From: Catellatospora coxensis
Lineage (GTDB): Bacteria > Actinomycetota > Actinomycetes > Mycobacteriales > Micromonosporaceae
Direction: 5' to 3'
Length of the DNA: 64,000 nucleotides
Assembly (NCBI RefSeq): GCF_016862635.1
Contig: NZ_BONI01000015.1
Span: 62,001 to 126,000, forward strand
The notes beneath the pieces are model-generated. The model was given only the letters and a program-made list of their open reading frames with translations. It searched no databases and had not been told where the DNA came from. Below, in pieces: positions 1-64,000 of the stretch. The position numbers were made by a program, and so were the translations under genes. Position 1 is the first letter of the stretch. Every line of letters starts with the position of its first letter.

Positions 1-488
1 TGGTCCGCGATGGCCTTGTCGAGCGTGGCCTTCTCGCCGTCGTACTTGGCCTTCGCCTCGGAGGTGGCCGAGATCTGCTCCTGCTTACCGTGAGCGATCT
101 GCTGCAGCATCATCAGCTGGTCCGCGAACTGCTTCGGCGAGCCGCTGCTCAGCAGCGCGTTCACCTCGGCGCTGCGGCCGCCCTTGTAGTACTCGGCGGC
201 GATGACGCCGACCCGGGTCCGGGTCACCTCGACGGTCAGCCGCAGCGGCTGCAGCTTCGTCTCCAGGCCAGCGGCCTTCTTCTGCAGCTTGACCAGCTCG
301 CTGTGGACCTTGTTGTAGTCCTCGACCAGCGGCTCGAGCTTCTCCCACGTCTTGGCGATCTCGGCCTCGATCTCGCTGATCGACGGCTCGGCGTGCGCGG
401 GCAGGGCCGGCGCGACGCCGACGAGCAGGGCTGCGACCAGCACAAGCGCACGGGTGAGCGAGCGCGACGCGGTACGGAGGGGGGTCAC
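1..488 (-). CDS. Secreted coiled-coil protein, N-terminal part (NlpC/P60 family likely); 3' end beyond window
   Basis: Reading leftward from a GTG at 486-488 gives 162 codons that run off the window edge. An AAAGGAG ribosome-binding site sits at 494-500, just before the GTG. Residues 1-33 form a signal peptide with an Arg-rich start, a hydrophobic stretch and an AHA cleavage site before Glu34. Residues 35-160 are charged and heptad-like, and include the segment AAEYYKGGRSAEVNALLSSG. This matches the helical N-terminal domain of actinobacterial RipA-like NlpC/P60 peptidoglycan endopeptidases. The catalytic Cys-His domain would lie outside the window and is not seen, so the family call is inference. 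The protein should be exported and act on the cell wall. Confidence 0.75.
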   Translation of the reverse strand, partial: MTPLRTASRSLTRALVLVAALLVGVAPALPAHAEPSISEIEAEIAKTWEKLEPLVEDYNKVHSELVKLQKKAAGLETKLQPLRLTVEVTRTRVGVIAAEYYKGGRSAEVNALLSSGSPKQFADQLMMLQQIAHGKQEQISATSEAKAKYDGEKATLDKAIAD

Positions 489-601
489 CGGAACTCCTTT
501 TCCGCCGACCGCGACCGGTGGAGCAGGGGTGAACCGGGCCGCGGTGTCCGGGGCGGGGTCGCGAGGGGTCACAACCCGGCGTACGCACCAGACGGTCACC
601 A

Positions 602-631
602 ACCCTAGAAAACAAGGTGAGCCGGTTTCAA
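602..631 (-). promoter_or_regulatory. Putative promoter of the NlpC/P60-like gene
   Basis: On the minus strand TTGAAA (626-631) and TAGGGT (602-607) are separated by 18 bases and point at the GTG start about 115 bases downstream. This fits the actinobacterial housekeeping pattern TTGNNN-N17/18-TANNNT. Nothing else is evident in the gap 489-765, and I could not find the conserved segments of a ydaO/c-di-AMP riboswitch, which often precedes such genes. Confidence 0.35.
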
Positions 632-765
632 GCCGGAACCGAGACAACTTCGCTGAGCTGCCCCGATGTCACTCAGCGTGCCTCGAAAAGTTCGCTTCAC
701 GCCGCCGCCGACAGCCGCGCTGACCTGCGCAGGCGTCGGCGGCGGTCACGCACCGTCAGGACGCG

Positions 766-1776
766 TCATACCGCCGGGGCCATGATGGCGTTGAGCACAT
801 CGTCGAGCGTCACCACACCCACCGGCAGCTGGCCCTCGCTCACCAGCACGATGTGCCGCCGCTCGCGGCGCATCGACAGCAGCAGCTCGGCCAGCGAACG
901 GTCCGGCGGCACGATCGCCAGCGGCCGGACCAGCTCACCCGGGATCGGCTCGCGGCGGCTCGCGCCCTCCAGCCCGATCACGTCCTTGATGTGCACGAAG
1001 CCCAGCACCCGCCGGGTGCCGCGGGCCACCACCGGGAACCGGGACCGGCCGGTGCGGGTCGCCAGCACCTCCAGCGTGGCCGGTGAGGTGTCGTCGGTGA
1101 CGATGGTGACCGCCGACCACGGCCGCAGCGCGTCCGCGGCGGTGCGCTGGTGCAGCGCCAGCGCGCCCGCGATCCGGGCGTGCTGCTCCGGGTCCAGCAG
1201 GCCCTCGGTGTGCGCCTGCTGCACGAGGCCCGCCAGCTCCTCGGCGGTGAACACGGTCTTCACCGCGTCCGCGGCCTCGACCCGCCACAGCCGCAGCACC
1301 TTCCGCGACGCCCACTTCATCGCCACCAGCAGCGGCTTGGTGGCGATGCAGAACGCCAGCATCGGCGGGCCCAGCCAGAGCACACTGCCTTCCGGCCCGG
1401 CCAGGGTGATGTTCTTCGGCACCATCTCGCCGATCACCGTGTGCAGGAAGACGACGATGAGCAGGGCCAGCACGAAGGCGATCGGGTGCTGCATCTTCGG
1501 GGGCAGGCCGAGCGCGTGGATCGCGGGCTCGATGAAGTTGGCCAGCGCCGGCTCCGCGATGGCGCCGAGCGCCAGCGAGCACAGCGTGATGCCCAGCTGG
1601 GCGCCGGCGATCATCAACGGGATCTGGTTCATCGCGGACAGCGCCCAGGCCGCCGGGCGCGAGTGCTGCGCCTTCGGCTCGATGACGGTACGCCGGGAGG
1701 CGATCAGCGCGAACTCCGCGCCGACGAAGAACGCGTTGCCCAGCAGCAGCGCCGCGGTGATCAGCAGCTCACTCAT
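766..1776 (-). CDS. CNNM/DUF21-CBS domain membrane protein (hemolysin-related), second of a pair
   Basis: 336 residues. The N-terminal half is a DUF21/CNNM transmembrane domain: NAFFVGAEFALIASRR near residues 14-29 and the conserved EMVPKN further on. Two CBS domains follow, at about 215-265 and 283-333 (VGVVTLDDVLNAI). Unlike its upstream neighbour it ends after the second CBS domain and lacks the C-terminal CorC_HlyC domain. CBS pairs usually bind adenine nucleotides, and CNNM proteins are linked to Mg2+ or other divalent ion transport; the substrate here is unknown. Its ATG overlaps the end of the upstream paralogue by 8 bases, so the two are co-transcribed and may form a heteromer. Confidence 0.88.
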   Translation of the reverse strand: MSELLITAALLLGNAFFVGAEFALIASRRTVIEPKAQHSRPAAWALSAMNQIPLMIAGAQLGITLCSLALGAIAEPALANFIEPAIHALGLPPKMQHPIAFVLALLIVVFLHTVIGEMVPKNITLAGPEGSVLWLGPPMLAFCIATKPLLVAMKWASRKVLRLWRVEAADAVKTVFTAEELAGLVQQAHTEGLLDPEQHARIAGALALHQRTAADALRPWSAVTIVTDDTSPATLEVLATRTGRSRFPVVARGTRRVLGFVHIKDVIGLEGASRREPIPGELVRPLAIVPPDRSLAELLLSMRRERRHIVLVSEGQLPVGVVTLDDVLNAIMAPAV

Positions 1777-3166
1777 CGTCGTCGCCCGCCAGCCGGACCA
1801 GCCGCACCTGCTCCACCCGGTGCCGGTCCATCTCCACCACGGTGAACTCCCAGTCGTTGGCGACCAGGGCGTCGCCGACCACCGGGATCCGGCCCAGCTC
1901 CGCCATCAGGTATCCGCCCAGCGTCTCGTACGGGCCCTCGGGCAGCCGGAACCCGGTCTGCTCGTCCAGCTCGTCCTCGCGTAGCATCCCGTCGACCAGC
2001 CAGGTGCGCACCCCGCCCGGGACCGTCACCTCGATCGAGCCCGACTCCTCCTCCTCGGCGGTGTCGTGCTCGTCCGCGATCTCGCCGACCAGCTCCTCGA
2101 CCAGGTCCTCGATGGTGACCACACCGTCGGTGCCGCCGTACTCGTCGACGACGATGGCGAAGTCGGAGCGGCTCTCCCGCAGCGCCGCGACCACCTTGTC
2201 CAGGTCCAGCGACGCCGGGACCAGCACCGGTTCGCGGGCCACCGCGGCGACCGTGGTCAGCGTGCGGCGGGCCGGGGGCACCGCGAGCGCGTCGTTGACC
2301 GACACGACGCCGGTGACGGTGTCCAGGGTCTGCTCGTACACCGGGAAGCGGCTGTGGCCCGTCTCCCGGGCCGCCTCGAACAGCTCCGCGACGGTGGCCG
2401 AGCCGGCCAGGCCCACCACGTCGATGCGGGGCGTCATCGCCTCGGCCGCGTGCTTGTCACCGAAGCGCACCGTGCGCTGCAGCAGCAGGGCGGTCTCCGA
2501 GGGCAGCGCGCCGGCCTGGGCCGAGATCGCGGCCAGCAGGCCGAGTTCCTCGGGCGAGCGCGCGCTGGCCAGCTCCTCCTGCGGCTCGATGCCCATCCGG
2601 CGGACCAGCCAGTTGGCGGTGCCGTTCAGCGCGAAGATCAGCGGTTTGAAGACGCGCGAGAAGACCCGCATCGGTCCGGCCGTACGAAGCGCCACCGGCA
2701 TCGGCCGGGACAGCGCCGCGTTCTTCGGCACCAGCTCGCCGAAGAGCATCGAGAACAGGGTCGCGATGGCCAGCGAGATCACGTGGCTCAGGCCGGGCGG
2801 CGCGCCCAGCGGCTCGACCAGCGGGCGCAGCGCCGGCTCGGCCAGGTAACCGGTGAGCAGCGCGGTCAGCGTGATCCCCAGCTGCGCGCCGGAGAGCTGA
2901 AACGACAGCTCGCGCAGGGCGCGGCGCACCGTGCGGGCCGGGCGCTCGCCGCGGTCGGCGCGGGTGTCGATCTCCGCCCGGTCGACCGTGACCAGCGCGA
3001 ACTCAGCCGCCACGAAGAACGCGGTGCCGACCGTGAGCAGCACGAAGAACAGGATGGGCAGGATTGCGGACAGCGCGTCGATGACGAGATCACCTCGCGC
3101 CCGATTCTGCCAGAACCAGTCACGCCCCCTTCCGCCACCGGCGCGAGCCCTCCCCCTCTGCCGCAA
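1769..3166 (-). CDS. CNNM/DUF21-CBS-CorC_HlyC membrane protein, first of a pair; start uncertain
   Basis: The DUF21 membrane domain (AFFVAAEFALVTV, then GELVPKN) is followed by two CBS domains containing the family signature DEYGGTDGVVTIEDLVEEL, and by a C-terminal CorC_HlyC domain (residues about 375-455). Such proteins are candidate divalent-cation transporters or ion sensors. The start is unresolved. The only in-frame conventional start upstream of the hydrophobic segment is a TTG at 3164-3166, which lies inside the left arm of a perfect palindrome and gives an unlikely Arg/Gly-rich leader. A GTG at 3041-3043 would cut into the first membrane helix. A Shine-Dalgarno-like GAGGTGAT (3089-3096, minus strand) instead points to codons GTC-ATC at 3080-3085, just where homologues would begin. 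Confidence 0.85.
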   Translation of the reverse strand: MRQRGRARAGGGRGRDWFWQNRARGDLVIDALSAILPILFFVLLTVGTAFFVAAEFALVTVDRAEIDTRADRGERPARTVRRALRELSFQLSGAQLGITLTALLTGYLAEPALRPLVEPLGAPPGLSHVISLAIATLFSMLFGELVPKNAALSRPMPVALRTAGPMRVFSRVFKPLIFALNGTANWLVRRMGIEPQEELASARSPEELGLLAAISAQAGALPSETALLLQRTVRFGDKHAAEAMTPRIDVVGLAGSATVAELFEAARETGHSRFPVYEQTLDTVTGVVSVNDALAVPPARRTLTTVAAVAREPVLVPASLDLDKVVAALRESRSDFAIVVDEYGGTDGVVTIEDLVEELVGEIADEHDTAEEEESGSIEVTVPGGVRTWLVDGMLREDELDEQTGFRLPEGPYETLGGYLMAELGRIPVVGDALVANDWEFTVVEMDRHRVEQVRLVRLAGDDDE

Positions 3167-3224
3167 CTCTTGAAAAGTCGCGCCCTCAGCACTTGTCTGA
3201 GGGCGCGACTTTTCAAGAGTTGCG
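3162..3224. repeat. Perfect 28-bp-arm palindrome, copy 1 of a dispersed family
   Basis: The arms 3162-3189 and 3197-3224 are exact reverse complements around the 7-base loop CACTTGT. The outer core is GCAACTCTTGAAAAGTCGCG. It lies between two leftward genes, with no T-tract, so it may act as a terminator for the oxidoreductase gene or be a mobile REP/MITE-like palindrome. Related copies lie at 26231-26293 and 43253-43317. Confidence 0.85.
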
Positions 3225-3283
3225 AAGGCCGGGGCGCGGCCCGCCTGGTCGGCGGGGCGGCCGGCGCGCGTGAGGCGGCCGGG

Positions 3284-5458
3284 TCAGGCCGTCGGGGTGG
3301 GCTTGACGGAGCGGAGCAGGACCGAGGCGACGTCGATGACCTCGACCTCTTCCTGGCCCTTGGAGCGCACGCCGTCGGTGATCATCGTGGAGCAGAAGGG
3401 GCAGCCTACGGCGATGGTCTTCGCGCCGGTGGCCAGGGCCTCCTCGGTGCGCTCGACGTTGATGCGCTTGCCGATGCGCTCCTCCATCCACATGCGTGCG
3501 CCGCCGGCGCCGCAGCAGAACGAGCGCTCCTCGCGCCGGCCCATCTCCAGGATGCCGGTGCCCGTGGTGGGGGCGGCACCCGCGCCGATGGCCGCGCCGA
3601 GGACCTCACGGGGCGGGGTGAACACGCGGTTGTGGCGGCCCAGGTAGCAGGGGTCGTGGTAGGTCAGCCCGCCGTCGACGGGCGCGACCGGGGTGAGCTT
3701 GCCGGTCTTGACCAGGTGCGCCAGCAGCTCGGTGTGGTGCACGACCTCGACCTCGAGACCGAGTTCCTTGTACTCGTTGCCGATGGTGTTGAAGCAGTGC
3801 GGGCAGGTCGCGACAATCTTCAGCGCGCCGGATTCCTTGATCGTCTCGACGTTCTGCTGGGCGAGCATCTGGTAGACGAACTCGTTGCCGATGCGCCGCG
3901 CCGGGTCACCGGTGCAGGTCTCGTTGTTGCCGAGGATGGCGAACTTGACTCCGGCCTCGTTGAGCAGCGTCGCGACGGCGCGGGTGGTCTTCTTGGCCTT
4001 GTCCTCGAACGCTCCGGCACAGCCGACCCAGAACAGGTACTCGAACTCAGCCGCATCGGACGAGCTCGAGCCGACTCGAGTGATCTCGAAGTCCAGGCCC
4101 TTGGTCCAGTCCTCGCGGGTGTTGGGGGGCGCGCCCCAGGGGTTGCCCTTGTTCTCCAGGTTGCGCAGCATCGCCCCGGCCTCGGACGGGAACGACGACT
4201 CGATCATCACCTGGTAGCGGCGCATGTCGACGATGTGGTCGACGTGCTCGATGTCGACGGGGCACTGCTCGACGCAGGCACCGCAGGTGGTGCAGGCCCA
4301 CAGCGCGTCGGGGTCGATGACGCCCAGCTCGGCCGCGCCGCCGATCAGCGGGCGCTCGGCCTCGGCCAGGGCGAGCACGTTGACGCCCGCGAGCTGCTCG
4401 GCGGTGCCCTTCTCCTCGCCGGACAGGTGCTTGCCGCCGCCGGCCAGCAAATAGGGGGCCTTGGCGTAGGCGTGGTCGCGCAGGCTCAGGACGATCAGCT
4501 TCGGCGACAGCGGCTTGCCGGTGTTCCAGGCGGGGCACTGCGACTGGCAGCGGCCGCACTCGGTGCAGGTGGAGAAGTCCAGCAGGCCCTTCCACCCGAA
4601 GTGCTCGACCTGGGAGACGCCGAAGGTGTCCTTCTCGGGGTCGGCTTCCTCCAGGTCGATCGGCGCGCCGTTGGAGGTCATCGGCTTGAGCGCGCCGAGG
4701 GCGGGCGCGCCGTCGGCGTTGCGCTTGAAGTAGATGTTGAAGAAGGCCAGGAAGCGGTGCCAGGCCACACCCATGGTGGGGTTGAGGCCGATGGTGATCG
4801 CCCAGCCCATCGACACCAGGATCTTGATCAGGGCGGTGATCGTGATCGCGGTCAGGGAGGCGGGCAAGATCGCGCCGAGCGCGTGCGAGAACGGGGTCGC
4901 CCACACCGGGTGGTGGAACAGCCCCGAGGCCACCTTGAACCCGCGGATCAGGAAGCCCAGCACCAGCACCGCGAGGATGACGTACTCGACGAAGAAGGCC
5001 TGCCACATCGTCGAGCCGGCGAAGCGGGAGTTCGATTGCCGGGAGGGCAGCTGGCGCAGGCGGATGATGATCAGGGTGATGATCGCGGGGATGCCGAGGA
5101 TGCCGATCCACTCGGTCACGAACGCGAACACGTCCCAGCCGCCGAGGATCGGCAGCTCCCACTCGGGGTTGACGACCTCGAAGTAGGCGCCGGCGACCAG
5201 CGTCGACAGCACGATGAACCCGATCATCACGAGCCAGTGCGCCGCGCCGACCACGGACCACTTGAACATCTTCGTGTGGCCGAAGGTCTCGGTCAGCATG
5301 GTCTTCCACCGGGCCGCCCGCTGACCCGAGCGGGTGGGATCGGGCTGGCCGAGCCGGATGACGGCGAGCATCTGCCGCACCGCCCGTACGACCAGCGCCA
5401 CCGCGACCGCGGTCACGGCCACCGCGATGACCGTACTGACGATCTGAACGCCGCCCAT
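3284..5458 (-). CDS. Membrane-bound (Fe-S) heterodisulfide-reductase-like oxidoreductase
   Basis: 724 residues from the ATG at 5456-5458, chosen because GGGAGG precedes it by about 8 bases; an upstream in-frame start at 5503 would add 15 non-conserved residues. The N-terminal part (about 1-230) has six hydrophobic helices like a NarI/HdrE-type cytochrome b domain. Two [4Fe-4S] ferredoxin motifs follow, CTECGRCQSQCP (298-309) and CTTCGACVEQCP (389-400). Then come two CCG cysteine-rich domains with ATCPHCFNTIGNEY near 551 and YHDPCYLGRHN, FCCGAGGARMW and GCPFCSTM between 600 and 692. Actinobacteria carry this fusion as a single protein. It probably moves electrons between the quinone pool and a soluble partner such as an acyl-CoA or ETF system, but the partner is not shown here. 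Confidence 0.9.
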   Translation of the reverse strand: MGGVQIVSTVIAVAVTAVAVALVVRAVRQMLAVIRLGQPDPTRSGQRAARWKTMLTETFGHTKMFKWSVVGAAHWLVMIGFIVLSTLVAGAYFEVVNPEWELPILGGWDVFAFVTEWIGILGIPAIITLIIIRLRQLPSRQSNSRFAGSTMWQAFFVEYVILAVLVLGFLIRGFKVASGLFHHPVWATPFSHALGAILPASLTAITITALIKILVSMGWAITIGLNPTMGVAWHRFLAFFNIYFKRNADGAPALGALKPMTSNGAPIDLEEADPEKDTFGVSQVEHFGWKGLLDFSTCTECGRCQSQCPAWNTGKPLSPKLIVLSLRDHAYAKAPYLLAGGGKHLSGEEKGTAEQLAGVNVLALAEAERPLIGGAAELGVIDPDALWACTTCGACVEQCPVDIEHVDHIVDMRRYQVMIESSFPSEAGAMLRNLENKGNPWGAPPNTREDWTKGLDFEITRVGSSSSDAAEFEYLFWVGCAGAFEDKAKKTTRAVATLLNEAGVKFAILGNNETCTGDPARRIGNEFVYQMLAQQNVETIKESGALKIVATCPHCFNTIGNEYKELGLEVEVVHHTELLAHLVKTGKLTPVAPVDGGLTYHDPCYLGRHNRVFTPPREVLGAAIGAGAAPTTGTGILEMGRREERSFCCGAGGARMWMEERIGKRINVERTEEALATGAKTIAVGCPFCSTMITDGVRSKGQEEVEVIDVASVLLRSVKPTPTA

Positions 5459-5520
5459 ACCCACGCCTCCCTGCGTCGGAACAGCCCTGTGTATAAACCC
5501 CACCGCAGCCTACGCCCTAG

Positions 5521-5534
5521 TTACCGTTCAGTAA
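5521..5534. promoter_or_regulatory. Palindrome TTAC-N6-GTAA upstream of the Fe-S oxidoreductase
   Basis: TTACCGTTCAGTAA lies 63 bases upstream of the oxidoreductase start. Its outer four bases on each side are perfectly inverted. This is the size of a dimeric repressor site. No cognate regulator is adjacent, and the assignment rests only on symmetry and position. Confidence 0.3.
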
Positions 5535-5610
5535 TGTGAGGGTTCACACAGGGCTGCCCTCACCCTAGGCCAGCGGCAGGTCACCGGTGTCGCGGACAGC
5601 TCCGGACAGC

Positions 5611-5661
5611 ATCCGGGGTCACAGCCTCCACGCACGTGTACAGGAGGCCGCGACCCCGGAT
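5611..5661 (-). terminator. Hairpin downstream of crgA
   Basis: The 19-base arms 5611-5629 and 5643-5661 are inverted with two mismatches around a 13-base loop. They sit directly after the crgA stop at 5691 (leftward). There is no strong U-tract, as is common for actinobacterial terminators. Confidence 0.5.
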
Positions 5662-5690
5662 CGCGAGCTATCGTGGTCGGCTGCGGAAGC

Positions 5691-5954
5691 TCAGCGCCAC
5701 TTCGAGAGGAGGCCGAGCGCGCCGACCATGGCGCCGAAGCCGACGGCCAGGTTCCAGTACCCCCAGCCCGCCACCGGGTACAGCGTTTCGGACAGGTAGT
5801 ACACAACCAGCCAGGCGATGCCGAAAACGATCAGAACGACCGCTGTGATCGGCAGCCAGATCGGGCTCGGCTTCTTGTCCGCGGTGGTCGACGAGGGCAG
5901 CACGTCGGTGGGCGGCGTGTAGATCTTCTTCTTGCGGACCTGCGACTTCGGCAC
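5691..5954 (-). CDS. crgA: Cell division protein CrgA
   Basis: 87 residues from a GTG at 5952-5954 with AGGAGA upstream. The protein begins with the CrgA-type basic segment PKSQVRKKKIYTPP. It has two membrane helices, about 39-58 and 66-82, and ends in SKWR close to the typical end of the family. CrgA is a small integral membrane protein that recruits or stabilises septal and elongation factors (FtsZ, FtsI, FtsQ, and CwsA in mycobacteria). Its position beside the pknA/pknB/rodA/pbpA block is the usual one in actinobacteria. A longer start at 5984 adds ten residues without family similarity. Confidence 0.93.
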   Translation of the reverse strand: MPKSQVRKKKIYTPPTDVLPSSTTADKKPSPIWLPITAVVLIVFGIAWLVVYYLSETLYPVAGWGYWNLAVGFGAMVGALGLLSKWR

Positions 5955-6066
5955 GGTTGTCTCCTGGAGGGGCCCTGCCCACACCGGTCGATGACCTAGG
6001 GCATGGGCCTGAATAATGTTCGACAGATAGCGTAGTCAGATCGTCGCGTTTTGGCACGGAGGGGGA

Positions 6067-6873
6067 GTGGTGGAATACACATCCGGCACCTCGTCATGGC
6101 GTAAGGCCGTGCTCCGGGTCGGGCGCGCGTTCAATCCCCTGCCCGGCCACCGCCGCAGCGGGTGGACCCTCGGCGTGCCGCTGATCGCCGCCACAGCCGG
6201 GCTGCTGTTCACCGTAAGCGCGACCACCTCCCAGGGAACCACGCTACGCGAGGACAACAGCGTTCGGCTGGATCAACTGGTCGGAAAGAAGGAAGCCGAG
6301 GTCTCCACGTACGTCGGCGACGTGAACCAGCTGCGTGCCGACATCGACGCGCTGACCGGCGCGCAGGCGGGCGGCGACGGACCGCTCCAGGCCGAGCGCA
6401 CCCGGGGCGAGGGTTACCTGGGCGACGCCGGGCTGACCGCGATGCACGGCCCGGGCCTGACCGTACGCATGGACGACGCGCCTAACGGCGGCAACGGCCT
6501 GTCCACCGGAGCCACCCAGGACGACCTGGTCGTGCACCAACAGGACGTGCAGGCCGTGGTGAACGCGCTCTGGGCGGGCGGGGCCGAGGCCATGACGATC
6601 ATGGGTGTACGGGTCGTCACCACCACCGCCGTGCAGTGCGTCGGCAACACCCTGCTGCTCGACGGACGGCGCTACTCCCCCGAGTTCGTGATCTCGGCGA
6701 TCGGCGACCCGGCCCGGATGCAGGCCTCGCTCGACGCGGCCCTCGGCGTGCAGGCCTTCCGGGACGCTGTACGCGCATACGGCCTGGGATATAGCGTCAC
6801 CCGCGAGACCGACATCGTCGCTCCCGCGTACCAGGGATCGGTGCTGCTGCGCCATGCTTCGGTGCCGCGTTAG
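6067..6873 (+). CDS. DUF881 family protein
   Basis: 268 residues, starting at GTG GTG (6067) after a GGAGGGGGA ribosome-binding site. There is a basic N-terminus, one membrane helix (about residues 39-57, GVPLIAATAGLLFTVSATT) and an extracytoplasmic coiled-coil stretch. The rest is the DUF881 (YlxW-like) domain, with the conserved pattern GLTVRMDDAP and LWAGGAEAMTIMGVRV. The function is unknown, but in actinobacteria the gene travels with crgA and the sortase E/pkn block, which suggests a role in cell wall or division. It is divergent from crgA, sharing a 110-base promoter region, and 18 bases precede the sortase gene. Confidence 0.85.
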   Translation: MVEYTSGTSSWRKAVLRVGRAFNPLPGHRRSGWTLGVPLIAATAGLLFTVSATTSQGTTLREDNSVRLDQLVGKKEAEVSTYVGDVNQLRADIDALTGAQAGGDGPLQAERTRGEGYLGDAGLTAMHGPGLTVRMDDAPNGGNGLSTGATQDDLVVHQQDVQAVVNALWAGGAEAMTIMGVRVVTTTAVQCVGNTLLLDGRRYSPEFVISAIGDPARMQASLDAALGVQAFRDAVRAYGLGYSVTRETDIVAPAYQGSVLLRHASVPR

Positions 6874-6891
6874 TAAGAGCCGGAGACACGG

Positions 6892-8076
6892 ATGAGCAGG
6901 CATCGGGCGCACGAACCCGAGGACGACGAGACGACCACGTTCCCCCGCGTGGCCGACGCCGCGCCGACCGCGGACGCCGCGTCGATCACCAGCGTGCTGC
7001 CGGTCTTCCCGGCGGACGCCACGACGGTGCTGCCGGTCATCACCCCCGCCACCGCCCCGCCGCCCTCTCGACCCGACGCGTCCCCGAGCCCGGCAGCGCC
7101 GGTCAGCCCGGCGGCGCAGTTCGGCCAGGTTGCCGCGGACGAGACGACGCAGCTGCCCCGGATCACGGACCAGACCGTGCCGCCGCCGCGCATCGCCCGG
7201 CCCGCGCCCGCCGTGGCGAGCGGCCGCGCGGTCGCCACCGACGAGACCGGCCTGCTGGGCGCGATCCCTCCCGCACCGCCCCCGTCAGCCGAGGACGAAG
7301 CCAAGCCCTCGCCGCGGCCGCGCTGGAGCGGCGAGCCGCCGCCGGCGCCGGTCAAGGCGATCCGGGCCGGCGAGAAGAACTACCGGAGCATCCACTCCGA
7401 GTACACCCGGACCACCGTGGGCTCGGTGATCCGGACGACGCTGCGCGGCACCGGTGAGCTCATGATCACGTTCGGCCTGGTCATCCTGCTGTTCGCCGGG
7501 TACGAGGTGTGGGGCAAGACGGCCATCGTCGACGCCCACCAGACCGAGCTGGAGCAGCAGCTGAACTGGGACGAGCCGGTCGTGGGCCCGACCCCGTCGG
7601 CGTCGGCGTCCCCGCTCGCGCCGCTGCCCGGCAACGCCGTGGCCAAGCTCTACCTGCCGACGCTGAAGAAGCACTGGGTGGTGGTGCAGGGCGTCACCCA
7701 GAAGGACATCCGGTTCGCCCCCGGGCACTACCCCAACAGCGCGATGCCGGGCCAGAAGGGCAACTTCTCGGTGGCCGGGCACCGCAACCGGGCCACCTTC
7801 TGGAACCTGGACCAGCTGAAGCCGGGCGACAAGATGGTCGTGGAGACGAAGACCACCTTCTACGTGTACGAGGTGGTCAAGCAGCGCATCGTGCTGCCGA
7901 CCGCGGTGGAGGTGGTGCGCGCGGTGCCGCCGACCATGGAGGCCGGCAAGCTGATCACGCTGACCACCTGCAACCCGAAGCTCGACAACTACCAGCGGCT
8001 GATCATCCACGGCAAGCTCGTCGACGAGCAGCCGCGGTCCGAGGGCCGGCCGGTCGAGCTGGCGGGGATGTCCTGA
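6892..8076 (+). CDS. srtE: Class E sortase
   Basis: 394 residues. The first 160 are a disordered cytoplasmic tail, followed by one membrane helix (about 190-208, [18 protein letters not shown]) and an extracytoplasmic sortase domain. The catalytic triad is visible: His in [11 protein letters not shown], Cys in [10 protein letters not shown] and Arg in QRLIIHGK. Class E sortases anchor secreted proteins with LAXTG-like signals to peptidoglycan; in Streptomyces the chaplins are substrates. The tail carries several DETT-type motifs ([21 protein letters not shown]) like those in the PASTA protein at 30112-31068. The stop overlaps the start of the next small gene by one base. Confidence 0.92.
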
Positions 8077-8363
8077 TGTACGCGTGGATCTGGCGCAAGC
8101 TGCCCTTCGGCCTCGGCGGCAAGCTGGGCGGCTCGCTGGTGCTGCTCGGCATCCTCGGGGCGCTCCTGTGGTACGTGATCTTCCCGTGGGCCGAACCGCT
8201 GCTGCCCTTCGACGACGTCCAGGTCGGCGACCCCGACAGCGGGTACACGCAGCTGGACGAGACGTTCCCGGACCCGTCGGGTTCGCCCTCCGGCGAGCCG
8301 GGCGACGGCCACGACATCCCGTACGACACCGGCGAGACCCCGAAACCCAGCGCCAGCAGGTGA
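8076..8363 (+). CDS. Small single-pass membrane protein next to sortase E
   Basis: 95 residues, start ATG at 8076-8078 in a TGATG overlap with the sortase stop, so translationally coupled. It begins [16 protein letters not shown], then has a membrane helix at about 17-40 (GSLVLLGILGALLWYVIFPW). A short acidic, Pro/Gly/Ser-rich extracytoplasmic tail of about 50 residues follows, with no recognised domain. Similar small membrane proteins sit between srtE and pabA in other actinomycetes. It may assist or restrain the sortase, but that is inferred only from the coupling. Confidence 0.75.
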   Translation: MYAWIWRKLPFGLGGKLGGSLVLLGILGALLWYVIFPWAEPLLPFDDVQVGDPDSGYTQLDETFPDPSGSPSGEPGDGHDIPYDTGETPKPSASR

Positions 8364-8368
8364 GTGCC

Positions 8369-9016
8369 ATGCGCGTTCTTGTGATCGACAACTACGACTC
8401 GTTCGTCTACAACCTGGTGCAGTATCTCGGCCAGCTCGGCGTGGACTGCGAGGTGCGGCGCAACGACGAGATCAGCGTCGCCGACGTCGGGCGGGCCGGG
8501 GCGGCCGGGGTGCTGCTCTCCCCCGGTCCGGGCGCGCCCGAGTCGGCCGGCATCTGCCTCGACGTGATCGCCGAGTACGCCGGGAAGATCCCGCTGTTCG
8601 GGGTGTGCCTGGGCCACCAGGCGATCGGGCAGGCCTTCGGCGGCACGGTGACCCGCGCCCCGGAGCTGCTGCACGGCAAGACCTCGCAGGTCACGCACAC
8701 CGGTGCGGGTGTGCTGGCGGGTCTGCCGGACCCGTTCACGGCCACCCGGTACCACTCCCTGGCCGTGCTGGAGGAGACCCTGCCCGCCGAGATCGAGGTC
8801 ACCGGGCGTACCGAATCGGGCGTGGTGATGGCGATGCGCCACCGCACCCTGCCGATCGAGGGCGTGCAGTTCCACCCGGAGTCGGTGCTCACCCAGGGCG
8901 GTCACCTGATGCTCGCCAACTGGCTGGCCTCCTGCGGCCACCCGCAGGCCCTGGACCGCGCGCCCGAACTCGCCGAAGAGGTCGAGCAGCGCCGCCTGGC
9001 CGCCTTCCCCGCCTGA
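8369..9016 (+). CDS. pabA: Aminodeoxychorismate/anthranilate synthase component II (class I glutamine amidotransferase)
   Basis: 215 residues from the ATG at 8369, five bases after the preceding stop. It starts with the family pattern MRVLVIDNYDSFVYNLVQYL. The nucleophile Cys lies in FGVCLGHQAIGQAFGG and the His-Glu pair in GVQFHPESVL. The protein releases ammonia from glutamine for a chorismate-using partner, giving 4-amino-4-deoxychorismate (folate) or anthranilate (tryptophan). No component I gene is nearby. The location beside pknB is the conserved place of the pabA-like copy in actinobacteria, so folate is the likelier role, though such proteins can serve both enzymes. Confidence 0.9.
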   Translation: MRVLVIDNYDSFVYNLVQYLGQLGVDCEVRRNDEISVADVGRAGAAGVLLSPGPGAPESAGICLDVIAEYAGKIPLFGVCLGHQAIGQAFGGTVTRAPELLHGKTSQVTHTGAGVLAGLPDPFTATRYHSLAVLEETLPAEIEVTGRTESGVVMAMRHRTLPIEGVQFHPESVLTQGGHLMLANWLASCGHPQALDRAPELAEEVEQRRLAAFPA

Positions 9017-9031
9017 CCGGGTAGGGGCACG

Positions 9032-9076
9032 AAAAAGCCCAGGCAGTGCGTCCTTCGACGGCACTACCTGGGCTTC
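9032..9076. terminator. Bidirectional terminator between pabA and pknB
   Basis: Arms AAGCCCAGGCAGTGC (9035-9049) and 9061-9075 pair with one mismatch around an 11-base loop. An A-run precedes on the left, which becomes a U-tract for leftward transcripts. The genes on either side converge, so it can serve both. Confidence 0.8.
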
Positions 9077-9082
9077 AGCGGT

Positions 9083-10786
9083 TCACGGCGTGGGCGTCGG
9101 CGTCGGTGACGCCGGCGGCGGGGGCTCCGCCGCCCGGAACACCAGGATCGTGATGACCGAGTTGACCGCCTTGAGGGTGCCCGCCGGCGGGTCCTGGACC
9201 TCCACGGTGCCGACCTTCTCCGGGTCCTCGCTGGTGCTGCCCTGCTTCACGTTGTACCGGAAGCCGGCCTGCTCCAAGGCCGCGATCGCCTGCGCCTCGG
9301 TCTTACCGGTCACCGGGGGAACCGGCTTGCGGTTGCCCTTGGAGACCTTGAGTGTCACCTTCGAGCCCTCGGCGACCTTCTCACCCACCCCTGGGTTGGT
9401 GGACAGCACGGTGCCCTCGGGCTTCTCGCTGTCCTCGGCGACGACCTCGGGCACCAGGTTCAGCTCGCGCAGCGCGTTCTCCGCGAAGGCCTGCGTCGAG
9501 TTCTCCAGCGGCGGGATCGTCCGCAGCGGCTTGCCGCCGCAGATCTGGAACTTGACCTCGGACTTTTCCCGGACCTCGACACCCTTCGCCGGATCCTGCT
9601 TGGCGACGGTGTTCTCCTGGCAGTTCGACTCCAGGATCGGGTCACCGAGGGTCGGCTTGAAGCCCTTCGCGACCAGGGCATCCCTTGCCTGGGCCTCGGT
9701 CTTGCCGAACAGGTCCGGCACCGCGACGTCCTTGGGCTGGCTGGCCAGGATCAGGCCGGCCGTCAGCGCCACCACGGCCAGCACACCGAGCGCGGTCAGG
9801 GTCGCGATGACCCAGCCGGAGGCGCGGCGGCGGCGGGCGTCGCCGACCCGGGCCGGGGCGTTGCGGTTGGCGCCGGTCCGCGCCGGGGCGGTCATCGGGA
9901 TCGTCTGCTCCTCGCGGAGCACCGGCGTCGCCAGGACCGGGCGGCCCGCGGCGGCGCGCAGCAGGTCGGCGCGCATCTCGCCGGCCGACTGGTAGCGGTT
10001 GGCCGGGTTCTTCGACAGCGCCTTGAGCACGACCGCGTCGATGTCGGGGGTGACGTCCCGGTTCGACTCGCTCGGGGCCGGCGGCTCCTCCCGTACGTGC
10101 TGGTAGGCCACCGCCACCGGGGAGTCGCCGACGAACGGCGGGTGCCCGCAGAGCAGCTCGAACAGCACACAACCGGCGGCGTACACGTCGGAGCGGGCGT
10201 CCACGGCCTCACCGCGCGCCTGCTCCGGGGAGAGGTACTGGGCGGTGCCGATGACGGCGGAGGTCTGCGTCATGGTGGTCGCGCCGGACGCCAGCGCCCG
10301 CGCGATGCCGAAGTCCATGACCTTGACCTGGGCGTTCGGCGTGAACATGACGTTGCCGGGCTTGATGTCCCGGTGGATGATGCCGTGCCGGTGGCTGAAC
10401 TCCAGCGCGGCACAGATGTCCGCGGTGATCTCCATGGCGCGCCGGGGCATCAGCCTGCCCTCGGCGGCCAGCACCTCCTTGAGGGTGCGACCGGCCACGA
10501 ACTCCATGACGATGTAGGGCAGGACCTCGCCGGTGGGCGCGCGCTCCTCGCCGGTGTCGTAGACCGCGACGATCGCCGGGTGGTTCAGCGCCGCCGCGTT
10601 CTGCGCCTCACGGCGGAACCGCATCTGGAACGTAGCGTCCCGGGCCAGGTCCGTGCGCAGCATCTTGATCGCGACGTCGCGCCCGAGGCGCAGGTCGCGT
10701 CCCCGGTGCACCTCGGCCATGCCGCCGTAGCCGAGCAACTCGCCGACTTGATACCTGCCACCCAGCAGGCGGGCCTGCGCGTTCAT
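9083..10786 (-). CDS. pknB: Serine/threonine protein kinase PknB with PASTA repeats
   Basis: 567 residues. The kinase domain (about 12-280) has the Gly-rich loop GELLGYGGMAEVHRG, Lys41, HRDIKPGN at 138-145, DFG at 158-160, and a Thr-rich activation loop (TTMTQTS) where autophosphorylation is expected. A membrane helix spans about 324-348. Three PASTA repeats follow outside the cell (352-418, 420-484, 487-551), then a Pro/Thr tail. PASTA domains bind muropeptides or lipid II, and PknB regulates wall synthesis, division and FHA proteins. It is the last gene of the operon, with ATGA overlap to pknA. Three repeats instead of the four in M. tuberculosis is ordinary variation. Confidence 0.97.
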   Translation of the reverse strand: MNAQARLLGGRYQVGELLGYGGMAEVHRGRDLRLGRDVAIKMLRTDLARDATFQMRFRREAQNAAALNHPAIVAVYDTGEERAPTGEVLPYIVMEFVAGRTLKEVLAAEGRLMPRRAMEITADICAALEFSHRHGIIHRDIKPGNVMFTPNAQVKVMDFGIARALASGATTMTQTSAVIGTAQYLSPEQARGEAVDARSDVYAAGCVLFELLCGHPPFVGDSPVAVAYQHVREEPPAPSESNRDVTPDIDAVVLKALSKNPANRYQSAGEMRADLLRAAAGRPVLATPVLREEQTIPMTAPARTGANRNAPARVGDARRRRASGWVIATLTALGVLAVVALTAGLILASQPKDVAVPDLFGKTEAQARDALVAKGFKPTLGDPILESNCQENTVAKQDPAKGVEVREKSEVKFQICGGKPLRTIPPLENSTQAFAENALRELNLVPEVVAEDSEKPEGTVLSTNPGVGEKVAEGSKVTLKVSKGNRKPVPPVTGKTEAQAIAALEQAGFRYNVKQGSTSEDPEKVGTVEVQDPPAGTLKAVNSVITILVFRAAEPPPPASPTPTPTP

Positions 10787-12072
10787 CGCGTACGTGATCC
10801 TTCGGTCATTGGGTCCATGCTCACGTGGTCAGCCCCGTTCAGCCATCCGCCAGCCGAAAGTGTGACTTGTTCGGAATGTACGGCGCTGCCCCCGAGGGCA
10901 TTGCCCTTCTTCTTCTCGCTCTCCCGGACCAGGTAGCCGACGTAGCCGGCGCACGCGAGCACCGCCAGCATCCCGAGGACCACCAGGATCACGGTCAGGG
11001 CGGTCCGCCCGCCGCCGCCGGCGGATGTGGGAGCCTGCGGCCCGTACGGTACCCCGTGGACGGGGGTCAGCGGGGCAGGCGCAGCCGGGACGGGCGCAGA
11101 TCCTCGCTGGTAGCCCCCGTTGGGGCGAACCGGGCCGGGGGTCGCCGGGCTCAGCGGGCGCGACGGGCCGGGCGAGACCGGGGTGGCCGAGACCGGGCTC
11201 GGCGACACGGGCGACACCGGCTGCACCGGCAGGGTCGGTCCGCTCCCGTGGGTCAGCGCGCCCGCGGCCTGGCGGGCGGCGTTGGCGAACGACGCCGCCG
11301 TCGGCCACCGGTTGCCCGGCTCCTTGGACATGGCCCGCTCGACGATCTGGCGCACCACCGGCGGGATGTCGTTCGGCATCGCCTTGGGCGTGCCGGTGAC
11401 GTGCTTCATCGCGATCTCGAGCGGGGTGTCGCCGTCATAGGGCCGGTGCCCGGTGAGGCACTGGTAGGCCACCACACCCAGCGAGTAGACGTCCGAGGCC
11501 GCCGAGGCGCCGACCCCGGAGGCCTGCTCCGGTGCGAGGTAGGAGGCGGTGCCCATGACCGCGCCGGTGGCCGTCAGCTGGCTGGCCGCCGCCGACCGGG
11601 CGATGCCGAAGTCGGTCAGCACCAGGGTGCCGTTGGAGCGCACCAGCAGGTTGCCCGGCTTCACGTCGCGGTGCACGATGCCCTTGTCGTGGGCGGCCTG
11701 CAGCGCGTCGGCGGCCTGCGCGACCAGCAGCATGGTGCGGGCCGGGGTGAGCCGGCCGACCTTGTTGAGCGTGCGGGAGAGCGGGTCGCCCTCGATCAGC
11801 TCCATGATCAGGTATGCCAGGTGCTGGTCGTTGCCGAAGTCGTAGATGCGCACGACGCCCGGGTGGTTGATGCCGGCCATCGTCTTGGCCTCGGCGTGGA
11901 AGCGCTTGACGAAGCCCGGCTCCTCCAGCAGCGCCGAGAGCATGATCTTGATGGCGACGGTGCGGTCGAGCACGTCGTCGGTGCCCTTCCACACGTCGCC
12001 CATGCCGCCGGAGGCGATCCGCGATTCGATGCGGTAGCGGCCGTTCAGCACGGTGCCAGGGGAGACCATCAC
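10783..12072 (-). CDS. pknA: Serine/threonine protein kinase PknA
   Basis: 429 residues. The start is GTG (12070-12072), followed at once by an ATG; the GTG overlaps the pbpA stop. Kinase motifs are Lys42, HRDVKPGN (134-141) and DFG (154-156), with the activation segment SQLTATGAVMGTASYLAPEQ. A long Pro/Ser/Thr-rich juxtamembrane linker leads to one membrane helix at about 353-378 and a short outer tail of about 45 residues without PASTA repeats. PknA works with PknB to phosphorylate division and wall enzymes. Both lie in the same leftward operon with their phosphatase PstP and the FHA adaptors. Confidence 0.95.
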   Translation of the reverse strand: MMVSPGTVLNGRYRIESRIASGGMGDVWKGTDDVLDRTVAIKIMLSALLEEPGFVKRFHAEAKTMAGINHPGVVRIYDFGNDQHLAYLIMELIEGDPLSRTLNKVGRLTPARTMLLVAQAADALQAAHDKGIVHRDVKPGNLLVRSNGTLVLTDFGIARSAAASQLTATGAVMGTASYLAPEQASGVGASAASDVYSLGVVAYQCLTGHRPYDGDTPLEIAMKHVTGTPKAMPNDIPPVVRQIVERAMSKEPGNRWPTAASFANAARQAAGALTHGSGPTLPVQPVSPVSPSPVSATPVSPGPSRPLSPATPGPVRPNGGYQRGSAPVPAAPAPLTPVHGVPYGPQAPTSAGGGGRTALTVILVVLGMLAVLACAGYVGYLVRESEKKKGNALGGSAVHSEQVTLSAGGWLNGADHVSMDPMTEGSRTR

Positions 12073-13589
12073 TTGCCACCCTTGTCCTCGATCACGCCTT
12101 TCATGACCAGCCCGGCGATGCGAGCCGCCTCGCCGCTGCCACCCTTGCCGGCATCATCCAGGATGACTGCGACAGCGGCGACCGGTCGGCCGTCCTTCAT
12201 CGCGAACCCGATGAACCAGCCGTCGGAGCCCGCGTTGGCCTCCTCGTCGGCAGTGCCGGTGCCGGTCTTGCCACCGACCACGTACCCGCTGATCTGCGCC
12301 TTCTTGCCGGTGCCGTTCTCGACGACGCTGACCATCATCTCGCGCAGCTGCGCGGCCTCACTCGCCGTGCAGCTGCGGCGCAGCTCCTTCGGGGCCGCGG
12401 AGTAGAGCCCGGTGGTCAGGTCCGGCCCGACCAGCCGCTCGACGAGGTAGGGCCGCATCTGCGAGCAGTCGTTGGCGATCGCCGCGGCGACCATCGCGTT
12501 CTGCAGCGGGGTCACCCGCACCTCGTTGAGGCCGATCGACGAGATCGCGATGTTCGGCTTGTCGTCGCCGCCCGAGCTGGTGGTCAGCGGGCCGAGCACG
12601 CTCTCCTCGACCCGCAGGCCGCGGTCGGTCGCGGACAGGTTGCCCACCCGCAGGCTGTTGTCGTAGAAGCCGAAGGCCCGCGCGGTGTCGTTGAGCCGCT
12701 GCGAGCCCAGCTCCACGCCGAGGCGGGCGAACGCCGTGTTGCAGGAGACGGTCAGCGCCTCCTTCAGCGTCATCTGCTCCTGGGGGCAGGTCGACGACGT
12801 CGCGTTCTTGATGACGTGTGTGGTGCCCGGCGCCTGGTAGCCGGGACCGGCCTGCAGCGGCGTGTCCGGGTTCCGGTTGGCGGACAGCGCCGCGGCCGAG
12901 ACCAGCACCTTGAACGTCGACGCCGGCGGGTAGGTCTCCTGCAGGGCGCGGTTCAGCAGCGGGTTGCCGGCCTGGCCTTCCAGCCGCTTGTACGCTTCGG
13001 CCGCCTTGCTGTCGTGGGCGACCAGCGGGTTCGGGTCGAAGCTCGGGAAGGACGCCATGGCGAGGATCGCGCCGGTGTTCGGGTCCAGCGCCACCACCGC
13101 GCCCGACTTCGCGCCGAGCTTGTTCTTGGCCAGCTGCTCGTACGCGGTGTCCTGCGCGGTCTTCGACAGGGTCAGCGTCACGTTGCCGCCGGCGGTGTGC
13201 GAGCCGGTGAAGATGTCGCGCAGCCGGTCGGCGAAGAGCTTGTCCGACGTGCCGGACAGGAAGTCGTTCTCCAGCTGCTCCACGCCGGTCGCCGTGCCGT
13301 TGACCGGCTTGTAGCCGATCACGTGCGCGTACGCCGCGCCGCCGGGGTAGCTGCGCAGGTAGTTGAGATTGCCGTTGGTGGCGGTGGAGAGCGCGATCGG
13401 CTTGCTGCCGGGATTGCTCACCATGATGTACCCGCGCTGGCGGTCGTACTCGTCGATCTGCACGCGGCCGTTGTAGGGGCTGGTCCGGTAGTCGTTGCCC
13501 TTGTACGCCTGGACCCAGTTCAGGTTGGCGAAGAGCAGGCCGAACAGCACCATCACGACCACACCGACGCGTCGCAGAGGGGCGTTCAC
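12069..13589 (-). CDS. pbpA: Penicillin-binding protein PbpA (class B transpeptidase)
   Basis: 506 residues from a GTG that overlaps the rodA stop (GTGA). It has an N-terminal membrane anchor (about 8-25) and a class B PBP dimerisation region. The transpeptidase domain has all three motifs: STFK (224-227), SCN (282-284) and KTG (441-443). PbpA cross-links peptidoglycan and partners the SEDS glycosyltransferase encoded just upstream. The order rodA-pbpA-pknA-pknB is the standard actinobacterial one, and PknB is known to phosphorylate PbpA in mycobacteria. Confidence 0.96.
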   Translation of the reverse strand: MNAPLRRVGVVVMVLFGLLFANLNWVQAYKGNDYRTSPYNGRVQIDEYDRQRGYIMVSNPGSKPIALSTATNGNLNYLRSYPGGAAYAHVIGYKPVNGTATGVEQLENDFLSGTSDKLFADRLRDIFTGSHTAGGNVTLTLSKTAQDTAYEQLAKNKLGAKSGAVVALDPNTGAILAMASFPSFDPNPLVAHDSKAAEAYKRLEGQAGNPLLNRALQETYPPASTFKVLVSAAALSANRNPDTPLQAGPGYQAPGTTHVIKNATSSTCPQEQMTLKEALTVSCNTAFARLGVELGSQRLNDTARAFGFYDNSLRVGNLSATDRGLRVEESVLGPLTTSSGGDDKPNIAISSIGLNEVRVTPLQNAMVAAAIANDCSQMRPYLVERLVGPDLTTGLYSAAPKELRRSCTASEAAQLREMMVSVVENGTGKKAQISGYVVGGKTGTGTADEEANAGSDGWFIGFAMKDGRPVAAVAVILDDAGKGGSGEAARIAGLVMKGVIEDKGGK

Positions 13590-15046
13590 CGGCGTACACC
13601 TCCCGTCGATGCGGGCGTGCGCGCCGCGTCTGAGATCCGCAGCAGCAGTGCCACCAGCAGCCAGTTGGCCACCAGCGACGAGCCGCCCGCGGACAGGAAC
13701 GGCGTGGTCTGACCCGTCAGCGGGATCAGCTTGCTCACCCCACCGATGATCACGAACACCTGCAGCGCCAGCGTGAACGCCAGGCCGCCGGCCAGCAGCT
13801 TGCCGAACGAGTCCCGGACGGCCAGCGCGGCGCGCAGCCCGCGGGAGACCACGAGCAGGTACAGCGCCAGCATCGCGGTGAGGCCGAACAGGCCGACCTC
13901 CTCGCCCATGCCGGCGAAGATGAAGTCGTTGCGCACCTCGGGGACCAGCAGCGGGTTGCCCGCGCCGGGGCCGGTGCCGAACATGCCGCCGGTGCCCAGG
14001 CCGAGCATGGACTGGACGAGCTGGTAGCCGCGGTCGTACGGCTCGGCGAACGGGTCCAGCCAGATCTCGACCCGCTGGCCGAAGTTGGTGAACGGACCGC
14101 CCACCGCGCCGGCCAGCACGTACGCCAGCACCGCGCCGCCGAAGAACAGCACCAGACCGATGATCAGCCAGCTGACCCGCTCGGTGGCGACGTAGAGCGT
14201 CACCACGAACATGCCGAAGTACAGCAGCGAGGTGCCGAGGTCCTTCTCGAAGACGAGGACCAGGAGGCTCAGCGCCCAGACCACGATGACCGGGCCCAGG
14301 TCGCGCCCGCGCGGGAAGTCGATGCCGAGGAAGCGGCGGCTGGCCAGGGCCAGCACCTCACGCTTGCGGACCAGGTAGTACGCGAAGAAGGCCAGCAGCA
14401 TCAGCTTCGCGAACTCACCCGGCTGGATGGCGAAGAAGCTGCCGAACCGGATCCACAGCTTCGCGCCGTTGACCTCGGAGACGCTGCCGGGCAGCACCGC
14501 GGGCAGCAGCACCAGGACGATACCGGCCAGGCCGAGCGTCCAGGCGTACTTGGAGACCTCGCGGTGGTCGCGGACGAACCACAGCAGCGCCATCGCGCCG
14601 GTCACCGCGATCAGGGTCCAGAGCAGCTGCTTACCGCCGTCACCCGCGAAGATCGCAAGTTCGGGCCGGTCGTCGATCTTCGCGCGGCCCAGGTCGAGCC
14701 GGCGCAGGAAGGCCACGCCGAGCCCGTTGAGCAGGGCCACGGTCGGCACCAGCACCGGGTCGGCGAACGGCGCGCGCAGCCGGATGACCACGTGCAGCGC
14801 CAGGAACACGGCGGTGAGCACACCGGCCGGGTACCAGAAGTCCATCGTGACCGTGTCGAGCATGTTCGCCTCGACCGCCGCCAGGTAACCGGCGACCATG
14901 GCCATGGCCAGCAGGAGCAGCCACAGTTCGGTGCGGCGCACCCGGCGGGCCGCCGGATCCATGTGCAGCAGCGACGGCTTCGCCGCCACGGGCGTCTCGG
15001 GGACGGCCGCGGCTGCTGCGGGAGGGGCGGTATGGGGGGTGGTCAC
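13586..15046 (-). CDS. rodA: SEDS peptidoglycan glycosyltransferase (RodA/FtsW family)
   Basis: 486 residues from GTG (15044-15046) preceded by GAGGA. At least ten to twelve hydrophobic helices cover most of the protein. SEDS signature regions are present: GAKLWIRFGSFFAIQPGEFAK in mid-protein, FEKDLGTSLLYFGMF, and near the C-terminus FIFAGMGEEVGLFG and GVSKLIPLTGQTTPFLSAGG. SEDS proteins polymerise lipid II in the membrane with a class B PBP partner. Location next to pbpA indicates the elongation or PbpA-paired member rather than FtsW of the dcw cluster. Confidence 0.95.
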   Translation of the reverse strand: MTTPHTAPPAAAAAVPETPVAAKPSLLHMDPAARRVRRTELWLLLLAMAMVAGYLAAVEANMLDTVTMDFWYPAGVLTAVFLALHVVIRLRAPFADPVLVPTVALLNGLGVAFLRRLDLGRAKIDDRPELAIFAGDGGKQLLWTLIAVTGAMALLWFVRDHREVSKYAWTLGLAGIVLVLLPAVLPGSVSEVNGAKLWIRFGSFFAIQPGEFAKLMLLAFFAYYLVRKREVLALASRRFLGIDFPRGRDLGPVIVVWALSLLVLVFEKDLGTSLLYFGMFVVTLYVATERVSWLIIGLVLFFGGAVLAYVLAGAVGGPFTNFGQRVEIWLDPFAEPYDRGYQLVQSMLGLGTGGMFGTGPGAGNPLLVPEVRNDFIFAGMGEEVGLFGLTAMLALYLLVVSRGLRAALAVRDSFGKLLAGGLAFTLALQVFVIIGGVSKLIPLTGQTTPFLSAGGSSLVANWLLVALLLRISDAARTPASTGGVRR

Positions 15047-15059
15047 GACGTCCTCATGC

Positions 15060-16430
15060 TCAATTCGGCCGGCAGGGCACCGGGCTCGGCACCACCGGCT
15101 CGCTGGGCGGGCTGCTCGCGTCGACGGCCGGCAGCGGGGTGGCCGTCGGCGTGACCCCGGGCGACGGCGTCGCCGACGGGGAGGGGCTGGCCGAGGTCGG
15201 GCAGCTGGGCAGGATGTTCATGTTCGCCGGGTCGTCACGGATCAGGTTCTCCAGCCGGGAGACCGCGTCGGCCTCGTTGTCGGCCTGGATGCCCTTGCGC
15301 ACCTGCTCCTGCGCGACGGTGGTCAGGTCGTCGAGGGTGACCTCGCTGACCTGCTCCGGCTGGGACAGGTCGAAGCCCGCGATCTGGCCCGGCACGCCGC
15401 GGAATATCGCGACCTGCCCGGCCTCGGTCGCGCCGATGTAGTAGCGCGACTGCGAGTAGTCCCAGGCGAACCAGACGCCCGCGCCGAGCACCACGAGCAG
15501 GCCCAGCACGAGCAGCCCGGCGCGCACCGGGTGCCGGCCGCGCCGCGCCGCGGGTTCCGCGGGCGGTGCGGGCGGCTCGGCGGCGGCCGGGCGCGGCGTG
15601 GCGGTCAGCGCCGAGGCGCGGGCTGCCGGGGTGGACTCGACCTGGGCCTCGCTGGTGTTGCCGCGATCGCGGGCGGCCGCGCCGCCGACCACGGGCGCCT
15701 GCTCGACGATGTCCTCGTCGGTGGCGTCCGCGATGATCACGGTGATGTTGTCGGGCCCGCCGCCGCGCAGCGCGAGCGCGATGAGGCGCTCCACGCAGGC
15801 GGTCGGGTCGACGTACTCGCGCATGGTCTGCCCGATGGTCTCCGCGCTGACCACGCCCGACAGGCCGTCGGAGCAGATCAGGTAGCGGTCGCCGGGGTGC
15901 ACCGGCCGGACGGTGTAGTCCGGTTCGATGTCGCGCCCGTCCATCGCGCGGGTGAGCAGCGAGCGCTGAGGGTGGCTGCTGGCCTCCTCCGCACTGATGC
16001 GACCCTCGTCCACCAGCATCTGGACGTACGTGTCGTCCTTGGTGATCTGGTTGAACTCGCCGTCGCGCAGGAGGTATGCCCGCGAGTCGCCGATGTGGGC
16101 CATGCCCAGTTTGGAGCCGGTGAAGAGCATCGCGGTCAGGGTGGTGCCCATACCCTCCAGGTGGGGGTTGGCGTCCACGGTGTCGCGAAGCTGCTGGTTG
16201 GCGAGGTTGACGGCCGACCGGAGGGCGTCGACGATCGCGTCGCCGGGGACGTCCTCGTCGAGCGGTGCCATGGCGCCGATGACGATGTTGCTGGCGACGT
16301 CACCGGCGGCCATGCCGCCCATGCCGTCGGCGACGGCGAGCAGCCGCGGCCCGGCGTAGACGGAGTCCTGGTTTCCGTCACGGATGAGGCCGCGGTCACT
16401 GCGGGCCGCGTAGCGCAGGATGATTGTCAT
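15060..16430 (-). CDS. pstP: PP2C-family Ser/Thr protein phosphatase PstP
   Basis: 456 residues from the ATG at 16428-16430, which overlaps the fhaB stop (ATGA). The PP2C domain covers about 1-235 with the metal-binding motifs RDGNQDSVYAG, DGMGGMAAGDVAS, ICSDGLSGVV and GGPDNITVIIAD. A Pro/Ala linker leads to one membrane helix (about 303-324) and an outer domain of roughly 130 residues ending in Pro/Ser/Thr repeats. PstP dephosphorylates PknA, PknB and their substrates, closing the kinase loop of this operon. Confidence 0.95.
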   Translation of the reverse strand: MTIILRYAARSDRGLIRDGNQDSVYAGPRLLAVADGMGGMAAGDVASNIVIGAMAPLDEDVPGDAIVDALRSAVNLANQQLRDTVDANPHLEGMGTTLTAMLFTGSKLGMAHIGDSRAYLLRDGEFNQITKDDTYVQMLVDEGRISAEEASSHPQRSLLTRAMDGRDIEPDYTVRPVHPGDRYLICSDGLSGVVSAETIGQTMREYVDPTACVERLIALALRGGGPDNITVIIADATDEDIVEQAPVVGGAAARDRGNTSEAQVESTPAARASALTATPRPAAAEPPAPPAEPAARRGRHPVRAGLLVLGLLVVLGAGVWFAWDYSQSRYYIGATEAGQVAIFRGVPGQIAGFDLSQPEQVSEVTLDDLTTVAQEQVRKGIQADNEADAVSRLENLIRDDPANMNILPSCPTSASPSPSATPSPGVTPTATPLPAVDASSPPSEPVVPSPVPCRPN

Positions 16431-16918
16431 GGCCGTAATTCGAGGGACGTGCGGCCGATGCGAATCGGCACGCCGAGGGGTACGGGAGTAGGTCCGCTCA
16501 CCTTGCTGCGGTCCAGATACGTGCCATTGGTCGAGCCGAGGTCTTCCACCATCCACTGCCCGTCCCGGGGGACCAGGCGGGCGTGGCGGGCGGAGGCGTA
16601 GTCATCGGTGATGACGAGCGTGGAGTCCTCCGCCCGGCCGATGGTGATCGGCGCCTCGCCCAGCGTGATCTTGGTGCCGGCGAGCGAACCCGCCGTGACC
16701 ACCAAGGTGTGCGCGGCCCGGCCCTTCTTGACCTTGGCCGGGCGCGCGCTGCCCGCCGCCTGCGCGGCCCCCGCGACTCCGCGGGGCGCGGCGACCAGCC
16801 GACTCGTGCGCGAGCCGGCGAACAGATCCCGTCGGATGACCCCGACCACGGTGAACACGAAGATCCACAGCAGCACGAGGAAGCCGAACCGGGCGGCGGT
16901 GAGAACGATTTCGGGCAA
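16427..16918 (-). CDS. fhaB: FHA domain protein FhaB (FipA-like)
   Basis: 163 residues. One membrane helix (about 8-27) is followed by the typical VGVIRRDLF motif, a basic linker and a C-terminal FHA domain (about 75-160). The phosphothreonine-binding loops GRAEDSTLVI, SARHARLV and DLGSTNGTYLD are intact. FhaB binds phosphorylated partners of PknA/PknB; the mycobacterial homologue FipA links FtsZ and FtsQ. The start is a TTG (16916-16918) without an obvious ribosome-binding site, six bases after the fhaA stop, so it is probably coupled to fhaA translation. Confidence 0.92.
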   Translation of the reverse strand: MPEIVLTAARFGFLVLLWIFVFTVVGVIRRDLFAGSRTSRLVAAPRGVAGAAQAAGSARPAKVKKGRAAHTLVVTAGSLAGTKITLGEAPITIGRAEDSTLVITDDYASARHARLVPRDGQWMVEDLGSTNGTYLDRSKVSGPTPVPLGVPIRIGRTSLELRP

Positions 16919-16924
16919 GGCCGA

Positions 16925-17671
16925 TCAGCCGTCCACGCGGAACGTCAGGGTCGTGGTGCCGATCTGGATCATGTCGCCCGGGTTCAGGGCGACCGCGGAG
17001 ACCCGCTGGCCGTTGACCATCGTCCCGTTGGTCGATCCGAGATCGGTCAGCACCACCTGGGAGCCGTCGAAGTCCAGCCGGGCGTGCCGCCGCGAGATGC
17101 CGACGTCGGGCAGGCGCAGGTTGGCCTGGTCCCCACGACCGATCGTGGTCGAGCCGATGGCCAGCGGGAACGTCCGCCCGTCACCGGAGACGAGGCGCAC
17201 GTTGCGCGCGCCGCCGCCACCGGGCGGCGGGCCCGCCTGCTGGCCGCCGTACGGCGGGTACTGCGGGGGGGCCTCGTAGCTCGCCTGCGGCGCCTGGTCG
17301 GCCGTGTAGACCTCGGCGGACACCCGGAACATGCCGGTGTCCAGCCCGTCTCCACGCTCGATCTCGACGATCACGTCGCCGTACACCGTCCAGGCCTGCT
17401 CGCCGATGAACTCGGCCTGCGACTGCGCCAGCTCCTGGGCCAGCGCGGCCGCGTACGGCGCGAGCCGGCTGTGGTCGTAGGGCGAGAGATCGATCACATA
17501 GCGGTTCGGCACGAGCGTGCGCCCACCAACCAGGATCGCCTTGTGAGCTTCTGCCTCACGCTGCATGGCATTCAGGATCTCCACAGGGTGGACGACCCCC
17601 TTGAATACCTTCGCGAAGGCGCCCTCAACCAGGCCTTCCAGGCGTTTCTCGAAGCGTTGCAACACGCTCAC
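16925..17671 (-). CDS. fhaA: FHA domain protein FhaA (DUF3662-FHA)
   Basis: 248 residues from GTG (17669-17671) with a strong GAGGAGGA site. Residues 1-120 are the DUF3662 domain (VLQRFEKRLEGLVEGAFAKVF at its start). A Gln/Pro/Gly linker follows, then an FHA domain at about 165-248 with GRGDQANLRLPD, SRRHARL and DLGSTNGTMVN. FhaA binds the phosphorylated pseudokinase MviN/MurJ in mycobacteria and so limits wall precursor export at poles and septa. It is the first gene of the operon; the region 17672-17950 upstream must hold the promoter, which I cannot place with confidence. Confidence 0.94.
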   Translation of the reverse strand: MSVLQRFEKRLEGLVEGAFAKVFKGVVHPVEILNAMQREAEAHKAILVGGRTLVPNRYVIDLSPYDHSRLAPYAAALAQELAQSQAEFIGEQAWTVYGDVIVEIERGDGLDTGMFRVSAEVYTADQAPQASYEAPPQYPPYGGQQAGPPPGGGGARNVRLVSGDGRTFPLAIGSTTIGRGDQANLRLPDVGISRRHARLDFDGSQVVLTDLGSTNGTMVNGQRVSAVALNPGDMIQIGTTTLTFRVDG

Positions 17672-17950
17672 CGGTCCTCCTCGGGTTCCGAGGACATGAT
17701 GTTATCTGCCCTCCACTCCCGCGTCTTCGCCCAATACGTCCGCCGTTGCCGACGCCACGCCAGCATGACGACCATCCTTGCCTCCGATTTCACCCTTGGC
17801 CAGGTGGTCGTGTTAGTGTTCTCCCCGCAACGCCCGCCGGGTTAACCGGTTGGCGAGGCGGAGCAGGCATAGCGTAAGCTGTGCCAGCACGCAACGGGAG
17901 GTGACTCCCGGGCGAGCCGCCGGGACTGCTAAAGTTCCTGCACACGCCGC

Positions 17951-18036
17951 GGGGAAGTGGCGGAATGGCAGACGCGCACGGTTCAGGTCCGTGTGCCCGA
18001 AAGGGCGTGGGGGTTCAACTCCCCCCTTCCCCACCA
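17951..18036 (+). tRNA. tRNA-Leu (anticodon CAG)
   Basis: The acceptor stem GGGGAAG (17951-17957) pairs with CTTCCCC (18026-18032), followed by discriminator A and an encoded CCA. The anticodon stem/loop CACGG-TTCAGGT-CCGTG puts CAG at 17984-17986. A long variable arm (GTGCCCGAAAGGGCG) and the T-arm GGGGGTTCAACTCCCCC confirm a class II leucine tRNA. It reads CUG, the main leucine codon here. A TAAAGT hexamer at 17930-17935 could be its -10 element. Confidence 0.97.
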
Positions 18037-18038
18037 GC

Positions 18039-18073
18039 AAGAAGAGGTCTCCTCCGGGAGACCTCTTCTTTTT
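18039..18073 (+). terminator. Intrinsic terminator of tRNA-Leu
   Basis: Arms 18039-18052 and 18057-18070 (AAGAAGAGGTCTCC and its complement) form a perfect 14-bp hairpin with a four-base loop. A T-run follows, three bases after the encoded CCA. Confidence 0.93.
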
Positions 18074-18244
18074 ATCTCAGCTCGGTATCGGCCACCGAAC
18101 TGTCGGCCGTTTCACAGGAAGATCGCCGTTTTCGGTCAGAACCGCCTCACCCCGGCCTCACCTGGACCTCCTCGGACGCCCCGGACTCCCGGAAGATCAC
18201 GATTCGATGTCGAGTCTCCGGCCCTGCGGCCACCCGCCCTGCTT

Positions 18245-18319
18245 GATCGTCCGACCTGCCAGGCAGGTGGGCGAATGAGCGGTCAAGATACGCACAGGTA
18301 CCGGGCAAGTCGGACGATC
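18245..18319. repeat. Inverted repeat of unknown role in the gap 18074-18399
   Basis: GATCGTCCGACCTGCC (18245-18260) and GGCAAGTCGGACGATC (18304-18319) are inverted with a single mismatch, 43 bases apart. A smaller palindrome, CCTGCCAGGCAGG, starts inside the left arm. No gene, ribosome-binding site or RNA family is recognised between the tRNA terminator and the next hairpin. Confidence 0.5.
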
Positions 18320-18399
18320 TTGGCCGGGGCGCCGGGCCGCGTCCGGGCCGGTCCGGCGCGGTAGCCGCACCTGCCCAGCGCAGCCAGGGTCCGATGTCA

Positions 18400-18446
18400 G
18401 GAAGGGCACCTTCTACAACGCGGAGCGTTGTAGAAGGTGCCCTTCC
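18400..18446 (-). terminator. Perfect 22-bp hairpin after the ABC permease gene
   Basis: Arms 18400-18421 and 18425-18446 are exact inverses around the loop GGA. The outer core is GGAAGGGCACCTTC. It begins seven bases beyond the leftward permease stop, so it probably terminates that operon. The same GAAGGGCACCTTC arm recurs at 24093-24136. Confidence 0.75.
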
Positions 18447-18452
18447 TTTCCA

Positions 18453-19667
18453 TCAGGGGGTGGCGAGGGCTTCGGTGGGAGACAGGCGGGAGGCGCGGAT
18501 GGCCGGGTAGAGGCCGGCCAGGCCGCCGATGGCGAGGGTGCAGGCCAGGCCGCCGAGCATGGCCCAGGCCGGGACGACCGTCGGCCAGCCCTGGTACGCC
18601 GCGTACGCCGAGGTCACCGCGATGCCCAGGAGCACCCCGCCGGCCCCGCCCAGCGCCGACAGCAGCAGCGACTCGGCGAGGAACTGCACCCGGATCTGGC
18701 CCCGGGTCGCGCCCAGCGAGCGCCGCAGGCCGATCTCGGCCCGCCGCTCCAGCACCGAGATGACCATCGTGTTGGCCACCCCGACCCCGCCGACCAGCAG
18801 CGCCACCGCGCCAAGGCCCAGCAGCAGCCCGGTGAACGCCTGGTTGGCGGCCTGCTTGGCCTGTAGCGCGTCGGACGGCCGGGACACGTCGACCTCGTTC
18901 GGGGCCGCCGGGTTCGCGGTCGCCGCCAGCACGCCCTGCACCGCCGTGACCGCCGACTCCACCGAGCGGGTGTAGACGGTGGTCGGGTGCCCGTCGAAGG
19001 CGAGCCGGTCCGCTGCAGCCGGCCAACCGACGAGCACCGCGGCGTCCAGTTCCGGGGCCAGCGGCACCGGCTCCAGCACGCCGACCACGGTGAACCGTCT
19101 GCCACCGACCATGATCTGAGTGTCCGGACCGACCGCCCCGATGCCCAGCCTGGTGGCCGTGTCCGCCCCGATCACCACCGCCGGGTAGCGCTCGGTGGCC
19201 GCGTTGAGCCAGGTCCCGGCGCGCAGCTTCGCCCCGACCGTGGCCGGCAGGTCGAGCCGGGCGGCGTACACGGCCAGGCCGTTGGTCTGCGCCGCGGGGA
19301 TGCGGTCGGACCGGTAGACCTTGGCCCCGTCGACCTTGCCGATGGCGGACACCTGCTCCACCGGCGCGATCCGGGCGATCATGTCGACCGACTCCACCGG
19401 CAGCTGGGCGTCCCCGCCGAACATGGTCCGGCCCGGGGTCACCGTGAGCAGGTTGGTGCCCAGCGCCGCCAGGGTGCGGTCCAGCTCCGCCCGCGACGAC
19501 GACGAGATGCCGACCACGGCGATCATCGCCGCGATGCCGATCGCGATGCCCAGCGCCGACAGGAACGCCCGCACCGGCCGGGTACGCAACCCCACTCCCC
19601 CGACACGCAGCACGTCGCGGGGCCGCATCCGGGCCGGATACAGCCTGGGCAGGGCCGGGGCGGTCAT
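18453..19667 (-). CDS. ABC transporter permease (MacB/FtsX family)
   Basis: 404 residues. There is one membrane helix near the N-terminus (about 33-55, [21 protein letters not shown]), then a MacB-like periplasmic domain of about 220 residues. Three C-terminal helices of the FtsX domain follow, including [46 protein letters not shown], where the ERR-EIG-RR-LGA pattern is the family mark. Such permeases drive mechanotransmission or export of peptides and lipids rather than classical transport. The start overlaps the ATPase stop (ATGA). It is the last gene of the lipoprotein-adaptor-ATPase-permease operon. Confidence 0.92.
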
Positions 19668-20392
19668 CGTGCCCTCCCGCCGACGCCGATCGGAAACGCG
19701 TCCGGTTCCGCCGTGGCGGCCTCCACGACGGCGGCGCTGTCGGCGACCACCTTGCCGTCGCGCATCTGCACCTGGCGGGGCAGTTCAGCGGCGATCTCCC
19801 GGTCGTGGGTGATGATCACCACGGTGGTTCCCGCCGCGTGGAGTTCTCGCAGCAGGGTCATGATGCCCGCGCCGGAGGCCGAGTCCAGGTTGCCGGTGGG
19901 CTCGTCCGCCAGGAGCAGCGGCGGGTTGCCGACCACGGCCCGCGCGATTGCCACGCGCTGGCGCTCGCCGCCCGACAGCTCGTGCGGCTCGTGGTCCATC
20001 CGGTGCGCCAGGCCGACCCGGTCCAGGGCGGCGGCCGCACGGCGGCGGCGCTCGCCGAGACCCAGTCCGCCGTACAGCAGCCCGTCGGCGACGTTGTCCA
20101 GCGCGCTCACCCCGGCGGCGAGGTGAAACTGCTGGAACACGAAGCCGACCCGGGCCGCCCGCAACGCCGACAGCTGCCGGTCCGACAGCGCCGCCACGTC
20201 GTAGCCGGCGATGCGTACCGACCCGGTGGTGGGCCGGTCGAGGGTGCCGACGATGTGCAGCATGGTCGACTTGCCGGACCCCGAGGGCCCGACGATCGCC
20301 GCCATCTCGCCCGCTCCCACGGCCAGCGACACCCCGTCCAGGGCGGTCACGCCACCGGAATACACCTTGGTGACGCCGTCCAGCGCGATCAT
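19664..20392 (-). CDS. ABC transporter ATP-binding protein (MacB/LolD type)
   Basis: 242 residues from the ATG at 20390-20392, which overlaps the adaptor stop (ATGA). Walker A is GPSGSGKST, the Q-loop is FVFQQFHL, the signature is [14 protein letters not shown], Walker B is [12 protein letters not shown], and the H-loop is IITHD. The [10 protein letters not shown] wording is typical of the MacB/LolD/FtsE subfamily that pairs with the FtsX-like permease encoded next. A longer upstream reading frame continues to 20980 but lies wholly within the adaptor gene and is rejected. Confidence 0.94.
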
Positions 20393-21513
20393 CGCGGGAT
20401 CCCCACGGTCATGCCCTCGGCGAGGCCTTCGCCGCTGACCTCGACCCGGCCGCCGGAGAACAGCCCAGCCTGCACGGCGAGGTAGCGGCTGGCGCCGTTC
20501 TCGACGACCTCGACGCCGTACCCGCCCTCGCGGAGCGCGACCAGGGCCGAGACCGGCACGGTGAGCACGTCGGGGCGTTCCGCGGCGGTGAAGGTGACGT
20601 CGACCGCGGCCTGGTTGAAGGTGGCCACCGCCTTCTGGTCGGCCAGCGATACCACCGCCTCGATCTTGGTAGTGGCCTCCTCGCCCTGGCCGCCCGCCTC
20701 GATCACGGTGTACGCCTTGGCCACCGTGCCCTCGGCCGTGCCGCCTGTGGGCAGCTCGACCCGCACGGCCGCGCCCACCTTGGCCAGCCGCTGGTCGGCG
20801 ACGTCCAACTGGACCACCACGACCCGGACCGTGCCGGTGTACTTGAGCACGGCGGCCCCGGGCTGGGCCGGCGCGCTCGCCGTGGCCTCGACGCTCTCCA
20901 CCCGGATCTGCCCCGACGCGAAGACGACCCGGCCGAACTCGACCCGGCCGGTCTCCTTGAGCCCGAGGTCCTCCTGCCACTGCCTGACCGCGGTGGCCGT
21001 GGACGCGGTGAACTCCCGGTCCACCGTGAAGCCGCCGTAGCCGAGCGCCTTGAGGTTCTGCTCCAGCTGCTTGACGTCGGTCCCCTCGTCACCCGTCCTG
21101 AGCTCGCGGTACGCGGGCACGTTGCCGTACATCAGCACGGCCGGGGTGTTGTCGATCTTGTAGAGCGGCTTGCCCCGGGAGACCACCGCGCCGGACTCCG
21201 GCAGCCAGGTCACCGTGCCGTTGAGCCGGTTCACGGCCGAGTGGGTCGGGCCGAAGCCGAGCTCGCCGTCGAGGGTCTGGGTGTCCTGCAGGGTCTGCCT
21301 GGTCACGGGTGCCGTGGCCGGCGGCAGGTTGCTCGCGGGCGGCGTGGCGCCGTTCCCGCCGCCGAACCCGACCGCGGCGGCGGCCGCGGCGCCGCCCGCG
21401 GCCAGCGCGCCGAGGACCAGCAGTGTGGTACGTGCCCCGCGACGGCGGCGGCGCCGCTGGGGCGCCGCTCCGGTCGAGGTGTTCGGTGAGGCGAGCTGTG
21501 CGGTCTCGGTCAC
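20389..21513 (-). CDS. Efflux adaptor with peptidoglycan-binding-like domain (HlyD/MacA-like)
   Basis: 374 residues from the GTG at 21511-21513, overlapping the lipoprotein stop (GTGA). An Arg-rich cytoplasmic start precedes one membrane helix (about 30-50). The outer part contains a PG_binding_1-like segment ([20 protein letters not shown], then [10 protein letters not shown]) and β-barrel/lipoyl-like hairpins typical of membrane-fusion adaptors. In Gram-positive actinobacteria this architecture accompanies MacB-type transporters and may anchor the complex in the wall. Substrate is unknown. Confidence 0.85.
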
Positions 21514-22049
21514 GGCGCCTTCTTCTGGACCGCGCCCGGCATGAACTTCTCCTGGCACAGCTTCTGCGCCGCCTCGAAGTCCGGGTCCTCGCCGATGCTC
21601 TTGTCGATCATCACGCGGCCGCCGTCCGGGTCCGGAAAGTTCGGCACCCCGTTGTCGCGCATGCACTGGGCGAACTTGCGCATGTTCTCCGCCGCCGCCG
21701 GATCGAGCTGACCCGGCCCGCCCTCGCCGAACGGCGAGTACTGCTTGCACGCCTGCTGCGCCGCCTCGAAGCGGTCCCGGTCGACGGGGCCGCCGCTGAC
21801 CCGGATCCGGACCGGGCCGCCGTTGGGATCGGGGTCGGGCATGTCGACGCCGTTCTCGCGCATGCACTGCGCGAACTTGAGGCCCTTCTCCTCCTGGCTC
21901 AGGCTCGGCCCGGTGCTGGGCGTCGCCGCGGCGGTCCCGTTGCCGGCCGAGGCGATGCCGTCGCCGCCGTCCTGCTGCGCGCAGCCGGACAGCGCCAGCG
22001 CCGCCATCAGGGGCAGTGCCAACGCCGCCCCCAGCAGCCCTCGCTTCAT
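21510..22049 (-). CDS. Lipoprotein with two FAQCMR repeats
   Basis: 179 residues from the ATG at 22047-22049 with GGAGA upstream. The signal peptide ends in the lipobox LSGC (Cys about residue 22). The mature part contains two similar units, FAQCMRENGVDMPDPDPNGG and FAQCMRDNGVPNFPDPDGG. Each is followed by FEAAQ-x-x-C, giving paired cysteines that could bind metal or form disulfides. Such proteins regularly accompany the adaptor/MacB cassette and a two-component system in actinomycetes, but I know of no defined function. It is first in its operon and divergent from the response regulator; the 196-base gap must contain both promoters. Confidence 0.85.
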   Translation of the reverse strand: MKRGLLGAALALPLMAALALSGCAQQDGGDGIASAGNGTAAATPSTGPSLSQEEKGLKFAQCMRENGVDMPDPDPNGGPVRIRVSGGPVDRDRFEAAQQACKQYSPFGEGGPGQLDPAAAENMRKFAQCMRDNGVPNFPDPDGGRVMIDKSIGEDPDFEAAQKLCQEKFMPGAVQKKAP

Positions 22050-22245
22050 CGCGTGTCTCCTTCGTCGGGCCGCCGGCCGGTCGCCGGCGGCAGTCGTCGC
22101 CCGCGGTAGCCGGCGAGCATGTTTGGCGCCCAGTTCACGCGGGGGGCCGTTTCCCGGCCGTTTCCGCCCGCGATAACGGCGAGGAAACATCACGTCGGGT
22201 AACTATTGGCTCGCCGGACCGACCGGCGGGGAGGCGGATCCGGAC

Positions 22246-22902
22246 ATGCGGGTACTCGTGGTCGAAGACGAGGCGCTGCTCGCCGACGCCATCGCCGAAT
22301 GGCTGCGTGACGACGCCCACGCCGTCGACGTGGTGTACGACGGTGACGCGGCGCTGGAGCGGCTGGCCGTGCACGACTACGACGTGGTGCTGCTGGACCG
22401 GGACCTGCCCGTGGTGCACGGCGACGACGTGTGCCGCTCGCTGGTCGGCTCGGAGTCCAGCGCCCGGGTGCTGATGCTCACCGCGGCCGCCGAGGTGAGC
22501 GACCGGGTCGCCGGGCTCACCCTGGGCGCCGACGACTACCTGGCCAAGCCGTTCGCGTTCGCCGAGCTCGCCGCCCGGGTGCACGCGCTGGGCCGGCGTG
22601 CCCGGCCGGCCGCCGCGCCGACCCTGGTACGCGGCGGGATCCGGCTCGACCAGGCCCGCCGCGAGGTCTTCCGGGACGGCCACTACGTGCCGCTGTCCCG
22701 CAAGGAGTTCGGCGTGCTGGCCGAGCTGCTGCGGGCCGAGGGCGCGGTGGTCTCCGCGGAGAGCCTGCTGGAGAAGGTCTGGGACGAGCACGCCGACCCG
22801 TTCACCTCCGCGGTCCGGCTGACCATCCTCAAGCTGCGCCGCAAGCTGGGCGATCCGCCCGTCATCGCCACCGTCGCCGGAGTGGGGTATCGCATCCCGT
22901 GA
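22246..22902 (+). CDS. OmpR-family response regulator
   Basis: 218 residues. The receiver domain (1-115) has the acidic pair ED at 7-8, the phosphoacceptor Asp51 in VVLLDRDLPVVHG, and Lys in YLAKPF. A C-terminal winged-helix DNA-binding domain (about 125-218) contains LSRKEFGVLAELL and VRLTILKLRRKLG. It overlaps the histidine kinase start by four bases (GTGA). It is divergent from the lipoprotein/ABC operon, so that operon is the likely target, as in envelope-stress transporters of this type. Confidence 0.94.
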   Translation: MRVLVVEDEALLADAIAEWLRDDAHAVDVVYDGDAALERLAVHDYDVVLLDRDLPVVHGDDVCRSLVGSESSARVLMLTAAAEVSDRVAGLTLGADDYLAKPFAFAELAARVHALGRRARPAAAPTLVRGGIRLDQARREVFRDGHYVPLSRKEFGVLAELLRAEGAVVSAESLLEKVWDEHADPFTSAVRLTILKLRRKLGDPPVIATVAGVGYRIP

Positions 22903-24086
22903 GACTGCCGTCGTACCGCCTGACCATCCGCGCCCGGCTCACGCTGGTGTACGGCACGCTGTTCCTGCTGGCCGGGCTCGCCCTGCTCACGGTGACCTAC
23001 TTCCTGCTGGACCAGACGGTGCTGCAGAACTTCACCTTCCGCGCGCCGGCCCTGCCGCCCGGCGAGGCCGGCGAGACCGGGATCCGGGGCGCGACCCGGG
23101 TGCTCATCCGGGGCGACCCCGCCCTGCTGGACGAGCTGGACAAGCAGGCGGCCGCGCTGCGCCAGGCGACCCGGATGCAGCTGCTCCAGCTCGGCGCGAT
23201 CGCGCTGGTGCTGGTCAGCGCCATCTCCGCCGGGCTGGGCTGGCTGCTGGCCGGGCGGCTGCTGTCCCCGCTGCACCGGATCACCGAGACCGCCCGCCGG
23301 ATCAGCACCGCCCCGGCCGCCGACCGCGGCCTGCACGAGCGCATCGCGCTGCGCGGCCCGAACGACGAGCTCCAGGAGCTGGCCGACACCTTCGACGCCA
23401 TGCTGGCCCGGCTGGACCAGGCCTTCGACGGGCAGCGGCGCTTCGTCGCGAACGCCTCGCACGAGCTGCGTACCCCGCTGACGCTGAACCGGTCGCTGGT
23501 CGAGCTGGCGATGCACCGGCGGACCGCGTCCGAGGACGTCAAACGGCTCGGCGAGACGCTGCTGGACATCAACGGCCGGCACGAGCGGCTCATCGAAGGG
23601 CTGCTGTTGCTCGCCCGCTCGGAGAACGAGGTCGTGGAGCGGCGGCCGGTGGACCTCGCCGACGTCGTCGACCACGTCGGGCTGCAGAGCGCGGGCGCGG
23701 CGGCCGACGCCGACGTGTCGGTGGCCGTCGAGACCGCGCCCGCGGAGACGTCCGGTGACCCGGTGCTGCTGGAACGGGTCGCGCAGAACCTCATCGGCAA
23801 CGGGATCCGGCACAACGCCGCGGGCGGCTGGGTCCGGGCCGCGACCGCGACCCGGGGCGACCGGGTCGAGCTGGAGGTGTCCAACAGCGGGCCGGCGGTG
23901 GCGGCGTACGAGGTGGAGGGGCTGTTCGAGCCGTTCCGCCGGGGCAGCGAGCGCACCCGCTCCGACCAGGGCGTGGGACTCGGCCTGTCGATCGTGCGCG
24001 CGATCACCCGGGCGCACGGCGGCACGGTCTCAGCCCGCCCCCGCGAAGGTGGCGGCCTCGTCGTAACCGTCTCACTCCCGCACTAG
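22899..24086 (+). CDS. Sensor histidine kinase
   Basis: 395 residues from the GTG at 22899 overlapping the regulator stop. Two membrane helices (about 16-37 and 95-118) flank a short outer loop of about 57 residues. A HAMP domain follows at 119-170. The HisKA motif ANASHELRTPLT carries the phosphorylated His188. The ATPase domain has the N box NLIGNGIRHNAA and G box GVGLGLSIVRAI. The very short sensor loop suggests intramembrane or partner-mediated sensing, perhaps through the adjacent ABC transporter. Confidence 0.94.
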   Translation: MRLPSYRLTIRARLTLVYGTLFLLAGLALLTVTYFLLDQTVLQNFTFRAPALPPGEAGETGIRGATRVLIRGDPALLDELDKQAAALRQATRMQLLQLGAIALVLVSAISAGLGWLLAGRLLSPLHRITETARRISTAPAADRGLHERIALRGPNDELQELADTFDAMLARLDQAFDGQRRFVANASHELRTPLTLNRSLVELAMHRRTASEDVKRLGETLLDINGRHERLIEGLLLLARSENEVVERRPVDLADVVDHVGLQSAGAAADADVSVAVETAPAETSGDPVLLERVAQNLIGNGIRHNAAGGWVRAATATRGDRVELEVSNSGPAVAAYEVEGLFEPFRRGSERTRSDQGVGLGLSIVRAITRAHGGTVSARPREGGGLVVTVSLPH

Positions 24087-24092
24087 CCGAAG

Positions 24093-24136
24093 GAAGGGCA
24101 CCTTCACATCGGTTTTCGTATAGGAAGGTGCCCTTC
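24093..24136 (+). terminator. Hairpin after the histidine kinase gene
   Basis: GAAGGGCACCTTC (24093-24105) and its exact complement (24124-24136) are 18 bases apart, followed by TTAA. The arm matches the outer arm of the hairpin at 18400-18446, so the two belong to one repeated terminator type. Confidence 0.7.
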
Positions 24137-24239
24137 TTAACGCTGCGTGTAGCGGGCTGGCGGGCGGGACGCCGTATCCGGCCGGTCAGGGTAAGCTCTC
24201 CGCTGGTCGAGTTCGTCGATTGGTTACAGGGAGTATCTG

Positions 24240-25304
24240 GTGAGCGTTGCGCTGGTGACCGGTTCGGCCGGTCTGATCGGTTCCGAGGCAGCCCGCCACT
24301 TCGCCGGCCTGGGCATGCACGTCGTCGGCCTCGACAACGACATGCGCAAGTACTTCTTCGGCGAGGACGGCTCTACCGCCTGGAGCCTGGTGAACCTCAC
24401 CAGCAAGCTCGGCGACTCGTACACGCACTACGACGTGGACATCCGCGACCGTGACGTGCTCAACAAGATCTTCGAGCGGTACGGCAAGGACATCTCCCTG
24501 GTGATCCACACCGCGGCCCAGCCCAGCCACGACTGGGCGGCCAAGGAGCCGTTCACCGACTTCGACGTCAACGCCGTCGGCACCCTGAACGTGCTGGAGT
24601 ACACCCGCCAGCACTGCCCCGACGCGGCCTTCATCTTCTGCTCGACGAACAAGGTGTACGGCGACACCCCGAACCGCCTCCCGCTGGTCGAGCAGGACAC
24701 CCGGTACGAGATCGACGCGAACCACCAGTTCGCCAACGGCATCACCGAAGACATGACGATCGACAACAGCATGCACTCGATCTTCGGCGTCTCCAAGGTC
24801 GCCGCGGACGTGGCGGTGCAGGAGTACGGCCGCTACTTCGGTATGAAGACGGCCTCCTTCCGCGGCGGCACGCTGACCGGCCCCGCGCACAGCGCCGCCG
24901 AGCTGCACGGCTTCCTGGCATACCTGATGCGCTGCGTCATGGAGGGCCGCACCTACAACCTGTTCGGTTACAAGGGAAAGATGGTCCGCGACGCCATCCA
25001 CTCGCACGACGTGCTCACCGCGTTCGAGGCCTTCTTCCGCAACCCGCGCTCCGGCGAGGTCTACAACCTGGGCGGCGGCCGCTTCTCCAACACCTCGCAC
25101 CTCGAGGCCTTCGCCATCGCCGAGAAGATCGCGGGCAAGGAGGCGAAGGTCAACTACGTCGAGCAGGCGCGCATGGGCGACCACCAGTGGTACGTCAGCG
25201 ACATGGCCAAGTTCCAGGCGCACTACCCGGACTGGCAGATGACCTACAACGTGCCCGCTATCCTCAACGAGATCTACGAGGCCAACGCCGACAAGTGGAT
25301 GTAG
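24240..25304 (+). CDS. NAD-dependent epimerase/dehydratase (CDP-paratose 2-epimerase-like)
   Basis: 354 residues from GTG (24240), with AGGGAG six bases before. The extended-SDR nucleotide motif is GSAGLIG (8-14). The segment [18 protein letters not shown] (about 135-152) is characteristic of CDP-paratose/CDP-tyvelose 2-epimerases. At the catalytic position the usual YxxxK reads FGVSK, with Phe182 and Lys186, so the base tyrosine seems replaced. The protein may still epimerise a nucleotide sugar through another residue or may have changed function. The next gene is a WecG/TagA glycosyltransferase, and both probably serve a surface polysaccharide. Confidence 0.82.
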
Positions 25305-25353
25305 CCCCCGACCTGCGCGACCACCGAGACAATTCCCCCGAAGGACCCGGCTC

Positions 25354-26172
25354 ATGTCGACGACGCTGAACAGCGGCAGCAAGCGCAACGTGCTCGGCGT
25401 CCTCGTCGACGCCACCGACTACGCCGACGCCACCGAGCGCATCATCCGCGCCGCGACCGAAGGGCGGCCGTACGCGGTCACCGCGCTCGCGGTGCACGGA
25501 GTGATGGAGGGTGTCGCCGACGGCAGGCTCGGCGCGCAGCTCAACAGCTTCGACCTGATCACCCCGGACGGCCAGCCCGTGCGCTGGGCGCTCAACCTGC
25601 TGCACGGCGCGGGCCTGCGCGACCGGGTGTACGGACCCGAGCTCACCCTGCGGGTGCTCGGCCGCGCCGCCGAGCAGGGCCTGCCGGTGTACCTCTACGG
25701 CTCCACCCAGCCCGTGCTCGACCTGCTGATCCCGGCGCTGATCGCGAAGTACCCCGCGCTGAAGATCGCCGGGAGTGAGCCGTCGAAGTTCCGCGGCGTG
25801 GAGCCCGGCGAGGCCGAGCAGATCGCGGCGCGCATCACCGACTCGGGCGCGCGCATCGTGCTGGTCGGGCTGGGCTGCCCGCGGCAGGAGAAGTTCGCGT
25901 ACGCGATGCGCCCGTACCTGGACATGCCGCTGCTCGCGGTCGGCGCGGCGTTCGACTACCACGCCGGCGGGCTGCGCAAGCCGCCCGCGTGGATGCAGCG
26001 GCACGCCCTGGAGTGGCTGTGGCGCCTGGGCCTGGAGCCCAAGCGCCTGTGGCGTCGCTACCTGATCCTCAACCCGAAGTACCTGGCCCGCCTCGGCGCC
26101 CAGAAGACCCGCCTCTGGCGCGCCACCCCGGTCACCCCGGCAACCGAGTCCCCCGGCACTTTCGCGGTCTGA
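25354..26172 (+). CDS. WecG/TagA/CpsF family glycosyltransferase
   Basis: 272 residues. Family motifs are LITPDGQPVRWAL (catalytic Asp), DRVYGPELTLR, GLGCPRQEKF and VGAAFDYHAGG. These enzymes transfer N-acetylmannosamine(uronic acid) or another sugar from a UDP donor to a lipid-linked N-acetylglucosamine on the inner membrane face. They have no membrane helix and bind through an amphipathic C-terminus; here the C-terminus is rich in Arg and aromatic residues. It lies 49 bases after the epimerase gene, presumably the same transcript. The acceptor is unknown. Confidence 0.9.
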   Translation: MSTTLNSGSKRNVLGVLVDATDYADATERIIRAATEGRPYAVTALAVHGVMEGVADGRLGAQLNSFDLITPDGQPVRWALNLLHGAGLRDRVYGPELTLRVLGRAAEQGLPVYLYGSTQPVLDLLIPALIAKYPALKIAGSEPSKFRGVEPGEAEQIAARITDSGARIVLVGLGCPRQEKFAYAMRPYLDMPLLAVGAAFDYHAGGLRKPPAWMQRHALEWLWRLGLEPKRLWRRYLILNPKYLARLGAQKTRLWRATPVTPATESPGTFAV

Positions 26173-26230
26173 CCAGACCCGAAACCCCACGCAGCCCGGC
26201 CCACCCAGGCCGGGCTGCGCTGTCCTCTGC

Positions 26231-26293
26231 CGCAACTCTTGAAGAGTCGCGGCCTCAGGGGGAGTCCGATGCCGCGACTCTTTAAGAGTTGCG
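26231..26293. repeat. Palindrome, copy 2 of the GCAACTCTT family
   Basis: The 23-base arms 26231-26253 and 26271-26293 pair with one G-T wobble around a 17-base loop. The sequence begins CGCAACTCTTGAAGAGTCGC and is close to the copy at 3162-3224. It separates the converging glycosyltransferase gene and the unknown gene at 26318-26656, so it may end both transcripts. Confidence 0.85.
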
Positions 26294-26317
26294 CCTGAAG
26301 AGAGGGCGGGGGCGGGG

Positions 26318-26656
26318 TCAGCGGCGGAGGTAGATGAGGCCTAGGACGGAGCGGGTGGCTTCGAACCAGCGGTCGACCCACTCGTCGGTGGGCGGGGTGT
26401 TGCGGGGTGGGAGTTCCAGTAGAAGGCCGCGCAGGAGCGGGTGGTCGACGAGGGTCGACTCGGCGGGCATGTCCAGCCAGCTCGACGGCGCGAACGACTG
26501 CTCGCCGAACCGGTCCAGCCCCAGCGACTGCAGCGGCCCAGGGCCCGGTTCCAGCAGGGTGTCTCCCGGGAGCTGGACCCGTTCGGTGTCGCGCAGGCCG
26601 CGGTCGCGCGGGGTGGGGCTGGTGTTCTGGCTGGGCACGTGTTCAGGCATCGTCAT
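26318..26656 (-). CDS. Hypothetical protein, 112 residues
   Basis: The start is the ATG at 26654-26656, preceded by an AGGA element; a second ATG follows two codons later. The protein is acidic and Pro/Leu-rich with no membrane segment or signal. A more conserved-looking C-terminal end reads DEWVDRWFEATRSVLGLIYL. I do not recognise a family. It is divergent from the gene at 26823, sharing a 166-base region. Confidence 0.6.
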   Translation of the reverse strand: MTMPEHVPSQNTSPTPRDRGLRDTERVQLPGDTLLEPGPGPLQSLGLDRFGEQSFAPSSWLDMPAESTLVDHPLLRGLLLELPPRNTPPTDEWVDRWFEATRSVLGLIYLRR

Positions 26657-26766
26657 CTTCGTCCTACCCGGTCGGCGAGTTTCGCGGTGTGGTGGGGCGC
26701 CGTCTGGTACAACGACCGCAACGGAACGCAGGCGACGGTCTACCCGCAATCGTCACTGCGCGTGTT

Positions 26767-26788
26767 GCTTGCGTGACTAAGCGCAAGC
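26767..26788. promoter_or_regulatory. Small inverted repeat between two divergent unknown genes
   Basis: GCTTGCG (26767-26773) and CGCAAGC (26782-26788) are exact inverses 8 bases apart, 35 bases before the start at 26823. It could be an operator shared by the two divergent genes. The evidence is symmetry and position only. Confidence 0.25.
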
Positions 26789-26822
26789 TAACCAGTTGTC
26801 CATCACGTGCGGGGGAACCACC

Positions 26823-27596
26823 ATGGCCGCTGAACCGGCGTCCACACCATTGCCAGCCCAGGTCACGCCGGCGCAGCTGATCGGCGAGATCAGCCGGCTC
26901 GTGCGGCAGCTGCCCTGTCCGCACTGCGGCCAGGAGGACGCCGACGTCGTGCGGGCCCCCTCCCAGGCGCTGGTCCCGGCCGCCCGGGAGCCGTACGACG
27001 ACGTCGCCCCGCTCGACCCGCTGGACGAGATCGGCGACGACGAGCGCTGGCTGTGGCGCCTGGTCGAGGAGTCGGAGCGGGTCGCCGCGGCGGCGCCGCC
27101 CGGGCCGGATCCGCGCCAGGTCGCGCTCGCCGAGCAGCGCTGCCAGGAGGCGTACGAGGCGGAGCAGAAGGTCCAGGCCCGCATCCACGCCACCATCGCC
27201 GCGCTCGCCCAGCCGTCGTCCTGGCTGCGGCCCCGCCACCGGGCCGCGCTGGCCCGGCACCTGCGCGAGGACCGGGCCGCCGCCGTGCTGACCGCGATCC
27301 AGCGGGGGCGGATCGAGGAGATCCGGGGGCGGCTGCGCGCCGTCACGAACCGGCGGGCCGACTACCTGTCGGCGAACCGCGCCACGCTGGAGGCCGGGCG
27401 CAATGCGCGGGCGGAGCTGACCCGGGTGCTCGACGACCTGATCGACCGGTACGCCCGGATGGCGCAGCCGCCCGCCTGGTTCAAGTTCGGCCTGGACTAC
27501 CCGCCGGAGCCGGGCCAGCGCCGGGAGTGGCTCCAGCACGCCCGGGAGGCGATGGTCGAGCGGCGGCGGGCCAACCTGCACCGGGTGCTGCTGTGA
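26823..27596 (+). CDS. Hypothetical protein with CPHC motif
   Basis: 257 residues from the ATG at 26823, preceded by GGGGGAA. Residues about 30-36 contain CPHCGQE, half of a zinc-ribbon-like site with no second pair visible. The rest is charged and strongly helical (many Ala/Arg/Glu), with coiled-coil-like stretches between about 90 and 250. No membrane segment is seen. The family is not recognised. It is followed by a hairpin terminator. Confidence 0.65.
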   Translation: MAAEPASTPLPAQVTPAQLIGEISRLVRQLPCPHCGQEDADVVRAPSQALVPAAREPYDDVAPLDPLDEIGDDERWLWRLVEESERVAAAAPPGPDPRQVALAEQRCQEAYEAEQKVQARIHATIAALAQPSSWLRPRHRAALARHLREDRAAAVLTAIQRGRIEEIRGRLRAVTNRRADYLSANRATLEAGRNARAELTRVLDDLIDRYARMAQPPAWFKFGLDYPPEPGQRREWLQHAREAMVERRRANLHRVLL

Positions 27597-27615
27597 TCAG
27601 CCCCGGTACGGCGAA

Positions 27616-27658
27616 GGACCCCCTTCGGCGCCCTTGACCATGGCGCGGAAGGGGGTCC
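27616..27658 (+). terminator. Hairpin terminator
   Basis: GGACCCCCTTC (27616-27626) and GAAGGGGGTCC (27648-27658) are perfect inverses with a 21-base loop. They lie between the converging genes ending at 27596 and 27703. Confidence 0.7.
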
Positions 27659-27702
27659 CACCTGGACGTGATCCAGAGCTGTCACCAGGAGCGGGGTTCG
27701 AC

Positions 27703-27927
27703 CTAGAGATCGAACTCCCCGTCCTTGGCACCCTCCACAAAGGCGTCCCACTCGTCCGGCGTGAAGATCAATGCCGGGCCGGTCGGGTTCTTGGAATCGC
27801 GCAGCGCGATCGCACCACCCACGAACGCGACTTCAACACAGTTGTCGCAGTTCGGTCCACTCCGCGTGCTCTTGTACCAACGTGCTTCGCTCAGATCGAC
27901 TCGAAACCCCTTGGTCTCGATTTCCAT
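27703..27927 (-). CDS. DUF397 domain protein
   Basis: 74 residues with the DUF397 hallmarks: RWYKSTRSGPNCDNCVEVA and VALRDSK-type segment (AIALRDSKNPTGPALIFTPDEW). DUF397 proteins occur almost always beside an XRE/Scr1-type regulator and are thought to act with it as a regulator or toxin-antitoxin-like pair. Here its first 37 bases overlap the end of the upstream regulator gene, so the two are coupled. Confidence 0.92.
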   Translation of the reverse strand: MEIETKGFRVDLSEARWYKSTRSGPNCDNCVEVAFVGGAIALRDSKNPTGPALIFTPDEWDAFVEGAKDGEFDL

Positions 27928-28775
27928 AGTGGCTCCTCCGCCAGTTGTGCGATCAGCTCGGCGGACTCCTCGGGGCTCAACGCAGCCTTTCGGATGTTCT
28001 CGAAGATTTTGGTGTACTTCCCCAGCTCGTCGTTCTTCTCCAGGAAGAGTCCCCCGGTCGCATTCTCCGCGTAAACGACATCTGAGTCCCCGGGTTCGGG
28101 AAACTCCAGGATGGCGAAAGTACCGTCCATACCGGCGTGTGGACCTGCCTCGAACGGCAACACCTGCAAGGTCACGTTAGGCCACGAGGCTGCTTCGGCC
28201 AGTAACCGAAGCTGGTCTCGCATGACCCTGTCGCCGCCCACGGGCCGGCTCACCACCGACTCATCGAGCACCACCTGAAACCTGATCGCATCGTCTTGTC
28301 GCGTGAGCAACGATTGACGACCCATCCGGACACGGACACGATTCATGATCGCTTCTTCGTCCCAGTCCGGCCAGGCGCCGCGAATCATCGCCTCCGCATA
28401 TTCCGCTGACTGCAGCAGGCCGGGGACAACCTGCTGTTCGTACGCGCGGATGGAGCTGGCCGCGGCCTCCAGCCCGACGTAGGCACCCACCAGCACGCTG
28501 CTGTACGGATGCCACCAGCCTTTCTGCCTCGCCTCCTTGGCGATCTCCACGAGCACGTCGACCTCGTCGGTCGGCGTGCCGTAGATCGTCAACATGTCAC
28601 GGACGTCGCGACTGGTCACCGAGCTGTGTCCGGTCTCGATCCGCGAGATCTTGGACTGCGAGCACTCCATCCTCTCGGCTACGAACTCCAGCGTGATGCC
28701 GGCATGTTCGCGCCGCTTGCGCAGTTCGGCACCGAGTCTTCGTCGGCGCACTGTCGGGCTCTGTCGGGTTGTCAC
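27891..28775 (-). CDS. XRE-family regulator with DUF5753 (Scr1-like)
   Basis: 294 residues from GTG (28773-28775) with a strong GGAGGTG site. The N-terminal helix-turn-helix (about 10-70) reads LRKRREHAGITLEFVAERM then SQSKISRIETG. The remainder is a DUF5753 domain, with LVGAYVGLEAAASSIRAYEQ and VPGLLQSAEYAEAMIRG. This family is the partner of DUF397 in actinomycetes; members influence development and antibiotic production in Streptomyces. Longer upstream starts (to 29003) lack a ribosome-binding site and family similarity. Confidence 0.92.
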   Translation of the reverse strand: MTTRQSPTVRRRRLGAELRKRREHAGITLEFVAERMECSQSKISRIETGHSSVTSRDVRDMLTIYGTPTDEVDVLVEIAKEARQKGWWHPYSSVLVGAYVGLEAAASSIRAYEQQVVPGLLQSAEYAEAMIRGAWPDWDEEAIMNRVRVRMGRQSLLTRQDDAIRFQVVLDESVVSRPVGGDRVMRDQLRLLAEAASWPNVTLQVLPFEAGPHAGMDGTFAILEFPEPGDSDVVYAENATGGLFLEKNDELGKYTKIFENIRKAALSPEESAELIAQLAEEPLWKSRPRGFESI

Positions 28776-28980
28776 GGCGCACCTCCGCGACGCACGTCGG
28801 CGGAGGCACGAGAAGTCGGTGCCCCCGCCCGATGGAATTGCATATGTCGTGTTGCGAGTCTGCTCCGACGATCGGCGAATCTTCAACCGGCCGAACGCAC
28901 AGAGGGTGCGACACGGCATCACCGGGGAGACCATCAACAGCTTGTCACATACCGGACGAAGGACACCAGAGCGCATACGC

Positions 28981-29006
28981 ACTTTGCAACTTGCATTCGG
29001 CAAAGT
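28981..29006. promoter_or_regulatory. Possible operator of the XRE/DUF397 pair
   Basis: ACTTTGC (28981-28987) and GCAAAGT (29000-29006) are exact inverses 12 bases apart, with TTGCAACTTGCA between them showing a partial direct repeat. It lies in the 383-base region between the XRE gene and the rightward gene at 29159. Nothing else in 28776-29158 is evident. Confidence 0.3.
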
Positions 29007-29158
29007 CTTCCGGCACAGTGTCTGTTATGGCCCCCGCTGTGCTGATCTTCCGTTTTCATGATCACGCACGGTGGGCGCGGCTTCACCTCTAGCGTTCAAC
29101 GAGCGACTCCCGATTACGTGTTGTCCGATCGCACCGGTACGAGAGAGCAGGAGAAAAG

Positions 29159-29473
29159 GTGACTCCCCAAGCCGGCGACATCCTCCACGTCACTCGCGAA
29201 GCCAGCGTTCAGTTCCTCCGCCCGATGATGTTCCGGGTGATCCGCGTGCACGACTGGCCGACGTACGAGGGCTGGGTCTGGCTCGACGGCTACCAGCTCA
29301 ACGCCGCGGGTGACGCGGTCGAGCGGCGCTCGATCTTCGTGCAGCGCGCCGGTTTGCGCATCGTGCCCGACAACAGCGCCGCGGCCCGCGCCCGCACGGC
29401 GCCCGCCCGCGCCGGCCAGCGGCCCGCGCTGAGCCGCCCGCACCTGCGCCCCGCGACCGCCGGCGCGCGCTGA
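29159..29473 (+). CDS. Hypothetical protein, 104 residues
   Basis: GTG start at 29159 preceded by AGGAGAAAAG. The N-terminal 75 residues look folded, with β-strand and aromatic content (FRVIRVHDWPTYEGWVWLDGY). The last 35 are a low-complexity Ala/Arg/Pro tail. No membrane segment is present. I do not recognise the family. A Val/Trp-rich small domain plus basic tail could bind nucleic acid, but that is speculation. Confidence 0.65.
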   Translation: MTPQAGDILHVTREASVQFLRPMMFRVIRVHDWPTYEGWVWLDGYQLNAAGDAVERRSIFVQRAGLRIVPDNSAAARARTAPARAGQRPALSRPHLRPATAGAR

Positions 29474-29710
29474 GAATTTCTCGCGATCCGCCCCCGGTCG
29501 GCCGGGACCGGATCTACGCTCGAATGACCCTAGTTGAACGACGGTGGCGACTCGCCCGGCCCGCATGCGGTCAGCAGGCGGCCGCGATGAGCCTCTCCGT
29601 CGCGGAACGTGGCTCGTCCCGGCGCGCCGCCGCTCTCGCGGCGCGCCAAGGGACTCCCCACGTTCCGGCCCTCGCGTGGCACGGCACCCGCTCACCCGGG
29701 GGACGGCGCC

Positions 29711-30031
29711 ATGGACATTCGAACGATCGCATCTGGACGGCAGCCCAGGGCGACCATTCCACATCGGCCCCACCGGCTGGCCGCACTGTGCGGTGCGGCG
29801 CTGGCAGCGGCGTTGTTCACGCCGGTGCCCGCCACGGCCGGGACGGCCGAGGTGCGGGCCGCAACGGTCGCGGACGCATCCACCCGGCAGGCACCGCCGC
29901 CCGCCGCAGTAACCGCCCACTCCGTGCCGCCGGAGCTGATGGCACGCTCACTGATCTCCACCGGAATGATCGGTATCGGTCTCGCGCTCGGCGGGATCGT
30001 CATCGTCACGCACCGACGCCGCCAATGGTGA
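29711..30031 (+). CDS. Small secreted or membrane-anchored protein
   Basis: 106 residues from the ATG at 29711, with GGGGGA upstream. A basic N-terminus and hydrophobic segment end in ATA-GTA (signal-peptide-like, cleavage near residue 44). A C-terminal membrane helix (about 80-100, LISTGMIGIGLALGGIVIV) is followed by the basic stop-transfer THRRRQW. The layout resembles a wall-anchored protein, but no LPXTG or LAXTG motif precedes the helix. Function unknown. The preceding gap 29474-29710 shows no other gene. Confidence 0.6.
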   Translation: MDIRTIASGRQPRATIPHRPHRLAALCGAALAAALFTPVPATAGTAEVRAATVADASTRQAPPPAAVTAHSVPPELMARSLISTGMIGIGLALGGIVIVTHRRRQW

Positions 30032-30042
30032 CGGCCCGGCAG

Positions 30043-30086
30043 ACATGAACAGCGCCCATGCCGTACGGCATGGGCGCTGTTCATGT
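30043..30086. terminator. 44-base perfect palindrome, probable bidirectional terminator
   Basis: The whole stretch 30043-30086 equals its own reverse complement, with the centre GCCGTACGGC. It lies between converging genes (stops at 30031 and 30112). As RNA it would form a long hairpin without a proper loop. There is no T-tract. Confidence 0.7.
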
Positions 30087-30111
30087 CACGACGTCGAGTC
30101 GGACCGGCCGG

Positions 30112-31068
30112 TCAGTCGCCGTCGCCGTCGGGGCTCGGGCTCGCCTCCGCGCTGGGGCTCGGCTCCGGCGACGGGCTGGTCGGCGCCGAGGCCACCACGA
30201 TGGTCACCGTCGACCCGGGTTCCAGCAGCGTGCCCGCTTCCGGCTCCACGTCCACCACGGTGCCCGGATCCGCATCGCCGGTGATCCGCACGCTGATGCG
30301 CGGGTTCAGGCCCACCGCGTTCAGCGCGTCGATGGCCTCCTGCTGGGACAGGCCCACCAGGTTCTCCGGCACCGGCACCGCGGACACCTCCGGGGACGGC
30401 GACACCGACTCCGCCGGGCTCGGGGCGGCGCTGGTCGGCGCGGCCGTGGTCAGCGCCGGGGTCGGCGACACGGTCGGCGTCGGCGTCGGCCCCGTGCCGC
30501 GCAGCACGAACCAGGCCGCCACCGCGAACAGCGCCAGCAGCAGCAGCGCGATCCCGATGATGATCAGCGGGGCCCGCCAGGTGCGCTGGCCCTCGCCGTA
30601 CTCGATGCCGGGCGGCGGTGTGGCGTCGCGCATCGGCCGGGGCTCCGGGGTGGGCACCCCCGCGCGGCCCATCCAGACGTCCTGGGCGGGCATCACCGAG
30701 GTGCGCTCGTCCGGCGGCGCCGGCCGGCCGCCGACGGGCGGCAGCACCGAGGTCGGCTCGCCGCCCGGAGGCACCGGGACGGGCCCGCCCGCGGGCAGCA
30801 CGGTCGTCGCCTCGTCGCCGGGCCTCCCGCCCGCGGGGAACACGGTCGTGGCTTCGTCGCCGGGCCTGCCGCCGGTGGGGAGCACGGTCGTCGCCTCGTC
30901 AGCGCCCTGCCCGCCGGACGGCAGCACGGTGGTCGGCTCGTCACCCGGCCTGGGCTCGTCGTCCCGCCGGTGAGCAGCCATCGGGGCGGTCTCGTCGGAG
31001 GGAGACGACCCGGGGCCGTTCCCGCGCGCCGCCGGATCGTTGTCGTCGTGCCGCTGCTCATCGGACAT
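30112..31068 (-). CDS. PASTA domain membrane protein with DETT-motif repeats
   Basis: 318 residues. The cytoplasmic part (about 1-165) has six short repeats of the form (G/A)DE(A/P)TTVLP, for example DEPTTVLPSGG, DEATTVLPTGG, DEATTVFPAGG and ERTSVMPA. One membrane helix lies at about 167-190 (LIIIGIALLLLALFAVAAWFV). A Thr/Pro/Ser linker leads to one PASTA domain (about 232-296). There is no kinase domain. PASTA binds peptidoglycan fragments, and the TT motifs look like kinase targets for FHA binding, so this may be a wall sensor or substrate in the PknB network; that is inference. Confidence 0.85.
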   Translation of the reverse strand: MSDEQRHDDNDPAARGNGPGSSPSDETAPMAAHRRDDEPRPGDEPTTVLPSGGQGADEATTVLPTGGRPGDEATTVFPAGGRPGDEATTVLPAGGPVPVPPGGEPTSVLPPVGGRPAPPDERTSVMPAQDVWMGRAGVPTPEPRPMRDATPPPGIEYGEGQRTWRAPLIIIGIALLLLALFAVAAWFVLRGTGPTPTPTVSPTPALTTAAPTSAAPSPAESVSPSPEVSAVPVPENLVGLSQQEAIDALNAVGLNPRISVRITGDADPGTVVDVEPEAGTLLEPGSTVTIVVASAPTSPSPEPSPSAEASPSPDGDGD

Positions 31069-31114
31069 GCTGAGGTCCTACCACGTCGCCGGGTCGGTTA
31101 AGCCTTACCTGGGC

Positions 31115-31139
31115 GCGTGGCGTGCGGGGCACGCCACGC
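31115..31139 (-). terminator. Hairpin after the second PASTA gene
   Basis: GCGTGGCGTGC (31115-31125) and GCACGCCACGC (31129-31139) form a perfect 11-bp stem with a three-base loop. It sits eight bases beyond the stop at 31148 of the leftward gene. Confidence 0.6.
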
Positions 31140-31147
31140 ACCGTCGA

Positions 31148-31828
31148 TCAGCCCGCGGCCGGGGAAGGCGGCGGGGCGGTCTCGCAGGTGAGCGAGACCT
31201 CGGTGTTCCACTTGAGCTTCGTGCCCGCCTCGGCGGTGGCCGCGGTGACCGTGCCGGTCTTCTCGGCCGGGTACGGCCCGACCCGCAGACCTGCTCCGAC
31301 CAGTGCCTTCTTCGCCTCTTCGCAGGACGTGCCGACCAGCGTCGGCACGTCGACGTCGATGATCGGCCCGGCGACGTAGATCTTCACGCTCGTGCCCGCC
31401 CGCACCGGGGCATCGGCGGCGGGCTCGGTCTTCGTGATGTGACCGGCCTCGCCCTCCTGATCGAAGACGACGTTCACGGTCACCTTGAAGTCCGCGATGA
31501 GCTGGCGGCGGACCGCCTGGAACTCCTGCCCGGCGACGTTCGGCATGCGGGGGCCGTCCGGCGCGGGCGAGGCCGTGCTCGGCTCGACCGTCGGGGTCGG
31601 CGAGGGCGCCTCGCTCGGAGACGGGCTCGCGTCCACCGACGCGGCGACGGACGGGCTGGCACTGAGCTGGGCGTTCGGCTCGCCGTCACCGGCGACGAAC
31701 CATCCGATCGCGAGACCCGCGACGGCCAGCAGCACCGTGGCCGTCGCCAGGATCGCGACGGTGCCGGGGCTGAACCCACGTGGTCGCTGCGGCGTCAGCG
31801 GCGCCGTCTGTGCCCACGGGTCGGTCAT
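31148..31828 (-). CDS. PASTA domain membrane protein
   Basis: 226 residues from the ATG at 31826-31828 with AGGAGA upstream. A short cytoplasmic start is followed by a membrane helix (about 25-46, AILATATVLLAVAGLAIGWF). A Pro/Ser/Thr linker and two PASTA-like repeats follow (about 92-160 and 162-220); the first has MPNVAGQEFQAVRRQL and the second VDVPTLVGTSCEEAKKALVGAG. No kinase domain is present. It lies 79 bases upstream of the other PASTA gene in the same direction. It probably senses or binds wall fragments. Confidence 0.85.
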   Translation of the reverse strand: MTDPWAQTAPLTPQRPRGFSPGTVAILATATVLLAVAGLAIGWFVAGDGEPNAQLSASPSVAASVDASPSPSEAPSPTPTVEPSTASPAPDGPRMPNVAGQEFQAVRRQLIADFKVTVNVVFDQEGEAGHITKTEPAADAPVRAGTSVKIYVAGPIIDVDVPTLVGTSCEEAKKALVGAGLRVGPYPAEKTGTVTAATAEAGTKLKWNTEVSLTCETAPPPSPAAG

Positions 31829-31913
31829 GATGCTCTCCTCTTTCGGGTACGCCCGGCGAACGCTACGCCGCAACGAGAGTAAACCGTTCACACGAACCGC
31901 CCTCGCATTGCTA

Positions 31914-31919
31914 TACGCT
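31914..31919 (+). promoter_or_regulatory. Leaderless -10 element of the membrane protein gene
   Basis: TACGCT (TANNNT) is followed by exactly six bases and then the ATG at 31926. This is the spacing expected for a leaderless transcript, and no ribosome-binding site precedes the ATG. No good -35 is visible. Confidence 0.45.
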
Positions 31920-31925
31920 CGCGTC

Positions 31926-33158
31926 ATGTCACTTCAGGGCCCGGGTACGCGGCTGGGACTGAGCTCCGTCGCCGTCGCGGTGGGCGTGGCCGCCGCGGCG
32001 GGAGCAGCGCAGTTGGGTGTCGGATACGGCCTGGGGGTCTTCTCCTGGGTGCCCACCGTGCACGGCGGCGGCGAAGCCGCGTGGTTGGCGAGTCTGGCCT
32101 GGACGGTGTGGATTTCCGCCCTGTCGGTGGTGCTCGGTGCCGTTGTGGCCGACCGTGTCGGCCGCCCGACTGTCCAGTCGTCGACAGCGGTCCGCGTGCT
32201 GCGCCGTGCCGCGCTGTCCATCGCCGCGGCGCTGGGCGGCCTGGTCGTCGTCGCGCTGACCGCGGTGCCGGCCCGGGTGGCCGAGCGCGCCGACACCTTC
32301 GCGCCGCACGTGATCGTCGGTGGATACGCGATCGCCGGGGTGCTGCTCGGCCTGTTCGTCGCCGTGGCCGCCCTGATCGCCCGCTCGATCGCCGCGAACG
32401 TGCTGGCCACCGGCGGCTGGCTGTGGCTGCTCGCGGTCACCGCGGTGGCCGACGGCATCGCGGCCGGGCGGGAGACCGTCGTGGCGCAGCTCGGCTCCTG
32501 GCCGGTCACCACCGACGGGCCCTGGTTCCGCAGCGTCTACCTGCCCGGCGCGGCCATCGCCGGGGTCGCCGCCGTGCTGATCGGATTCCTTGCCGCGCTG
32601 CCCGCAGCTCGCCGCCGCGACGCCCAGGCGGGGGTGGCGCTCTCCGGCGCCGCCGGACCGGCCCTGGTCGCCGTGGCCTACCTGCTGGCCGCGCCGAAGC
32701 TGACCGGCGCGCTGCCCGAGCAGCTGTCGGCCTACCTGGTGGCGCCGTACGCCGTGTTCGCCGGCCTGCTCGGCTCGGTGCTCGCACTGGTGCTCTGCGG
32801 CCCGCGCCGGCCGCGCCCGGTGTCCGTGGCCGCCGCCCCGGTCCCGCCGCAGTACCTCGGCTCGGACGCCGCACCGGCTCCGGCCGTGCCCGCGCAGACC
32901 GGCCCGGACCGGGCCGACGCCGACAAGACCGACGCCGACAAGACCGGTGCCGACAAGGGCGCGCCGGCCAAGGACACCCCCGCCAGGCCCGCGTCCGCCA
33001 AGCCCGCTCAAGGCAGGGCCGCCGTCGTCAAGGCGACCCCGGACAAGGCCGTGGCCGAGCAGCCCGCCGACGAGCCGACCGCGCCGGTCACCGGCACTCC
33101 GGCGGCCGCCGTCGATGCGCTCGCGCCGAGCCCGAAGCAGCCGCGCAAGAAGCGCTGA
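31926..33158 (+). CDS. Polytopic membrane protein with charged Ala/Lys/Pro tail
   Basis: 410 residues. Eight or so hydrophobic helices fill residues 10-300. The final 110 residues are low-complexity and charged, with short repeats such as DADKTDADKTGADKG, and end in KQPRKKR. No family motif is recognised. The start is the ATG after a TACGCT hexamer (leaderless), divergent from the PASTA gene. The gene converges on capA with a 10-base gap. Role unknown; the tail may bind acidic partners. Confidence 0.75.
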   Translation: MSLQGPGTRLGLSSVAVAVGVAAAAGAAQLGVGYGLGVFSWVPTVHGGGEAAWLASLAWTVWISALSVVLGAVVADRVGRPTVQSSTAVRVLRRAALSIAAALGGLVVVALTAVPARVAERADTFAPHVIVGGYAIAGVLLGLFVAVAALIARSIAANVLATGGWLWLLAVTAVADGIAAGRETVVAQLGSWPVTTDGPWFRSVYLPGAAIAGVAAVLIGFLAALPAARRRDAQAGVALSGAAGPALVAVAYLLAAPKLTGALPEQLSAYLVAPYAVFAGLLGSVLALVLCGPRRPRPVSVAAAPVPPQYLGSDAAPAPAVPAQTGPDRADADKTDADKTGADKGAPAKDTPARPASAKPAQGRAAVVKATPDKAVAEQPADEPTAPVTGTPAAAVDALAPSPKQPRKKR

Positions 33159-33168
33159 CCCGCGCGCA

Positions 33169-34395
33169 TCAGCCCACGACGACCAGGCCCGCGCTGCCCG
33201 CGCCGCGGGAACGCAGCACCCGGGCGGAGCGTGCGCCGCTGGCGCGGCAGGCCGCGCGGCTCGCGGCCGGGCACGCCGTCACCAGCAGCACCCGGGCCGG
33301 CCCGCCGTCGAGCTGCATGTACGTCGGCAGCGCGGCCGCCGCGGACACGGTGAACCGGCCGGGCGCGGTCTCCACGAAGGTGAACCGGCTGATCACCCCG
33401 TCCCGGGTGACGTCGGAGAAGGTCTGGTTCGAGACGTGGTTGCCCATGCCGTAGGCGACCCAGCGCCCCTCGATCCGCTCGAACGGCTGCACCACGTGCG
33501 CGTGGTGGCCGAGGATCAGGTCCACCGCCCCGCCGCGCAGCAGCTGCCGGGCGACGGACACCTGCTGCTCGTTGGGGCGCTGCTGGTACTCGGTGCCCCA
33601 GTGGATCGACACGATGACGACCTCGGCCCCGGCCTGCCGGGCCCGCGCCGCCGCCTGCCGGACGCGCTGCGGGTCGAGCGAGTTGACCAGCCACTCCTTG
33701 CCCCTGGGCCGGGTCAGCCCGTTGAAGGAGAAGGTGTACGACAGCAGCGCCACCCGCACCCCGCGCACCGTGACGATGGTGGGCTTGTCCTGCTCGGCGC
33801 GGCTGCGGGCCATGCCCGCGTGGGCGATCCCGGCCGCGTCCAGCGCGGCGAGCGTGCGCCGGATGCCCGCCTCGCCGCCGTCCAGGGAGTGGTTGGACGC
33901 CGTGGAGCAGGCGTCGTAGCCGGTCTGCCGCAGGGCGGGCACGATCTGCGGCGGCACCTTGAAGATCGGATACCCGGTGAACGGGCCCTGCGGGCCGCCC
34001 AGCGGCGTCTCCAGGTGGCAGATCGCCAGATCGGCGGCCTCGATCACCGGGCGTACGCCCTTGAGCAAGGGTGCGAAGTCGTAGCCGCGCCCGCCCGCGT
34101 CCCGCTGCGCCTGCCGCCAGAGGCCGCTGTGCAGCAGCACGTCCCCGCTGCCGACGACGGTGAACGTACGTGGCACGAACGCCCCGCCAGAGGCTGACGG
34201 GCCGGGCGCGGCCGTGCTGCTCGGCGCGGGCCGGGGCACCGGCACGCTCGCCGTCGGCAGGACCTGCGTCGAGGCAGGCTGAGGCGCCCCGCCGGGCAGC
34301 CACGGCGGCAGTGCCGCGGCGGCGACCACGGCCAGCAGCATGGCCAGGATCGCCGTCAGCGCCCAGGGACTGACGTCACTACGGTCACCGGTCAC
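33169..34395 (-). CDS. CapA family metallophosphatase-like protein
   Basis: 408 residues. One N-terminal membrane helix (about 12-32) or uncleaved signal, then a Pro/Ser-rich linker and a CapA domain (about 78-345). The metal-site motifs are GSGDVLLH, ASNHSLDGGEAGIRRT, SIHWGTEYQ and GHHAHVVQ. CapA-like proteins in Bacillus take part in poly-γ-glutamate capsule formation; in actinobacteria the substrate is generally unknown. A ligase-like gene lies upstream in the same direction, but no capB or capC is present. Confidence 0.88.
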   Translation of the reverse strand: MTGDRSDVSPWALTAILAMLLAVVAAAALPPWLPGGAPQPASTQVLPTASVPVPRPAPSSTAAPGPSASGGAFVPRTFTVVGSGDVLLHSGLWRQAQRDAGGRGYDFAPLLKGVRPVIEAADLAICHLETPLGGPQGPFTGYPIFKVPPQIVPALRQTGYDACSTASNHSLDGGEAGIRRTLAALDAAGIAHAGMARSRAEQDKPTIVTVRGVRVALLSYTFSFNGLTRPRGKEWLVNSLDPQRVRQAAARARQAGAEVVIVSIHWGTEYQQRPNEQQVSVARQLLRGGAVDLILGHHAHVVQPFERIEGRWVAYGMGNHVSNQTFSDVTRDGVISRFTFVETAPGRFTVSAAAALPTYMQLDGGPARVLLVTACPAASRAACRASGARSARVLRSRGAGSAGLVVVG

Positions 34396-34447
34396 GGCTG
34401 CACCCTCCCCCGGGGTCGACGGTCACGCCATCCGCTGTCAGGCCGAG

Positions 34448-35923
34448 TCAGCCCACGGGCCAGGTGTGCACCGGTTCGTTGGTGCGCTGGTGCTCGGCAT
34501 ACCGGCCGACCATCGCCCGCAGGGCGGCAGGCCGGGTCGCGCCCTTCGCCTCCAGCGCCCGTACGGTGTCGACCTGCCAGGTCGAGCCGTTGCGCCCGAG
34601 CAGGCAGCGCTGCTCGATGATGCCGAGCAGCCGGTCGCGCTGCGCCGGGTCGACGCCGAACCGGTCGAGCCCTTCGGCGGCCTTCGGCAGCAGCATCTCC
34701 AGCACCAGGTCGGTCACCCGGATCTCGCCGAGACGCGGCCACCAGACCGGCGCGGCGATGCCCCGGCGGGCGGCGGCGTGGAAGTTGTCCTGCGCCACGC
34801 TGAACGGCAGCTGCGTCCAGAGTGGCCGGTCCTCCTCGACGAGCGCGCGGACCAGGCCGAAGTAGAGTGCGCCGTTGGCCAGCATGTCGACCACGGTCGG
34901 GCCGGCGGGCAGCACCCGGTTCTCGACGCGCAGGTGCGGGCGGCCGCCCATGATGTCGTACACCGGCCGGTTCCAGCGGTAGATGGTGCCGTTGTGCAGG
35001 CGCAGCTCGCCGAGCCGGGGGACCCCGCCGCTGCGGAGGACGGTCAGGGGGTCCTCCTCCTCCGCGATCGGCAGCAGCGGCGGGAAGTAGCGCACGTTCT
35101 CCTCGAACAGGTCGAAGATCGAGGTGACCCAGCGCTCGCCGAACCACACCCGGGGGCGTACGCCCTGGGCTTTGAGCTCGTCGGGCCGGGTGTCGGTGGC
35201 CTGCTCGAACAGCGCGATCCGGGTCTCCGACCAGAGCTGGTGGCCGAACAGGTAGGGCGAGTTGGCCCCGACCGCGACCTGCACCCCGGCGATGACCTGC
35301 GAGGCGTTCCAGTAGGCGGCGAACTCCGCGGGCGACACCTGCAGGTGGAACTGCAGGCTGGTGCAGGCGGCCTCGGGCGCGATGGAGTCGGTGCGGATGC
35401 GCAGCCGGTCCGCCCCGCGGATGTCGACGCCGATCTGCTCGCCGCGAGCGGCCAGGATCTCCTCGTTGAGCGAGCGGTAGCGCCCGTTGACGGACAGGTT
35501 CTCGGTGACCGTGTGGTCGGTGGTGAGCGTCGGCAGGATGCCGATGGTCAGCAGGGCCGCGTCGTGCTTGCGGGCGTGCGCGTCCGCGCGGCGCAGGCTC
35601 TCGATGATCTGCTGCTCGTACTGGATGAGCCCGTCGTCGGAGATGAGCCGCGGCGGGACGTTCAGTTCCAGATTGAACCGTCCGAGTTCGGTCTGGAAGT
35701 GCGGATCGGCCAGGTCGTGCAGCACCTCCTCGTTCACCATCGTCGGCAGGTGCTGCGGGTCGACGAGGTTCAGCTCGATCTCCAACCCGGTGGTCGGGTG
35801 GTCGGCGTCGAAGCTGAAGTCGTTGAGCATCAACGCGAACACGTCCAGGCAGCGTCTGACCTTCTGGCGGTAGTGCTCCCGTTCCTGGCGGGTGAACGTC
35901 TGCAGCGAAACGTCCTTGCCCAT
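34448..35923 (-). CDS. Glutamate-cysteine ligase-like protein (GCS2-related)
   Basis: 491 residues from the ATG at 35921-35923 with GGGAGGG upstream. The ATP/glutamate-binding start TGLEIELNLVDPQHLP (about 45-60) and GRFNLELNVPP (about 80-90) resemble carboxylate-amine ligases of the glutamate-cysteine ligase fold. RENRVLPAGPT-like (VENRVLPAGPTVVDMLANG) is in the C-terminal half. The substrate is uncertain: actinobacteria use mycothiol rather than glutathione, so a different amide ligation is likely. It lies 52 bases upstream of capA and is divergent from the MarR gene. Confidence 0.85.
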   Translation of the reverse strand: MGKDVSLQTFTRQEREHYRQKVRRCLDVFALMLNDFSFDADHPTTGLEIELNLVDPQHLPTMVNEEVLHDLADPHFQTELGRFNLELNVPPRLISDDGLIQYEQQIIESLRRADAHARKHDAALLTIGILPTLTTDHTVTENLSVNGRYRSLNEEILAARGEQIGVDIRGADRLRIRTDSIAPEAACTSLQFHLQVSPAEFAAYWNASQVIAGVQVAVGANSPYLFGHQLWSETRIALFEQATDTRPDELKAQGVRPRVWFGERWVTSIFDLFEENVRYFPPLLPIAEEEDPLTVLRSGGVPRLGELRLHNGTIYRWNRPVYDIMGGRPHLRVENRVLPAGPTVVDMLANGALYFGLVRALVEEDRPLWTQLPFSVAQDNFHAAARRGIAAPVWWPRLGEIRVTDLVLEMLLPKAAEGLDRFGVDPAQRDRLLGIIEQRCLLGRNGSTWQVDTVRALEAKGATRPAALRAMVGRYAEHQRTNEPVHTWPVG

Positions 35924-36068
35924 GAGCCCTCCCCGACACACGGTGACCAAGCGAACCCTCAGAGTACGGTTCGCGGGCGACAGTCGTATCGGGTGGTCGT
36001 CCCGATTGGCACACCCGTCGTCCCACTCTGCGGGATTCGAAGGGCAACAAATGTGCCATCTCTCCATA

Positions 36069-36074
36069 TACGAT
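36069..36074 (+). promoter_or_regulatory. Leaderless -10 element of the MarR gene
   Basis: TACGAT is followed by six bases and the ATG at 36081. The arrangement TATACGNT-N6-ATG is the same as at 31912-31926. Confidence 0.45.
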
Positions 36075-36080
36075 GCGCAA

Positions 36081-36551
36081 ATGGAGCTACTCGACGATTC
36101 GAGGCTCACCGCCATGGGCCTTTTGACAGAGGCGTTCACCAGCCTCAACACCCTCTGCGCGGAGCAGCTCGCCGCGCACGGCCTGGCACCTGTCGAGTTC
36201 GAAGTGCTGGTGCGGCTGGCCCGCTCCCCCGCACGACGACTTCGCATGACCGACCTCTCCCGACAGACCGCGATGAGCACGAGCGGGGTGACCCGCATGA
36301 TCGATCGGCTCGAGCGGGAGGCCCTGGTCTGCCGGGTCCCCTGCGACATCGACCGGCGCAGCTCGTATGCCGCCCTCACCAGCAAAGGCCTGGCCCGCCT
36401 GCAAGAGACCGTCCCCGGCCATCTGGAACTGCTCGACGAGTGGCTCATCGGCCCGCTCACCCAGCGCCAGCTGCACGGCCTGCTCGTCGGACTGCGCGTG
36501 GTGCGCGACGCGGTCCGCCCCGAGGCGACCGCGGGCGTGCATGACCAGTGA
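36081..36551 (+). CDS. MarR-family transcriptional regulator
   Basis: 156 residues from the ATG at 36081. The winged helix-turn-helix contains FEVLVRLARSPARRLRMTDLS, MSTSGVTRMIDRLEREALV and the wing DIDRRSSYAALTSKGL. MarR proteins are dimeric repressors usually released by small phenolic ligands. It is divergent from the ligase/capA pair, with 157 bases between, so these may be targets. An earlier ATG at 36051 is possible but the TACGAT hexamer favours 36081. The following gap 36552-36840 shows nothing. Confidence 0.9.
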   Translation: MELLDDSRLTAMGLLTEAFTSLNTLCAEQLAAHGLAPVEFEVLVRLARSPARRLRMTDLSRQTAMSTSGVTRMIDRLEREALVCRVPCDIDRRSSYAALTSKGLARLQETVPGHLELLDEWLIGPLTQRQLHGLLVGLRVVRDAVRPEATAGVHDQ

Positions 36552-36840
36552 CGACCAGATGCGGCGGGGTGGTGCTGCCGCTGCGGCAGAACCGGCGGCA
36601 GAAGTGCCACGGTCCTGCCAGAAAGGACGGTTAAAGCCCCGAATCGGGTGAACCGGGCTGCTAGCGTCATGGCCCTGTGGAGGACGGCAGGCCGGCCAGG
36701 CTGGTCGGTGGTCCGGCACAGGAGCTGCATCGGCGCGGGCGGAGACGGCGGGGGGCGCGGTTCGCCACGGCGGGCCGCGGAGGGACATCATCCGTCGGGG
36801 GGCCGCCCGCGCCGAGCACAGCACTACGGCCCACCACCGT

Positions 36841-39294
36841 TCAGAGGTGGCTGAGCAAATCCAAAGCCCGCGGCGTGAGCGAGATGCCCGTGCTGTCCCG
36901 CAGCACGTAGAGCCGTGTCACGACCTCGGCCGGCTCGTCGCTGGTCGCCGCCAGCCCGACGAGCGCCTCCATCATGTCCCGCCGGTCGTTGAGGCCGCTG
37001 GTCAACCGCGCCGCCGCCGCGAACCACGCGGCCGCGAGCGTGCGGTGACCCCGCTGCCAGGCCACCGTGGCCTCGATCATGGCGCAGTGCCAGTCCTCCT
37101 CGGGCTCGACCGAGCCGGGCACGTCGGCCTCCGGGCCGGGCTCCTCCAGCAGCGCGGCGCGGATGTCGGTGAGCGTCTTCTCCGCCTCGTCCAACCGCCC
37201 GCCCTGCGCGTACGCCAGCCCCACCACGCCCACCAGCCGCCGGCGCTCACCCGGGTTGCCGACCTCGGCCAGCATCTCCACAGCCTGCAGCCCGACCCGC
37301 ACCGCCTCGTCGTAGCGGCCGTCCAGGCGCAGCACCTCGGCCAGGTTGGCGCGCGCCAGCGCCCGCAGCTTGTGCTCGCCGGACCGCGCCGACAGCCGGT
37401 CCACCGCGGCCAGCCGCCGCTGCGCCGCGGCGAGATCCGCCTCGCGCAGGTCGTGCCAGATCAGGTTGTGCTGGGCCACCGCCATGTCGCCGACCCGGCC
37501 GGTCCGGGTGGCCAGCGCCAGCGTGGCCTCGCCGTGCCGCCGGGCGTCGTCGTACTCCCCCGCGCTCTGGTGCACCACCTGCAGCACGCCACGGGCCGCC
37601 AGCTCCCCGGTCACGTCCCCCACCAGCAGGAACGCCGCGAGAGCGGCCTCGCCCCGGTCGAGCTCGGCCCGGCCCGCGCCGTGTTCGGCCGCCAGCTGCA
37701 CCACGCCCAGGTCCGCCCACGCGCGCACGACCGGGTCCGCGTCGGCGGTGCGCGGGTCGTCGAGCAGCCGCCGCAGCCACTGCCTGCCCTGCTGGTCCCG
37801 GCCGCGGAAGCGCCACCAGCGGGGCAGCTGCGACGCCAGGCACAGCGCGGTGTGCGGGTCGTGCTCGGCGGCGTAGGCCAGCGCCGCCCACAGATCGCTG
37901 GCCACGTCGTCGAGCCGGGCCACCGCCGCCGCCAGCGTGGACCCCACCATCGTCGGCGCGGTGCGCGCGGCGAACCGGGCGAAGACCACGCCGTGCCGGC
38001 GGCGCGCCTCGGCCAGCTCCCCGGCCACCTCGGCCTGCTCGGTGGCGTACTCCTTCACGACGTCCAGCAGCACGAACCGGAACGCGCCCGAGCCGCGCAC
38101 CTGCACCAGTCCCAGCTCGACCAGCCGCTCCAGCACCGGCACCACGTCGACCTGCGGGCCGAGCAGGTCCTCGGCGAGCTCCACCGACCAGCGGTAGCCG
38201 AACACGGCAAGCCGCCGCAGCGCCTCCCGCTGCGCGGGCTCCAGCAGGCGGTAGCTCGCCGTCACCACGTCCCGCAGGGTCACCAGCGGCGGCGACGCGG
38301 CCACGTCGGCGCTGCCCAGCTCCAGCAGCCGGTTGCCGTACCGGGCGAGCATCTCGGCGGGGTCGAGCACCCGGCCTCGCGCCGCGGCCAGTTCGATGGC
38401 CAGGGGCAGCCCGCCGAGCCGGCGTACCAGCGTGACCAGTGCCTCGACCTCGACGTCGGCCGGCGACCGGCGCACCTGCCGCCACCTGGCCAGGAACAGC
38501 GCGCTCGCCGGGTGCCGCTCCGCCTCGGCCAGCGCCCGCGTCCCGGCCGGGGGCAGCGCCAGCGGGCCCAGCGGCCACACCTGCTCGCCCGGGTGCCCGA
38601 CAGGCGCCCGTGCCGAGGCGAGCACGCGCAGCGTGGGCGCCACCGCGAGCAGCTCCGCCAGCACGGTCCGGAATGCCTCCGGGGAGCGGTCCACCGCGTC
38701 CACCATCAGCACCACCGGCTGCTCCAGCCGGGCCGGCAGGTCGGCCGGCCGGTTGACGCCGAGCACCGCGCAGACGACGTCACGGACGTCGGTGACGGTG
38801 TCGCCCGCCGCGACGCTGATCGCGGCCACGCCGGCCGGGAAGTGCGGCTGCATCCGGTTCGCGACGCTGATCGCCAGTGCGCTCTTGCCGACCCCGGCGA
38901 GCCCCACGAGGGTGGTGAGCCCCGGTCGGTCGATCAGATGCGCGGCGAGTGCGGCGGACTCCTCGGCCCGGCCGTGGAGTTCCGGCGCCGTGGGCAGCGT
39001 GTACCCCGCGGGCTTGGACTGCGGCGGGAGCTGGCCGCGCGCGGCGGTGTAGAACTCCGCGGCGTCGTCGCCGGTCAGCCCCAGCGCGCCGACCAGCAGT
39101 TCGACCGTGCTGCGCTGAGGTCGCGAGGCCCGGCCGTGCTCCAGGTCCCGGACCGTGCGCACCCCGAGCCCGGCTCGCGCGGCGAGCTCCGACTGAGTCA
39201 GCCGCGCGGCGTCCCGGTGCGCGCGCAGGAGCGCGCTGAAGGAGGCCGCCGACGCGTCGGCGGCCTCAACGTGAACCGGGTGACCTGGGGCCAT
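36841..39294 (-). CDS. Large regulator: HTH-XRE, NB-ARC ATPase, TPR
   Basis: 817 residues. An N-terminal Cro/XRE helix-turn-helix (about 19-72, RLTQSELAARAGLGVRTVRDLEHG) is followed by an NB-ARC-type STAND ATPase. The P-loop is GLAGVGKSA (131-139) and the kinase-2 strand VVLMVDAVD (about 194-202), with GLPLAIELAAAR further on. The C-terminal half (about 440-817) is a helical TPR-like sensor. It resembles AfsR but lacks the SARP/BTAD domain and uses an XRE domain instead. Such STAND regulators couple ligand sensing to ATP-driven oligomerisation. No obvious target lies alongside. Confidence 0.88.
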   Translation of the reverse strand: MAPGHPVHVEAADASAASFSALLRAHRDAARLTQSELAARAGLGVRTVRDLEHGRASRPQRSTVELLVGALGLTGDDAAEFYTAARGQLPPQSKPAGYTLPTAPELHGRAEESAALAAHLIDRPGLTTLVGLAGVGKSALAISVANRMQPHFPAGVAAISVAAGDTVTDVRDVVCAVLGVNRPADLPARLEQPVVLMVDAVDRSPEAFRTVLAELLAVAPTLRVLASARAPVGHPGEQVWPLGPLALPPAGTRALAEAERHPASALFLARWRQVRRSPADVEVEALVTLVRRLGGLPLAIELAAARGRVLDPAEMLARYGNRLLELGSADVAASPPLVTLRDVVTASYRLLEPAQREALRRLAVFGYRWSVELAEDLLGPQVDVVPVLERLVELGLVQVRGSGAFRFVLLDVVKEYATEQAEVAGELAEARRRHGVVFARFAARTAPTMVGSTLAAAVARLDDVASDLWAALAYAAEHDPHTALCLASQLPRWWRFRGRDQQGRQWLRRLLDDPRTADADPVVRAWADLGVVQLAAEHGAGRAELDRGEAALAAFLLVGDVTGELAARGVLQVVHQSAGEYDDARRHGEATLALATRTGRVGDMAVAQHNLIWHDLREADLAAAQRRLAAVDRLSARSGEHKLRALARANLAEVLRLDGRYDEAVRVGLQAVEMLAEVGNPGERRRLVGVVGLAYAQGGRLDEAEKTLTDIRAALLEEPGPEADVPGSVEPEEDWHCAMIEATVAWQRGHRTLAAAWFAAAARLTSGLNDRRDMMEALVGLAATSDEPAEVVTRLYVLRDSTGISLTPRALDLLSHL

Positions 39295-39611
39295 GGCCGC
39301 AAAGACTACGCATACGAAGCCGAACGTGGGAGTCGAGCGTCTACTTTTTGGCGCACTCGCCGGACATGACCGGTGTCACACCGCAACCTTTCCGGCGACC
39401 GCTGTCGGAGGGCCGACATTCGCAACCTTCCGTCCGAGGAACGCGTGTGTTCAGGCATCGACACATGTCGGCGGCTGCCGGGATGTGCCGTGCCACCGAC
39501 GGGGGGTCTCCGGTCGCTACGGCGGCCGGAGACCTGGCGGAGCAGGACACGCAGGGTACGGGGAAGCTCGCGCCGCACGGGGCGGCCGGGGCGGGGCGGG
39601 AGGAGCCGGAG

Positions 39612-40439
39612 ATGGCCATGTCATCCAGAAACGCGCAGGTCCGCCGGGTGGCGCTCGGCACGGGACGGATCGCGGTGGCGCTCGCCGTACTGTCGGCGCT
39701 CGTGGCGTGCGGCCCGGCGCCCCGGCCGGTCCCGCCGGCCGCGTCGCCCACGGCCACGGCCCAGGGCTCGGCGGCGCCGACCGCCGAACCGACTGCCACA
39801 CCCGGCGAGCCGGAGCCGTCGAGCCGCTGCCTGGACCGGTATCCGGCGGCGATCCCGGACGCGGTGTTCCTGCCGGGCACGCTGCCCCACGAGAACATGA
39901 GCGACAGCCGGCTCTGCTACACGCTGCGCCCGGCGCAGCCCGGCGAGGAGGACTGGCCCGAGCCCGACCACCTGCCCCGGGTGTGCGCCGCACCGGTGCA
40001 CGCCAGCGACGCGCTGATCGCCGACCGGCGCGGGTACACGCGCCTGTTCGACAGCGACCCGAGCGAGGCCGGGCTGTCCACCGTCGCCTATGACCACACG
40101 GTCACCCGGTACACCGGCACCGGGGCGGTGGACTACCTCGCCGAGGTGCGGCGCGACGTGCAGCGCTGCGGGGCGTACACGCGCGGCGACGCCACCCACG
40201 AGTACCGGATCGTGTCCGGGCCGAGGCTGGGCGACGAGTCGCTGCGTATGACGGTGCGCCGGCGCTGGGTGCGGGCGCAGGAGGGCATGCCCCGCGAGGC
40301 GACCTACTACGTCTCGGTCGTCCGGCGGGGCACACACGTCTCGGTCGTGCTCGACCACGGCTGGGAGGGCGCGGCGACGAGTCCGGCGGAGATCTTCAAG
40401 GTGATGGCGGAGGCGGCCGAACGCACCCCCGCCTCCTGA
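39612..40439 (+). CDS. Putative lipoprotein, function unknown
   Basis: 275 residues from the ATG at 39612 with GGGAGGAG upstream. The signal peptide ends in the lipobox LVAC (Cys about residue 33), followed by a Pro/Ala/Thr linker. The outer domain of about 200 residues has five further cysteines and a C-terminal β-strand pattern (REATYYVSVVRRGTHVSVVLDHGW). No family is recognised. The 317-base gap before it, 39295-39611, holds the divergent promoters and nothing else I can identify. Confidence 0.78.
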   Translation: MAMSSRNAQVRRVALGTGRIAVALAVLSALVACGPAPRPVPPAASPTATAQGSAAPTAEPTATPGEPEPSSRCLDRYPAAIPDAVFLPGTLPHENMSDSRLCYTLRPAQPGEEDWPEPDHLPRVCAAPVHASDALIADRRGYTRLFDSDPSEAGLSTVAYDHTVTRYTGTGAVDYLAEVRRDVQRCGAYTRGDATHEYRIVSGPRLGDESLRMTVRRRWVRAQEGMPREATYYVSVVRRGTHVSVVLDHGWEGAATSPAEIFKVMAEAAERTPAS

Positions 40440-40448
40440 CGGCGGCCC

Positions 40449-40474
40449 GGGTGAGGCCCCGCGGGGCCTCACCC
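40449..40474. terminator. Perfect 26-base palindrome between convergent genes
   Basis: 40449-40474 equals its own reverse complement (GGGTGAGGCCCCG and inverse). It lies between the stops at 40439 and 40483, so it likely ends both transcripts. Confidence 0.65.
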
Positions 40475-40482
40475 GTGTCCGG

Positions 40483-41628
40483 TCAGCGCAGACCCAGGTC
40501 CCGCGCGATGACCATGCGCTGGATCTCGGAGGTGCCTTCGCCGATCTCCAGGATCTTGCTGTCGCGCCACATGCGGGCGACCGGGAACTCGTTCATGAAG
40601 CCGTACCCGCCGTGGATCTGCGTGGCGTCCCGGGCGTTGTCCACCGCGACCGTGCTGGCGTGCAGCTTCGCGATGGCCGCCTGGCGCTTGAAGTCCACGC
40701 CCGCGACCAGCCGCTGCGCGGCGTCGCGCCAGGCCAGCCGCGCGGTGTGGGCACGCGTCTCCATGTCCGCGATCATGAACTGGATCGCCTGGTACGAGCC
40801 GATGGTGTGGCCGAACGCCTCGCGCTGCGACGCGTACTTGAGCGACTCGTCGACGCAGCCCTGGGCCAGGCCCGTGGACAGCGCGGCGATGGCGATCCGG
40901 CCCTCGTCGAGGATCTGCAGGAACTGCGCGAAGCCCCGGCCCCGCTGCCCGAGCAGGTTCTCCACCGGCACCCGGCAGTCGGTGAAGGTCAGCTCGTGAG
41001 TGTCCGAGCTGCACCAGCCGACCTTGGAGTAGCCGGGCGCGACCGTGAAGCCGGGCGTGCCCGACGGCACGATGATCGAGGAGATCTCGTTGTCGCCGGT
41101 CCGCGCGGTGACGGTGACCAGGCTGGTCATCGTGGTGCCCGAATTCGTGATGAAGGCCTTGCTGCCGTTGATGATCCATTCGGTGCCGTCCTCGGACAGC
41201 CGCGCCGTGGTGCGCGTGCCGCCCGCGTCCGAGCCCGCGCCCGGCTCGGTCAGCCCGAACCCGGCCAGCGCCTCCCCCTTGATCAGGGCAGGCAGCCAGC
41301 GCTTCTTCTGCTCGTCGCTGCCGAACCGGTAGATCGGCATCGCGCCCAGCGAGATCGCCGCCTCCAGCGTGATGGACAGCGACGAGTCGACCCGGGCCAA
41401 CTCCTCCAGCACGATGCACAGGGCGAGGTAGTCGCCGTCCATGCCGCCGAACTCGCTCGGGAAGGGCAGCCCGAACAGCCCCATCTCGCCCATCTGGCGG
41501 ACCAGGTCGTACGGGAACTCGTGCCGCTCGTACAGGTCGCCGATCACCGGCGCCACCTTGTCCTGGGCGAAGCGGCGCACGGTGTCGCGCAGCTCGCGGT
41601 GCTCCTCGGACAGCCCGAAGTCGGTCAT
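40483..41628 (-). CDS. Acyl-CoA dehydrogenase
   Basis: 381 residues from the ATG at 41626-41628. FAD/substrate motifs are GFGLTEPGAGSDAGGT (about 130-145), INGSKAFITNSG and DSKILEIGEGTSEIQR near the C-terminus. Glu364 in GEGTSE is at the position of the catalytic base in medium/short-chain enzymes, whereas isovaleryl-CoA dehydrogenases have a neutral residue there. Context (carboxyltransferase 11 bases upstream, HMG-CoA lyase and biotin carboxylase nearby) points to branched-chain acyl-CoA oxidation, like FadE19 in M. tuberculosis. It is probably controlled by the operator at 43190-43203. Confidence 0.93.
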   Translation of the reverse strand: MTDFGLSEEHRELRDTVRRFAQDKVAPVIGDLYERHEFPYDLVRQMGEMGLFGLPFPSEFGGMDGDYLALCIVLEELARVDSSLSITLEAAISLGAMPIYRFGSDEQKKRWLPALIKGEALAGFGLTEPGAGSDAGGTRTTARLSEDGTEWIINGSKAFITNSGTTMTSLVTVTARTGDNEISSIIVPSGTPGFTVAPGYSKVGWCSSDTHELTFTDCRVPVENLLGQRGRGFAQFLQILDEGRIAIAALSTGLAQGCVDESLKYASQREAFGHTIGSYQAIQFMIADMETRAHTARLAWRDAAQRLVAGVDFKRQAAIAKLHASTVAVDNARDATQIHGGYGFMNEFPVARMWRDSKILEIGEGTSEIQRMVIARDLGLR

Positions 41629-41639
41629 CACGGCCTCTC

Positions 41640-43160
41640 TCAAACGGGAGTCACGCCGTGTCGGCGGCGTGAGAAGTGACGGTCCTTGCCCTGTGCGGCG
41701 CGGTACCGCTGGATGAGCTCGTCGCGGAGCCGGTCGGGCTCCACGATCGTGTCGATGACCAGCTCGCTGGCGAGCCGGACGATGTCGATGTCGGTCTCGT
41801 ACTCGGCCCGCTTGGCGGCGACGAACGCCTCCCGCTCGGCCTCGTCCTCGATCGCGGCGATCTTGTTGGCGTAGACGGCGTTCACCGCGGCCTCGGCGCC
41901 CATCACGGCGATCTTGGCGGTGGGCAGCGCGATGGTCGCCTCGGGCATGAACCCGGGCCCGGCCATCGCGTACAGGCCGGCGCCGTACGCCTTGCGCACC
42001 ACGACGCAGATCTTCGGCACGGTCGCCTCGCTGATCGCGGAGACCATCTTCGCGCCGTGCCGGATGATGCCCTGCTTCTCGACCGCGCTGCCGACCATGA
42101 AGCCCGGCACGTCGCACAGGAACAGCAGCGGCACGTTGAACGCGTCGCACAGCTGCACGAAGCGGCTGGCCTTGTCGGCCGAGTCGACGAACAGCACCCC
42201 ACCCTTGTGCAACGAGTTGTTGCCCACGATGCCCACGACCTGGCCGTCGAGCCGGCCGAAGCCGATCGTCAGCTCCTTGGCCCAGCGCGCCTGGATCTCG
42301 AAGTACTCCCCGCCGTCGAGCAGGCCCTTGACCAGCTTGCGCATGTCGAACGCGCGGCGCTCGCTCTCGGGCACGATCGCGGCCAGGTCGGTCTCCGGCG
42401 CGGGCATCGGCTCCAGCGCGGGCGGCTGCTCGGTCCAGTTGGCGGGCAGGAAGGACAGGTAGCGCCGGACCACGCCGAGCGCCTCATCCTCGTCCTTGCA
42501 CAGGAAGTGGCCGACGCCGGACTGCTCGGTGTGCACCTTCGCGCCGCCCATCGCCTCCAGCGTGGTCTTCTCCCCGGTGACCATCTCGACCATGCGGTCC
42601 GAGCCCAGGTACATCGAGGCGTTGCCGTCGACCATGGCGACCACGTCGCAGAAGGCGGGGATGTACGCGCCGCCCGCGGCGCTCGGCCCGAACAGGGCGC
42701 ACACCTGCGGGATGCTGCCCGAGGACTTCACCTGCTGGTAGAAGATGTTGCCCGCGCCCCGGCGGCCGGGGAACAGGTCGACCTGGTCGGTGATCCGCGC
42801 CCCGGCGGAGTCGACGAGGTAGACCATGGGCACGCCCTGGCCGTACGCCCGCTCGATGATCCTGATGATCTTCTCGACGGTGCGGGCGCCCCAGCTGCCG
42901 GCCTTGACCGTGGAGTCGTTGGCCATCAGGCACACCGGGCGGCCGTCGATGGTCGCCTGACCGGTGATCACGCCGTCGGCGGGCAGCCCGTGGGCCTGCG
43001 CGTTGGCGAAGATCCCGTCCTCGACGAACGAGCCCTTGTCGACCAGGCGCGCGATGCGCTCGCGCGCGAAGAGCTTGCCCTTGGCCTCGTTGGCGTGGTG
43101 GTACTTCGGCGCCCCACCGGCCCCGATGCGCTCTCTCAGCTCATCCAGCCCCTCGTGCAT
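41640..43160 (-). CDS. Acyl-CoA carboxylase β subunit (methylcrotonyl-CoA carboxylase-like carboxyltransferase)
   Basis: 506 residues from the ATG at 43158-43160. The carboxyltransferase fold is clear: KLFARERIARLVDKGSF, VDSAGARITDQVDLFPGRRG, GPSAAGGAYIPAF, GNNSLHKGGVLFVDSADKA and the C-terminal VRKAYGAGLYAMAGPGF. It should transfer CO2 from carboxybiotin to an acyl-CoA; clustering with HMG-CoA lyase suggests 3-methylcrotonyl-CoA in leucine breakdown. The partner biotin carboxylase is encoded 7 kb away at 50471-51808. A TetR-type operator lies 30 bases upstream of the start. Confidence 0.93.
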   Translation of the reverse strand: MHEGLDELRERIGAGGAPKYHHANEAKGKLFARERIARLVDKGSFVEDGIFANAQAHGLPADGVITGQATIDGRPVCLMANDSTVKAGSWGARTVEKIIRIIERAYGQGVPMVYLVDSAGARITDQVDLFPGRRGAGNIFYQQVKSSGSIPQVCALFGPSAAGGAYIPAFCDVVAMVDGNASMYLGSDRMVEMVTGEKTTLEAMGGAKVHTEQSGVGHFLCKDEDEALGVVRRYLSFLPANWTEQPPALEPMPAPETDLAAIVPESERRAFDMRKLVKGLLDGGEYFEIQARWAKELTIGFGRLDGQVVGIVGNNSLHKGGVLFVDSADKASRFVQLCDAFNVPLLFLCDVPGFMVGSAVEKQGIIRHGAKMVSAISEATVPKICVVVRKAYGAGLYAMAGPGFMPEATIALPTAKIAVMGAEAAVNAVYANKIAAIEDEAEREAFVAAKRAEYETDIDIVRLASELVIDTIVEPDRLRDELIQRYRAAQGKDRHFSRRRHGVTPV

Positions 43161-43189
43161 ACCGACGCCTCTCCTCCCACAGCGCAACC

Positions 43190-43203
43190 TGAACGATAGT
43201 TAA
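43190..43203. promoter_or_regulatory. Candidate TetR operator upstream of the carboxyltransferase gene
   Basis: TGAACGATAGTTAA, which on the minus strand reads TTAACT-AT-CGTTCA. It matches the shared pattern TNAACG-NN-CGTTNA with one departure and overlaps TATCGT, a -10-like hexamer. It is 30 bases before the ATG. Three sister sites are at 47013, 51849 and 52616. Confidence 0.6.
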
Positions 43204-43252
43204 GTTACCACCAGCTGAGACAACCCACCTCCCCCGACCGCCCCACCCCCCG

Positions 43253-43317
43253 CCGCAACTCTTAAGAAGTCGCGGCCTCAGGCACGTTCGAAAGCGGCAA
43301 GTCTTTAAGAGTTGCGG
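43253..43317. repeat. Palindrome, copy 3 of the GCAACTCTT family
   Basis: Left arm 43253-43276 and right arm 43294-43317 begin and end with CCGCAACTCTT and AAGAGTTGCGG. The inner part has five mismatches, so this copy is decayed relative to 3162-3224. It lies between the chaplin-like gene and the carboxyltransferase gene. Confidence 0.8.
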
Positions 43318-43332
43318 CAGGTGGGGGTACGC

Positions 43333-43366
43333 GAAAGGGCCGGCGCGCGTCCGCGCCGGCCCTTTC
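43333..43366 (-). terminator. Terminator of the chaplin-like gene
   Basis: The 15-base arms 43333-43347 and 43352-43366 (GAAAGGGCCGGCGCG and inverse) are perfect with a four-base loop, 16 bases beyond the leftward stop. The outer AAA/TTT adds a short U-tract. Confidence 0.8.
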
Positions 43367-43381
43367 AGTGGGGAAGATGTG

Positions 43382-44272
43382 TCAGCAGAAGTTGGCGGTG
43401 GAGCCGCCGACGCTGGAGGCGTTGGCGTTGCCCAGGAGCGCGCCCACGGCCACGCCCGACACGTCGATCGGGGCCTGGACCGGCACGAACACCTGGTTGC
43501 CGCTCAGGATCCCCGAGTTGGCGAAGGTGTTCCAGTTCAGCTCGCAGGTGCTCGGCGCGGCGTGCTGCCACTTCTTGCGCTGGTTCAGCTGCTGCTTCAT
43601 CTGCTGCTGCTGGGCGCCGATGCCGACGCTGGCGCTGGTGTTGCCGACCGCGCTGGTCAGGCCGCTGGTCAGCCCGTTGATCGGCAGCAGGCCGGTGATC
43701 ATGTCCAGCGGGGAGTTCTCCGTCACGCCGCTCTCGATCGGAGCCGCCGTGGACACGAAGTCCTTCTTCTTGTTCTTGTGCTTGTGCCAGTTCGGCTCGC
43801 CGTAGGGCTGCGGGTACGGGTTCTCGTTGCCGTCTTCACCGGGCTCGCCGGGCAGATTGGCCGCCGACCCGCCGACGCACCACGCGTTGGCGTTGCCGAG
43901 CACCCCGACGCCCACGCCGCAGGCGTCGATCGGGACCTGGATCGGAGCCAGCACCTGGTTGCCGCTCAGGATCCCCGAGTTGCCGAGGCTGCTCCAGTCG
44001 GTGGCGAGCGCGTCCTCGCCGTAGTTGGCCTCGCTGCCGCCGGTGCAGCTGGCGTTGGCGTTGCCCAGGATGCCGATGGCGATCCCGCAGATGTTGATCG
44101 GGGCCTGCACCGGCAGCTTGATCTGGTTGCCGCTGCCGATACCGCTGTTGAAGGAAGAGTTCCAGTTGTCGGCCGCGTGCGCGCCCGTACCGCCGATGAG
44201 CAGCACGCCGGCGGACAGGACGCCGACCTTCACGGACGTCTTGGTCCACGTGCCCAGCGAAGTCGCAGTCAT
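43382..44272 (-). CDS. Chaplin-like secreted protein with three repeats
   Basis: 296 residues from the ATG at 44270-44272. A signal peptide ends at AHA (31-33). Three related units (about 37-83, 93-138, 246-296) share NSGI-x-SGNQ-x5-PVQAPI-x-x-CG and a LGNANA-x-C segment, close to the chaplin pattern of two spaced cysteines in a hydrophobic Gly/Val/Asn-rich unit. Cysteines 62/76 and 118/132 form pairs; the third unit has Ser at both positions but the protein gains Cys243 and a terminal Cys296. A Gln/Lys-rich linker separates units 2 and 3. Chaplins form amyloid surface layers on aerial cells. No LAXTG signal is seen. Confidence 0.82.
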   Translation of the reverse strand: MTATSLGTWTKTSVKVGVLSAGVLLIGGTGAHAADNWNSSFNSGIGSGNQIKLPVQAPINICGIAIGILGNANASCTGGSEANYGEDALATDWSSLGNSGILSGNQVLAPIQVPIDACGVGVGVLGNANAWCVGGSAANLPGEPGEDGNENPYPQPYGEPNWHKHKNKKKDFVSTAAPIESGVTENSPLDMITGLLPINGLTSGLTSAVGNTSASVGIGAQQQQMKQQLNQRKKWQHAAPSTCELNWNTFANSGILSGNQVFVPVQAPIDVSGVAVGALLGNANASSVGGSTANFC

Positions 44273-44595
44273 GTGAATCGCAGTGCCTTTCGATCTGGAA
44301 TTGCCACGGGGAGATGCAGTGTCTTGCCATGTCACGGCCGCTTTGCGGAGCGTCCTGTGTGCACGATGAGCGCACCGGAGCGCGGTTGCCCCGGCTGTCG
44401 ACGCGCGCCCGTAGTCACCTGATTCGGCTCGTACAAATAGGGCATTTATGACATCGCAGGGGTCAACGAGCTTGCCATTCCTCGGACACGGATGGCCGAC
44501 CCGATCACCTAGGGCGGCAAATGCCATTCGTTGCACGAATTACGGCTTATGTCCGAATTGCTCCGCCTTCAAAACGCAGCAATGGTCAGATAGCC

Positions 44596-44626
44596 GACAG
44601 GGAGTGACCGACGGTCACTCCCTGTC
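44596..44626 (-). terminator. Terminator after the sigma-partner gene
   Basis: GACAGGGAGTGAC (44596-44608) and GTCACTCCCTGTC (44614-44626) form a perfect 13-bp stem around CGACG. It begins 20 bases beyond the stop at 44647. Between here and the chaplin start (44273-44595) lies the chaplin upstream region; I cannot assign a promoter with confidence. Confidence 0.8.
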
Positions 44627-44646
44627 ATTGTTGGCGCGGCCCGATT

Positions 44647-45501
44647 TCAGCAGGCCGTGGTGGCCGCGCAGATACGTGCCACCGCCTTGTCCGCGAGGTC
44701 CTGGGCGAGCGCGACGTCCGCCGCACCGGGCGTGGCCGGGAACGTGAGAGAGAGCTCGGTGTACACCGCACCTACTCGTACCAGCACCAGCAGCGTGCGA
44801 GGGCTCATCCGGACCAGCAACGCCTCGTCGCCGGCGAATCCCGTTGCGATGATCTCGAACTCGACGTGGGTCTCCCGGTGGTCCAGGACCGCGCAGTGCT
44901 CGAATCCGGCCCGTTCGTGGGCGATCAGCTCCCCGGCCGAGCGGGCCGACCCGTAGCCGGTCACCTGCTGCACGACGTGCACCGCGTCCTGACCGGCCGC
45001 CAGCACCCGCTGCCGGGACGAATCCCGCGCCCCGGACAGCTGCGGCCGGACAGGCTTGCCGTCCCACTGGCCCTTCTCCTGGCACAACCCGGTGACGTAC
45101 CGGTAGTTCTCGCCCAGGTACTCGCCCCCCTGCACCCGGTGCGCGGGGCTGACGTCGGCGGCCCGGAGCATGGCGTCCAGCGGGATCACCGTGTCGAAAG
45201 GCACCGCGGGGCTCGGCGAGGTCAGCCTCGGCCGGACCGAGGGCGACGGGCTCAGCTGCGGCACCACGGTGATCGACGGGCGGGCCGTCAGGGTGGGCGC
45301 GGGCTCCCCGGGCCGGCCGCCGAGCACGAACGCGGCACCGGCGACGACGGCGAGGGCCGCCACACCGGCGGCGGTCATGCCCACCGTACGCACGCGGCGT
45401 CGGCGCTCCCCCCGGCCGCGGATCTCTGCGGGTGAGGCCCAGGTCGTCGCCGGCATGTCTGCTCCGAACCCGTCGAGCTGCTGGGAGATGTCGTCACGCA
45501 T
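44647..45501 (-). CDS. Single-pass membrane protein paired with ECF sigma factor (probable anti-sigma)
   Basis: 284 residues from the ATG at 45499-45501, overlapping the sigma gene end by eight bases. A cytoplasmic N-terminal segment (about 1-38) with an Arg cluster leads to a membrane helix (about 42-62, MTAAGVAALAVVAGAAFVLGG). A Pro/Ser/Thr linker and an outer domain of about 180 residues with several cysteines follow. No zinc-binding anti-sigma motif is seen. Coupled translation with a SigE-type factor suggests it controls that factor. Two similar pairs occur at 55785-57087 and 60314-61980. Confidence 0.75.
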   Translation of the reverse strand: MRDDISQQLDGFGADMPATTWASPAEIRGRGERRRRVRTVGMTAAGVAALAVVAGAAFVLGGRPGEPAPTLTARPSITVVPQLSPSPSVRPRLTSPSPAVPFDTVIPLDAMLRAADVSPAHRVQGGEYLGENYRYVTGLCQEKGQWDGKPVRPQLSGARDSSRQRVLAAGQDAVHVVQQVTGYGSARSAGELIAHERAGFEHCAVLDHRETHVEFEIIATGFAGDEALLVRMSPRTLLVLVRVGAVYTELSLTFPATPGAADVALAQDLADKAVARICAATTAC

Positions 45502-45985
45502 AGCTGTTCCCCGTCTCGGTGCTGAGCAGGTGGGCGAGGGCCTGCCGGCCCCGGGAGAGACGCGCCTTGACCGTGCCCTCGGCGACCCCGGTCTCGGCCG
45601 CGATCTCGGCGACCGACCGGCCCGCGATGTGGTGCAGCACGATCGCGGTGCGCTGCGCCTCGGGGATGCCGCGCAGCGCGGCAACCAGCGCGACGGTGTT
45701 CTCGTCGGGCGGGGCCGCGCTCGGCTCGCCGCCGTGCCGGCGGTGCGCGGTGAACATGCTGCGGGCCCGCCGCCAGCGGCTCACCGCGATGCGGAAGGCC
45801 ACGGTGCGCACCCACGCCTCGGGATCGTCGTACGCGGCGACCTTGCGCCAGTTCTGCCAGGCCCGCGCGTAGGCCTCCTGCACGACATCCTGTGCTTCCT
45901 GCACGTCACCGGTGACGGCGTACGCACAGCGCAGCATCCGCTGCCTGCTGCCCAGATAGAACTCGTCGAACACGGGTGGTGACAT
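45494..45985 (-). CDS. ECF (SigE-type) RNA polymerase sigma factor
   Basis: 163 residues. Region 2 (about 8-75) includes GDVQEAQDVVQEAYARAWQNW and EAWVRTVAFRIAVSRWRR. Region 4 (about 100-155) includes LRGIPEAQRTAIVLHHIAGR and GVAEGTVKARLSRGRQAL. Size and motifs fit SigE/SigM-like ECF factors that respond to envelope stress. It is the first gene of a two-gene unit with the membrane partner. Confidence 0.93.
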   Translation of the reverse strand: MSPPVFDEFYLGSRQRMLRCAYAVTGDVQEAQDVVQEAYARAWQNWRKVAAYDDPEAWVRTVAFRIAVSRWRRARSMFTAHRRHGGEPSAAPPDENTVALVAALRGIPEAQRTAIVLHHIAGRSVAEIAAETGVAEGTVKARLSRGRQALAHLLSTETGNSYA

Positions 45986-46088
45986 CCAGGGCTCCCCCGG
46001 TGGTGGGTGTCAGGTCACCCACAAGTCACGCGCGCACCCGGCGGCCGGTTGCGTACGAACTTCGGACCGCGCCGCGGCGCCGGACCGG

Positions 46089-47003
46089 TCAGCTCACGGT
46101 GCGGCTGCGCGGGCCGGCCCGCAGCACGCCGGACGGCAGCTCGCGGCCGACGATCTGCTCGGCGAGCCGGGCCGCGTCGATCAGCTTCTCCAGGTCGATC
46201 CCGGTGTCGATGCCCATGTCGTGCAGCATGTGCACGACCTCCTCGGTGGCCACGTTGCCCGACGCGCCCGGCGCGTACGGGCAGCCGCCCAGGCCGCCGA
46301 CGCTGGCGTCGTACTCGGTGATGCCGAACTCCAGCGCGGTGAGGATGTTGGCGAGACCGGTGCCGCGGGTGTTGTGGAAGTGCAGCAGCATCGGCACGTC
46401 CGGGTGCCGCTCGCGGACGATCGACAGCAGCTCGCGGACCCGGCGCGGGGTGCCCATGCCGGTGGTGTCGCCGAAGGCCACCCGGTCCGCCCCGTCGGCG
46501 ACGACGCGGTCGACGATGGCGGCCACCCGCTTCGGATCCACGTCCCCCTCGTACGGGCATCCGAAGCTCGTCGCGATGATCACCTCGGCGGTCGAGCCGC
46601 CCTCGTGCAGCGCCGGGATGAGCTGGGCGATCTCGTCCAGCGACTCCTCGGTGGCCCGGTTGATGTTGCGGCGGTTGTGCGTGTCGCTGGCCGAGACCAC
46701 CACCTCGACCTCGGTGAAGCCGCCGGCCAGGGCCCGCTGGGCGCCGCGCAGGTTGGGCACCAGCGCGCTGTAGCGCACCTTCGGGTCGCGCGCGGCCGTG
46801 CTCCAGACCTCGTCGGCGTCGGCCATCTGCGGAATGGCCTTGGGGTGCACGTATGACACCGCCTCGATGCGGCCGACGCCGGTGGCGCTCAGCGCGTCGA
46901 TCAGCCTGACCTTGTCGGCGGTGGGCACGGGGTCCTCGTTCTGCAGCCCGTCACGCGGGCCCACCTCACGAATCGACACCCGGTCCGGCAGCACAGCACC
47001 CAT
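46089..47003 (-). CDS. hmgL: Hydroxymethylglutaryl-CoA lyase
   Basis: 304 residues. The TIM-barrel lyase has the N-terminal VSIREVGPRDGLQNE with the metal/catalytic Arg-Asp, LHFHNTRGTG and the active-site loop signature GGLGGCPYAPGASGNVATE containing the conserved Cys. It cleaves HMG-CoA to acetyl-CoA and acetoacetate, the last step of leucine breakdown. The ATG at 47001-47003 lies six bases after TAAGGT (minus strand), so the transcript may be leaderless; a weak AAGGTGG is also present. The operator at 47013-47026 overlaps this -10. Confidence 0.95.
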   Translation of the reverse strand: MGAVLPDRVSIREVGPRDGLQNEDPVPTADKVRLIDALSATGVGRIEAVSYVHPKAIPQMADADEVWSTAARDPKVRYSALVPNLRGAQRALAGGFTEVEVVVSASDTHNRRNINRATEESLDEIAQLIPALHEGGSTAEVIIATSFGCPYEGDVDPKRVAAIVDRVVADGADRVAFGDTTGMGTPRRVRELLSIVRERHPDVPMLLHFHNTRGTGLANILTALEFGITEYDASVGGLGGCPYAPGASGNVATEEVVHMLHDMGIDTGIDLEKLIDAARLAEQIVGRELPSGVLRAGPRSRTVS

Positions 47004-47012
47004 GCCGCCACC

Positions 47013-47026
47013 TTAACCCTCGTTAA
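47013..47026. promoter_or_regulatory. Candidate TetR operator upstream of hmgL
   Basis: TTAACCCTCGTTAA; on the minus strand TTAACG-AG-GGTTAA. It overlaps the -10-like TAAGGT of hmgL (47010-47015, minus strand). It also lies in the 178-base region shared with the divergent subtilase gene. Confidence 0.65.
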
Positions 47027-47181
47027 CCTCAGCTGCCCACCCCTCCCCTGGCCTGGCTGTTCGCCATACCTTCACAAGGATTTGAGGTATTCACTCATGT
47101 CTCTGCCCAACGCATCCCCCCTTCGACGCGTCTCTACGAACGACAGTCCAAGGCGGACTGATCGAACGGACGGGGAGGAAC

Positions 47182-50100
47182 ATGCGATCCAGCAGAGGAA
47201 CGAGGGCAATGCTGGCCGGGGGGATCGTCGCCGCGCTACTGATGGCCGCGCCCGGCACCGCGGGCGCGGAACAGGCCGCCTCACCACTGGCCGCCAGACC
47301 CGCACCGGGCAACACGAAGACGCAGACCGTCGCGCTGATCACCGGCGACCGGGTATCGGTGCACGGTGACGGCCGGCTCAGCCTGACGCCGCGGGACGGG
47401 GTGACCTACCGCAGCTACCGGGTCAAGGACCACCAGTACGTCATCCCGTCCGACGCCGTCGCGCTGCTCGCGGCGAACCGCCTGGACAAGCGGCTGTTCG
47501 ACATCACCGAGCTGCTCGCCGTCAAGGCCGCGCGCAAGGCCGCGCTGCCGCTCATCGTCTCCGGTGCGACCTACGCGCCGGGCCTGACCGCCGAGCGCCG
47601 GCTGCCCGCGGTGAAGGGCTTCGCCGCCGAGGTGCCGGAGGAGTCCCTGGCCGCGCAGTGGCAGGCGACCCGCAAGGCGAGCACCGGCAAGATCTGGCTC
47701 GACGCCGTACGCAAGCCGGCGCTGGACCAGAGCGTCCCGCTGATCGGCGCGCCCGCGGCCTGGTCCGCCGGGTTCGACGGCACGGGTGTGAAGGTCGCCG
47801 TGCTCGACACCGGCGTCGACATCTCCCACCCCGACCTGGCTGGCAAGATCAGCGCCCGGCAGAACTTCACCGAGGGTGAGGAGGACGACCTCGACCGGGT
47901 CGGTCACGGCACGCACGTCGCCTCGACCATCGCGGGCAGCGGGGCCGGCTCCGGCGGCAAGTACAAGGGTGTCGCGCCCGGTGCTTCGCTGCTCGACGGC
48001 AAGGTCTGCGTCGAGTACGGCTGTGCCGAGTCCTGGATCCTGGCCGGTATGCAGTGGGCCGCGGAGTCCGGGGCCGACGTGGCCAACATGAGCCTCGGCG
48101 GCACCAACACCCCGGAGGTCGACCCGCTGGAGCAGGCCGTCAACGACCTGACCGCGCAGTACGGCACGCTGTTCGTGATCGCGGCGGGCAACGCCGGGTC
48201 GGACGAGAGCGTCGGCTCGCCGGCGACCGCCGAGGCGGCGCTGGCCGTCGGGGCGTTCACCAAGACCGACGAGCTGGCCGTGTTCTCCAGCCGGGGCCCC
48301 AGCGCCGACGGCTGGGCGGTCAAGCCGGAGATCGCCGCGCCCGGTCAGGAGATCGTGGCCGCACGCAGCAAGGACGGCTTCCTCGGCGAGCCGGGTCAGC
48401 TGTACATGCCGCTGGACGGCACGTCGATGGCCACCCCGCACGTCGCGGGCGCGGCCGCGCTGCTGACCCAGGTGCACCCGGGGTGGACCGCGGCGCAGCG
48501 CAAGGCCGCGCTGATGGCCTCGGCGAAGCCGTCCGCCGACATCGGCGTGTTCGCGCAGGGCGCGGGCCGCGTCGACGTGGCTCGGGCGATCACCCAGCAG
48601 GTGACGACCAGCCCCACGGCGGTCACGTTCGGCCTGCAGGAGTGGCCGCACGAGGACGACGAGGTGCGCACCAGCACCGTCACGTACCACAACGGCGGCA
48701 GTGCCGCGGTGACCCTGCAGCTCGCCCTCACCGGCGCGCCCGCCGGGATCTTCGCGCTGGGCGCCGACTCCGTCACGGTGCCGGCCGGGGGCGACGCCTC
48801 GGTGACCATCACGGCCGACACCCGCCAGGGTGGCGACCTCACCGGCGGTGTCGGCGGCCGCATCACCGCGACCGCGGACGGCGTCTCCGTGCAGACCCCG
48901 TTCGGCATCGTCCGGGAGGAGCTCAAGCACGCGGTCAAGGTCACCGCGACCGAGCGGGACGGCGACCCGGCCGAGAACGCGCTGACCGTGCTGTTCGACC
49001 TCGAGAACTTCCGGGACTACGTGGTGTCCGGGGCGAGCGGCGAGCTGCGCCTGCCGCCGGGCAAGTACTTCGCGTTCAGCTGGGTCGACGAGGTCGACGG
49101 CGACGACTACTCCACCACGCAGCTGGTGTACCCGCTCTACACCGTCGGCGGCGCGCAGACGCTGGCGATGGACGCGCGGGGCGCCGGCAACTTCGACGTC
49201 ACCGTGCCCGACCCGAAGGCCGACGTGCTGCTGGCGGCGCTCGACGTCAGCATGAGCTACCAGGACGCCGGCATCAGCGTCGGCGTGCTGGCCGAGAAGT
49301 TCGGCAACATGTACGCCAAGCAGCTCGGCCCGAAGAAGGTGCCCGGCCTCACCTCGGCGCTCACCGGCACGCTGGCCGAGCTCGGCGAGGAGGGTGACCC
49401 GGCGCTGTCGCCGTACTCCTACAACCTCGGCTGGCACAAGGCCGACGGCATGATGGCCGGGCTGACCAAGCACCTGCGCTGGGCCGACCTCGCCAAGGTC
49501 GAGTCCGGGCACGGGCTGCTCGACAAGGGCACCAACGGCGTGAAGCTCAACTTCATCGCGCCGCCCGGCGGTGGCGGCGGCTGGGCGACCGGCTGGCCGA
49601 CCCCGCTGCCCTACCAGCGGACCGACTACTACACCACCAGCACGCCGTGGTCGGTCGAGTTCATGGTGGAGAAGCCGGCCGAGGGCGAGGACTGGCCGGA
49701 GACGGTGTCCGACAACGCGGCCGTGGTGACCTACCGGGCCGGCAAGACCTACCGGGAGCAGTGGAACAAGGGTGTGTTCGGGCCCAGCGTGGCACCGCTC
49801 TTCCCGGGTGACCAGGCGGCCGTGCGCGAGGGCGACCTCATGTTCGTCGGTCCCGCGCTGCTCGGCGACGGGCAGGGCCGGGCCGGCTTCGGGCAGATCA
49901 CCGGCGGCCGGGGCGCGCTCTACCGCAACGGCGAGCTGATCGCCGAGGCGGCGGACGGGCCGTACGTGTTCGTCGAGGAGGTGGACCCGGCCAAGGCCTC
50001 GTTCCGCTTCGACGGCAGCCTGGAGCGCGACTCCCGGCTCACCACGAAGATGTCGGTGAGCTGGACGTTCCGTTCGGGCCACGCGGACAAACCGGCCTCG

Positions 50101-50415
50101 CTGCCGCTGACCGCGGTCAGTTTCGCGCCGAAGCTGGACGCGAACAACGTCGGCAAGGCCGGCGGCCTGGGCGTCTACCCGGCGACCTTCACCCAGACCG
50201 AGGGCTCCGGCCGCGTGGTCAAGCTGGTGGTGAAGGCGTCGTACGACGACGGCAAGACCTGGGTCAAGGTGCCGGTGCTGTGCGTCGGCGGCGAATGGGT
50301 GGTCATGGTGGCGCACCCGAAGGCGGGCGGCTTCGTGTCGCTGCAGGCTTCGGGCGCGGACTCGAAGGGCAACACCTTCGACCAGACCGTGATCCGGGCG
50401 TACGAGATCCGCTGA
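47182..50415 (+). CDS. Secreted S8 family (subtilisin-like) serine peptidase
   Basis: 1077 residues with GGGAGGAA before the ATG. A signal peptide ends near AGA (about residue 29), followed by a propeptide to about 180. The catalytic triad is Asp209 (VAVLDTGVDISHPDL), His242 (GHGTHVAST) and Ser415 (GTSMATPHVAG), with the oxyanion Asn337 (AAGNAG). The C-terminal 600 residues contain β-rich domains without clear motifs, as in large actinobacterial S8 peptidases. It should degrade extracellular protein. It sits between hmgL and the biotin carboxylase on the opposite strand, splitting the leucine set, which could reflect co-use of protein-derived leucine or mere insertion. Confidence 0.93.
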   Translation: MRSSRGTRAMLAGGIVAALLMAAPGTAGAEQAASPLAARPAPGNTKTQTVALITGDRVSVHGDGRLSLTPRDGVTYRSYRVKDHQYVIPSDAVALLAANRLDKRLFDITELLAVKAARKAALPLIVSGATYAPGLTAERRLPAVKGFAAEVPEESLAAQWQATRKASTGKIWLDAVRKPALDQSVPLIGAPAAWSAGFDGTGVKVAVLDTGVDISHPDLAGKISARQNFTEGEEDDLDRVGHGTHVASTIAGSGAGSGGKYKGVAPGASLLDGKVCVEYGCAESWILAGMQWAAESGADVANMSLGGTNTPEVDPLEQAVNDLTAQYGTLFVIAAGNAGSDESVGSPATAEAALAVGAFTKTDELAVFSSRGPSADGWAVKPEIAAPGQEIVAARSKDGFLGEPGQLYMPLDGTSMATPHVAGAAALLTQVHPGWTAAQRKAALMASAKPSADIGVFAQGAGRVDVARAITQQVTTSPTAVTFGLQEWPHEDDEVRTSTVTYHNGGSAAVTLQLALTGAPAGIFALGADSVTVPAGGDASVTITADTRQGGDLTGGVGGRITATADGVSVQTPFGIVREELKHAVKVTATERDGDPAENALTVLFDLENFRDYVVSGASGELRLPPGKYFAFSWVDEVDGDDYSTTQLVYPLYTVGGAQTLAMDARGAGNFDVTVPDPKADVLLAALDVSMSYQDAGISVGVLAEKFGNMYAKQLGPKKVPGLTSALTGTLAELGEEGDPALSPYSYNLGWHKADGMMAGLTKHLRWADLAKVESGHGLLDKGTNGVKLNFIAPPGGGGGWATGWPTPLPYQRTDYYTTSTPWSVEFMVEKPAEGEDWPETVSDNAAVVTYRAGKTYREQWNKGVFGPSVAPLFPGDQAAVREGDLMFVGPALLGDGQGRAGFGQITGGRGALYRNGELIAEAADGPYVFVEEVDPAKASFRFDGSLERDSRLTTKMSVSWTFRSGHADKPASLPLTAVSFAPKLDANNVGKAGGLGVYPATFTQTEGSGRVVKLVVKASYDDGKTWVKVPVLCVGGEWVVMVAHPKAGGFVSLQASGADSKGNTFDQTVIRAYEIR

Positions 50416-50424
50416 TCAGGTGAC

Positions 50425-50460
50425 GAAGGGGCCTGGCGACCACGGTCGCCGGGCCCCTTC
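50425..50460. terminator. Bidirectional terminator between subtilase and biotin carboxylase genes
   Basis: Arms GAAGGGGCCTGGCGACC (50425-50441) and 50444-50460 pair with one mismatch and a two-base gap. It lies between convergent stops at 50415 and 50471. Confidence 0.75.
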
Positions 50461-50470
50461 CCATGTCCGG

Positions 50471-51808
50471 TCAGCGCATCCGCGAGACCAGGCCGGTGTC
50501 GTAGTCGCCCGAGACGAACTCGGCGTTGTCCATCAGCTCGGCGAAGAACGGCAGGTTGTTCTTCGGCCCGATCAGCTCGAACGCGGCGACCGCCGCCTTG
50601 GCCCGGACGATGGCCTCGGCCCGGTCGGCCCCGTACACGATGACCTTGGCCATCAGCGAGTCGTAGCTCGGGGTGACGACGTTGCCCTCGGCGTAGCCGG
50701 AGTCCACCCGCACGCCGTCGCCGGTCGGCTCGATCCAGGTCTTGATCGCACCGGGGCCGGGCAGGAAGCGCTTCGGGTCCTCGGCGTTGATCCGCAGCTC
50801 GATGGCGTGGCCCTGGGACGCCAGCGTGGACGGCTCGAACTGCACCGGCAGGCCGGCAGCGACGCGCAGCTGCGCCTCGACCAGGTCGAGGCCGAAGACC
50901 AGCTCGGTGACCGGGTGCTCGACCTGCAGCCGGGTGTTCATCTCCAGGAAGAAGAAGTCGCCGGTGGCCGGGTCGAACAGGCACTCGACGGTGCCGGCGT
51001 TGCGGTAGCCGACAGCCTCGCCCGCGCGGACCGCGGCGGCCAGCAGCTTCTCGCGCTGCGCGGGGGTGAGCGCCGGGGACGGCGACTCCTCGACCAGCTT
51101 CTGGTTGCGCCGCTGCACCGAGCACTCCCGCTCACCGAGGGCGAGCACGGTGCCGTCGGCCAGGCCGAGGATCTGCACCTCGACGTGGCGTACCCGGGGA
51201 AAGTAGCGCTCCAGCAGCACGGAGCCGTCGCCGAACATGCGCTCGGCGAAGCCACGCACCTGCTCGTACTGCGCGGTCAGCTGGGCGGCGTCGTTCGCGA
51301 CGGCCATGCCCATGCCGCCGCCGCCGGCCGCGGCCTTGACCATGACCGGGTAGCCGATCTCCTCGGCGGCGGCCAGCGCGGCCTCGACGGTCGCGGCCGG
51401 GTCGGCGGTGCCCGGGGCGACCGGCACTCCGGCGGCGGCCATCAGGTTACGTGCGTTGATCTTGTCGCCCATCGCGGTGATCGCGTCGGGACCGGGCCCC
51501 ACCCAGATCAGGCCGCTGTCCACGACGGTACGGGCGAAGTCGGCGTTCTCGGAGAGGAAGCCGTAGCCGGGGTGGATCGCCTGCGCCCCGGTCTGCTTCG
51601 CGGCGGCGAGGATCGCCTCGGCATTGCGGTAGGACTCGGCCGGGTTGGCCGGTCCGACGCACACCGCCTCGTCGGCCTCGCGCACGAACGGCAGCTCGGC
51701 GTCGGCCTCGGAGTACACCGCGATGGTCCGGATCCCCAGGCCCCTGGCGGTGCGGATGATGCGCCGGGCGATCTCCCCCCGGTTCGCGACCAGCAACGAC
51801 TCGATCAT
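50471..51808 (-). CDS. Biotin carboxylase subunit, without a carrier domain
   Basis: 445 residues. It begins with the biotin carboxylase N-lobe LLVANRGEIARRIIRTARGLG, then the ATP-grasp loop KAAAGGGGMGM, ERYFPRVRHVEVQILG, FLEMNTRLQVEHPVTE and the C-terminal SYDSLMAKVIVYG. It ends at LVSRMR, directly after the biotin carboxylase C-domain; no BCCP domain or AMKM motif is present, although the α subunits that serve such carboxyltransferases are usually about 600-670 residues with BCCP. A separate carrier must be used. The operator at 51849-51862 is 41 bases upstream. Confidence 0.93.
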   Translation of the reverse strand: MIESLLVANRGEIARRIIRTARGLGIRTIAVYSEADAELPFVREADEAVCVGPANPAESYRNAEAILAAAKQTGAQAIHPGYGFLSENADFARTVVDSGLIWVGPGPDAITAMGDKINARNLMAAAGVPVAPGTADPAATVEAALAAAEEIGYPVMVKAAAGGGGMGMAVANDAAQLTAQYEQVRGFAERMFGDGSVLLERYFPRVRHVEVQILGLADGTVLALGERECSVQRRNQKLVEESPSPALTPAQREKLLAAAVRAGEAVGYRNAGTVECLFDPATGDFFFLEMNTRLQVEHPVTELVFGLDLVEAQLRVAAGLPVQFEPSTLASQGHAIELRINAEDPKRFLPGPGAIKTWIEPTGDGVRVDSGYAEGNVVTPSYDSLMAKVIVYGADRAEAIVRAKAAVAAFELIGPKNNLPFFAELMDNAEFVSGDYDTGLVSRMR

Positions 51809-51848
51809 GCCCGCGTCCCTCCTACGCTCCAGACAACCACACCGAGCC

Positions 51849-51862
51849 TAAACGCACGTTAA
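51849..51862. promoter_or_regulatory. Candidate TetR operator upstream of the biotin carboxylase gene
   Basis: TAAACGCACGTTAA; on the minus strand TTAACG-TG-CGTTTA, identical to the site before tetR except for one spacer base. It overlaps TAGGCT, a -10-like hexamer pointing at the gene. Confidence 0.75.
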
Positions 51863-51911
51863 GTTCCACGCACCCACTGGGGCCGCCGCACCGCGCAGAC
51901 CAGCGGTTTCG

Positions 51912-51964
51912 GGGAAACTGCGGTTTCCGGGCACGCCGAAGGCGCAGTTTCCCGGAAACTGCGG
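51912..51964. repeat. Hairpin-forming repeats of GGAAACTGCG
   Basis: GGGAAACTGCG (51912-51922) pairs with CGCAGTTTCCC (51943-51953), and a further GGAAACTGCGG follows at 51954-51964. It lies between the tetR stop and the biotin carboxylase promoter, so it may end the tetR transcript. Confidence 0.55.
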
Positions 51965-51979
51965 AACGGGCGGGGCGGG

Positions 51980-52591
51980 TCAGCCCAGGAGGGCGGCCAG
52001 GGCGGCGGCGCGGAGGAGGGTGGCGCGGCGCTGGCGTTCGACCTCGCCGCCGAGGAAGGGGGTGGAGTTCATGAGGCCGAAGGCGGCGTGGGCGAGCACG
52101 CGGGCCTCGCCGCCGGTGACGTCGCTGCGCACCGAGGTCAGCACCTGGACCCACTCCTCGACGTACTGGCGCTGCAGGCGGCGGATCTCCCGGCGGGGCT
52201 CCTCGGGCAGGCGGTCCAGCTCGTGCAGGTGCAGGGCGATCACGGCGGGGTTGGCCAGCGCGAACTCGACGTGGAAGTCGACCAGGGCCTCGACCGCGGC
52301 GCGCGGGTCGCCGGGGTGCGCGGAGACCTGACCGCGGCCGCCCGCCAAAAGGCCCTCGCTCACCGGCATCAGCGCGGCGACGAGCATCGCCTCCTTGCCG
52401 GCGAAGTGGTGGTAGAGGGCGGGCCCGGTGACACCGGCCGCGGTGCCGATGTCGTCCATGGACACGCCGTGATAGCCGCGCGCCGCGAACAGTCCGACGG
52501 CGATCTCGAGGATCTCCTCACGTCGCGACCTGCGCGCCGGCTTCGCTGGGGGGGTGTCTACCTGCTGCTCCACTGCCGTCACCCGAGACAT
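51980..52591 (-). CDS. TetR-family transcriptional regulator (BkaR-like candidate)
   Basis: 203 residues. The N-terminal helix-turn-helix (about 22-70) reads REEILEIAVGLFAARGYHGVSMDDI then GVTGPALYHHFAGKEAML, typical of TetR. The helical C-terminal ligand domain is unassigned. The gene is next to the acyl-CoA carboxylase/HMG-CoA lyase set and is preceded by the same palindrome as the other three units. In M. tuberculosis a TetR regulator, BkaR, sits beside accA1-accD1-fadE19 and controls branched-chain keto-acid metabolism; orthology is inferred from context. It is probably a self-repressor released by an acyl-CoA intermediate. Confidence 0.9.
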   Translation of the reverse strand: MSRVTAVEQQVDTPPAKPARRSRREEILEIAVGLFAARGYHGVSMDDIGTAAGVTGPALYHHFAGKEAMLVAALMPVSEGLLAGGRGQVSAHPGDPRAAVEALVDFHVEFALANPAVIALHLHELDRLPEEPRREIRRLQRQYVEEWVQVLTSVRSDVTGGEARVLAHAAFGLMNSTPFLGGEVERQRRATLLRAAALAALLG

Positions 52592-52615
52592 GCTACTCGC
52601 CGGTCAAGCCGCAGC

Positions 52616-52629
52616 TTAACGTCCGTTTA
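52616..52629. promoter_or_regulatory. Candidate TetR operator upstream of tetR
   Basis: TTAACG-TC-CGTTTA, 25 bases before the tetR ATG. It contains the stop codon of the TPR gene (52627-52629) and overlaps TAAGCT on the minus strand, a -10-like hexamer. It differs from the site before the biotin carboxylase gene in a single spacer base. Confidence 0.75.
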
Positions 52630-55491
52630 GTCCAGTTCAAACCCATATTCCCCGGCCAGCTGGCGGGCTTCCTCGCCCCGGCCGCACTGCATCAGCGCGT
52701 GGGCGAGCGCGTACGCCGCCCGCGGCAGCGTCGCCGAGTCCCGGGGCAGGCCGTTGAGCACCTCCCGCAGCAGCCGCTCGGCCTCCTCGGCCCGGCCCAG
52801 CGTCAGCAGCACCTCGCCCATGGTCAGGTCGGCCAGGAACGCCTCCCCGAACGCCTCCAGCCCCCGGAACCGCTCGGCCGCGCCGCGCACCCGGGCCAGC
52901 GCCGCCTCCGGATGACCCGCGCCGACCATGGCGCGCGCCCCGTCCAGGGCGAGCCAGGCCAGCTCGTACTGCGCCTCCGGCTCCTTGGCCAGCCCCGGCG
53001 GCAGCTCCGCCGCCGCGGCGTCGGCCAGCTCCACCGCCTGGCGGGCCCGCTCCGGGTCGTCGGCGTACATCGCGGCCACGGCCTGCCGGCGCCGGGCGCG
53101 CATCTCGTCGAGCGGCAGCCGCGCCATCCGGTACGCGGCGGCGGCCGAGCCGAGCCTGGTCGCCGCGAGCGCGTCACGATCGAGGTCGAACAGCAGCTCA
53201 CCGGCCTGTTCCAGGACCCGCGCCCGCCCCGCGGCGTTGTCGAACCCGTCCAGGTTCGCCGCGAGCTGATCGAGGTAGGACAGCGCCTGGTCGGTCTCCC
53301 CCAGCCGCTGGTAGATCGCGGCCAGCAGGTGGCGTACCTGGTCGGCGAGGTTCTGGTTGCCGGCCCGGTCCGCGCCGTGCACCGCCTCCTCGGCGACCTC
53401 GGCGGCCTCCTCCACCCGGCCGGTGTTGAACAGCGCCACGGACAGGTGGAAGCGGGCGTGCTCGGCGTCGTCGCCCTGCTCCTCCCCCGCCTCGGGCTCG
53501 CCGGCGATCCGGGCGACCATGGCGACCAGGTCGTCGACCGCCTCCCGGGCCCGCGGCGTGCCCGCCAGCAGGACGGCCCGCCGCTCGCGGACCTCGCGCT
53601 CCAGCGGCTCGGGCAGCGCCCGGGCCAGCGCCCGGTCGAACGCCGCCGCCGCGCCCGCGTTGTCGTCGAGCATGCTCAGGCCCTGGCCGAGGAAGAACTC
53701 GCCCAGCCCGATCAGCTCGTCCTGATCCTCGGCGACGGCCTGCTCGATCAGATCCCGGGCCGCGGCCACGGACTCCTGCACCCGACCGTCCGCGCCCAGC
53801 GCCTGCGCCCGCAGCAGCATGACCTGCAGCCGCACCCGCGCACCCGGGTCGGGCTCGCCGACCCCGGCGATCCGGTCCAGCTCGCGCAGCGCCTCGCCCG
53901 GCTGCTGGGCGTGCAGCAGCGCGACCGCGAGCCGGCGCAGCGCCCCGGCCTGGTCCTTCGGCCCGCCGTGCGCCAGCAGGTAGTCCGAGGAGGCACGGAC
54001 CTGCGCCAGGCCCTCCTCCGGCTGGCCGTGCCGGCTGCGGTGCAGCCCCAGCCGGCCCCGGATCCGCTGGCAGCGCACCTCGTCCCCGGCCGCGGTGTAC
54101 CGCTCCAGCGCCTCGGTCCAGGCGTGCTCGGTCTGCTCGGCCGTCTCGCCGTGCAGCCGCATGCCGCGCAGGTCGGCGAGCCGCCCCTGCTGCAGCGCGG
54201 TCAGCCCGGCCGCGCCGGTGAACGGCTCGATGAGCTGCCACAGCGCCTCCGAGCGGGGCTCGTCGTCACACCGCAGCGCCTCCTCGATCAGGTCGAGCAG
54301 CAGGTCCAGGCCGGCGTCCGCGGGCACGTCCGGCAGACCCGCCACCACCGGCGGGGCCGCGGCCGCGGGCGTACGCCGCACCGCCGCGCCCACCCGCGCG
54401 GTCAGGCTCAACGGCAGCCGCTCCGCCGGCGGCTCGGCCGCCAGCAGCGCCGCCACCCGGGCGCTCTGCGCGAGCGTGCCGTTGCGGGCGTCGAAGCTCT
54501 TCGCCAGCGCGCCGGCCCGCTCCGCGAGGTGCTCGGCCAGCTCCGCGATGCTCTGCTCCGTGCCGTACACCGGCTGCGCCCCCTGCCCGGTGGCGGCCAG
54601 CAGCCGCAGCACCAGCGCGGCCGCGGCGGCGAACTCCAGCTCGACCATCGGCGAGGACGCCTCGGCCAGCCAGGGCAGATGCCGCTCGACCAGTTCCAGC
54701 CCGCGTACGGCGTTGCCGCTCACCCCGAGGAAGTACACGTGCTCGGCGATCGTGCCGAGTTTGCCGTGGTCACCTCGGATGGTGCGGTAGGCCTGGTGGT
54801 GCGCCTTGCGCGCCTCGTCGAACCGGCCCGTACGCAGGTACGGCAGCAGCAGCGCGGTGAGGATCTCCTGCGGCTGCTCGGCGCAGGTCAGCCGTCCCGC
54901 CAGCACCGGCGCGGTGAGCTCGATGGCCTCCGCGTCACGGCCGCGCTCCGTCAGGTGCCGCACCTGGTCGGTCGGGTCGCACCCGACGCAGTCCGAGTTG
55001 CCGTCGCGCGGGGCCGCCACCCACCGCTCGTAGTGCAGGTCGGCGGCAGCGCGGTCACCCAGGTGGAAGGCCAGCAGCCAGCGGTGCTTGTGCACGGCCT
55101 GCAGGCTGTGCCCGCCCTCCTCGAAGCGGCGCTGCATGTCGTCGAGCACCGCGTACGTCCGGGCGAGCGGCACGTCCGGGAAGCGGGTCGCCGCGTTGAT
55201 CACGTACTTGTAGTGCCAGAGCAGCAGGTATTCCTGGTCCCCGTACCGTTCCGGATAGGAGTCGAAGCGGGCCAGGCACCAGGAGAACGTCACGAACCCC
55301 TCGGCCGGCCGGCCGGCGCGCTGATACGCCTCCGTGGCCGCCATCCGGGCGTGGAACCGCAGCGGCTCGTCACCGAGCGCGTCCGCCTGGGCGATCGCCT
55401 CCTCGGCCAGCGCCACCTGACCCGCACCTCGGGGGGCGTCCCAGCACTGCTCGATCAGCGCGCGGATCCGGTCGGGGTTGGGGTTGCTCAT
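52627..55491 (-). CDS. Large TPR-repeat protein
   Basis: 954 residues, almost wholly α-helical with TPR-like pairs, for example ALRELDRIAGVGEPDPGARV and AIYQRLGETDQALSYLDQLA. There is no membrane segment, helix-turn-helix or P-loop, so it is probably a cytoplasmic scaffold. A CVGCDP motif near residue 170 is the only cysteine cluster. Its stop codon is within the tetR operator. It begins MSNPNPDRIRALIEQCWD after a GAGGAG-type site. Function unknown. Confidence 0.85.
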   Translation of the reverse strand: MSNPNPDRIRALIEQCWDAPRGAGQVALAEEAIAQADALGDEPLRFHARMAATEAYQRAGRPAEGFVTFSWCLARFDSYPERYGDQEYLLLWHYKYVINAATRFPDVPLARTYAVLDDMQRRFEEGGHSLQAVHKHRWLLAFHLGDRAAADLHYERWVAAPRDGNSDCVGCDPTDQVRHLTERGRDAEAIELTAPVLAGRLTCAEQPQEILTALLLPYLRTGRFDEARKAHHQAYRTIRGDHGKLGTIAEHVYFLGVSGNAVRGLELVERHLPWLAEASSPMVELEFAAAAALVLRLLAATGQGAQPVYGTEQSIAELAEHLAERAGALAKSFDARNGTLAQSARVAALLAAEPPAERLPLSLTARVGAAVRRTPAAAAPPVVAGLPDVPADAGLDLLLDLIEEALRCDDEPRSEALWQLIEPFTGAAGLTALQQGRLADLRGMRLHGETAEQTEHAWTEALERYTAAGDEVRCQRIRGRLGLHRSRHGQPEEGLAQVRASSDYLLAHGGPKDQAGALRRLAVALLHAQQPGEALRELDRIAGVGEPDPGARVRLQVMLLRAQALGADGRVQESVAAARDLIEQAVAEDQDELIGLGEFFLGQGLSMLDDNAGAAAAFDRALARALPEPLEREVRERRAVLLAGTPRAREAVDDLVAMVARIAGEPEAGEEQGDDAEHARFHLSVALFNTGRVEEAAEVAEEAVHGADRAGNQNLADQVRHLLAAIYQRLGETDQALSYLDQLAANLDGFDNAAGRARVLEQAGELLFDLDRDALAATRLGSAAAAYRMARLPLDEMRARRRQAVAAMYADDPERARQAVELADAAAAELPPGLAKEPEAQYELAWLALDGARAMVGAGHPEAALARVRGAAERFRGLEAFGEAFLADLTMGEVLLTLGRAEEAERLLREVLNGLPRDSATLPRAAYALAHALMQCGRGEEARQLAGEYGFELD

Positions 55492-55784
55492 GGAGCGCGG
55501 TTCTCCTCGTCGGTGCTCACGCCCGGCTCCGTGGGTCCGGCTCAGGTAGAGACGCGGTGGGCGGGGCCAAAGGGTGGCGGCGAACCGCGACCACTTGTGT
55601 ACACGACGGCTCGGCCCGCCCGGCGGTGATCCGCCGGCCCGGCAGGTCGATCACGTCTGGTGAACCGCCCTGAAACGAGTGCTCCACGTCGGACACCGTA
55701 CCTGGACGCGGCGGTGCGCGCGCGACACGGCCGAACGGGCGACGCCCCAGGGGGAGCCGCCCGCCGGCCTTCAGCGGGTCCCGG

Positions 55785-56555
55785 TCACTCGTAGCAGTCC
55801 TGATTCCGCAACTGCAGGCTGATCTGGATCACCGATGTGTGGCCCATCTCGATCCGGTATCTGGCCGCGGGGTTGCCAGGCACGTCCACGTACCCGCGCC
55901 CGATCGGGCGATCCGGTTCGACGACGGATTCCCAGCTCGGGTAGATGGCGATCAGCTCGTCATAGGTCATGCCGAGACGCAGCCCCTCCGGGGTCTCGAC
56001 GCCCGGCATGGCGTAGATCGCCGCGAGGCCGAGCCGCTTGGAGAAGAACAGCTTCCCGTCCACGTCGTACTCATCCTCGGGTGCCGGGGTCCCCGTGAGG
56101 ACGGCGCTGCTGTCGCACGTCATGCTGTCGTCGATCTTCCCGTTCGCGTCCACCAGGCCCGTTGCGAGGGCCTCGGCCGGGTTCTGCCCGAGCCGGAGAT
56201 CGCCGTAGCCCAGCGGCCCGAGCACCAGTTTCGCGGGACTGTGCGCGATGGACGGGGTCACCGCGGGCGAAGGCGTCGCGGAGGGGGAAGGTGCGCCGCT
56301 GGGCGACACCGCGACCTGCGTCGACGTCGCGGGGTCCGGCGGTCCCTGGCTGCCGCGGTCCAGGGAGGCGTATGCCAGCGCCGGCGCGGCCAGCAGCAGC
56401 ACCCCGAGCACGCTCAGTGCGGCTGTGGTGCGGGCCCGGCGGCGCTTGACGGTGTGCCTCACGGCGCCCGTGCCGGTGGCGCGTACCGACGGTGCCGCGG
56501 CCGCGGCGAAACCCGCGAAGGCGTCCGTGATCAGGTCGTCGTCGAAGTCGGTCAT
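55785..56555 (-). CDS. Single-pass membrane protein paired with ECF sigma factor (probable anti-sigma)
   Basis: 256 residues from the ATG at 56553-56555 with AAGGAGAA, one base after the sigma stop. A cytoplasmic segment of about 44 residues with an Arg cluster (VKRRRARTT) leads to a membrane helix (about 45-63), a Pro/Ser/Thr linker, and an outer domain. The outer domain contains EGLRLGMTYDELIAIYP, a repeat-like LG(L/M)-x-E pattern. It lacks a zinc anti-sigma motif. Coupling to the sigma gene suggests regulation of it. The 293-base gap 55492-55784 shows no gene or clear hairpin. Confidence 0.75.
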   Translation of the reverse strand: MTDFDDDLITDAFAGFAAAAAPSVRATGTGAVRHTVKRRRARTTAALSVLGVLLLAAPALAYASLDRGSQGPPDPATSTQVAVSPSGAPSPSATPSPAVTPSIAHSPAKLVLGPLGYGDLRLGQNPAEALATGLVDANGKIDDSMTCDSSAVLTGTPAPEDEYDVDGKLFFSKRLGLAAIYAMPGVETPEGLRLGMTYDELIAIYPSWESVVEPDRPIGRGYVDVPGNPAARYRIEMGHTSVIQISLQLRNQDCYE

Positions 56556-56556
56556 C

Positions 56557-57087
56557 TCAGTTCTCCTTCTTGAGCTGGGCGGCGAGCGCGGCGCGGCCGC
56601 GGCTGAGCCAGGATTTGACGGTGCCCTCGGCGACACCCTCCTGCGCGGCGATCTCCGCGACCGGCAGCTGCGCCATGTAGTGCAGGACCACCGCCCGCCG
56701 CTGCTGGGCCGGGATCTTCGCGAGCGCCCGGGTGAGCGCGACCCGGTCCGGATCGGGCCCCGCGGTGTGCTCCTCGCGCTGGCGGCGCAGGAAGTTCAGC
56801 GCCGTACGCCGGCGGCGGAAGTTGCTCGTCGCCAGGTTCCAGGCGACCCGGCGCACCCAGGCCACCGGCTCGTCGTACCTGCTGATCCGGCTCCAGCGGG
56901 CGTAGGCCCGGCACAGCGCCTCCTGTACCAGGTCCTGCGCCTCGCCGAGATCACCGAGGTAGGCGTACAGCTGCAGGCTGAGCGGCGTGAAACTCGCCGC
57001 GTAGAACTCGTCGAAGTCGCGTGCCACGGCGGATGCCGCCGAGTCGGCGACCCAGACCTCCCCGTGTTGCGTGGCCATGGTGGTCAC
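56557..57087 (-). CDS. ECF (SigE-type) RNA polymerase sigma factor
   Basis: 176 residues from GTG (57085-57087) with GGAGGAAGG upstream; an ATG three codons later is an alternative. Region 2: FDEFYAASFTPLSLQLYAYL, GEAQDLVQEALCRAYARW. Region 4: LAKIPAQQRRAVVLHYMAQL, GVAEGTVKSWLSRGRAAL. It heads a two-gene unit with the membrane partner and is divergent from the isomerase-like gene. Confidence 0.93.
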   Translation of the reverse strand: MTTMATQHGEVWVADSAASAVARDFDEFYAASFTPLSLQLYAYLGDLGEAQDLVQEALCRAYARWSRISRYDEPVAWVRRVAWNLATSNFRRRRTALNFLRRQREEHTAGPDPDRVALTRALAKIPAQQRRAVVLHYMAQLPVAEIAAQEGVAEGTVKSWLSRGRAALAAQLKKEN

Positions 57088-57254
57088 ACGGTCCTTCCTC
57101 CCCGATGTCACCGGTCGGATCCGGTGGACGGCACCAACACGCGCGATCCTCGGCACCGGTTGCACCCCGATTCCGCCGGCGCGCCGTCGGGACCGATGCT
57201 GCGCGTCGCGCTGGGAGGCTTGCGCCGCGGGAGCGGACGCGCGAAGCTGCGGCC

Positions 57255-58037
57255 ATGTCCGCACACGACCGCGCCGCCGCGGCCTGCCGCCACAGCCTGC
57301 ACGCCCTGGCCAAGATCGGTGACCAGCTCACCGACGAGCAGTGGGCCGCCCCGACCGACTGCCCCGGCTGGTCCGTGGCCGATGTGTACGCCCACGTGGT
57401 GAGCCTGGAGCAGTGGATGGCCGACGGCGGCGCCGCCCCGGCGGGCCCGCCGCAGCAGCTGATCGACTCCGGGGTCGAGCAGTGGCGCGGCGCGGCCCGC
57501 GGCGAGGTGCTCGCGGCCCTGCACGAGCTGCTGCCGGTGCGCGAGCGCCAGCTCACCGATGAGCTGCGGGCGGCGGACGCGCCCGGCTGGTGGGGGTGGG
57601 CGAACACGGCCGTGCCGTTCGCGGTGCAGCTGTCGGCGCGCGCGTTCGACCTGTGGGTGCACGAGCAGGACGTGCGCCGGGCCGTACGCCGTCCCGGCAA
57701 CCTCGGCTCCCCCGGTGCTCAGAACGCCCGGGACCTGGTCCTGCAGGCGCTGCCCCGGATCGTGGCCAAGAAGGCGGGCGCGGCTGCCGGCTCGGCGGTG
57801 CGCTTCACCACGCTGGGCGAGCTGCCGCAGGACTTCGCCGTGTACGTCGACGAGCAGGGCCGCGCCTCGGTGGTGCCGAGCGACACCCACCGGTCCACCG
57901 CCCACGCCACGCTGAGCTGGGAGGCGTACACCCTGCTCGCCACCGGCCGCAGCACCCGCGACCGGCAGCAGGTCTGGCTCACCGGCGACGTCGCCCTGGC
58001 CGAGAGTGTCCTCGACCACCTGAACATCGCCCCGTGA
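57255..58037 (+). CDS. Maleylpyruvate isomerase family protein (DinB-like, mycothiol-dependent type)
   Basis: 260 residues from the ATG at 57255. The family start is visible in LTDEQWAAPTDCPGWSVADVYAHVVSLEQ. A metal-binding DinB four-helix bundle covers about 1-165, with ARAFDLWVHEQDVRRAV providing the later histidine. A C-terminal SCP2-like β domain follows. Members use mycothiol or other thiols as cofactor; only some are true maleylpyruvate isomerases, and no aromatic catabolic genes are nearby, so the reaction is open. Confidence 0.88.
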   Translation: MSAHDRAAAACRHSLHALAKIGDQLTDEQWAAPTDCPGWSVADVYAHVVSLEQWMADGGAAPAGPPQQLIDSGVEQWRGAARGEVLAALHELLPVRERQLTDELRAADAPGWWGWANTAVPFAVQLSARAFDLWVHEQDVRRAVRRPGNLGSPGAQNARDLVLQALPRIVAKKAGAAAGSAVRFTTLGELPQDFAVYVDEQGRASVVPSDTHRSTAHATLSWEAYTLLATGRSTRDRQQVWLTGDVALAESVLDHLNIAP

Positions 58038-58059
58038 CCCGGCCCCGACCCGGTTCGGG

Positions 58060-58830
58060 TCAGGCGGCCGGGTCGATCGGGCCGAGCTCGGGGCGTTTGG
58101 CGGTGACGGTGTCGCCGGAGGAGCGGCCGGTGAGGCGGCGCTTGATCCAGGGCGCGAGGTAGCGGCCGGCCCAGGCCAGGTCGTCGGCGCGGGCGGCCGG
58201 CCAGGACTTCACGGCCGGCCGGGACGGCACGTCCCACCAGGTCGGGTCGGTCGGCACACCGAGCGCCGCGAGCACGTGGGCGGCAGTGCGCCGGTGCCCG
58301 GCCGCCGACAGGTGCAGCCGGTCGATGCTCCACAGCGCCGGGTTGGCGTACTCGTGGTCGTTCCACAGGTCGACCAGGCGCGCGCCGTTGCGGTCGGCGA
58401 CCTCGCCGACGGCCTGGTTGAGGTACCGGATGCGCGGCGCGACCAGGTTGTTGCCGGGCAGCCGCGACATCACGTCGGCGAACCGGAACAGCAGCACGTC
58501 CGCGCCGGTGCCGCGGAGCCGGGCCACGGTCGCGTCGAACCGCGCCATCAGGGTCGGCGGGTCGCACTTGCGGCGCAGCACGTCGTTCGCGCCCGCCGCG
58601 AAGCTGATCAGGTCGGGCTTCATGGCCAGCGCCGGTTCGAGCTGCTCGCCGACGATGCCGTCGAACAGCCGCCCGCGGATGGCGAGGTTGGCGTAACCGA
58701 ACCCGGGGGTCACCTGGCCGAGCCGCCCGGCGACCAGATCGGCCCAGCCCCGGAACACCCCGTCGGCGTACGGGTCGTCCATGCCCTCGGTGAAGCTGTC
58801 CCCCAGCGCCACATACCTGCTCCAACTCAC
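58060..58830 (-). CDS. SGNH/GDSL-family hydrolase
   Basis: 256 residues. Block I is YVALGDSFTEG with the nucleophile Ser, block II has the Gly in NLAIRGR, block III the Asn in AGANDVL, and block V DRLHLS with the Asp-x-x-His. There is no signal peptide, so it acts in the cytoplasm. These enzymes deacylate sugars, lipids or thioesters; the substrate cannot be told. It converges with the isomerase-like gene. Confidence 0.9.
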   Translation of the reverse strand: MSWSRYVALGDSFTEGMDDPYADGVFRGWADLVAGRLGQVTPGFGYANLAIRGRLFDGIVGEQLEPALAMKPDLISFAAGANDVLRRKCDPPTLMARFDATVARLRGTGADVLLFRFADVMSRLPGNNLVAPRIRYLNQAVGEVADRNGARLVDLWNDHEYANPALWSIDRLHLSAAGHRRTAAHVLAALGVPTDPTWWDVPSRPAVKSWPAARADDLAWAGRYLAPWIKRRLTGRSSGDTVTAKRPELGPIDPAA

Positions 58831-58934
58831 CGCGACATCTTGCCATCGCGGGCCCTACCGGCGGGTAGTGCCCTTGCGCACACCCGCGCGCGGTGTGGGG
58901 AACAGAACCCCTCGCCGCCGTGTTCCATGGGGAC

Positions 58935-59621
58935 GTGCAGATCGAGATCTACTCCGACGTCGTATGCCCCTGGTGCTGGATCGGCGAGCAGCGCCTGCTG
59001 AAGGCGCTCGACGGTTTCGACGAACCGGTGACCCTGACCTGGCGCGCCTTCCAGCTCGACCCGTCGGCCGAGCCTGGGCCGCTGGTGGAGTGGCTGGGCC
59101 GCCGCTACGGCGGCGAGGCCAACGTGCGGCGGATGTTCACCCAGGTCACCGAGGTCGGCAAGGGTGAGGGCCTCACCATGAACTTCGACCGCGCGATCAA
59201 CGCGAACACCTTCGACGCGCACCGGCTGATCTGGTGGGCCGGGCAGCACGGCGAGCAGCGCCCGATGGTCGAGGCGCTGCACCGGGCCCACTTCACCGAC
59301 GGCCTCGACGTCGGCGACCGCGCCGTGCTGGCGGCGGTCGCGGCCGGACTCGGCCACGACGAGCAGGAGATGCGCACACTGCTCGACTCGACCAAGGGCG
59401 TGGCCGAGGTGCAGGAGGAGCTGGCCATGGGCCGCGAACTCGACGTCACCGGCGTGCCCATGTTCGTCTTCGCCGGCAAGTACGGCATCAGCGGCGCGCA
59501 GGACCCGTCCACGCTGCGCGAGGTGCTCGACGAGGTGAGCCGCCGCGAGAGCAAATCGCCGCTCACGGTCCTGCCCACACCGCGCGGCGCGGTGTGCGAC
59601 GACGACTCCTGCACGATCTGA
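58935..59621 (+). CDS. DsbA-family oxidoreductase (FrnE-like)
   Basis: 228 residues from GTG (58935). The protein begins VQIEIYSDVVCPWCWIGEQR, with the thioredoxin-fold CPWC at 11-14. An inserted helical domain follows, and the cis-Pro loop is VTGVPMFVFAGKYGISGAQD. No signal peptide is present, so it is cytoplasmic, as FrnE proteins are. FrnE-like enzymes act in polyketide oxidation or as disulfide isomerases under stress. The C-terminus CDDDSC adds a second Cys pair. Confidence 0.9.
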   Translation: MQIEIYSDVVCPWCWIGEQRLLKALDGFDEPVTLTWRAFQLDPSAEPGPLVEWLGRRYGGEANVRRMFTQVTEVGKGEGLTMNFDRAINANTFDAHRLIWWAGQHGEQRPMVEALHRAHFTDGLDVGDRAVLAAVAAGLGHDEQEMRTLLDSTKGVAEVQEELAMGRELDVTGVPMFVFAGKYGISGAQDPSTLREVLDEVSRRESKSPLTVLPTPRGAVCDDDSCTI

Positions 59622-59634
59622 CCCGCGACAGGAG

Positions 59635-59670
59635 CCAAAAAGGGCCCTCGATGCCGAGGGCCCTTTTTGG
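59635..59670. terminator. Bidirectional intrinsic terminator
   Basis: The 16-base arms 59635-59650 and 59655-59670 (CCAAAAAGGGCCCTCG and inverse) are perfect around ATGC. They have A- and T-runs on both sides and lie between convergent genes. Confidence 0.93.
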
Positions 59671-59683
59671 TCTGTTTTGTCGA

Positions 59684-59699
59684 TGTTTCACGTGAAACA
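59684..59699. other. parS centromere site (ParB binding)
   Basis: TGTTTCACGTGAAACA is a perfect 16-base palindrome identical to the consensus parS bound by ParB. It is intergenic, between the terminator and the stop of the gene at 59706. parS sites cluster around the replication origin, which agrees with the pkn/fha block in this window. ParB spreads from such sites and recruits SMC for chromosome segregation. Confidence 0.92.
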
Positions 59700-59705
59700 A
59701 GATCG

Positions 59706-60191
59706 TCAGTTGCCGATTCGGAAGAGCGCCTTGTCGTCCTCTTTCGCCCGCGCCTTCGCCTGCCGTCGCCGCAGGGCGCGGACGACCACGAAGACCCAGC
59801 CGATCGCCGCCGCGATGCCCGCCAGCGTGAAACCCGTGATCAGCAGGTACGTGGAGCCGCCCGTGGTGGCGAAGACGCCCTTGCGGGCACCGGTGTCGAC
59901 CGCGTCGACGGTCTTGCCGACCCGCATCGAGTCCGGCTCGTCGTACAGGATGACGTCCTTGCGGGTGCTGCCGTCAGCGGTCTCCCATTCGCCGTAGAAG
60001 GAGCAGCTGTACTTGCCGCAGTCCTCGCTCATCGCGGTGAACAGGCCGGGAGTGCCGCCACCGGAGTGCGCCTGCCAGGCCGGCACCAGATCTTGGGTGC
60101 CGTACAGCAAGCCGATCCCCGCGATGACCGGCAGGCCGATCCACACGAAGAACTTCGCCCGCCAGTTCTCGATCCGTCCCAGGATGCCCAT
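59706..60191 (-). CDS. Membrane protein, function unknown
   Basis: 161 residues from the ATG at 60189-60191. Two membrane helices (about 17-34 and 118-138) flank an outer domain of about 80 residues with CGKYSCSFYGEWE, and the C-terminus is basic (RRRQAKARAKEDDK). TAGGCT lies eight bases before the ATG, and no ribosome-binding site is seen, so it could be leaderless. I do not recognise the family. Confidence 0.75.
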   Translation of the reverse strand: MGILGRIENWRAKFFVWIGLPVIAGIGLLYGTQDLVPAWQAHSGGGTPGLFTAMSEDCGKYSCSFYGEWETADGSTRKDVILYDEPDSMRVGKTVDAVDTGARKGVFATTGGSTYLLITGFTLAGIAAAIGWVFVVVRALRRRQAKARAKEDDKALFRIGN

Positions 60192-60249
60192 GGCCGCGGA
60201 GCCTAGCGGGAGCCCGCCGAGGCCAGACACTGGCCGAACATGCAGAAAG

Positions 60250-60277
60250 GCGGTGCGGGACCGCAGCCCCGCACCGC
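60250..60277 (-). terminator. Hairpin after the β-propeller gene
   Basis: GCGGTGCGGG (60250-60259) and CCCGCACCGC (60268-60277) are perfect inverses with an eight-base loop, 36 bases beyond the stop at 60314. Confidence 0.6.
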
Positions 60278-60313
60278 TTCACCTCTCCATGGCCGACAGC
60301 CGTTCGGCGGGGT

Positions 60314-61459
60314 TCAGCCGAAAGCCGCCTGAACCAGCATCCGGTTCCCGAGCTGGGCCTTGTCCACCGTGAACTGGGCGACCACCCGGAGGTCCGCGTC
60401 CAGGCGGTAAACCTTGCGCGGATCGCCGGACACGCCCACGACCAGCGAACCGTCGGGCAGGAACCACACCGACGAGGCCTCGCCGACCGGGAACGTGACA
60501 GGGCGGCCCGAGGTCATGTCGATGACGTCGGCGACGTGCAGCCGCCGGCTCGGGTCACCGGCATCCGTGCTCACCGCCGCGTACCGGCCGTCGTGGGACA
60601 CCCCCAGCACCACCGCGTCCAAGCCGTGCTCGGTCTCGTACGGCACCGACCGAGGCGCGGTGCCGTCCGCCTTCGTGACGGTCAGCCGTCCCTCGCCGAT
60701 CGTGCCGCGGAACGGCCCGGTGGCCAGCGCCCGCGCCTCCTTCCAGGCGTCGCGCTCCATCGCGCTGAACTTCCCGCTGCTCGCGTCGACCACGCCGACC
60801 GTGCCGGCGTTGTCCATCTTGCCGACGTACAGCCGGGTGGAGTCGGGGCTCCACACCACGTTGCCGGTGCCGAGGCACAGCACCCGGCTGCCCCGCTTCT
60901 GCGCCGTGCCGCCACGGACGTCGGCGATCATCAGGTCGCCGCTGGCGCCGCTCGGATCGTCGGCGCTGACAACCCAGGCGACCTGGCGGCCGTCGGGTGA
61001 AACGGTGACCGTCTGCCACGGGCAGGCGTCGTCGGCCGGGTGGGTGATCGTCCGCAGCTTCTCCGTACGGGTGACCGGCTCGCAGGTCCCCGGCTCGGGT
61101 GTGCCGCAGGGGTAGCTCTCGTGCAGCACGTGGAGCTCGAGCTTCGTCGTGCCGGCCTCCCGCATGAAGTAGTAGTCGCCGGTGACCGCCGGTCGTGCCG
61201 AGGCCGACGGCGAGGGCGGCGACGCGGACACGGAGGGCGTCGTGGCGGTATCGGGGTCGGCGCCGCCCCCGCCGGTCATCGCGACGGCGGTGACGCCGGC
61301 GCTGCCCAGCAGGACCAGCGACAGCGCGGAGGTCAGCACGGTGCGCCGCACACCGATCCGGTGCGAGGTACGCAGCGCCCGGTCGCGCAGGTCCACCGGG
61401 TTCACGTCGTCGGCGAGGTCCGCCAGGCCGGACCGCAGGTTGTCCATCGGGGCGTTCAT
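60314..61459 (-). CDS. Membrane-anchored β-propeller-like protein paired with ECF sigma factor
   Basis: 381 residues; its ATG overlaps the sigma stop (ATGA). A cytoplasmic segment of about 40 residues leads to a membrane helix (about 41-61, VLTSALSLVLLGSAGVTAVAM) and a Pro/Ser-rich linker. The outer domain has WD40/TolB-like blades such as VTVSPDGRQVAWVVS, VVWSPDSTRLYVG and VSHDGRYAAVSTD. It probably senses an envelope signal and controls the sigma factor, like the partners at 44647 and 55785. Confidence 0.8.
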   Translation of the reverse strand: MNAPMDNLRSGLADLADDVNPVDLRDRALRTSHRIGVRRTVLTSALSLVLLGSAGVTAVAMTGGGGADPDTATTPSVSASPPSPSASARPAVTGDYYFMREAGTTKLELHVLHESYPCGTPEPGTCEPVTRTEKLRTITHPADDACPWQTVTVSPDGRQVAWVVSADDPSGASGDLMIADVRGGTAQKRGSRVLCLGTGNVVWSPDSTRLYVGKMDNAGTVGVVDASSGKFSAMERDAWKEARALATGPFRGTIGEGRLTVTKADGTAPRSVPYETEHGLDAVVLGVSHDGRYAAVSTDAGDPSRRLHVADVIDMTSGRPVTFPVGEASSVWFLPDGSLVVGVSGDPRKVYRLDADLRVVAQFTVDKAQLGNRMLVQAAFG

Positions 61460-61980
61460 CGGGCGACTCCGTTCGCGGCGTGCAGGTCGGACAGTTCAGG
61501 GGCGATCACACGCAGCCGGGCGAGCGCCTTGGCGGTCTGGGACTTCACCGTGCCGACCGAGACGCCGAGCACCTCGGCGGCCTCGGCCTCGGTGCGGTCC
61601 TCGAAGAAGCGGAGCACCAGCACCGCCCGCTGCTTGTCGGACAGCTTCAGCAGCGCTGCCCGCAGGCTGAGCTTCAGTGCCGACGCGCTGGAATGGTCCC
61701 CGCCGCGCCCGCGTTCGGGCAGCTCACCGGGCAGCACCTCGGCGACCTTGCCGCGACGCCACCAGGCGACCTGGAGGTGATACATGACCTTGCGGGTGTA
61801 CGCCTCGGCGTTGCCGCTGTCGTGCAGCCGCCGCCAGGAGCGGTGCGTACGGGCGAGCGCGGACTGGACCAGGTCTTCGGCCAGATGCTGGTCCCCGGTG
61901 AGCAGGTAGGCGGCGCGCAGCAGCGCCGGTGAGCGGTGTCGGACGAAGCTGTCGAACTCCGCTGATGGCGAGTCGACCAC
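61456..61980 (-). CDS. ECF (SigE-type) RNA polymerase sigma factor
   Basis: 174 residues from GTG (61978-61980) with GGGGGC six bases before. Region 2: LLRAAYLLTGDQHLAEDLVQSAL, EAYTRKVMYHLQVAWWRR. Region 4: LLKLSDKQRAVLVLRFFEDRTEAEAAEVLGVS and GTVKSQTAKALARLR. The DRTEAEAAEVLG wording is that of the actinobacterial SigE-family ECF group. It heads a two-gene unit and is divergent from the MFS gene. Confidence 0.93.
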   Translation of the reverse strand: MVDSPSAEFDSFVRHRSPALLRAAYLLTGDQHLAEDLVQSALARTHRSWRRLHDSGNAEAYTRKVMYHLQVAWWRRGKVAEVLPGELPERGRGGDHSSASALKLSLRAALLKLSDKQRAVLVLRFFEDRTEAEAAEVLGVSVGTVKSQTAKALARLRVIAPELSDLHAANGVAR

Positions 61981-62145
61981 GTTTGCCCCCGTTGGCTGAG
62001 GAGTGGCGGCAGGCGAGGTGTTCCTGCCGTAGTGACGACCTGCAAGATGCGTGCTCCGCGGGGAAGGTTGCCGCCGTCGGCTGAATATTGTTCGCGGGCC
62101 GGTTGTGTCGGTCACCAGCCCTGGCCCACAGATCGTTTGCTCGGC

Positions 62146-62151
62146 TAAGGT
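62146..62151 (+). promoter_or_regulatory. Leaderless -10 element of the MFS gene
   Basis: TAAGGT is followed by seven bases and the GTG at 62159, with no ribosome-binding site between. Confidence 0.45.
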
Positions 62152-62158
62152 TCTGCGC

Positions 62159-63445
62159 GTGAGCGAGGTAGCCGAGAAGCAGGCCGAACCAGGGACGGCC
62201 GTTCCCGCGCGGCGTCGCCGGTTCTTCATGGACACCCGGCCGCTGCGGCACCGGCCGTACCGCCGGCTCTGGACCTCGACCATCGTGACCGCCCTCGGCA
62301 GTCAGCTGACCGCGGTCGCGGTGCCCAAGCAGATCTACGACATGACCGGCTCCTCGGTCTGGGTCGGCATCGCCAGCATCTCGGGACTCGCGCCGCTGAT
62401 CGTCTTCGCGCTGTGGGGCGGCGCGATCGCGGACACCGTCGACCGCCGCCGGATGCTGCTGTTCACCAACTCGGGCATCGCCCTGCTGTGCGTGGTCTTC
62501 TGGCTGCAGGCGGCGCTGGACGTGAACTCCATCCCGCTGCTGCTGGTGCTGGTCGCCGTGCAGCAGGCGCTGTTCGGCATGAACATGCCGGCCCGCACCG
62601 CCTCGGTCGCCCGGCTGGTGCCCGCCGCGGAACTGCCCGCGGCCGGGGCACTCAACTCGACCGTCATGCAGGGCGGCCAGATCGCCGGCCCGATGCTGGC
62701 CGGCGCGCTGATCCCGCTGCTCGGCCTGCCCCTGCTGTACCTGTTCGACGCCATCGCGCTGTGCGCCGCGCTGTACGCCGTCTGGCGGCTGCCGTCGCTG
62801 CCCCCGCTGTCAGGCGTCGCCCGCCGGGCCGGGCTGGCCGACATCCTGGACGGCTTCCGCTACCTGGCGACCCACCGGCTGCTCATGGTCTCCATGGCCG
62901 CGGACGTCATCGCCATGGTCTTCGGCATGCCCCGCGCCCTGTTCCCGCAGCTCGCCGACACCGCGTTCCCGGGAGTGAACGAGAACTTCGCGCTGGGCAT
63001 GCTGTACGCCGCGATCCCGATCGGTGCCCTGCTCGGCGGCCTGCTCTCCGGCACCTTCTCGCACATCCGCCGGCACGGCCTGATGCTGGTCATCGCGGTC
63101 TGCGCCTGGGGCGCGGCGATCGCGGGCTTCGGGATGAGCAGCTCGCTGTGGCTGGCCGTGGTGTTCCTGGGCGTCGCCGGCGTCGCCGACATGGTCTCCA
63201 TGGTGTTCCGCGGGGCGATCCTGCAGGCCGCGGCGACCGACGAGATGCGCGGCCGGATGCAGGGCGTGCACACCGTCGTGGTGGCGGGTGGGCCGCGCCT
63301 GGCCGACCTGCTGCACGGCGTCGCGGTGCCGGTGGCCGGCGCGAGCGCGGCGGTGGCGGGCGGCGGGGTACTCGTGATAGTCGCGATGACGGTGCTCGCC
63401 CTGGCCGTGCCCGCCTTCCTCAGGTACCGCGGCCCGGCCCGCTGA
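62159..63445 (+). CDS. MFS transporter (EntS/MFS_3-like exporter)
   Basis: 428 residues from GTG (62159). About 11-12 membrane helices follow a short cytoplasmic start. The family loop between helices 2 and 3 is GGAIADTVDRRRML, and NMPARTASVARLVP is typical of the EntS-like exporters. Substrate is unknown; relatives export siderophores or drugs. It is divergent from the sigma factor gene. Confidence 0.88.
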   Translation: MSEVAEKQAEPGTAVPARRRRFFMDTRPLRHRPYRRLWTSTIVTALGSQLTAVAVPKQIYDMTGSSVWVGIASISGLAPLIVFALWGGAIADTVDRRRMLLFTNSGIALLCVVFWLQAALDVNSIPLLLVLVAVQQALFGMNMPARTASVARLVPAAELPAAGALNSTVMQGGQIAGPMLAGALIPLLGLPLLYLFDAIALCAALYAVWRLPSLPPLSGVARRAGLADILDGFRYLATHRLLMVSMAADVIAMVFGMPRALFPQLADTAFPGVNENFALGMLYAAIPIGALLGGLLSGTFSHIRRHGLMLVIAVCAWGAAIAGFGMSSSLWLAVVFLGVAGVADMVSMVFRGAILQAAATDEMRGRMQGVHTVVVAGGPRLADLLHGVAVPVAGASAAVAGGGVLVIVAMTVLALAVPAFLRYRGPAR

Positions 63446-63562
63446 CGAGCGGGGCTGAACACCCATTAAGGTGGTCCGACCGGAGCACGGCTGGTCCGGG
63501 CGCGGCCGCTCGCCGCGCCGGGGGCGGCGGGTTCCGCCCACCCCCTCGGAACGGAACAGCAC

Positions 63563-64000
63563 ATGCGCGTCACCCGGCGAAACAAGATCCTCCTGTCGGC
63601 GCTGGCGTGCCTGCTGGTCCTGCCGGTGGTCACGGTCTTCGGCCTCAACCGGTACGTCAACGACACCTCGGTGCCGCTGACCGACAGCCTTTTCCCGGAA
63701 AGCGCCCCCAAGCGGCTGCTGGCGATCTTCGCGCACCCCGACGACGAGATCACCGTGGCTGGCTCGCTGCGCCGGATGAGCGAGGAGGCCGACGCCGAGA
63801 TCACCATCGCGTACCTCACCCGAGGCGAAGCCGCGAACGTGCCCAAGGCCTCGCTGTCCGACCTCGCGCAGCGCCGCACGGTCGAGGCGGACAACGCCGG
63901 CAAGGTGCTCGGGGCCGACAACGTCGAGCTGTTCGACTTCCGCGACAGCGGCCTGCCCGCGGCCGACGGCGCCAAGGCGCAGGAGACCATCCTGAACCTG
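63563..64000 (+). CDS. PIG-L family deacetylase, membrane-anchored; 3' end beyond window
   Basis: 146 codons from the ATG at 63563, open to the window edge. One membrane helix or signal anchor spans about 9-28 (LLSALACLLVLPVVTVFGL). The LmbE/PIG-L zinc motif is LLAIFAHPDDE (about 52-62), followed by YLTRGEAAN. Family members remove N-acetyl groups from GlcNAc-containing glycans or mycothiol precursors. The membrane anchor suggests an outer-face substrate rather than MshB-type mycothiol synthesis. Confidence 0.85.
   Translation, partial: MRVTRRNKILLSALACLLVLPVVTVFGLNRYVNDTSVPLTDSLFPESAPKRLLAIFAHPDDEITVAGSLRRMSEEADAEITIAYLTRGEAANVPKASLSDLAQRRTVEADNAGKVLGADNVELFDFRDSGLPAADGAKAQETILNL

What the first reader, a model, noticed from the sequence alone, without database searches (positions are those of the whole stretch)
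43190..52629. Four matching palindromes mark a local TetR regulon for branched-chain acyl-CoA catabolism
Sites at 43190-43203, 47013-47026, 51849-51862 and 52616-52629 share TNAACG-NN-CGTTNA. Two of them differ in only one spacer base. Each is 10-41 bases upstream of a different leftward unit (carboxyltransferase + acyl-CoA dehydrogenase, hmgL, biotin carboxylase, tetR) and overlaps a TANNNT hexamer. This is seen directly. That the adjacent TetR protein (51980-52591) binds them, and that it is a BkaR counterpart, is inference from gene content.
Basis: partly seen in the sequence, partly recalled or inferred. Interest (0 to 1): 0.78.

Follow-up and report, generated by a model that had tools for sequence, protein, structure and literature searches.

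The report
Acyl-CoA repressor's conserved DNA operators
Four matching short palindromes in a soil actinobacterium are most likely the docking sites of a known kind of repressor that senses breakdown products of leucine and related fuels, here with a slightly re-lettered docking sequence and a control area that seems to reach genes elsewhere in the genome.

Summary
The four palindromes are real. Across 80 named Micromonosporaceae loci a near-identical 16-mer (CTNAACGNNCGTTNAG, at most one mismatch) precedes accD in 69 of 69 testable loci, against 0 of 69 inside the gene.

The adjacent TetR is the ortholog of the AccR/BkaR kind: the best of 17 compared own-genome TetRs for 17 of 17 readable TetRs, most of them acc-linked, from other families. 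Those families have GTTA...TAAC operators. In the window's family the outer pair is mostly C...G and the recognition helix reads YHH instead of YRH/YKH. This supports direct binding but is a single evolutionary event.

'Local' is too narrow: the palindrome precedes unlinked acyl-CoA and branched-chain genes at 12 of 26 loci with a downstream gene, against 1 of 16 for a control pattern. Three such targets are partly conserved in relatives.

The kind of regulator is known (AccR of Streptomyces, BkaR of mycobacteria). The re-lettered operator, the apparently wider regulon and a replaced carboxylase module make it a new variant. No binding or expression data exist here.

The parts
43189..43204 (-). 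operator before accD-fadE; on the - strand CTTAACTATCGTTCAG; overlaps TAACTT (43207-43202)
   Evidence: counterpart within one mismatch of CTNAACGNNCGTTNAG in 69 of 69 testable named loci
47012..47027 (-). operator before hmgL; on the - strand GTTAACGAGGGTTAAG; followed by ATG after 9 bases, so the transcript may be leaderless (inference)
   Evidence: within two mismatches in 11 of 71 testable loci
51848..51863 (-). operator before accA; on the - strand CTTAACGTGCGTTTAG
   Evidence: within two mismatches in 21 of 78 testable loci
52615..52630 (-). operator before tetR; on the - strand CTAAACGGACGTTAAG; contains the stop codon of the upstream gene 52627-55491
   Evidence: within two mismatches in 29 of 80 testable loci
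51980..52591 (-). TetR regulator, 203 aa, ortholog of AccR/BkaR
50471..51808 (-). accA: bare biotin carboxylase, 445 aa, no biotin-carrier domain
46089..47003 (-). hmgL: hydroxymethylglutaryl-CoA lyase
   Evidence: NF004283, 364.9 bits, cut-off 246
41640..43160 (-). accD: acyl-CoA carboxyltransferase, probably of methylcrotonyl-CoA carboxylase (substrate inferred from neighbours)
40483..41628 (-). fadE: acyl-CoA dehydrogenase, probably isovaleryl-CoA dehydrogenase (inferred); starts 11 bases after accD, so probably one transcript
   Evidence: own operator in only 1 of 67 testable loci

Best explanation
The TetR protein is the Micromonosporaceae ortholog of AccR/BkaR. As a dimer it binds the 16-bp palindrome CTNAACGNNCGTTNAG at its own promoter and at those of accA, hmgL and accD-fadE (leucine catabolism). 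It covers or abuts the -10 region and represses; a short-chain acyl-CoA, perhaps 3-methylcrotonyl-CoA or propionyl-CoA, releases it. It most likely also controls unlinked genes of branched-chain, propionyl-CoA and beta-oxidation metabolism through the same palindrome. Shown here: the sites, their conservation, the orthology, the operator/helix co-change and the enrichment before acyl-CoA genes. Inferred: binding, repression, ligand, and that this TetR (not another) acts at the unlinked sites. The confidence is for the local part; I put the unlinked part at about 0.6.
For: Conservation before accD 69 of 69 against 0 of 69 inside the gene. Orthology 17 of 17 and clade support 99/95. accD and/or accA beside the TetR in 17 of 20 loci of other families of the order and 17 of 20 of other orders. 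Helix YHH in 88 of 88 window-type loci and YRH/YKH in 38 of 38 others; outer pair before tetR C...G in 25 of 29 against G...C in 45 of 47. Unlinked targets 12 of 26 against 1 of 16, partly conserved. BkaR represses the homologous operon and binds as a dimer (PMC3920632, passages); AccR ligands methylcrotonyl-, propionyl- and acetyl-CoA (PMC8546615, passage).
Against: No binding or expression data. The operator is found before tetR in only 29 of 80, accA in 21 of 78 and hmgL in 11 of 71 loci, so autoregulation and separate control of accA and hmgL are not general. The helix/operator change happened once on the tree. The whole genome has 51 one-mismatch matches against 33 for the control pattern, so many single sites must be chance. 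EtfB sites are absent in 3 of 6 family genomes and thiolase sites in 2 of 7.
Confidence: 0.86

Rival explanations
1. Two regulators with look-alike sites: the local TetR controls only its own cluster, and another TetR-type fatty-acid regulator binds the mostly TGAACG-type sites before etfB, accA2, thiolase, mutase and others.
For: Unlinked sites are mostly TGAACG...CGTTCA, cluster sites mostly TTAACG. The genome has 37 TetR matches at E 0.001 or better. BkaR in M. smegmatis directly controls only 10 genes (PMC3920632).
Against: Within the family the cluster's own sites also take the TGAACG form (tetR in L106, accD in L106 and L110), and unlinked sites score high with a matrix trained on cluster sites alone, outer C...G included.
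Confidence: 0.3
2. The palindromes are promoter features or operators of an unlinked regulator, and the neighbouring TetR does not bind them.
For: They overlap candidate -10 elements, and no binding test exists.
Against: Dyad symmetry, the same 16-bp register as the published AccR/BkaR operators beside the orthologous TetR, and the co-change of helix and outer base pair.
Confidence: 0.06
3. Chance similarity of four AT-rich palindromes.
For: Two of the four deviate from the stated pattern; genome-wide the one-mismatch excess over control is modest, 51 against 33.
Against: 0 of 100 shuffles reach four; accD conservation 69 of 69.
Confidence: 0.01

Closest known systems
AccR of Streptomyces avermitilis (seen through passages of PMC10933834, PMC11596240, PMC8176718 and PMC8546615; the original paper is not held)
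   Same: TetR repressor of accD1A1-hmgL-fadE4 plus unlinked echA8, echA9 and fadE2, with a 16-nt palindrome GTTAA-N6-TTAAC; acyl-CoA ligands. Six f31 loci here have that gene order and GTTA...TAAC palindromes.
   Different: Here the outer pair is C...G, the helix reads YHH, the genes are co-directional with separate operators, the carboxylase module is of another lineage, and the apparent regulon includes etfB, thiolase, mutase, ccr and ilvE.
BkaR of mycobacteria (PMC3920632, passages)
   Same: Orthologous position beside accD-accA-fadE, autoregulation, dimeric binding to a 16-bp palindrome GTTA(N)T(N4)A(N)TAAC.
   Different: Operator letters, divergent layout and a small regulon (10 genes directly controlled in M. 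smegmatis). 4g12, the best PDB match, is probably BkaR: the L178 TetR matches it at 281 bits; its record gives no locus name.
PccD of Saccharopolyspora erythraea (passages of PMC10933834 and PMC11596240; original not held)
   Same: Described as a BkaR homolog repressing propionyl-CoA carboxylase and branched-chain degradation.
   Different: Its reported operator in PMC10933834 is a different, non-palindromic sequence; not compared directly here.
SACE_7040 family (NF050111)
   Same: Best NCBIfam model for the window TetR, 224 bits.
   Different: Below the curated cut-off of 250; SACE_7040 is described as a morphogenesis repressor (PMC3825060, passages).

Membership tests
AccR/BkaR orthologous group | common descent of the TetR (reciprocal best hit, one clade apart from own-genome paralogs) | tested here: met
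   17 of 17 readable distant TetRs find the window TetR best among 17 compared own-genome TetRs (144-221 bits; next at most 66); clade 99/95
AccR/BkaR orthologous group | gene beside accD/accA/fadE | tested here: met
   window
AccR/BkaR orthologous group | 16-bp palindromic operator at its own and the carboxylase promoter | tested here: met
   window sites; accD 69 of 69, tetR 29 of 80 in relatives
AccR/BkaR orthologous group | published operator letters, outer G...C (descriptive, varies with lineage) | tested here: not met
   outer pair mostly C...G in the window's family
AccR/BkaR orthologous group | tetR divergent from accD (usual layout, not shared by all) | tested here: not met
   co-directional in the window and named family loci; divergent in 15 of 16 order loci that have accD, L182 the exception
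AccR/BkaR orthologous group | repression relieved by short-chain acyl-CoA | not testable with these tools
   needs bench work
SACE_7040 family NF050111 | score over the curated cut-off of 250 bits | tested here: not met
   224.2 bits, 224.7 bits

The most novel reading that the evidence does not exclude
In Micromonosporaceae the AccR/BkaR ortholog has become a genome-wide acyl-CoA regulator with a re-specified operator: a recognition-helix change (Arg/Lys versus His) goes with a swapped outer base pair. It would control leucine and branched-chain catabolism, propionyl-CoA carboxylation, beta-oxidation and crotonyl-CoA carboxylase/reductase, possibly also pyruvate kinase, a PPDK-like enzyme and fructose bisphosphatase, and so the precursor supply for polyketides in this antibiotic-rich family, while the carboxylase/lyase module beneath it was exchanged for one of another lineage.
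Probability: 0.5. Interest if true: 0.62.

Novelty: new variant of a known kind. Interest (0 to 1): 0.45.

Why it matters
It gives many genomes of the Micromonospora family, known for antibiotic producers (recalled), a defined operator and a candidate acyl-CoA sensor. It is a clean natural case of an operator and a recognition helix changing together, and of a regulator kept while most enzymes beneath it were exchanged. Loss of AccR is reported to raise avermectin-type yield by 14.5% in Streptomyces (PMC11596240, passage), so the same handle could be tested here.

Tried and rejected
Rejected: (1) My early worry that the half-sites are in the opposite order to AccR's. It was a misreading: GTTAA-N6-TTAAC with N6 = CGNNCG contains TTAACGNNCGTTAA (corrected). 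(2) SACE_7040 as identity: below cut-off. (3) A biotin-carrier gene near the cluster: an [AVS]MK[ML] scan of the window gave two hits, neither looking like a carrier; an [EA][AVS]MK[ML] scan of 80 named loci gave hits in 2, neither looking like a carrier. (4) The C138 carrier gene as a regulon member: best palindrome score there 0.6.

Dropped rows and limits: of 51 one-mismatch genome matches, 4 are the cluster and 1 was not listed, so 46 sites in 45 loci were examined; 26 loci had a qualifying downstream frame and all 33 such frames were scanned with Pfam. Control: 33 sites, 16 loci with a frame, 18 frames, 17 scanned; the 18th is the L008 thiolase and is the one positive. The acyl-CoA category was assigned after seeing the genes; a short-chain dehydrogenase (L153) was left out. 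One search left out 3 of 20 distant TetRs (L184, L185, L197) that my script did not pick up, and compared 16 of the own-genome paralogs (one search lists 37 matches in all, the window TetR included). In one search, 5 of 40 distant loci and 5 of 6 further near loci gave no operator by the loose pattern, 10 of 40. With outer letters free the accD sites of the family gave only 13 matches (7 C...G), because the common CCTAACG form fails that loose pattern. For the mutase many out-of-family best hits are other paralogs (45-53% identity), so absence there means little.

Prior description: (Micromonospora, TetR, branched-chain, acyl-CoA dehydrogenase, palindromic) gave 0 papers; (five operator strings) gave one unrelated soybean paper. 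The original AccR and PccD papers are not held. No AlphaFold or fold-search job was run.

Full report
WHAT WAS CHECKED. The window is contig C15, bases 62001-126000, of a 9.35 Mb genome. Its nearest named relative in the collection is Catellatospora vulcania, TetR 99% identical. Two sites fit TNAACGNNCGTTNA exactly and two with one mismatch; 4 matches against 0.40 expected, 0 of 100 shuffles reaching 4. The start codons lie 29 (accD), 9 (hmgL), 40 (accA) and 24 (tetR) bases away. The genes encode a TetR, a biotin carboxylase, HMG-CoA lyase, a carboxyltransferase and an acyl-CoA dehydrogenase, which together read as leucine catabolism (inference from the set).

CONSERVATION. In 80 named Micromonosporaceae loci the order TetR, AccA, HmgL, AccD, FadE on one strand recurs, with exceptions and truncated contigs. 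The best match to CTNAACGNNCGTTNAG in -150..+30 has at most one mismatch before accD in 69 of 69 testable loci; inside the gene 0 of 69. Within two mismatches it occurs before tetR in 29 of 80, accA in 21 of 78, hmgL in 11 of 71 and fadE in 1 of 67. The accD operator is thus the fixed one and the other three come and go. The commonest accD form is CCTAACGATCGTTCAG (47 of 69).

WHO THE TETR IS. In other families of the order the best TetR hit (44-64% identity) lies beside accD and/or accA in 17 of 20 fetched loci. L191 shows only the dehydrogenase, L181 and L197 none of these genes; tetR is divergent from accD in 15 of the 16 loci with accD, L182 being the exception. In other orders it is so in 17 of 20 (L365 only the dehydrogenase, L360 and L361 none). 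The 17 of 20 order TetRs that my script could read all find the window TetR best among 17 compared own-genome TetRs (144-221 bits; next at most 66), and a tree of 41 sequences puts them in one clade with it (99/95). L178 carries two BkaR-type palindromes, and six f31 loci have the AccR gene order with GTTA...TAAC palindromes. Published operators: BkaR GTTA(N)T(N4)A(N)TAAC (PMC3920632, passages); AccR GTTAA-N6-TTAAC, repressing accD1A1-hmgL-fadE4, echA8, echA9 and fadE2 (PMC10933834, passages).

OPERATOR AND HELIX CHANGE TOGETHER. With outer letters left free, sites before tetR have outer G...C in 45 of 47 in the other families (30 of 40 loci have one) and C...G in 25 of 29 in the window's family. 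The recognition helix reads YHH in 80 of 80 named family loci, 6 of 6 further near loci and 2 of 20 order loci (L196, L197), and YRH or YKH in the other 38. That this residue can contact DNA in TetR proteins is recalled, not tested. It is one change on the tree, so one data point.

NOT ONLY LOCAL. The own genome has 8 exact matches, the reversed control 1; with one mismatch 51 against 33, so single sites need care. Of 46 examined sites outside the cluster (45 loci), 26 loci have a qualifying frame just downstream, and 12 of these encode acyl-CoA or branched-chain enzymes: biotin carboxylase (L004, two sites), ETF (L006), thiolase (L008), carboxyltransferase (L145), branched-chain aminotransferase (L147), CoA-mutase N-terminal part (L148) and B12-binding subunit (L162), thioesterase (L155), crotonyl-CoA carboxylase/reductase (L159; 598.9 bits, cut-off 378.55), 3-hydroxyacyl-CoA dehydrogenase (L160) and acyl-CoA dehydrogenases (L161, L164). 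The control gives 1 of 16, and that one is the same thiolase (Fisher p 0.006; 0.001 without it). Pyruvate kinase (L158), a PPDK-domain protein (L151) and GlpX bisphosphatase (L144) also follow such sites; so do unrelated genes such as a melibiase-type hydrolase and a UDP-sugar dehydrogenase. In six relatives there are 16 exact sites (none in G015); by eye 12 precede tetR or acyl-CoA genes.

A matrix trained only on cluster sites was then applied upstream of three unlinked genes in 30 other genomes. Mutase: a palindrome in 7 of 7 same-family genomes (one weak); none convincing in the 23 others. Thiolase: 5 of 7 in the family, plus G020, G054 and G150 outside. EtfB: 3 of 6 in the family (no hit in G063), plus G020 outside, and weaker ones in G021 and G138.

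MECHANISM. A dimeric TetR on a palindrome that covers or abuts the -10 region would repress sterically. TAgCCT overlaps the 5' edge of the accD operator in the consensus of 69 loci, and a TANNNT lies at the 3' half of the hmgL operator in 11 of 11. The ligand is inferred from AccR, whose ligands are given as methylcrotonyl-, propionyl- and acetyl-CoA (PMC8546615, passage).

A REPLACED MODULE. Between eight sequences of the window's family and up to 14 of other families, FadE is 72% identical (median), as much as among the others themselves (72%). AccD is only 39% (80% among the others), HmgL 43% (68%, five sequences) and AccA 51% (68%). AccA ends with the carboxylase domain in 77 of 78 named loci, while 33 of 34 counterparts elsewhere carry a tail of 174 or more residues with MK[ML]. 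So regulator and dehydrogenase seem to have been kept while carboxylase and lyase came from another lineage. The own genome has one free-standing 71-aa biotinyl protein among 11 Biotin_lipoyl matches, closest in the PDB to the Biotin/Lipoyl Attachment Protein 1z6h (61.5 bits; recalled to be from Bacillus subtilis, where carrier and bare carboxylase lie in one operon).

VERDICT. The kind is known; this is a variant of it.

Noticed in passing
window 50471-51808; L058-L137: The biotin carboxylase lacks a biotin-carrier domain in 77 of 78 named loci, while 33 of 34 counterparts in other families have a long tail with a biotinyl motif; AccD (39%) and HmgL (43%) are also far from the other families although FadE is not. 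This looks like replacement of the carboxylase/lyase module.
   Followed up: partly
L345 1495-1755 (own genome, contig C138): Free-standing 71-aa biotinyl protein, best PDB match 1z6h, a candidate carrier for the bare carboxylase; no palindrome near it.
   Followed up: partly
window 47182-50415 (+): A 1077-aa S8-type protease gene lies on the other strand between accA and hmgL. A gap of about 3.5 kb is there in 5 of 7 Catellatospora loci and absent in L063 and L064 (that the gap holds the protease was seen only in the window).
   Followed up: partly
window 43382-44536 (-): Protein between hmgL and accD with repeated GNxxSGILSGNQ-type stretches, chaplin-like by eye.
   Followed up: no
window 52615-52630: The tetR operator contains the stop codon of the upstream gene (52627-55491), so operator and coding end overlap.
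   Followed up: no
L158 1498, L151 1502, L144 1496 (own genome): The palindrome (at most one mismatch) precedes pyruvate kinase, a PPDK-domain protein and GlpX fructose bisphosphatase, hinting at a switch between glycolysis and gluconeogenesis; conservation was not tested.
   Followed up: no
L146 1509 (own genome): Another TetR gene, divergent from a FAD-binding protein gene, has a similar palindrome GCCAACGATCGTTGAC between them, so other TetRs here may use look-alike operators.
   Followed up: no
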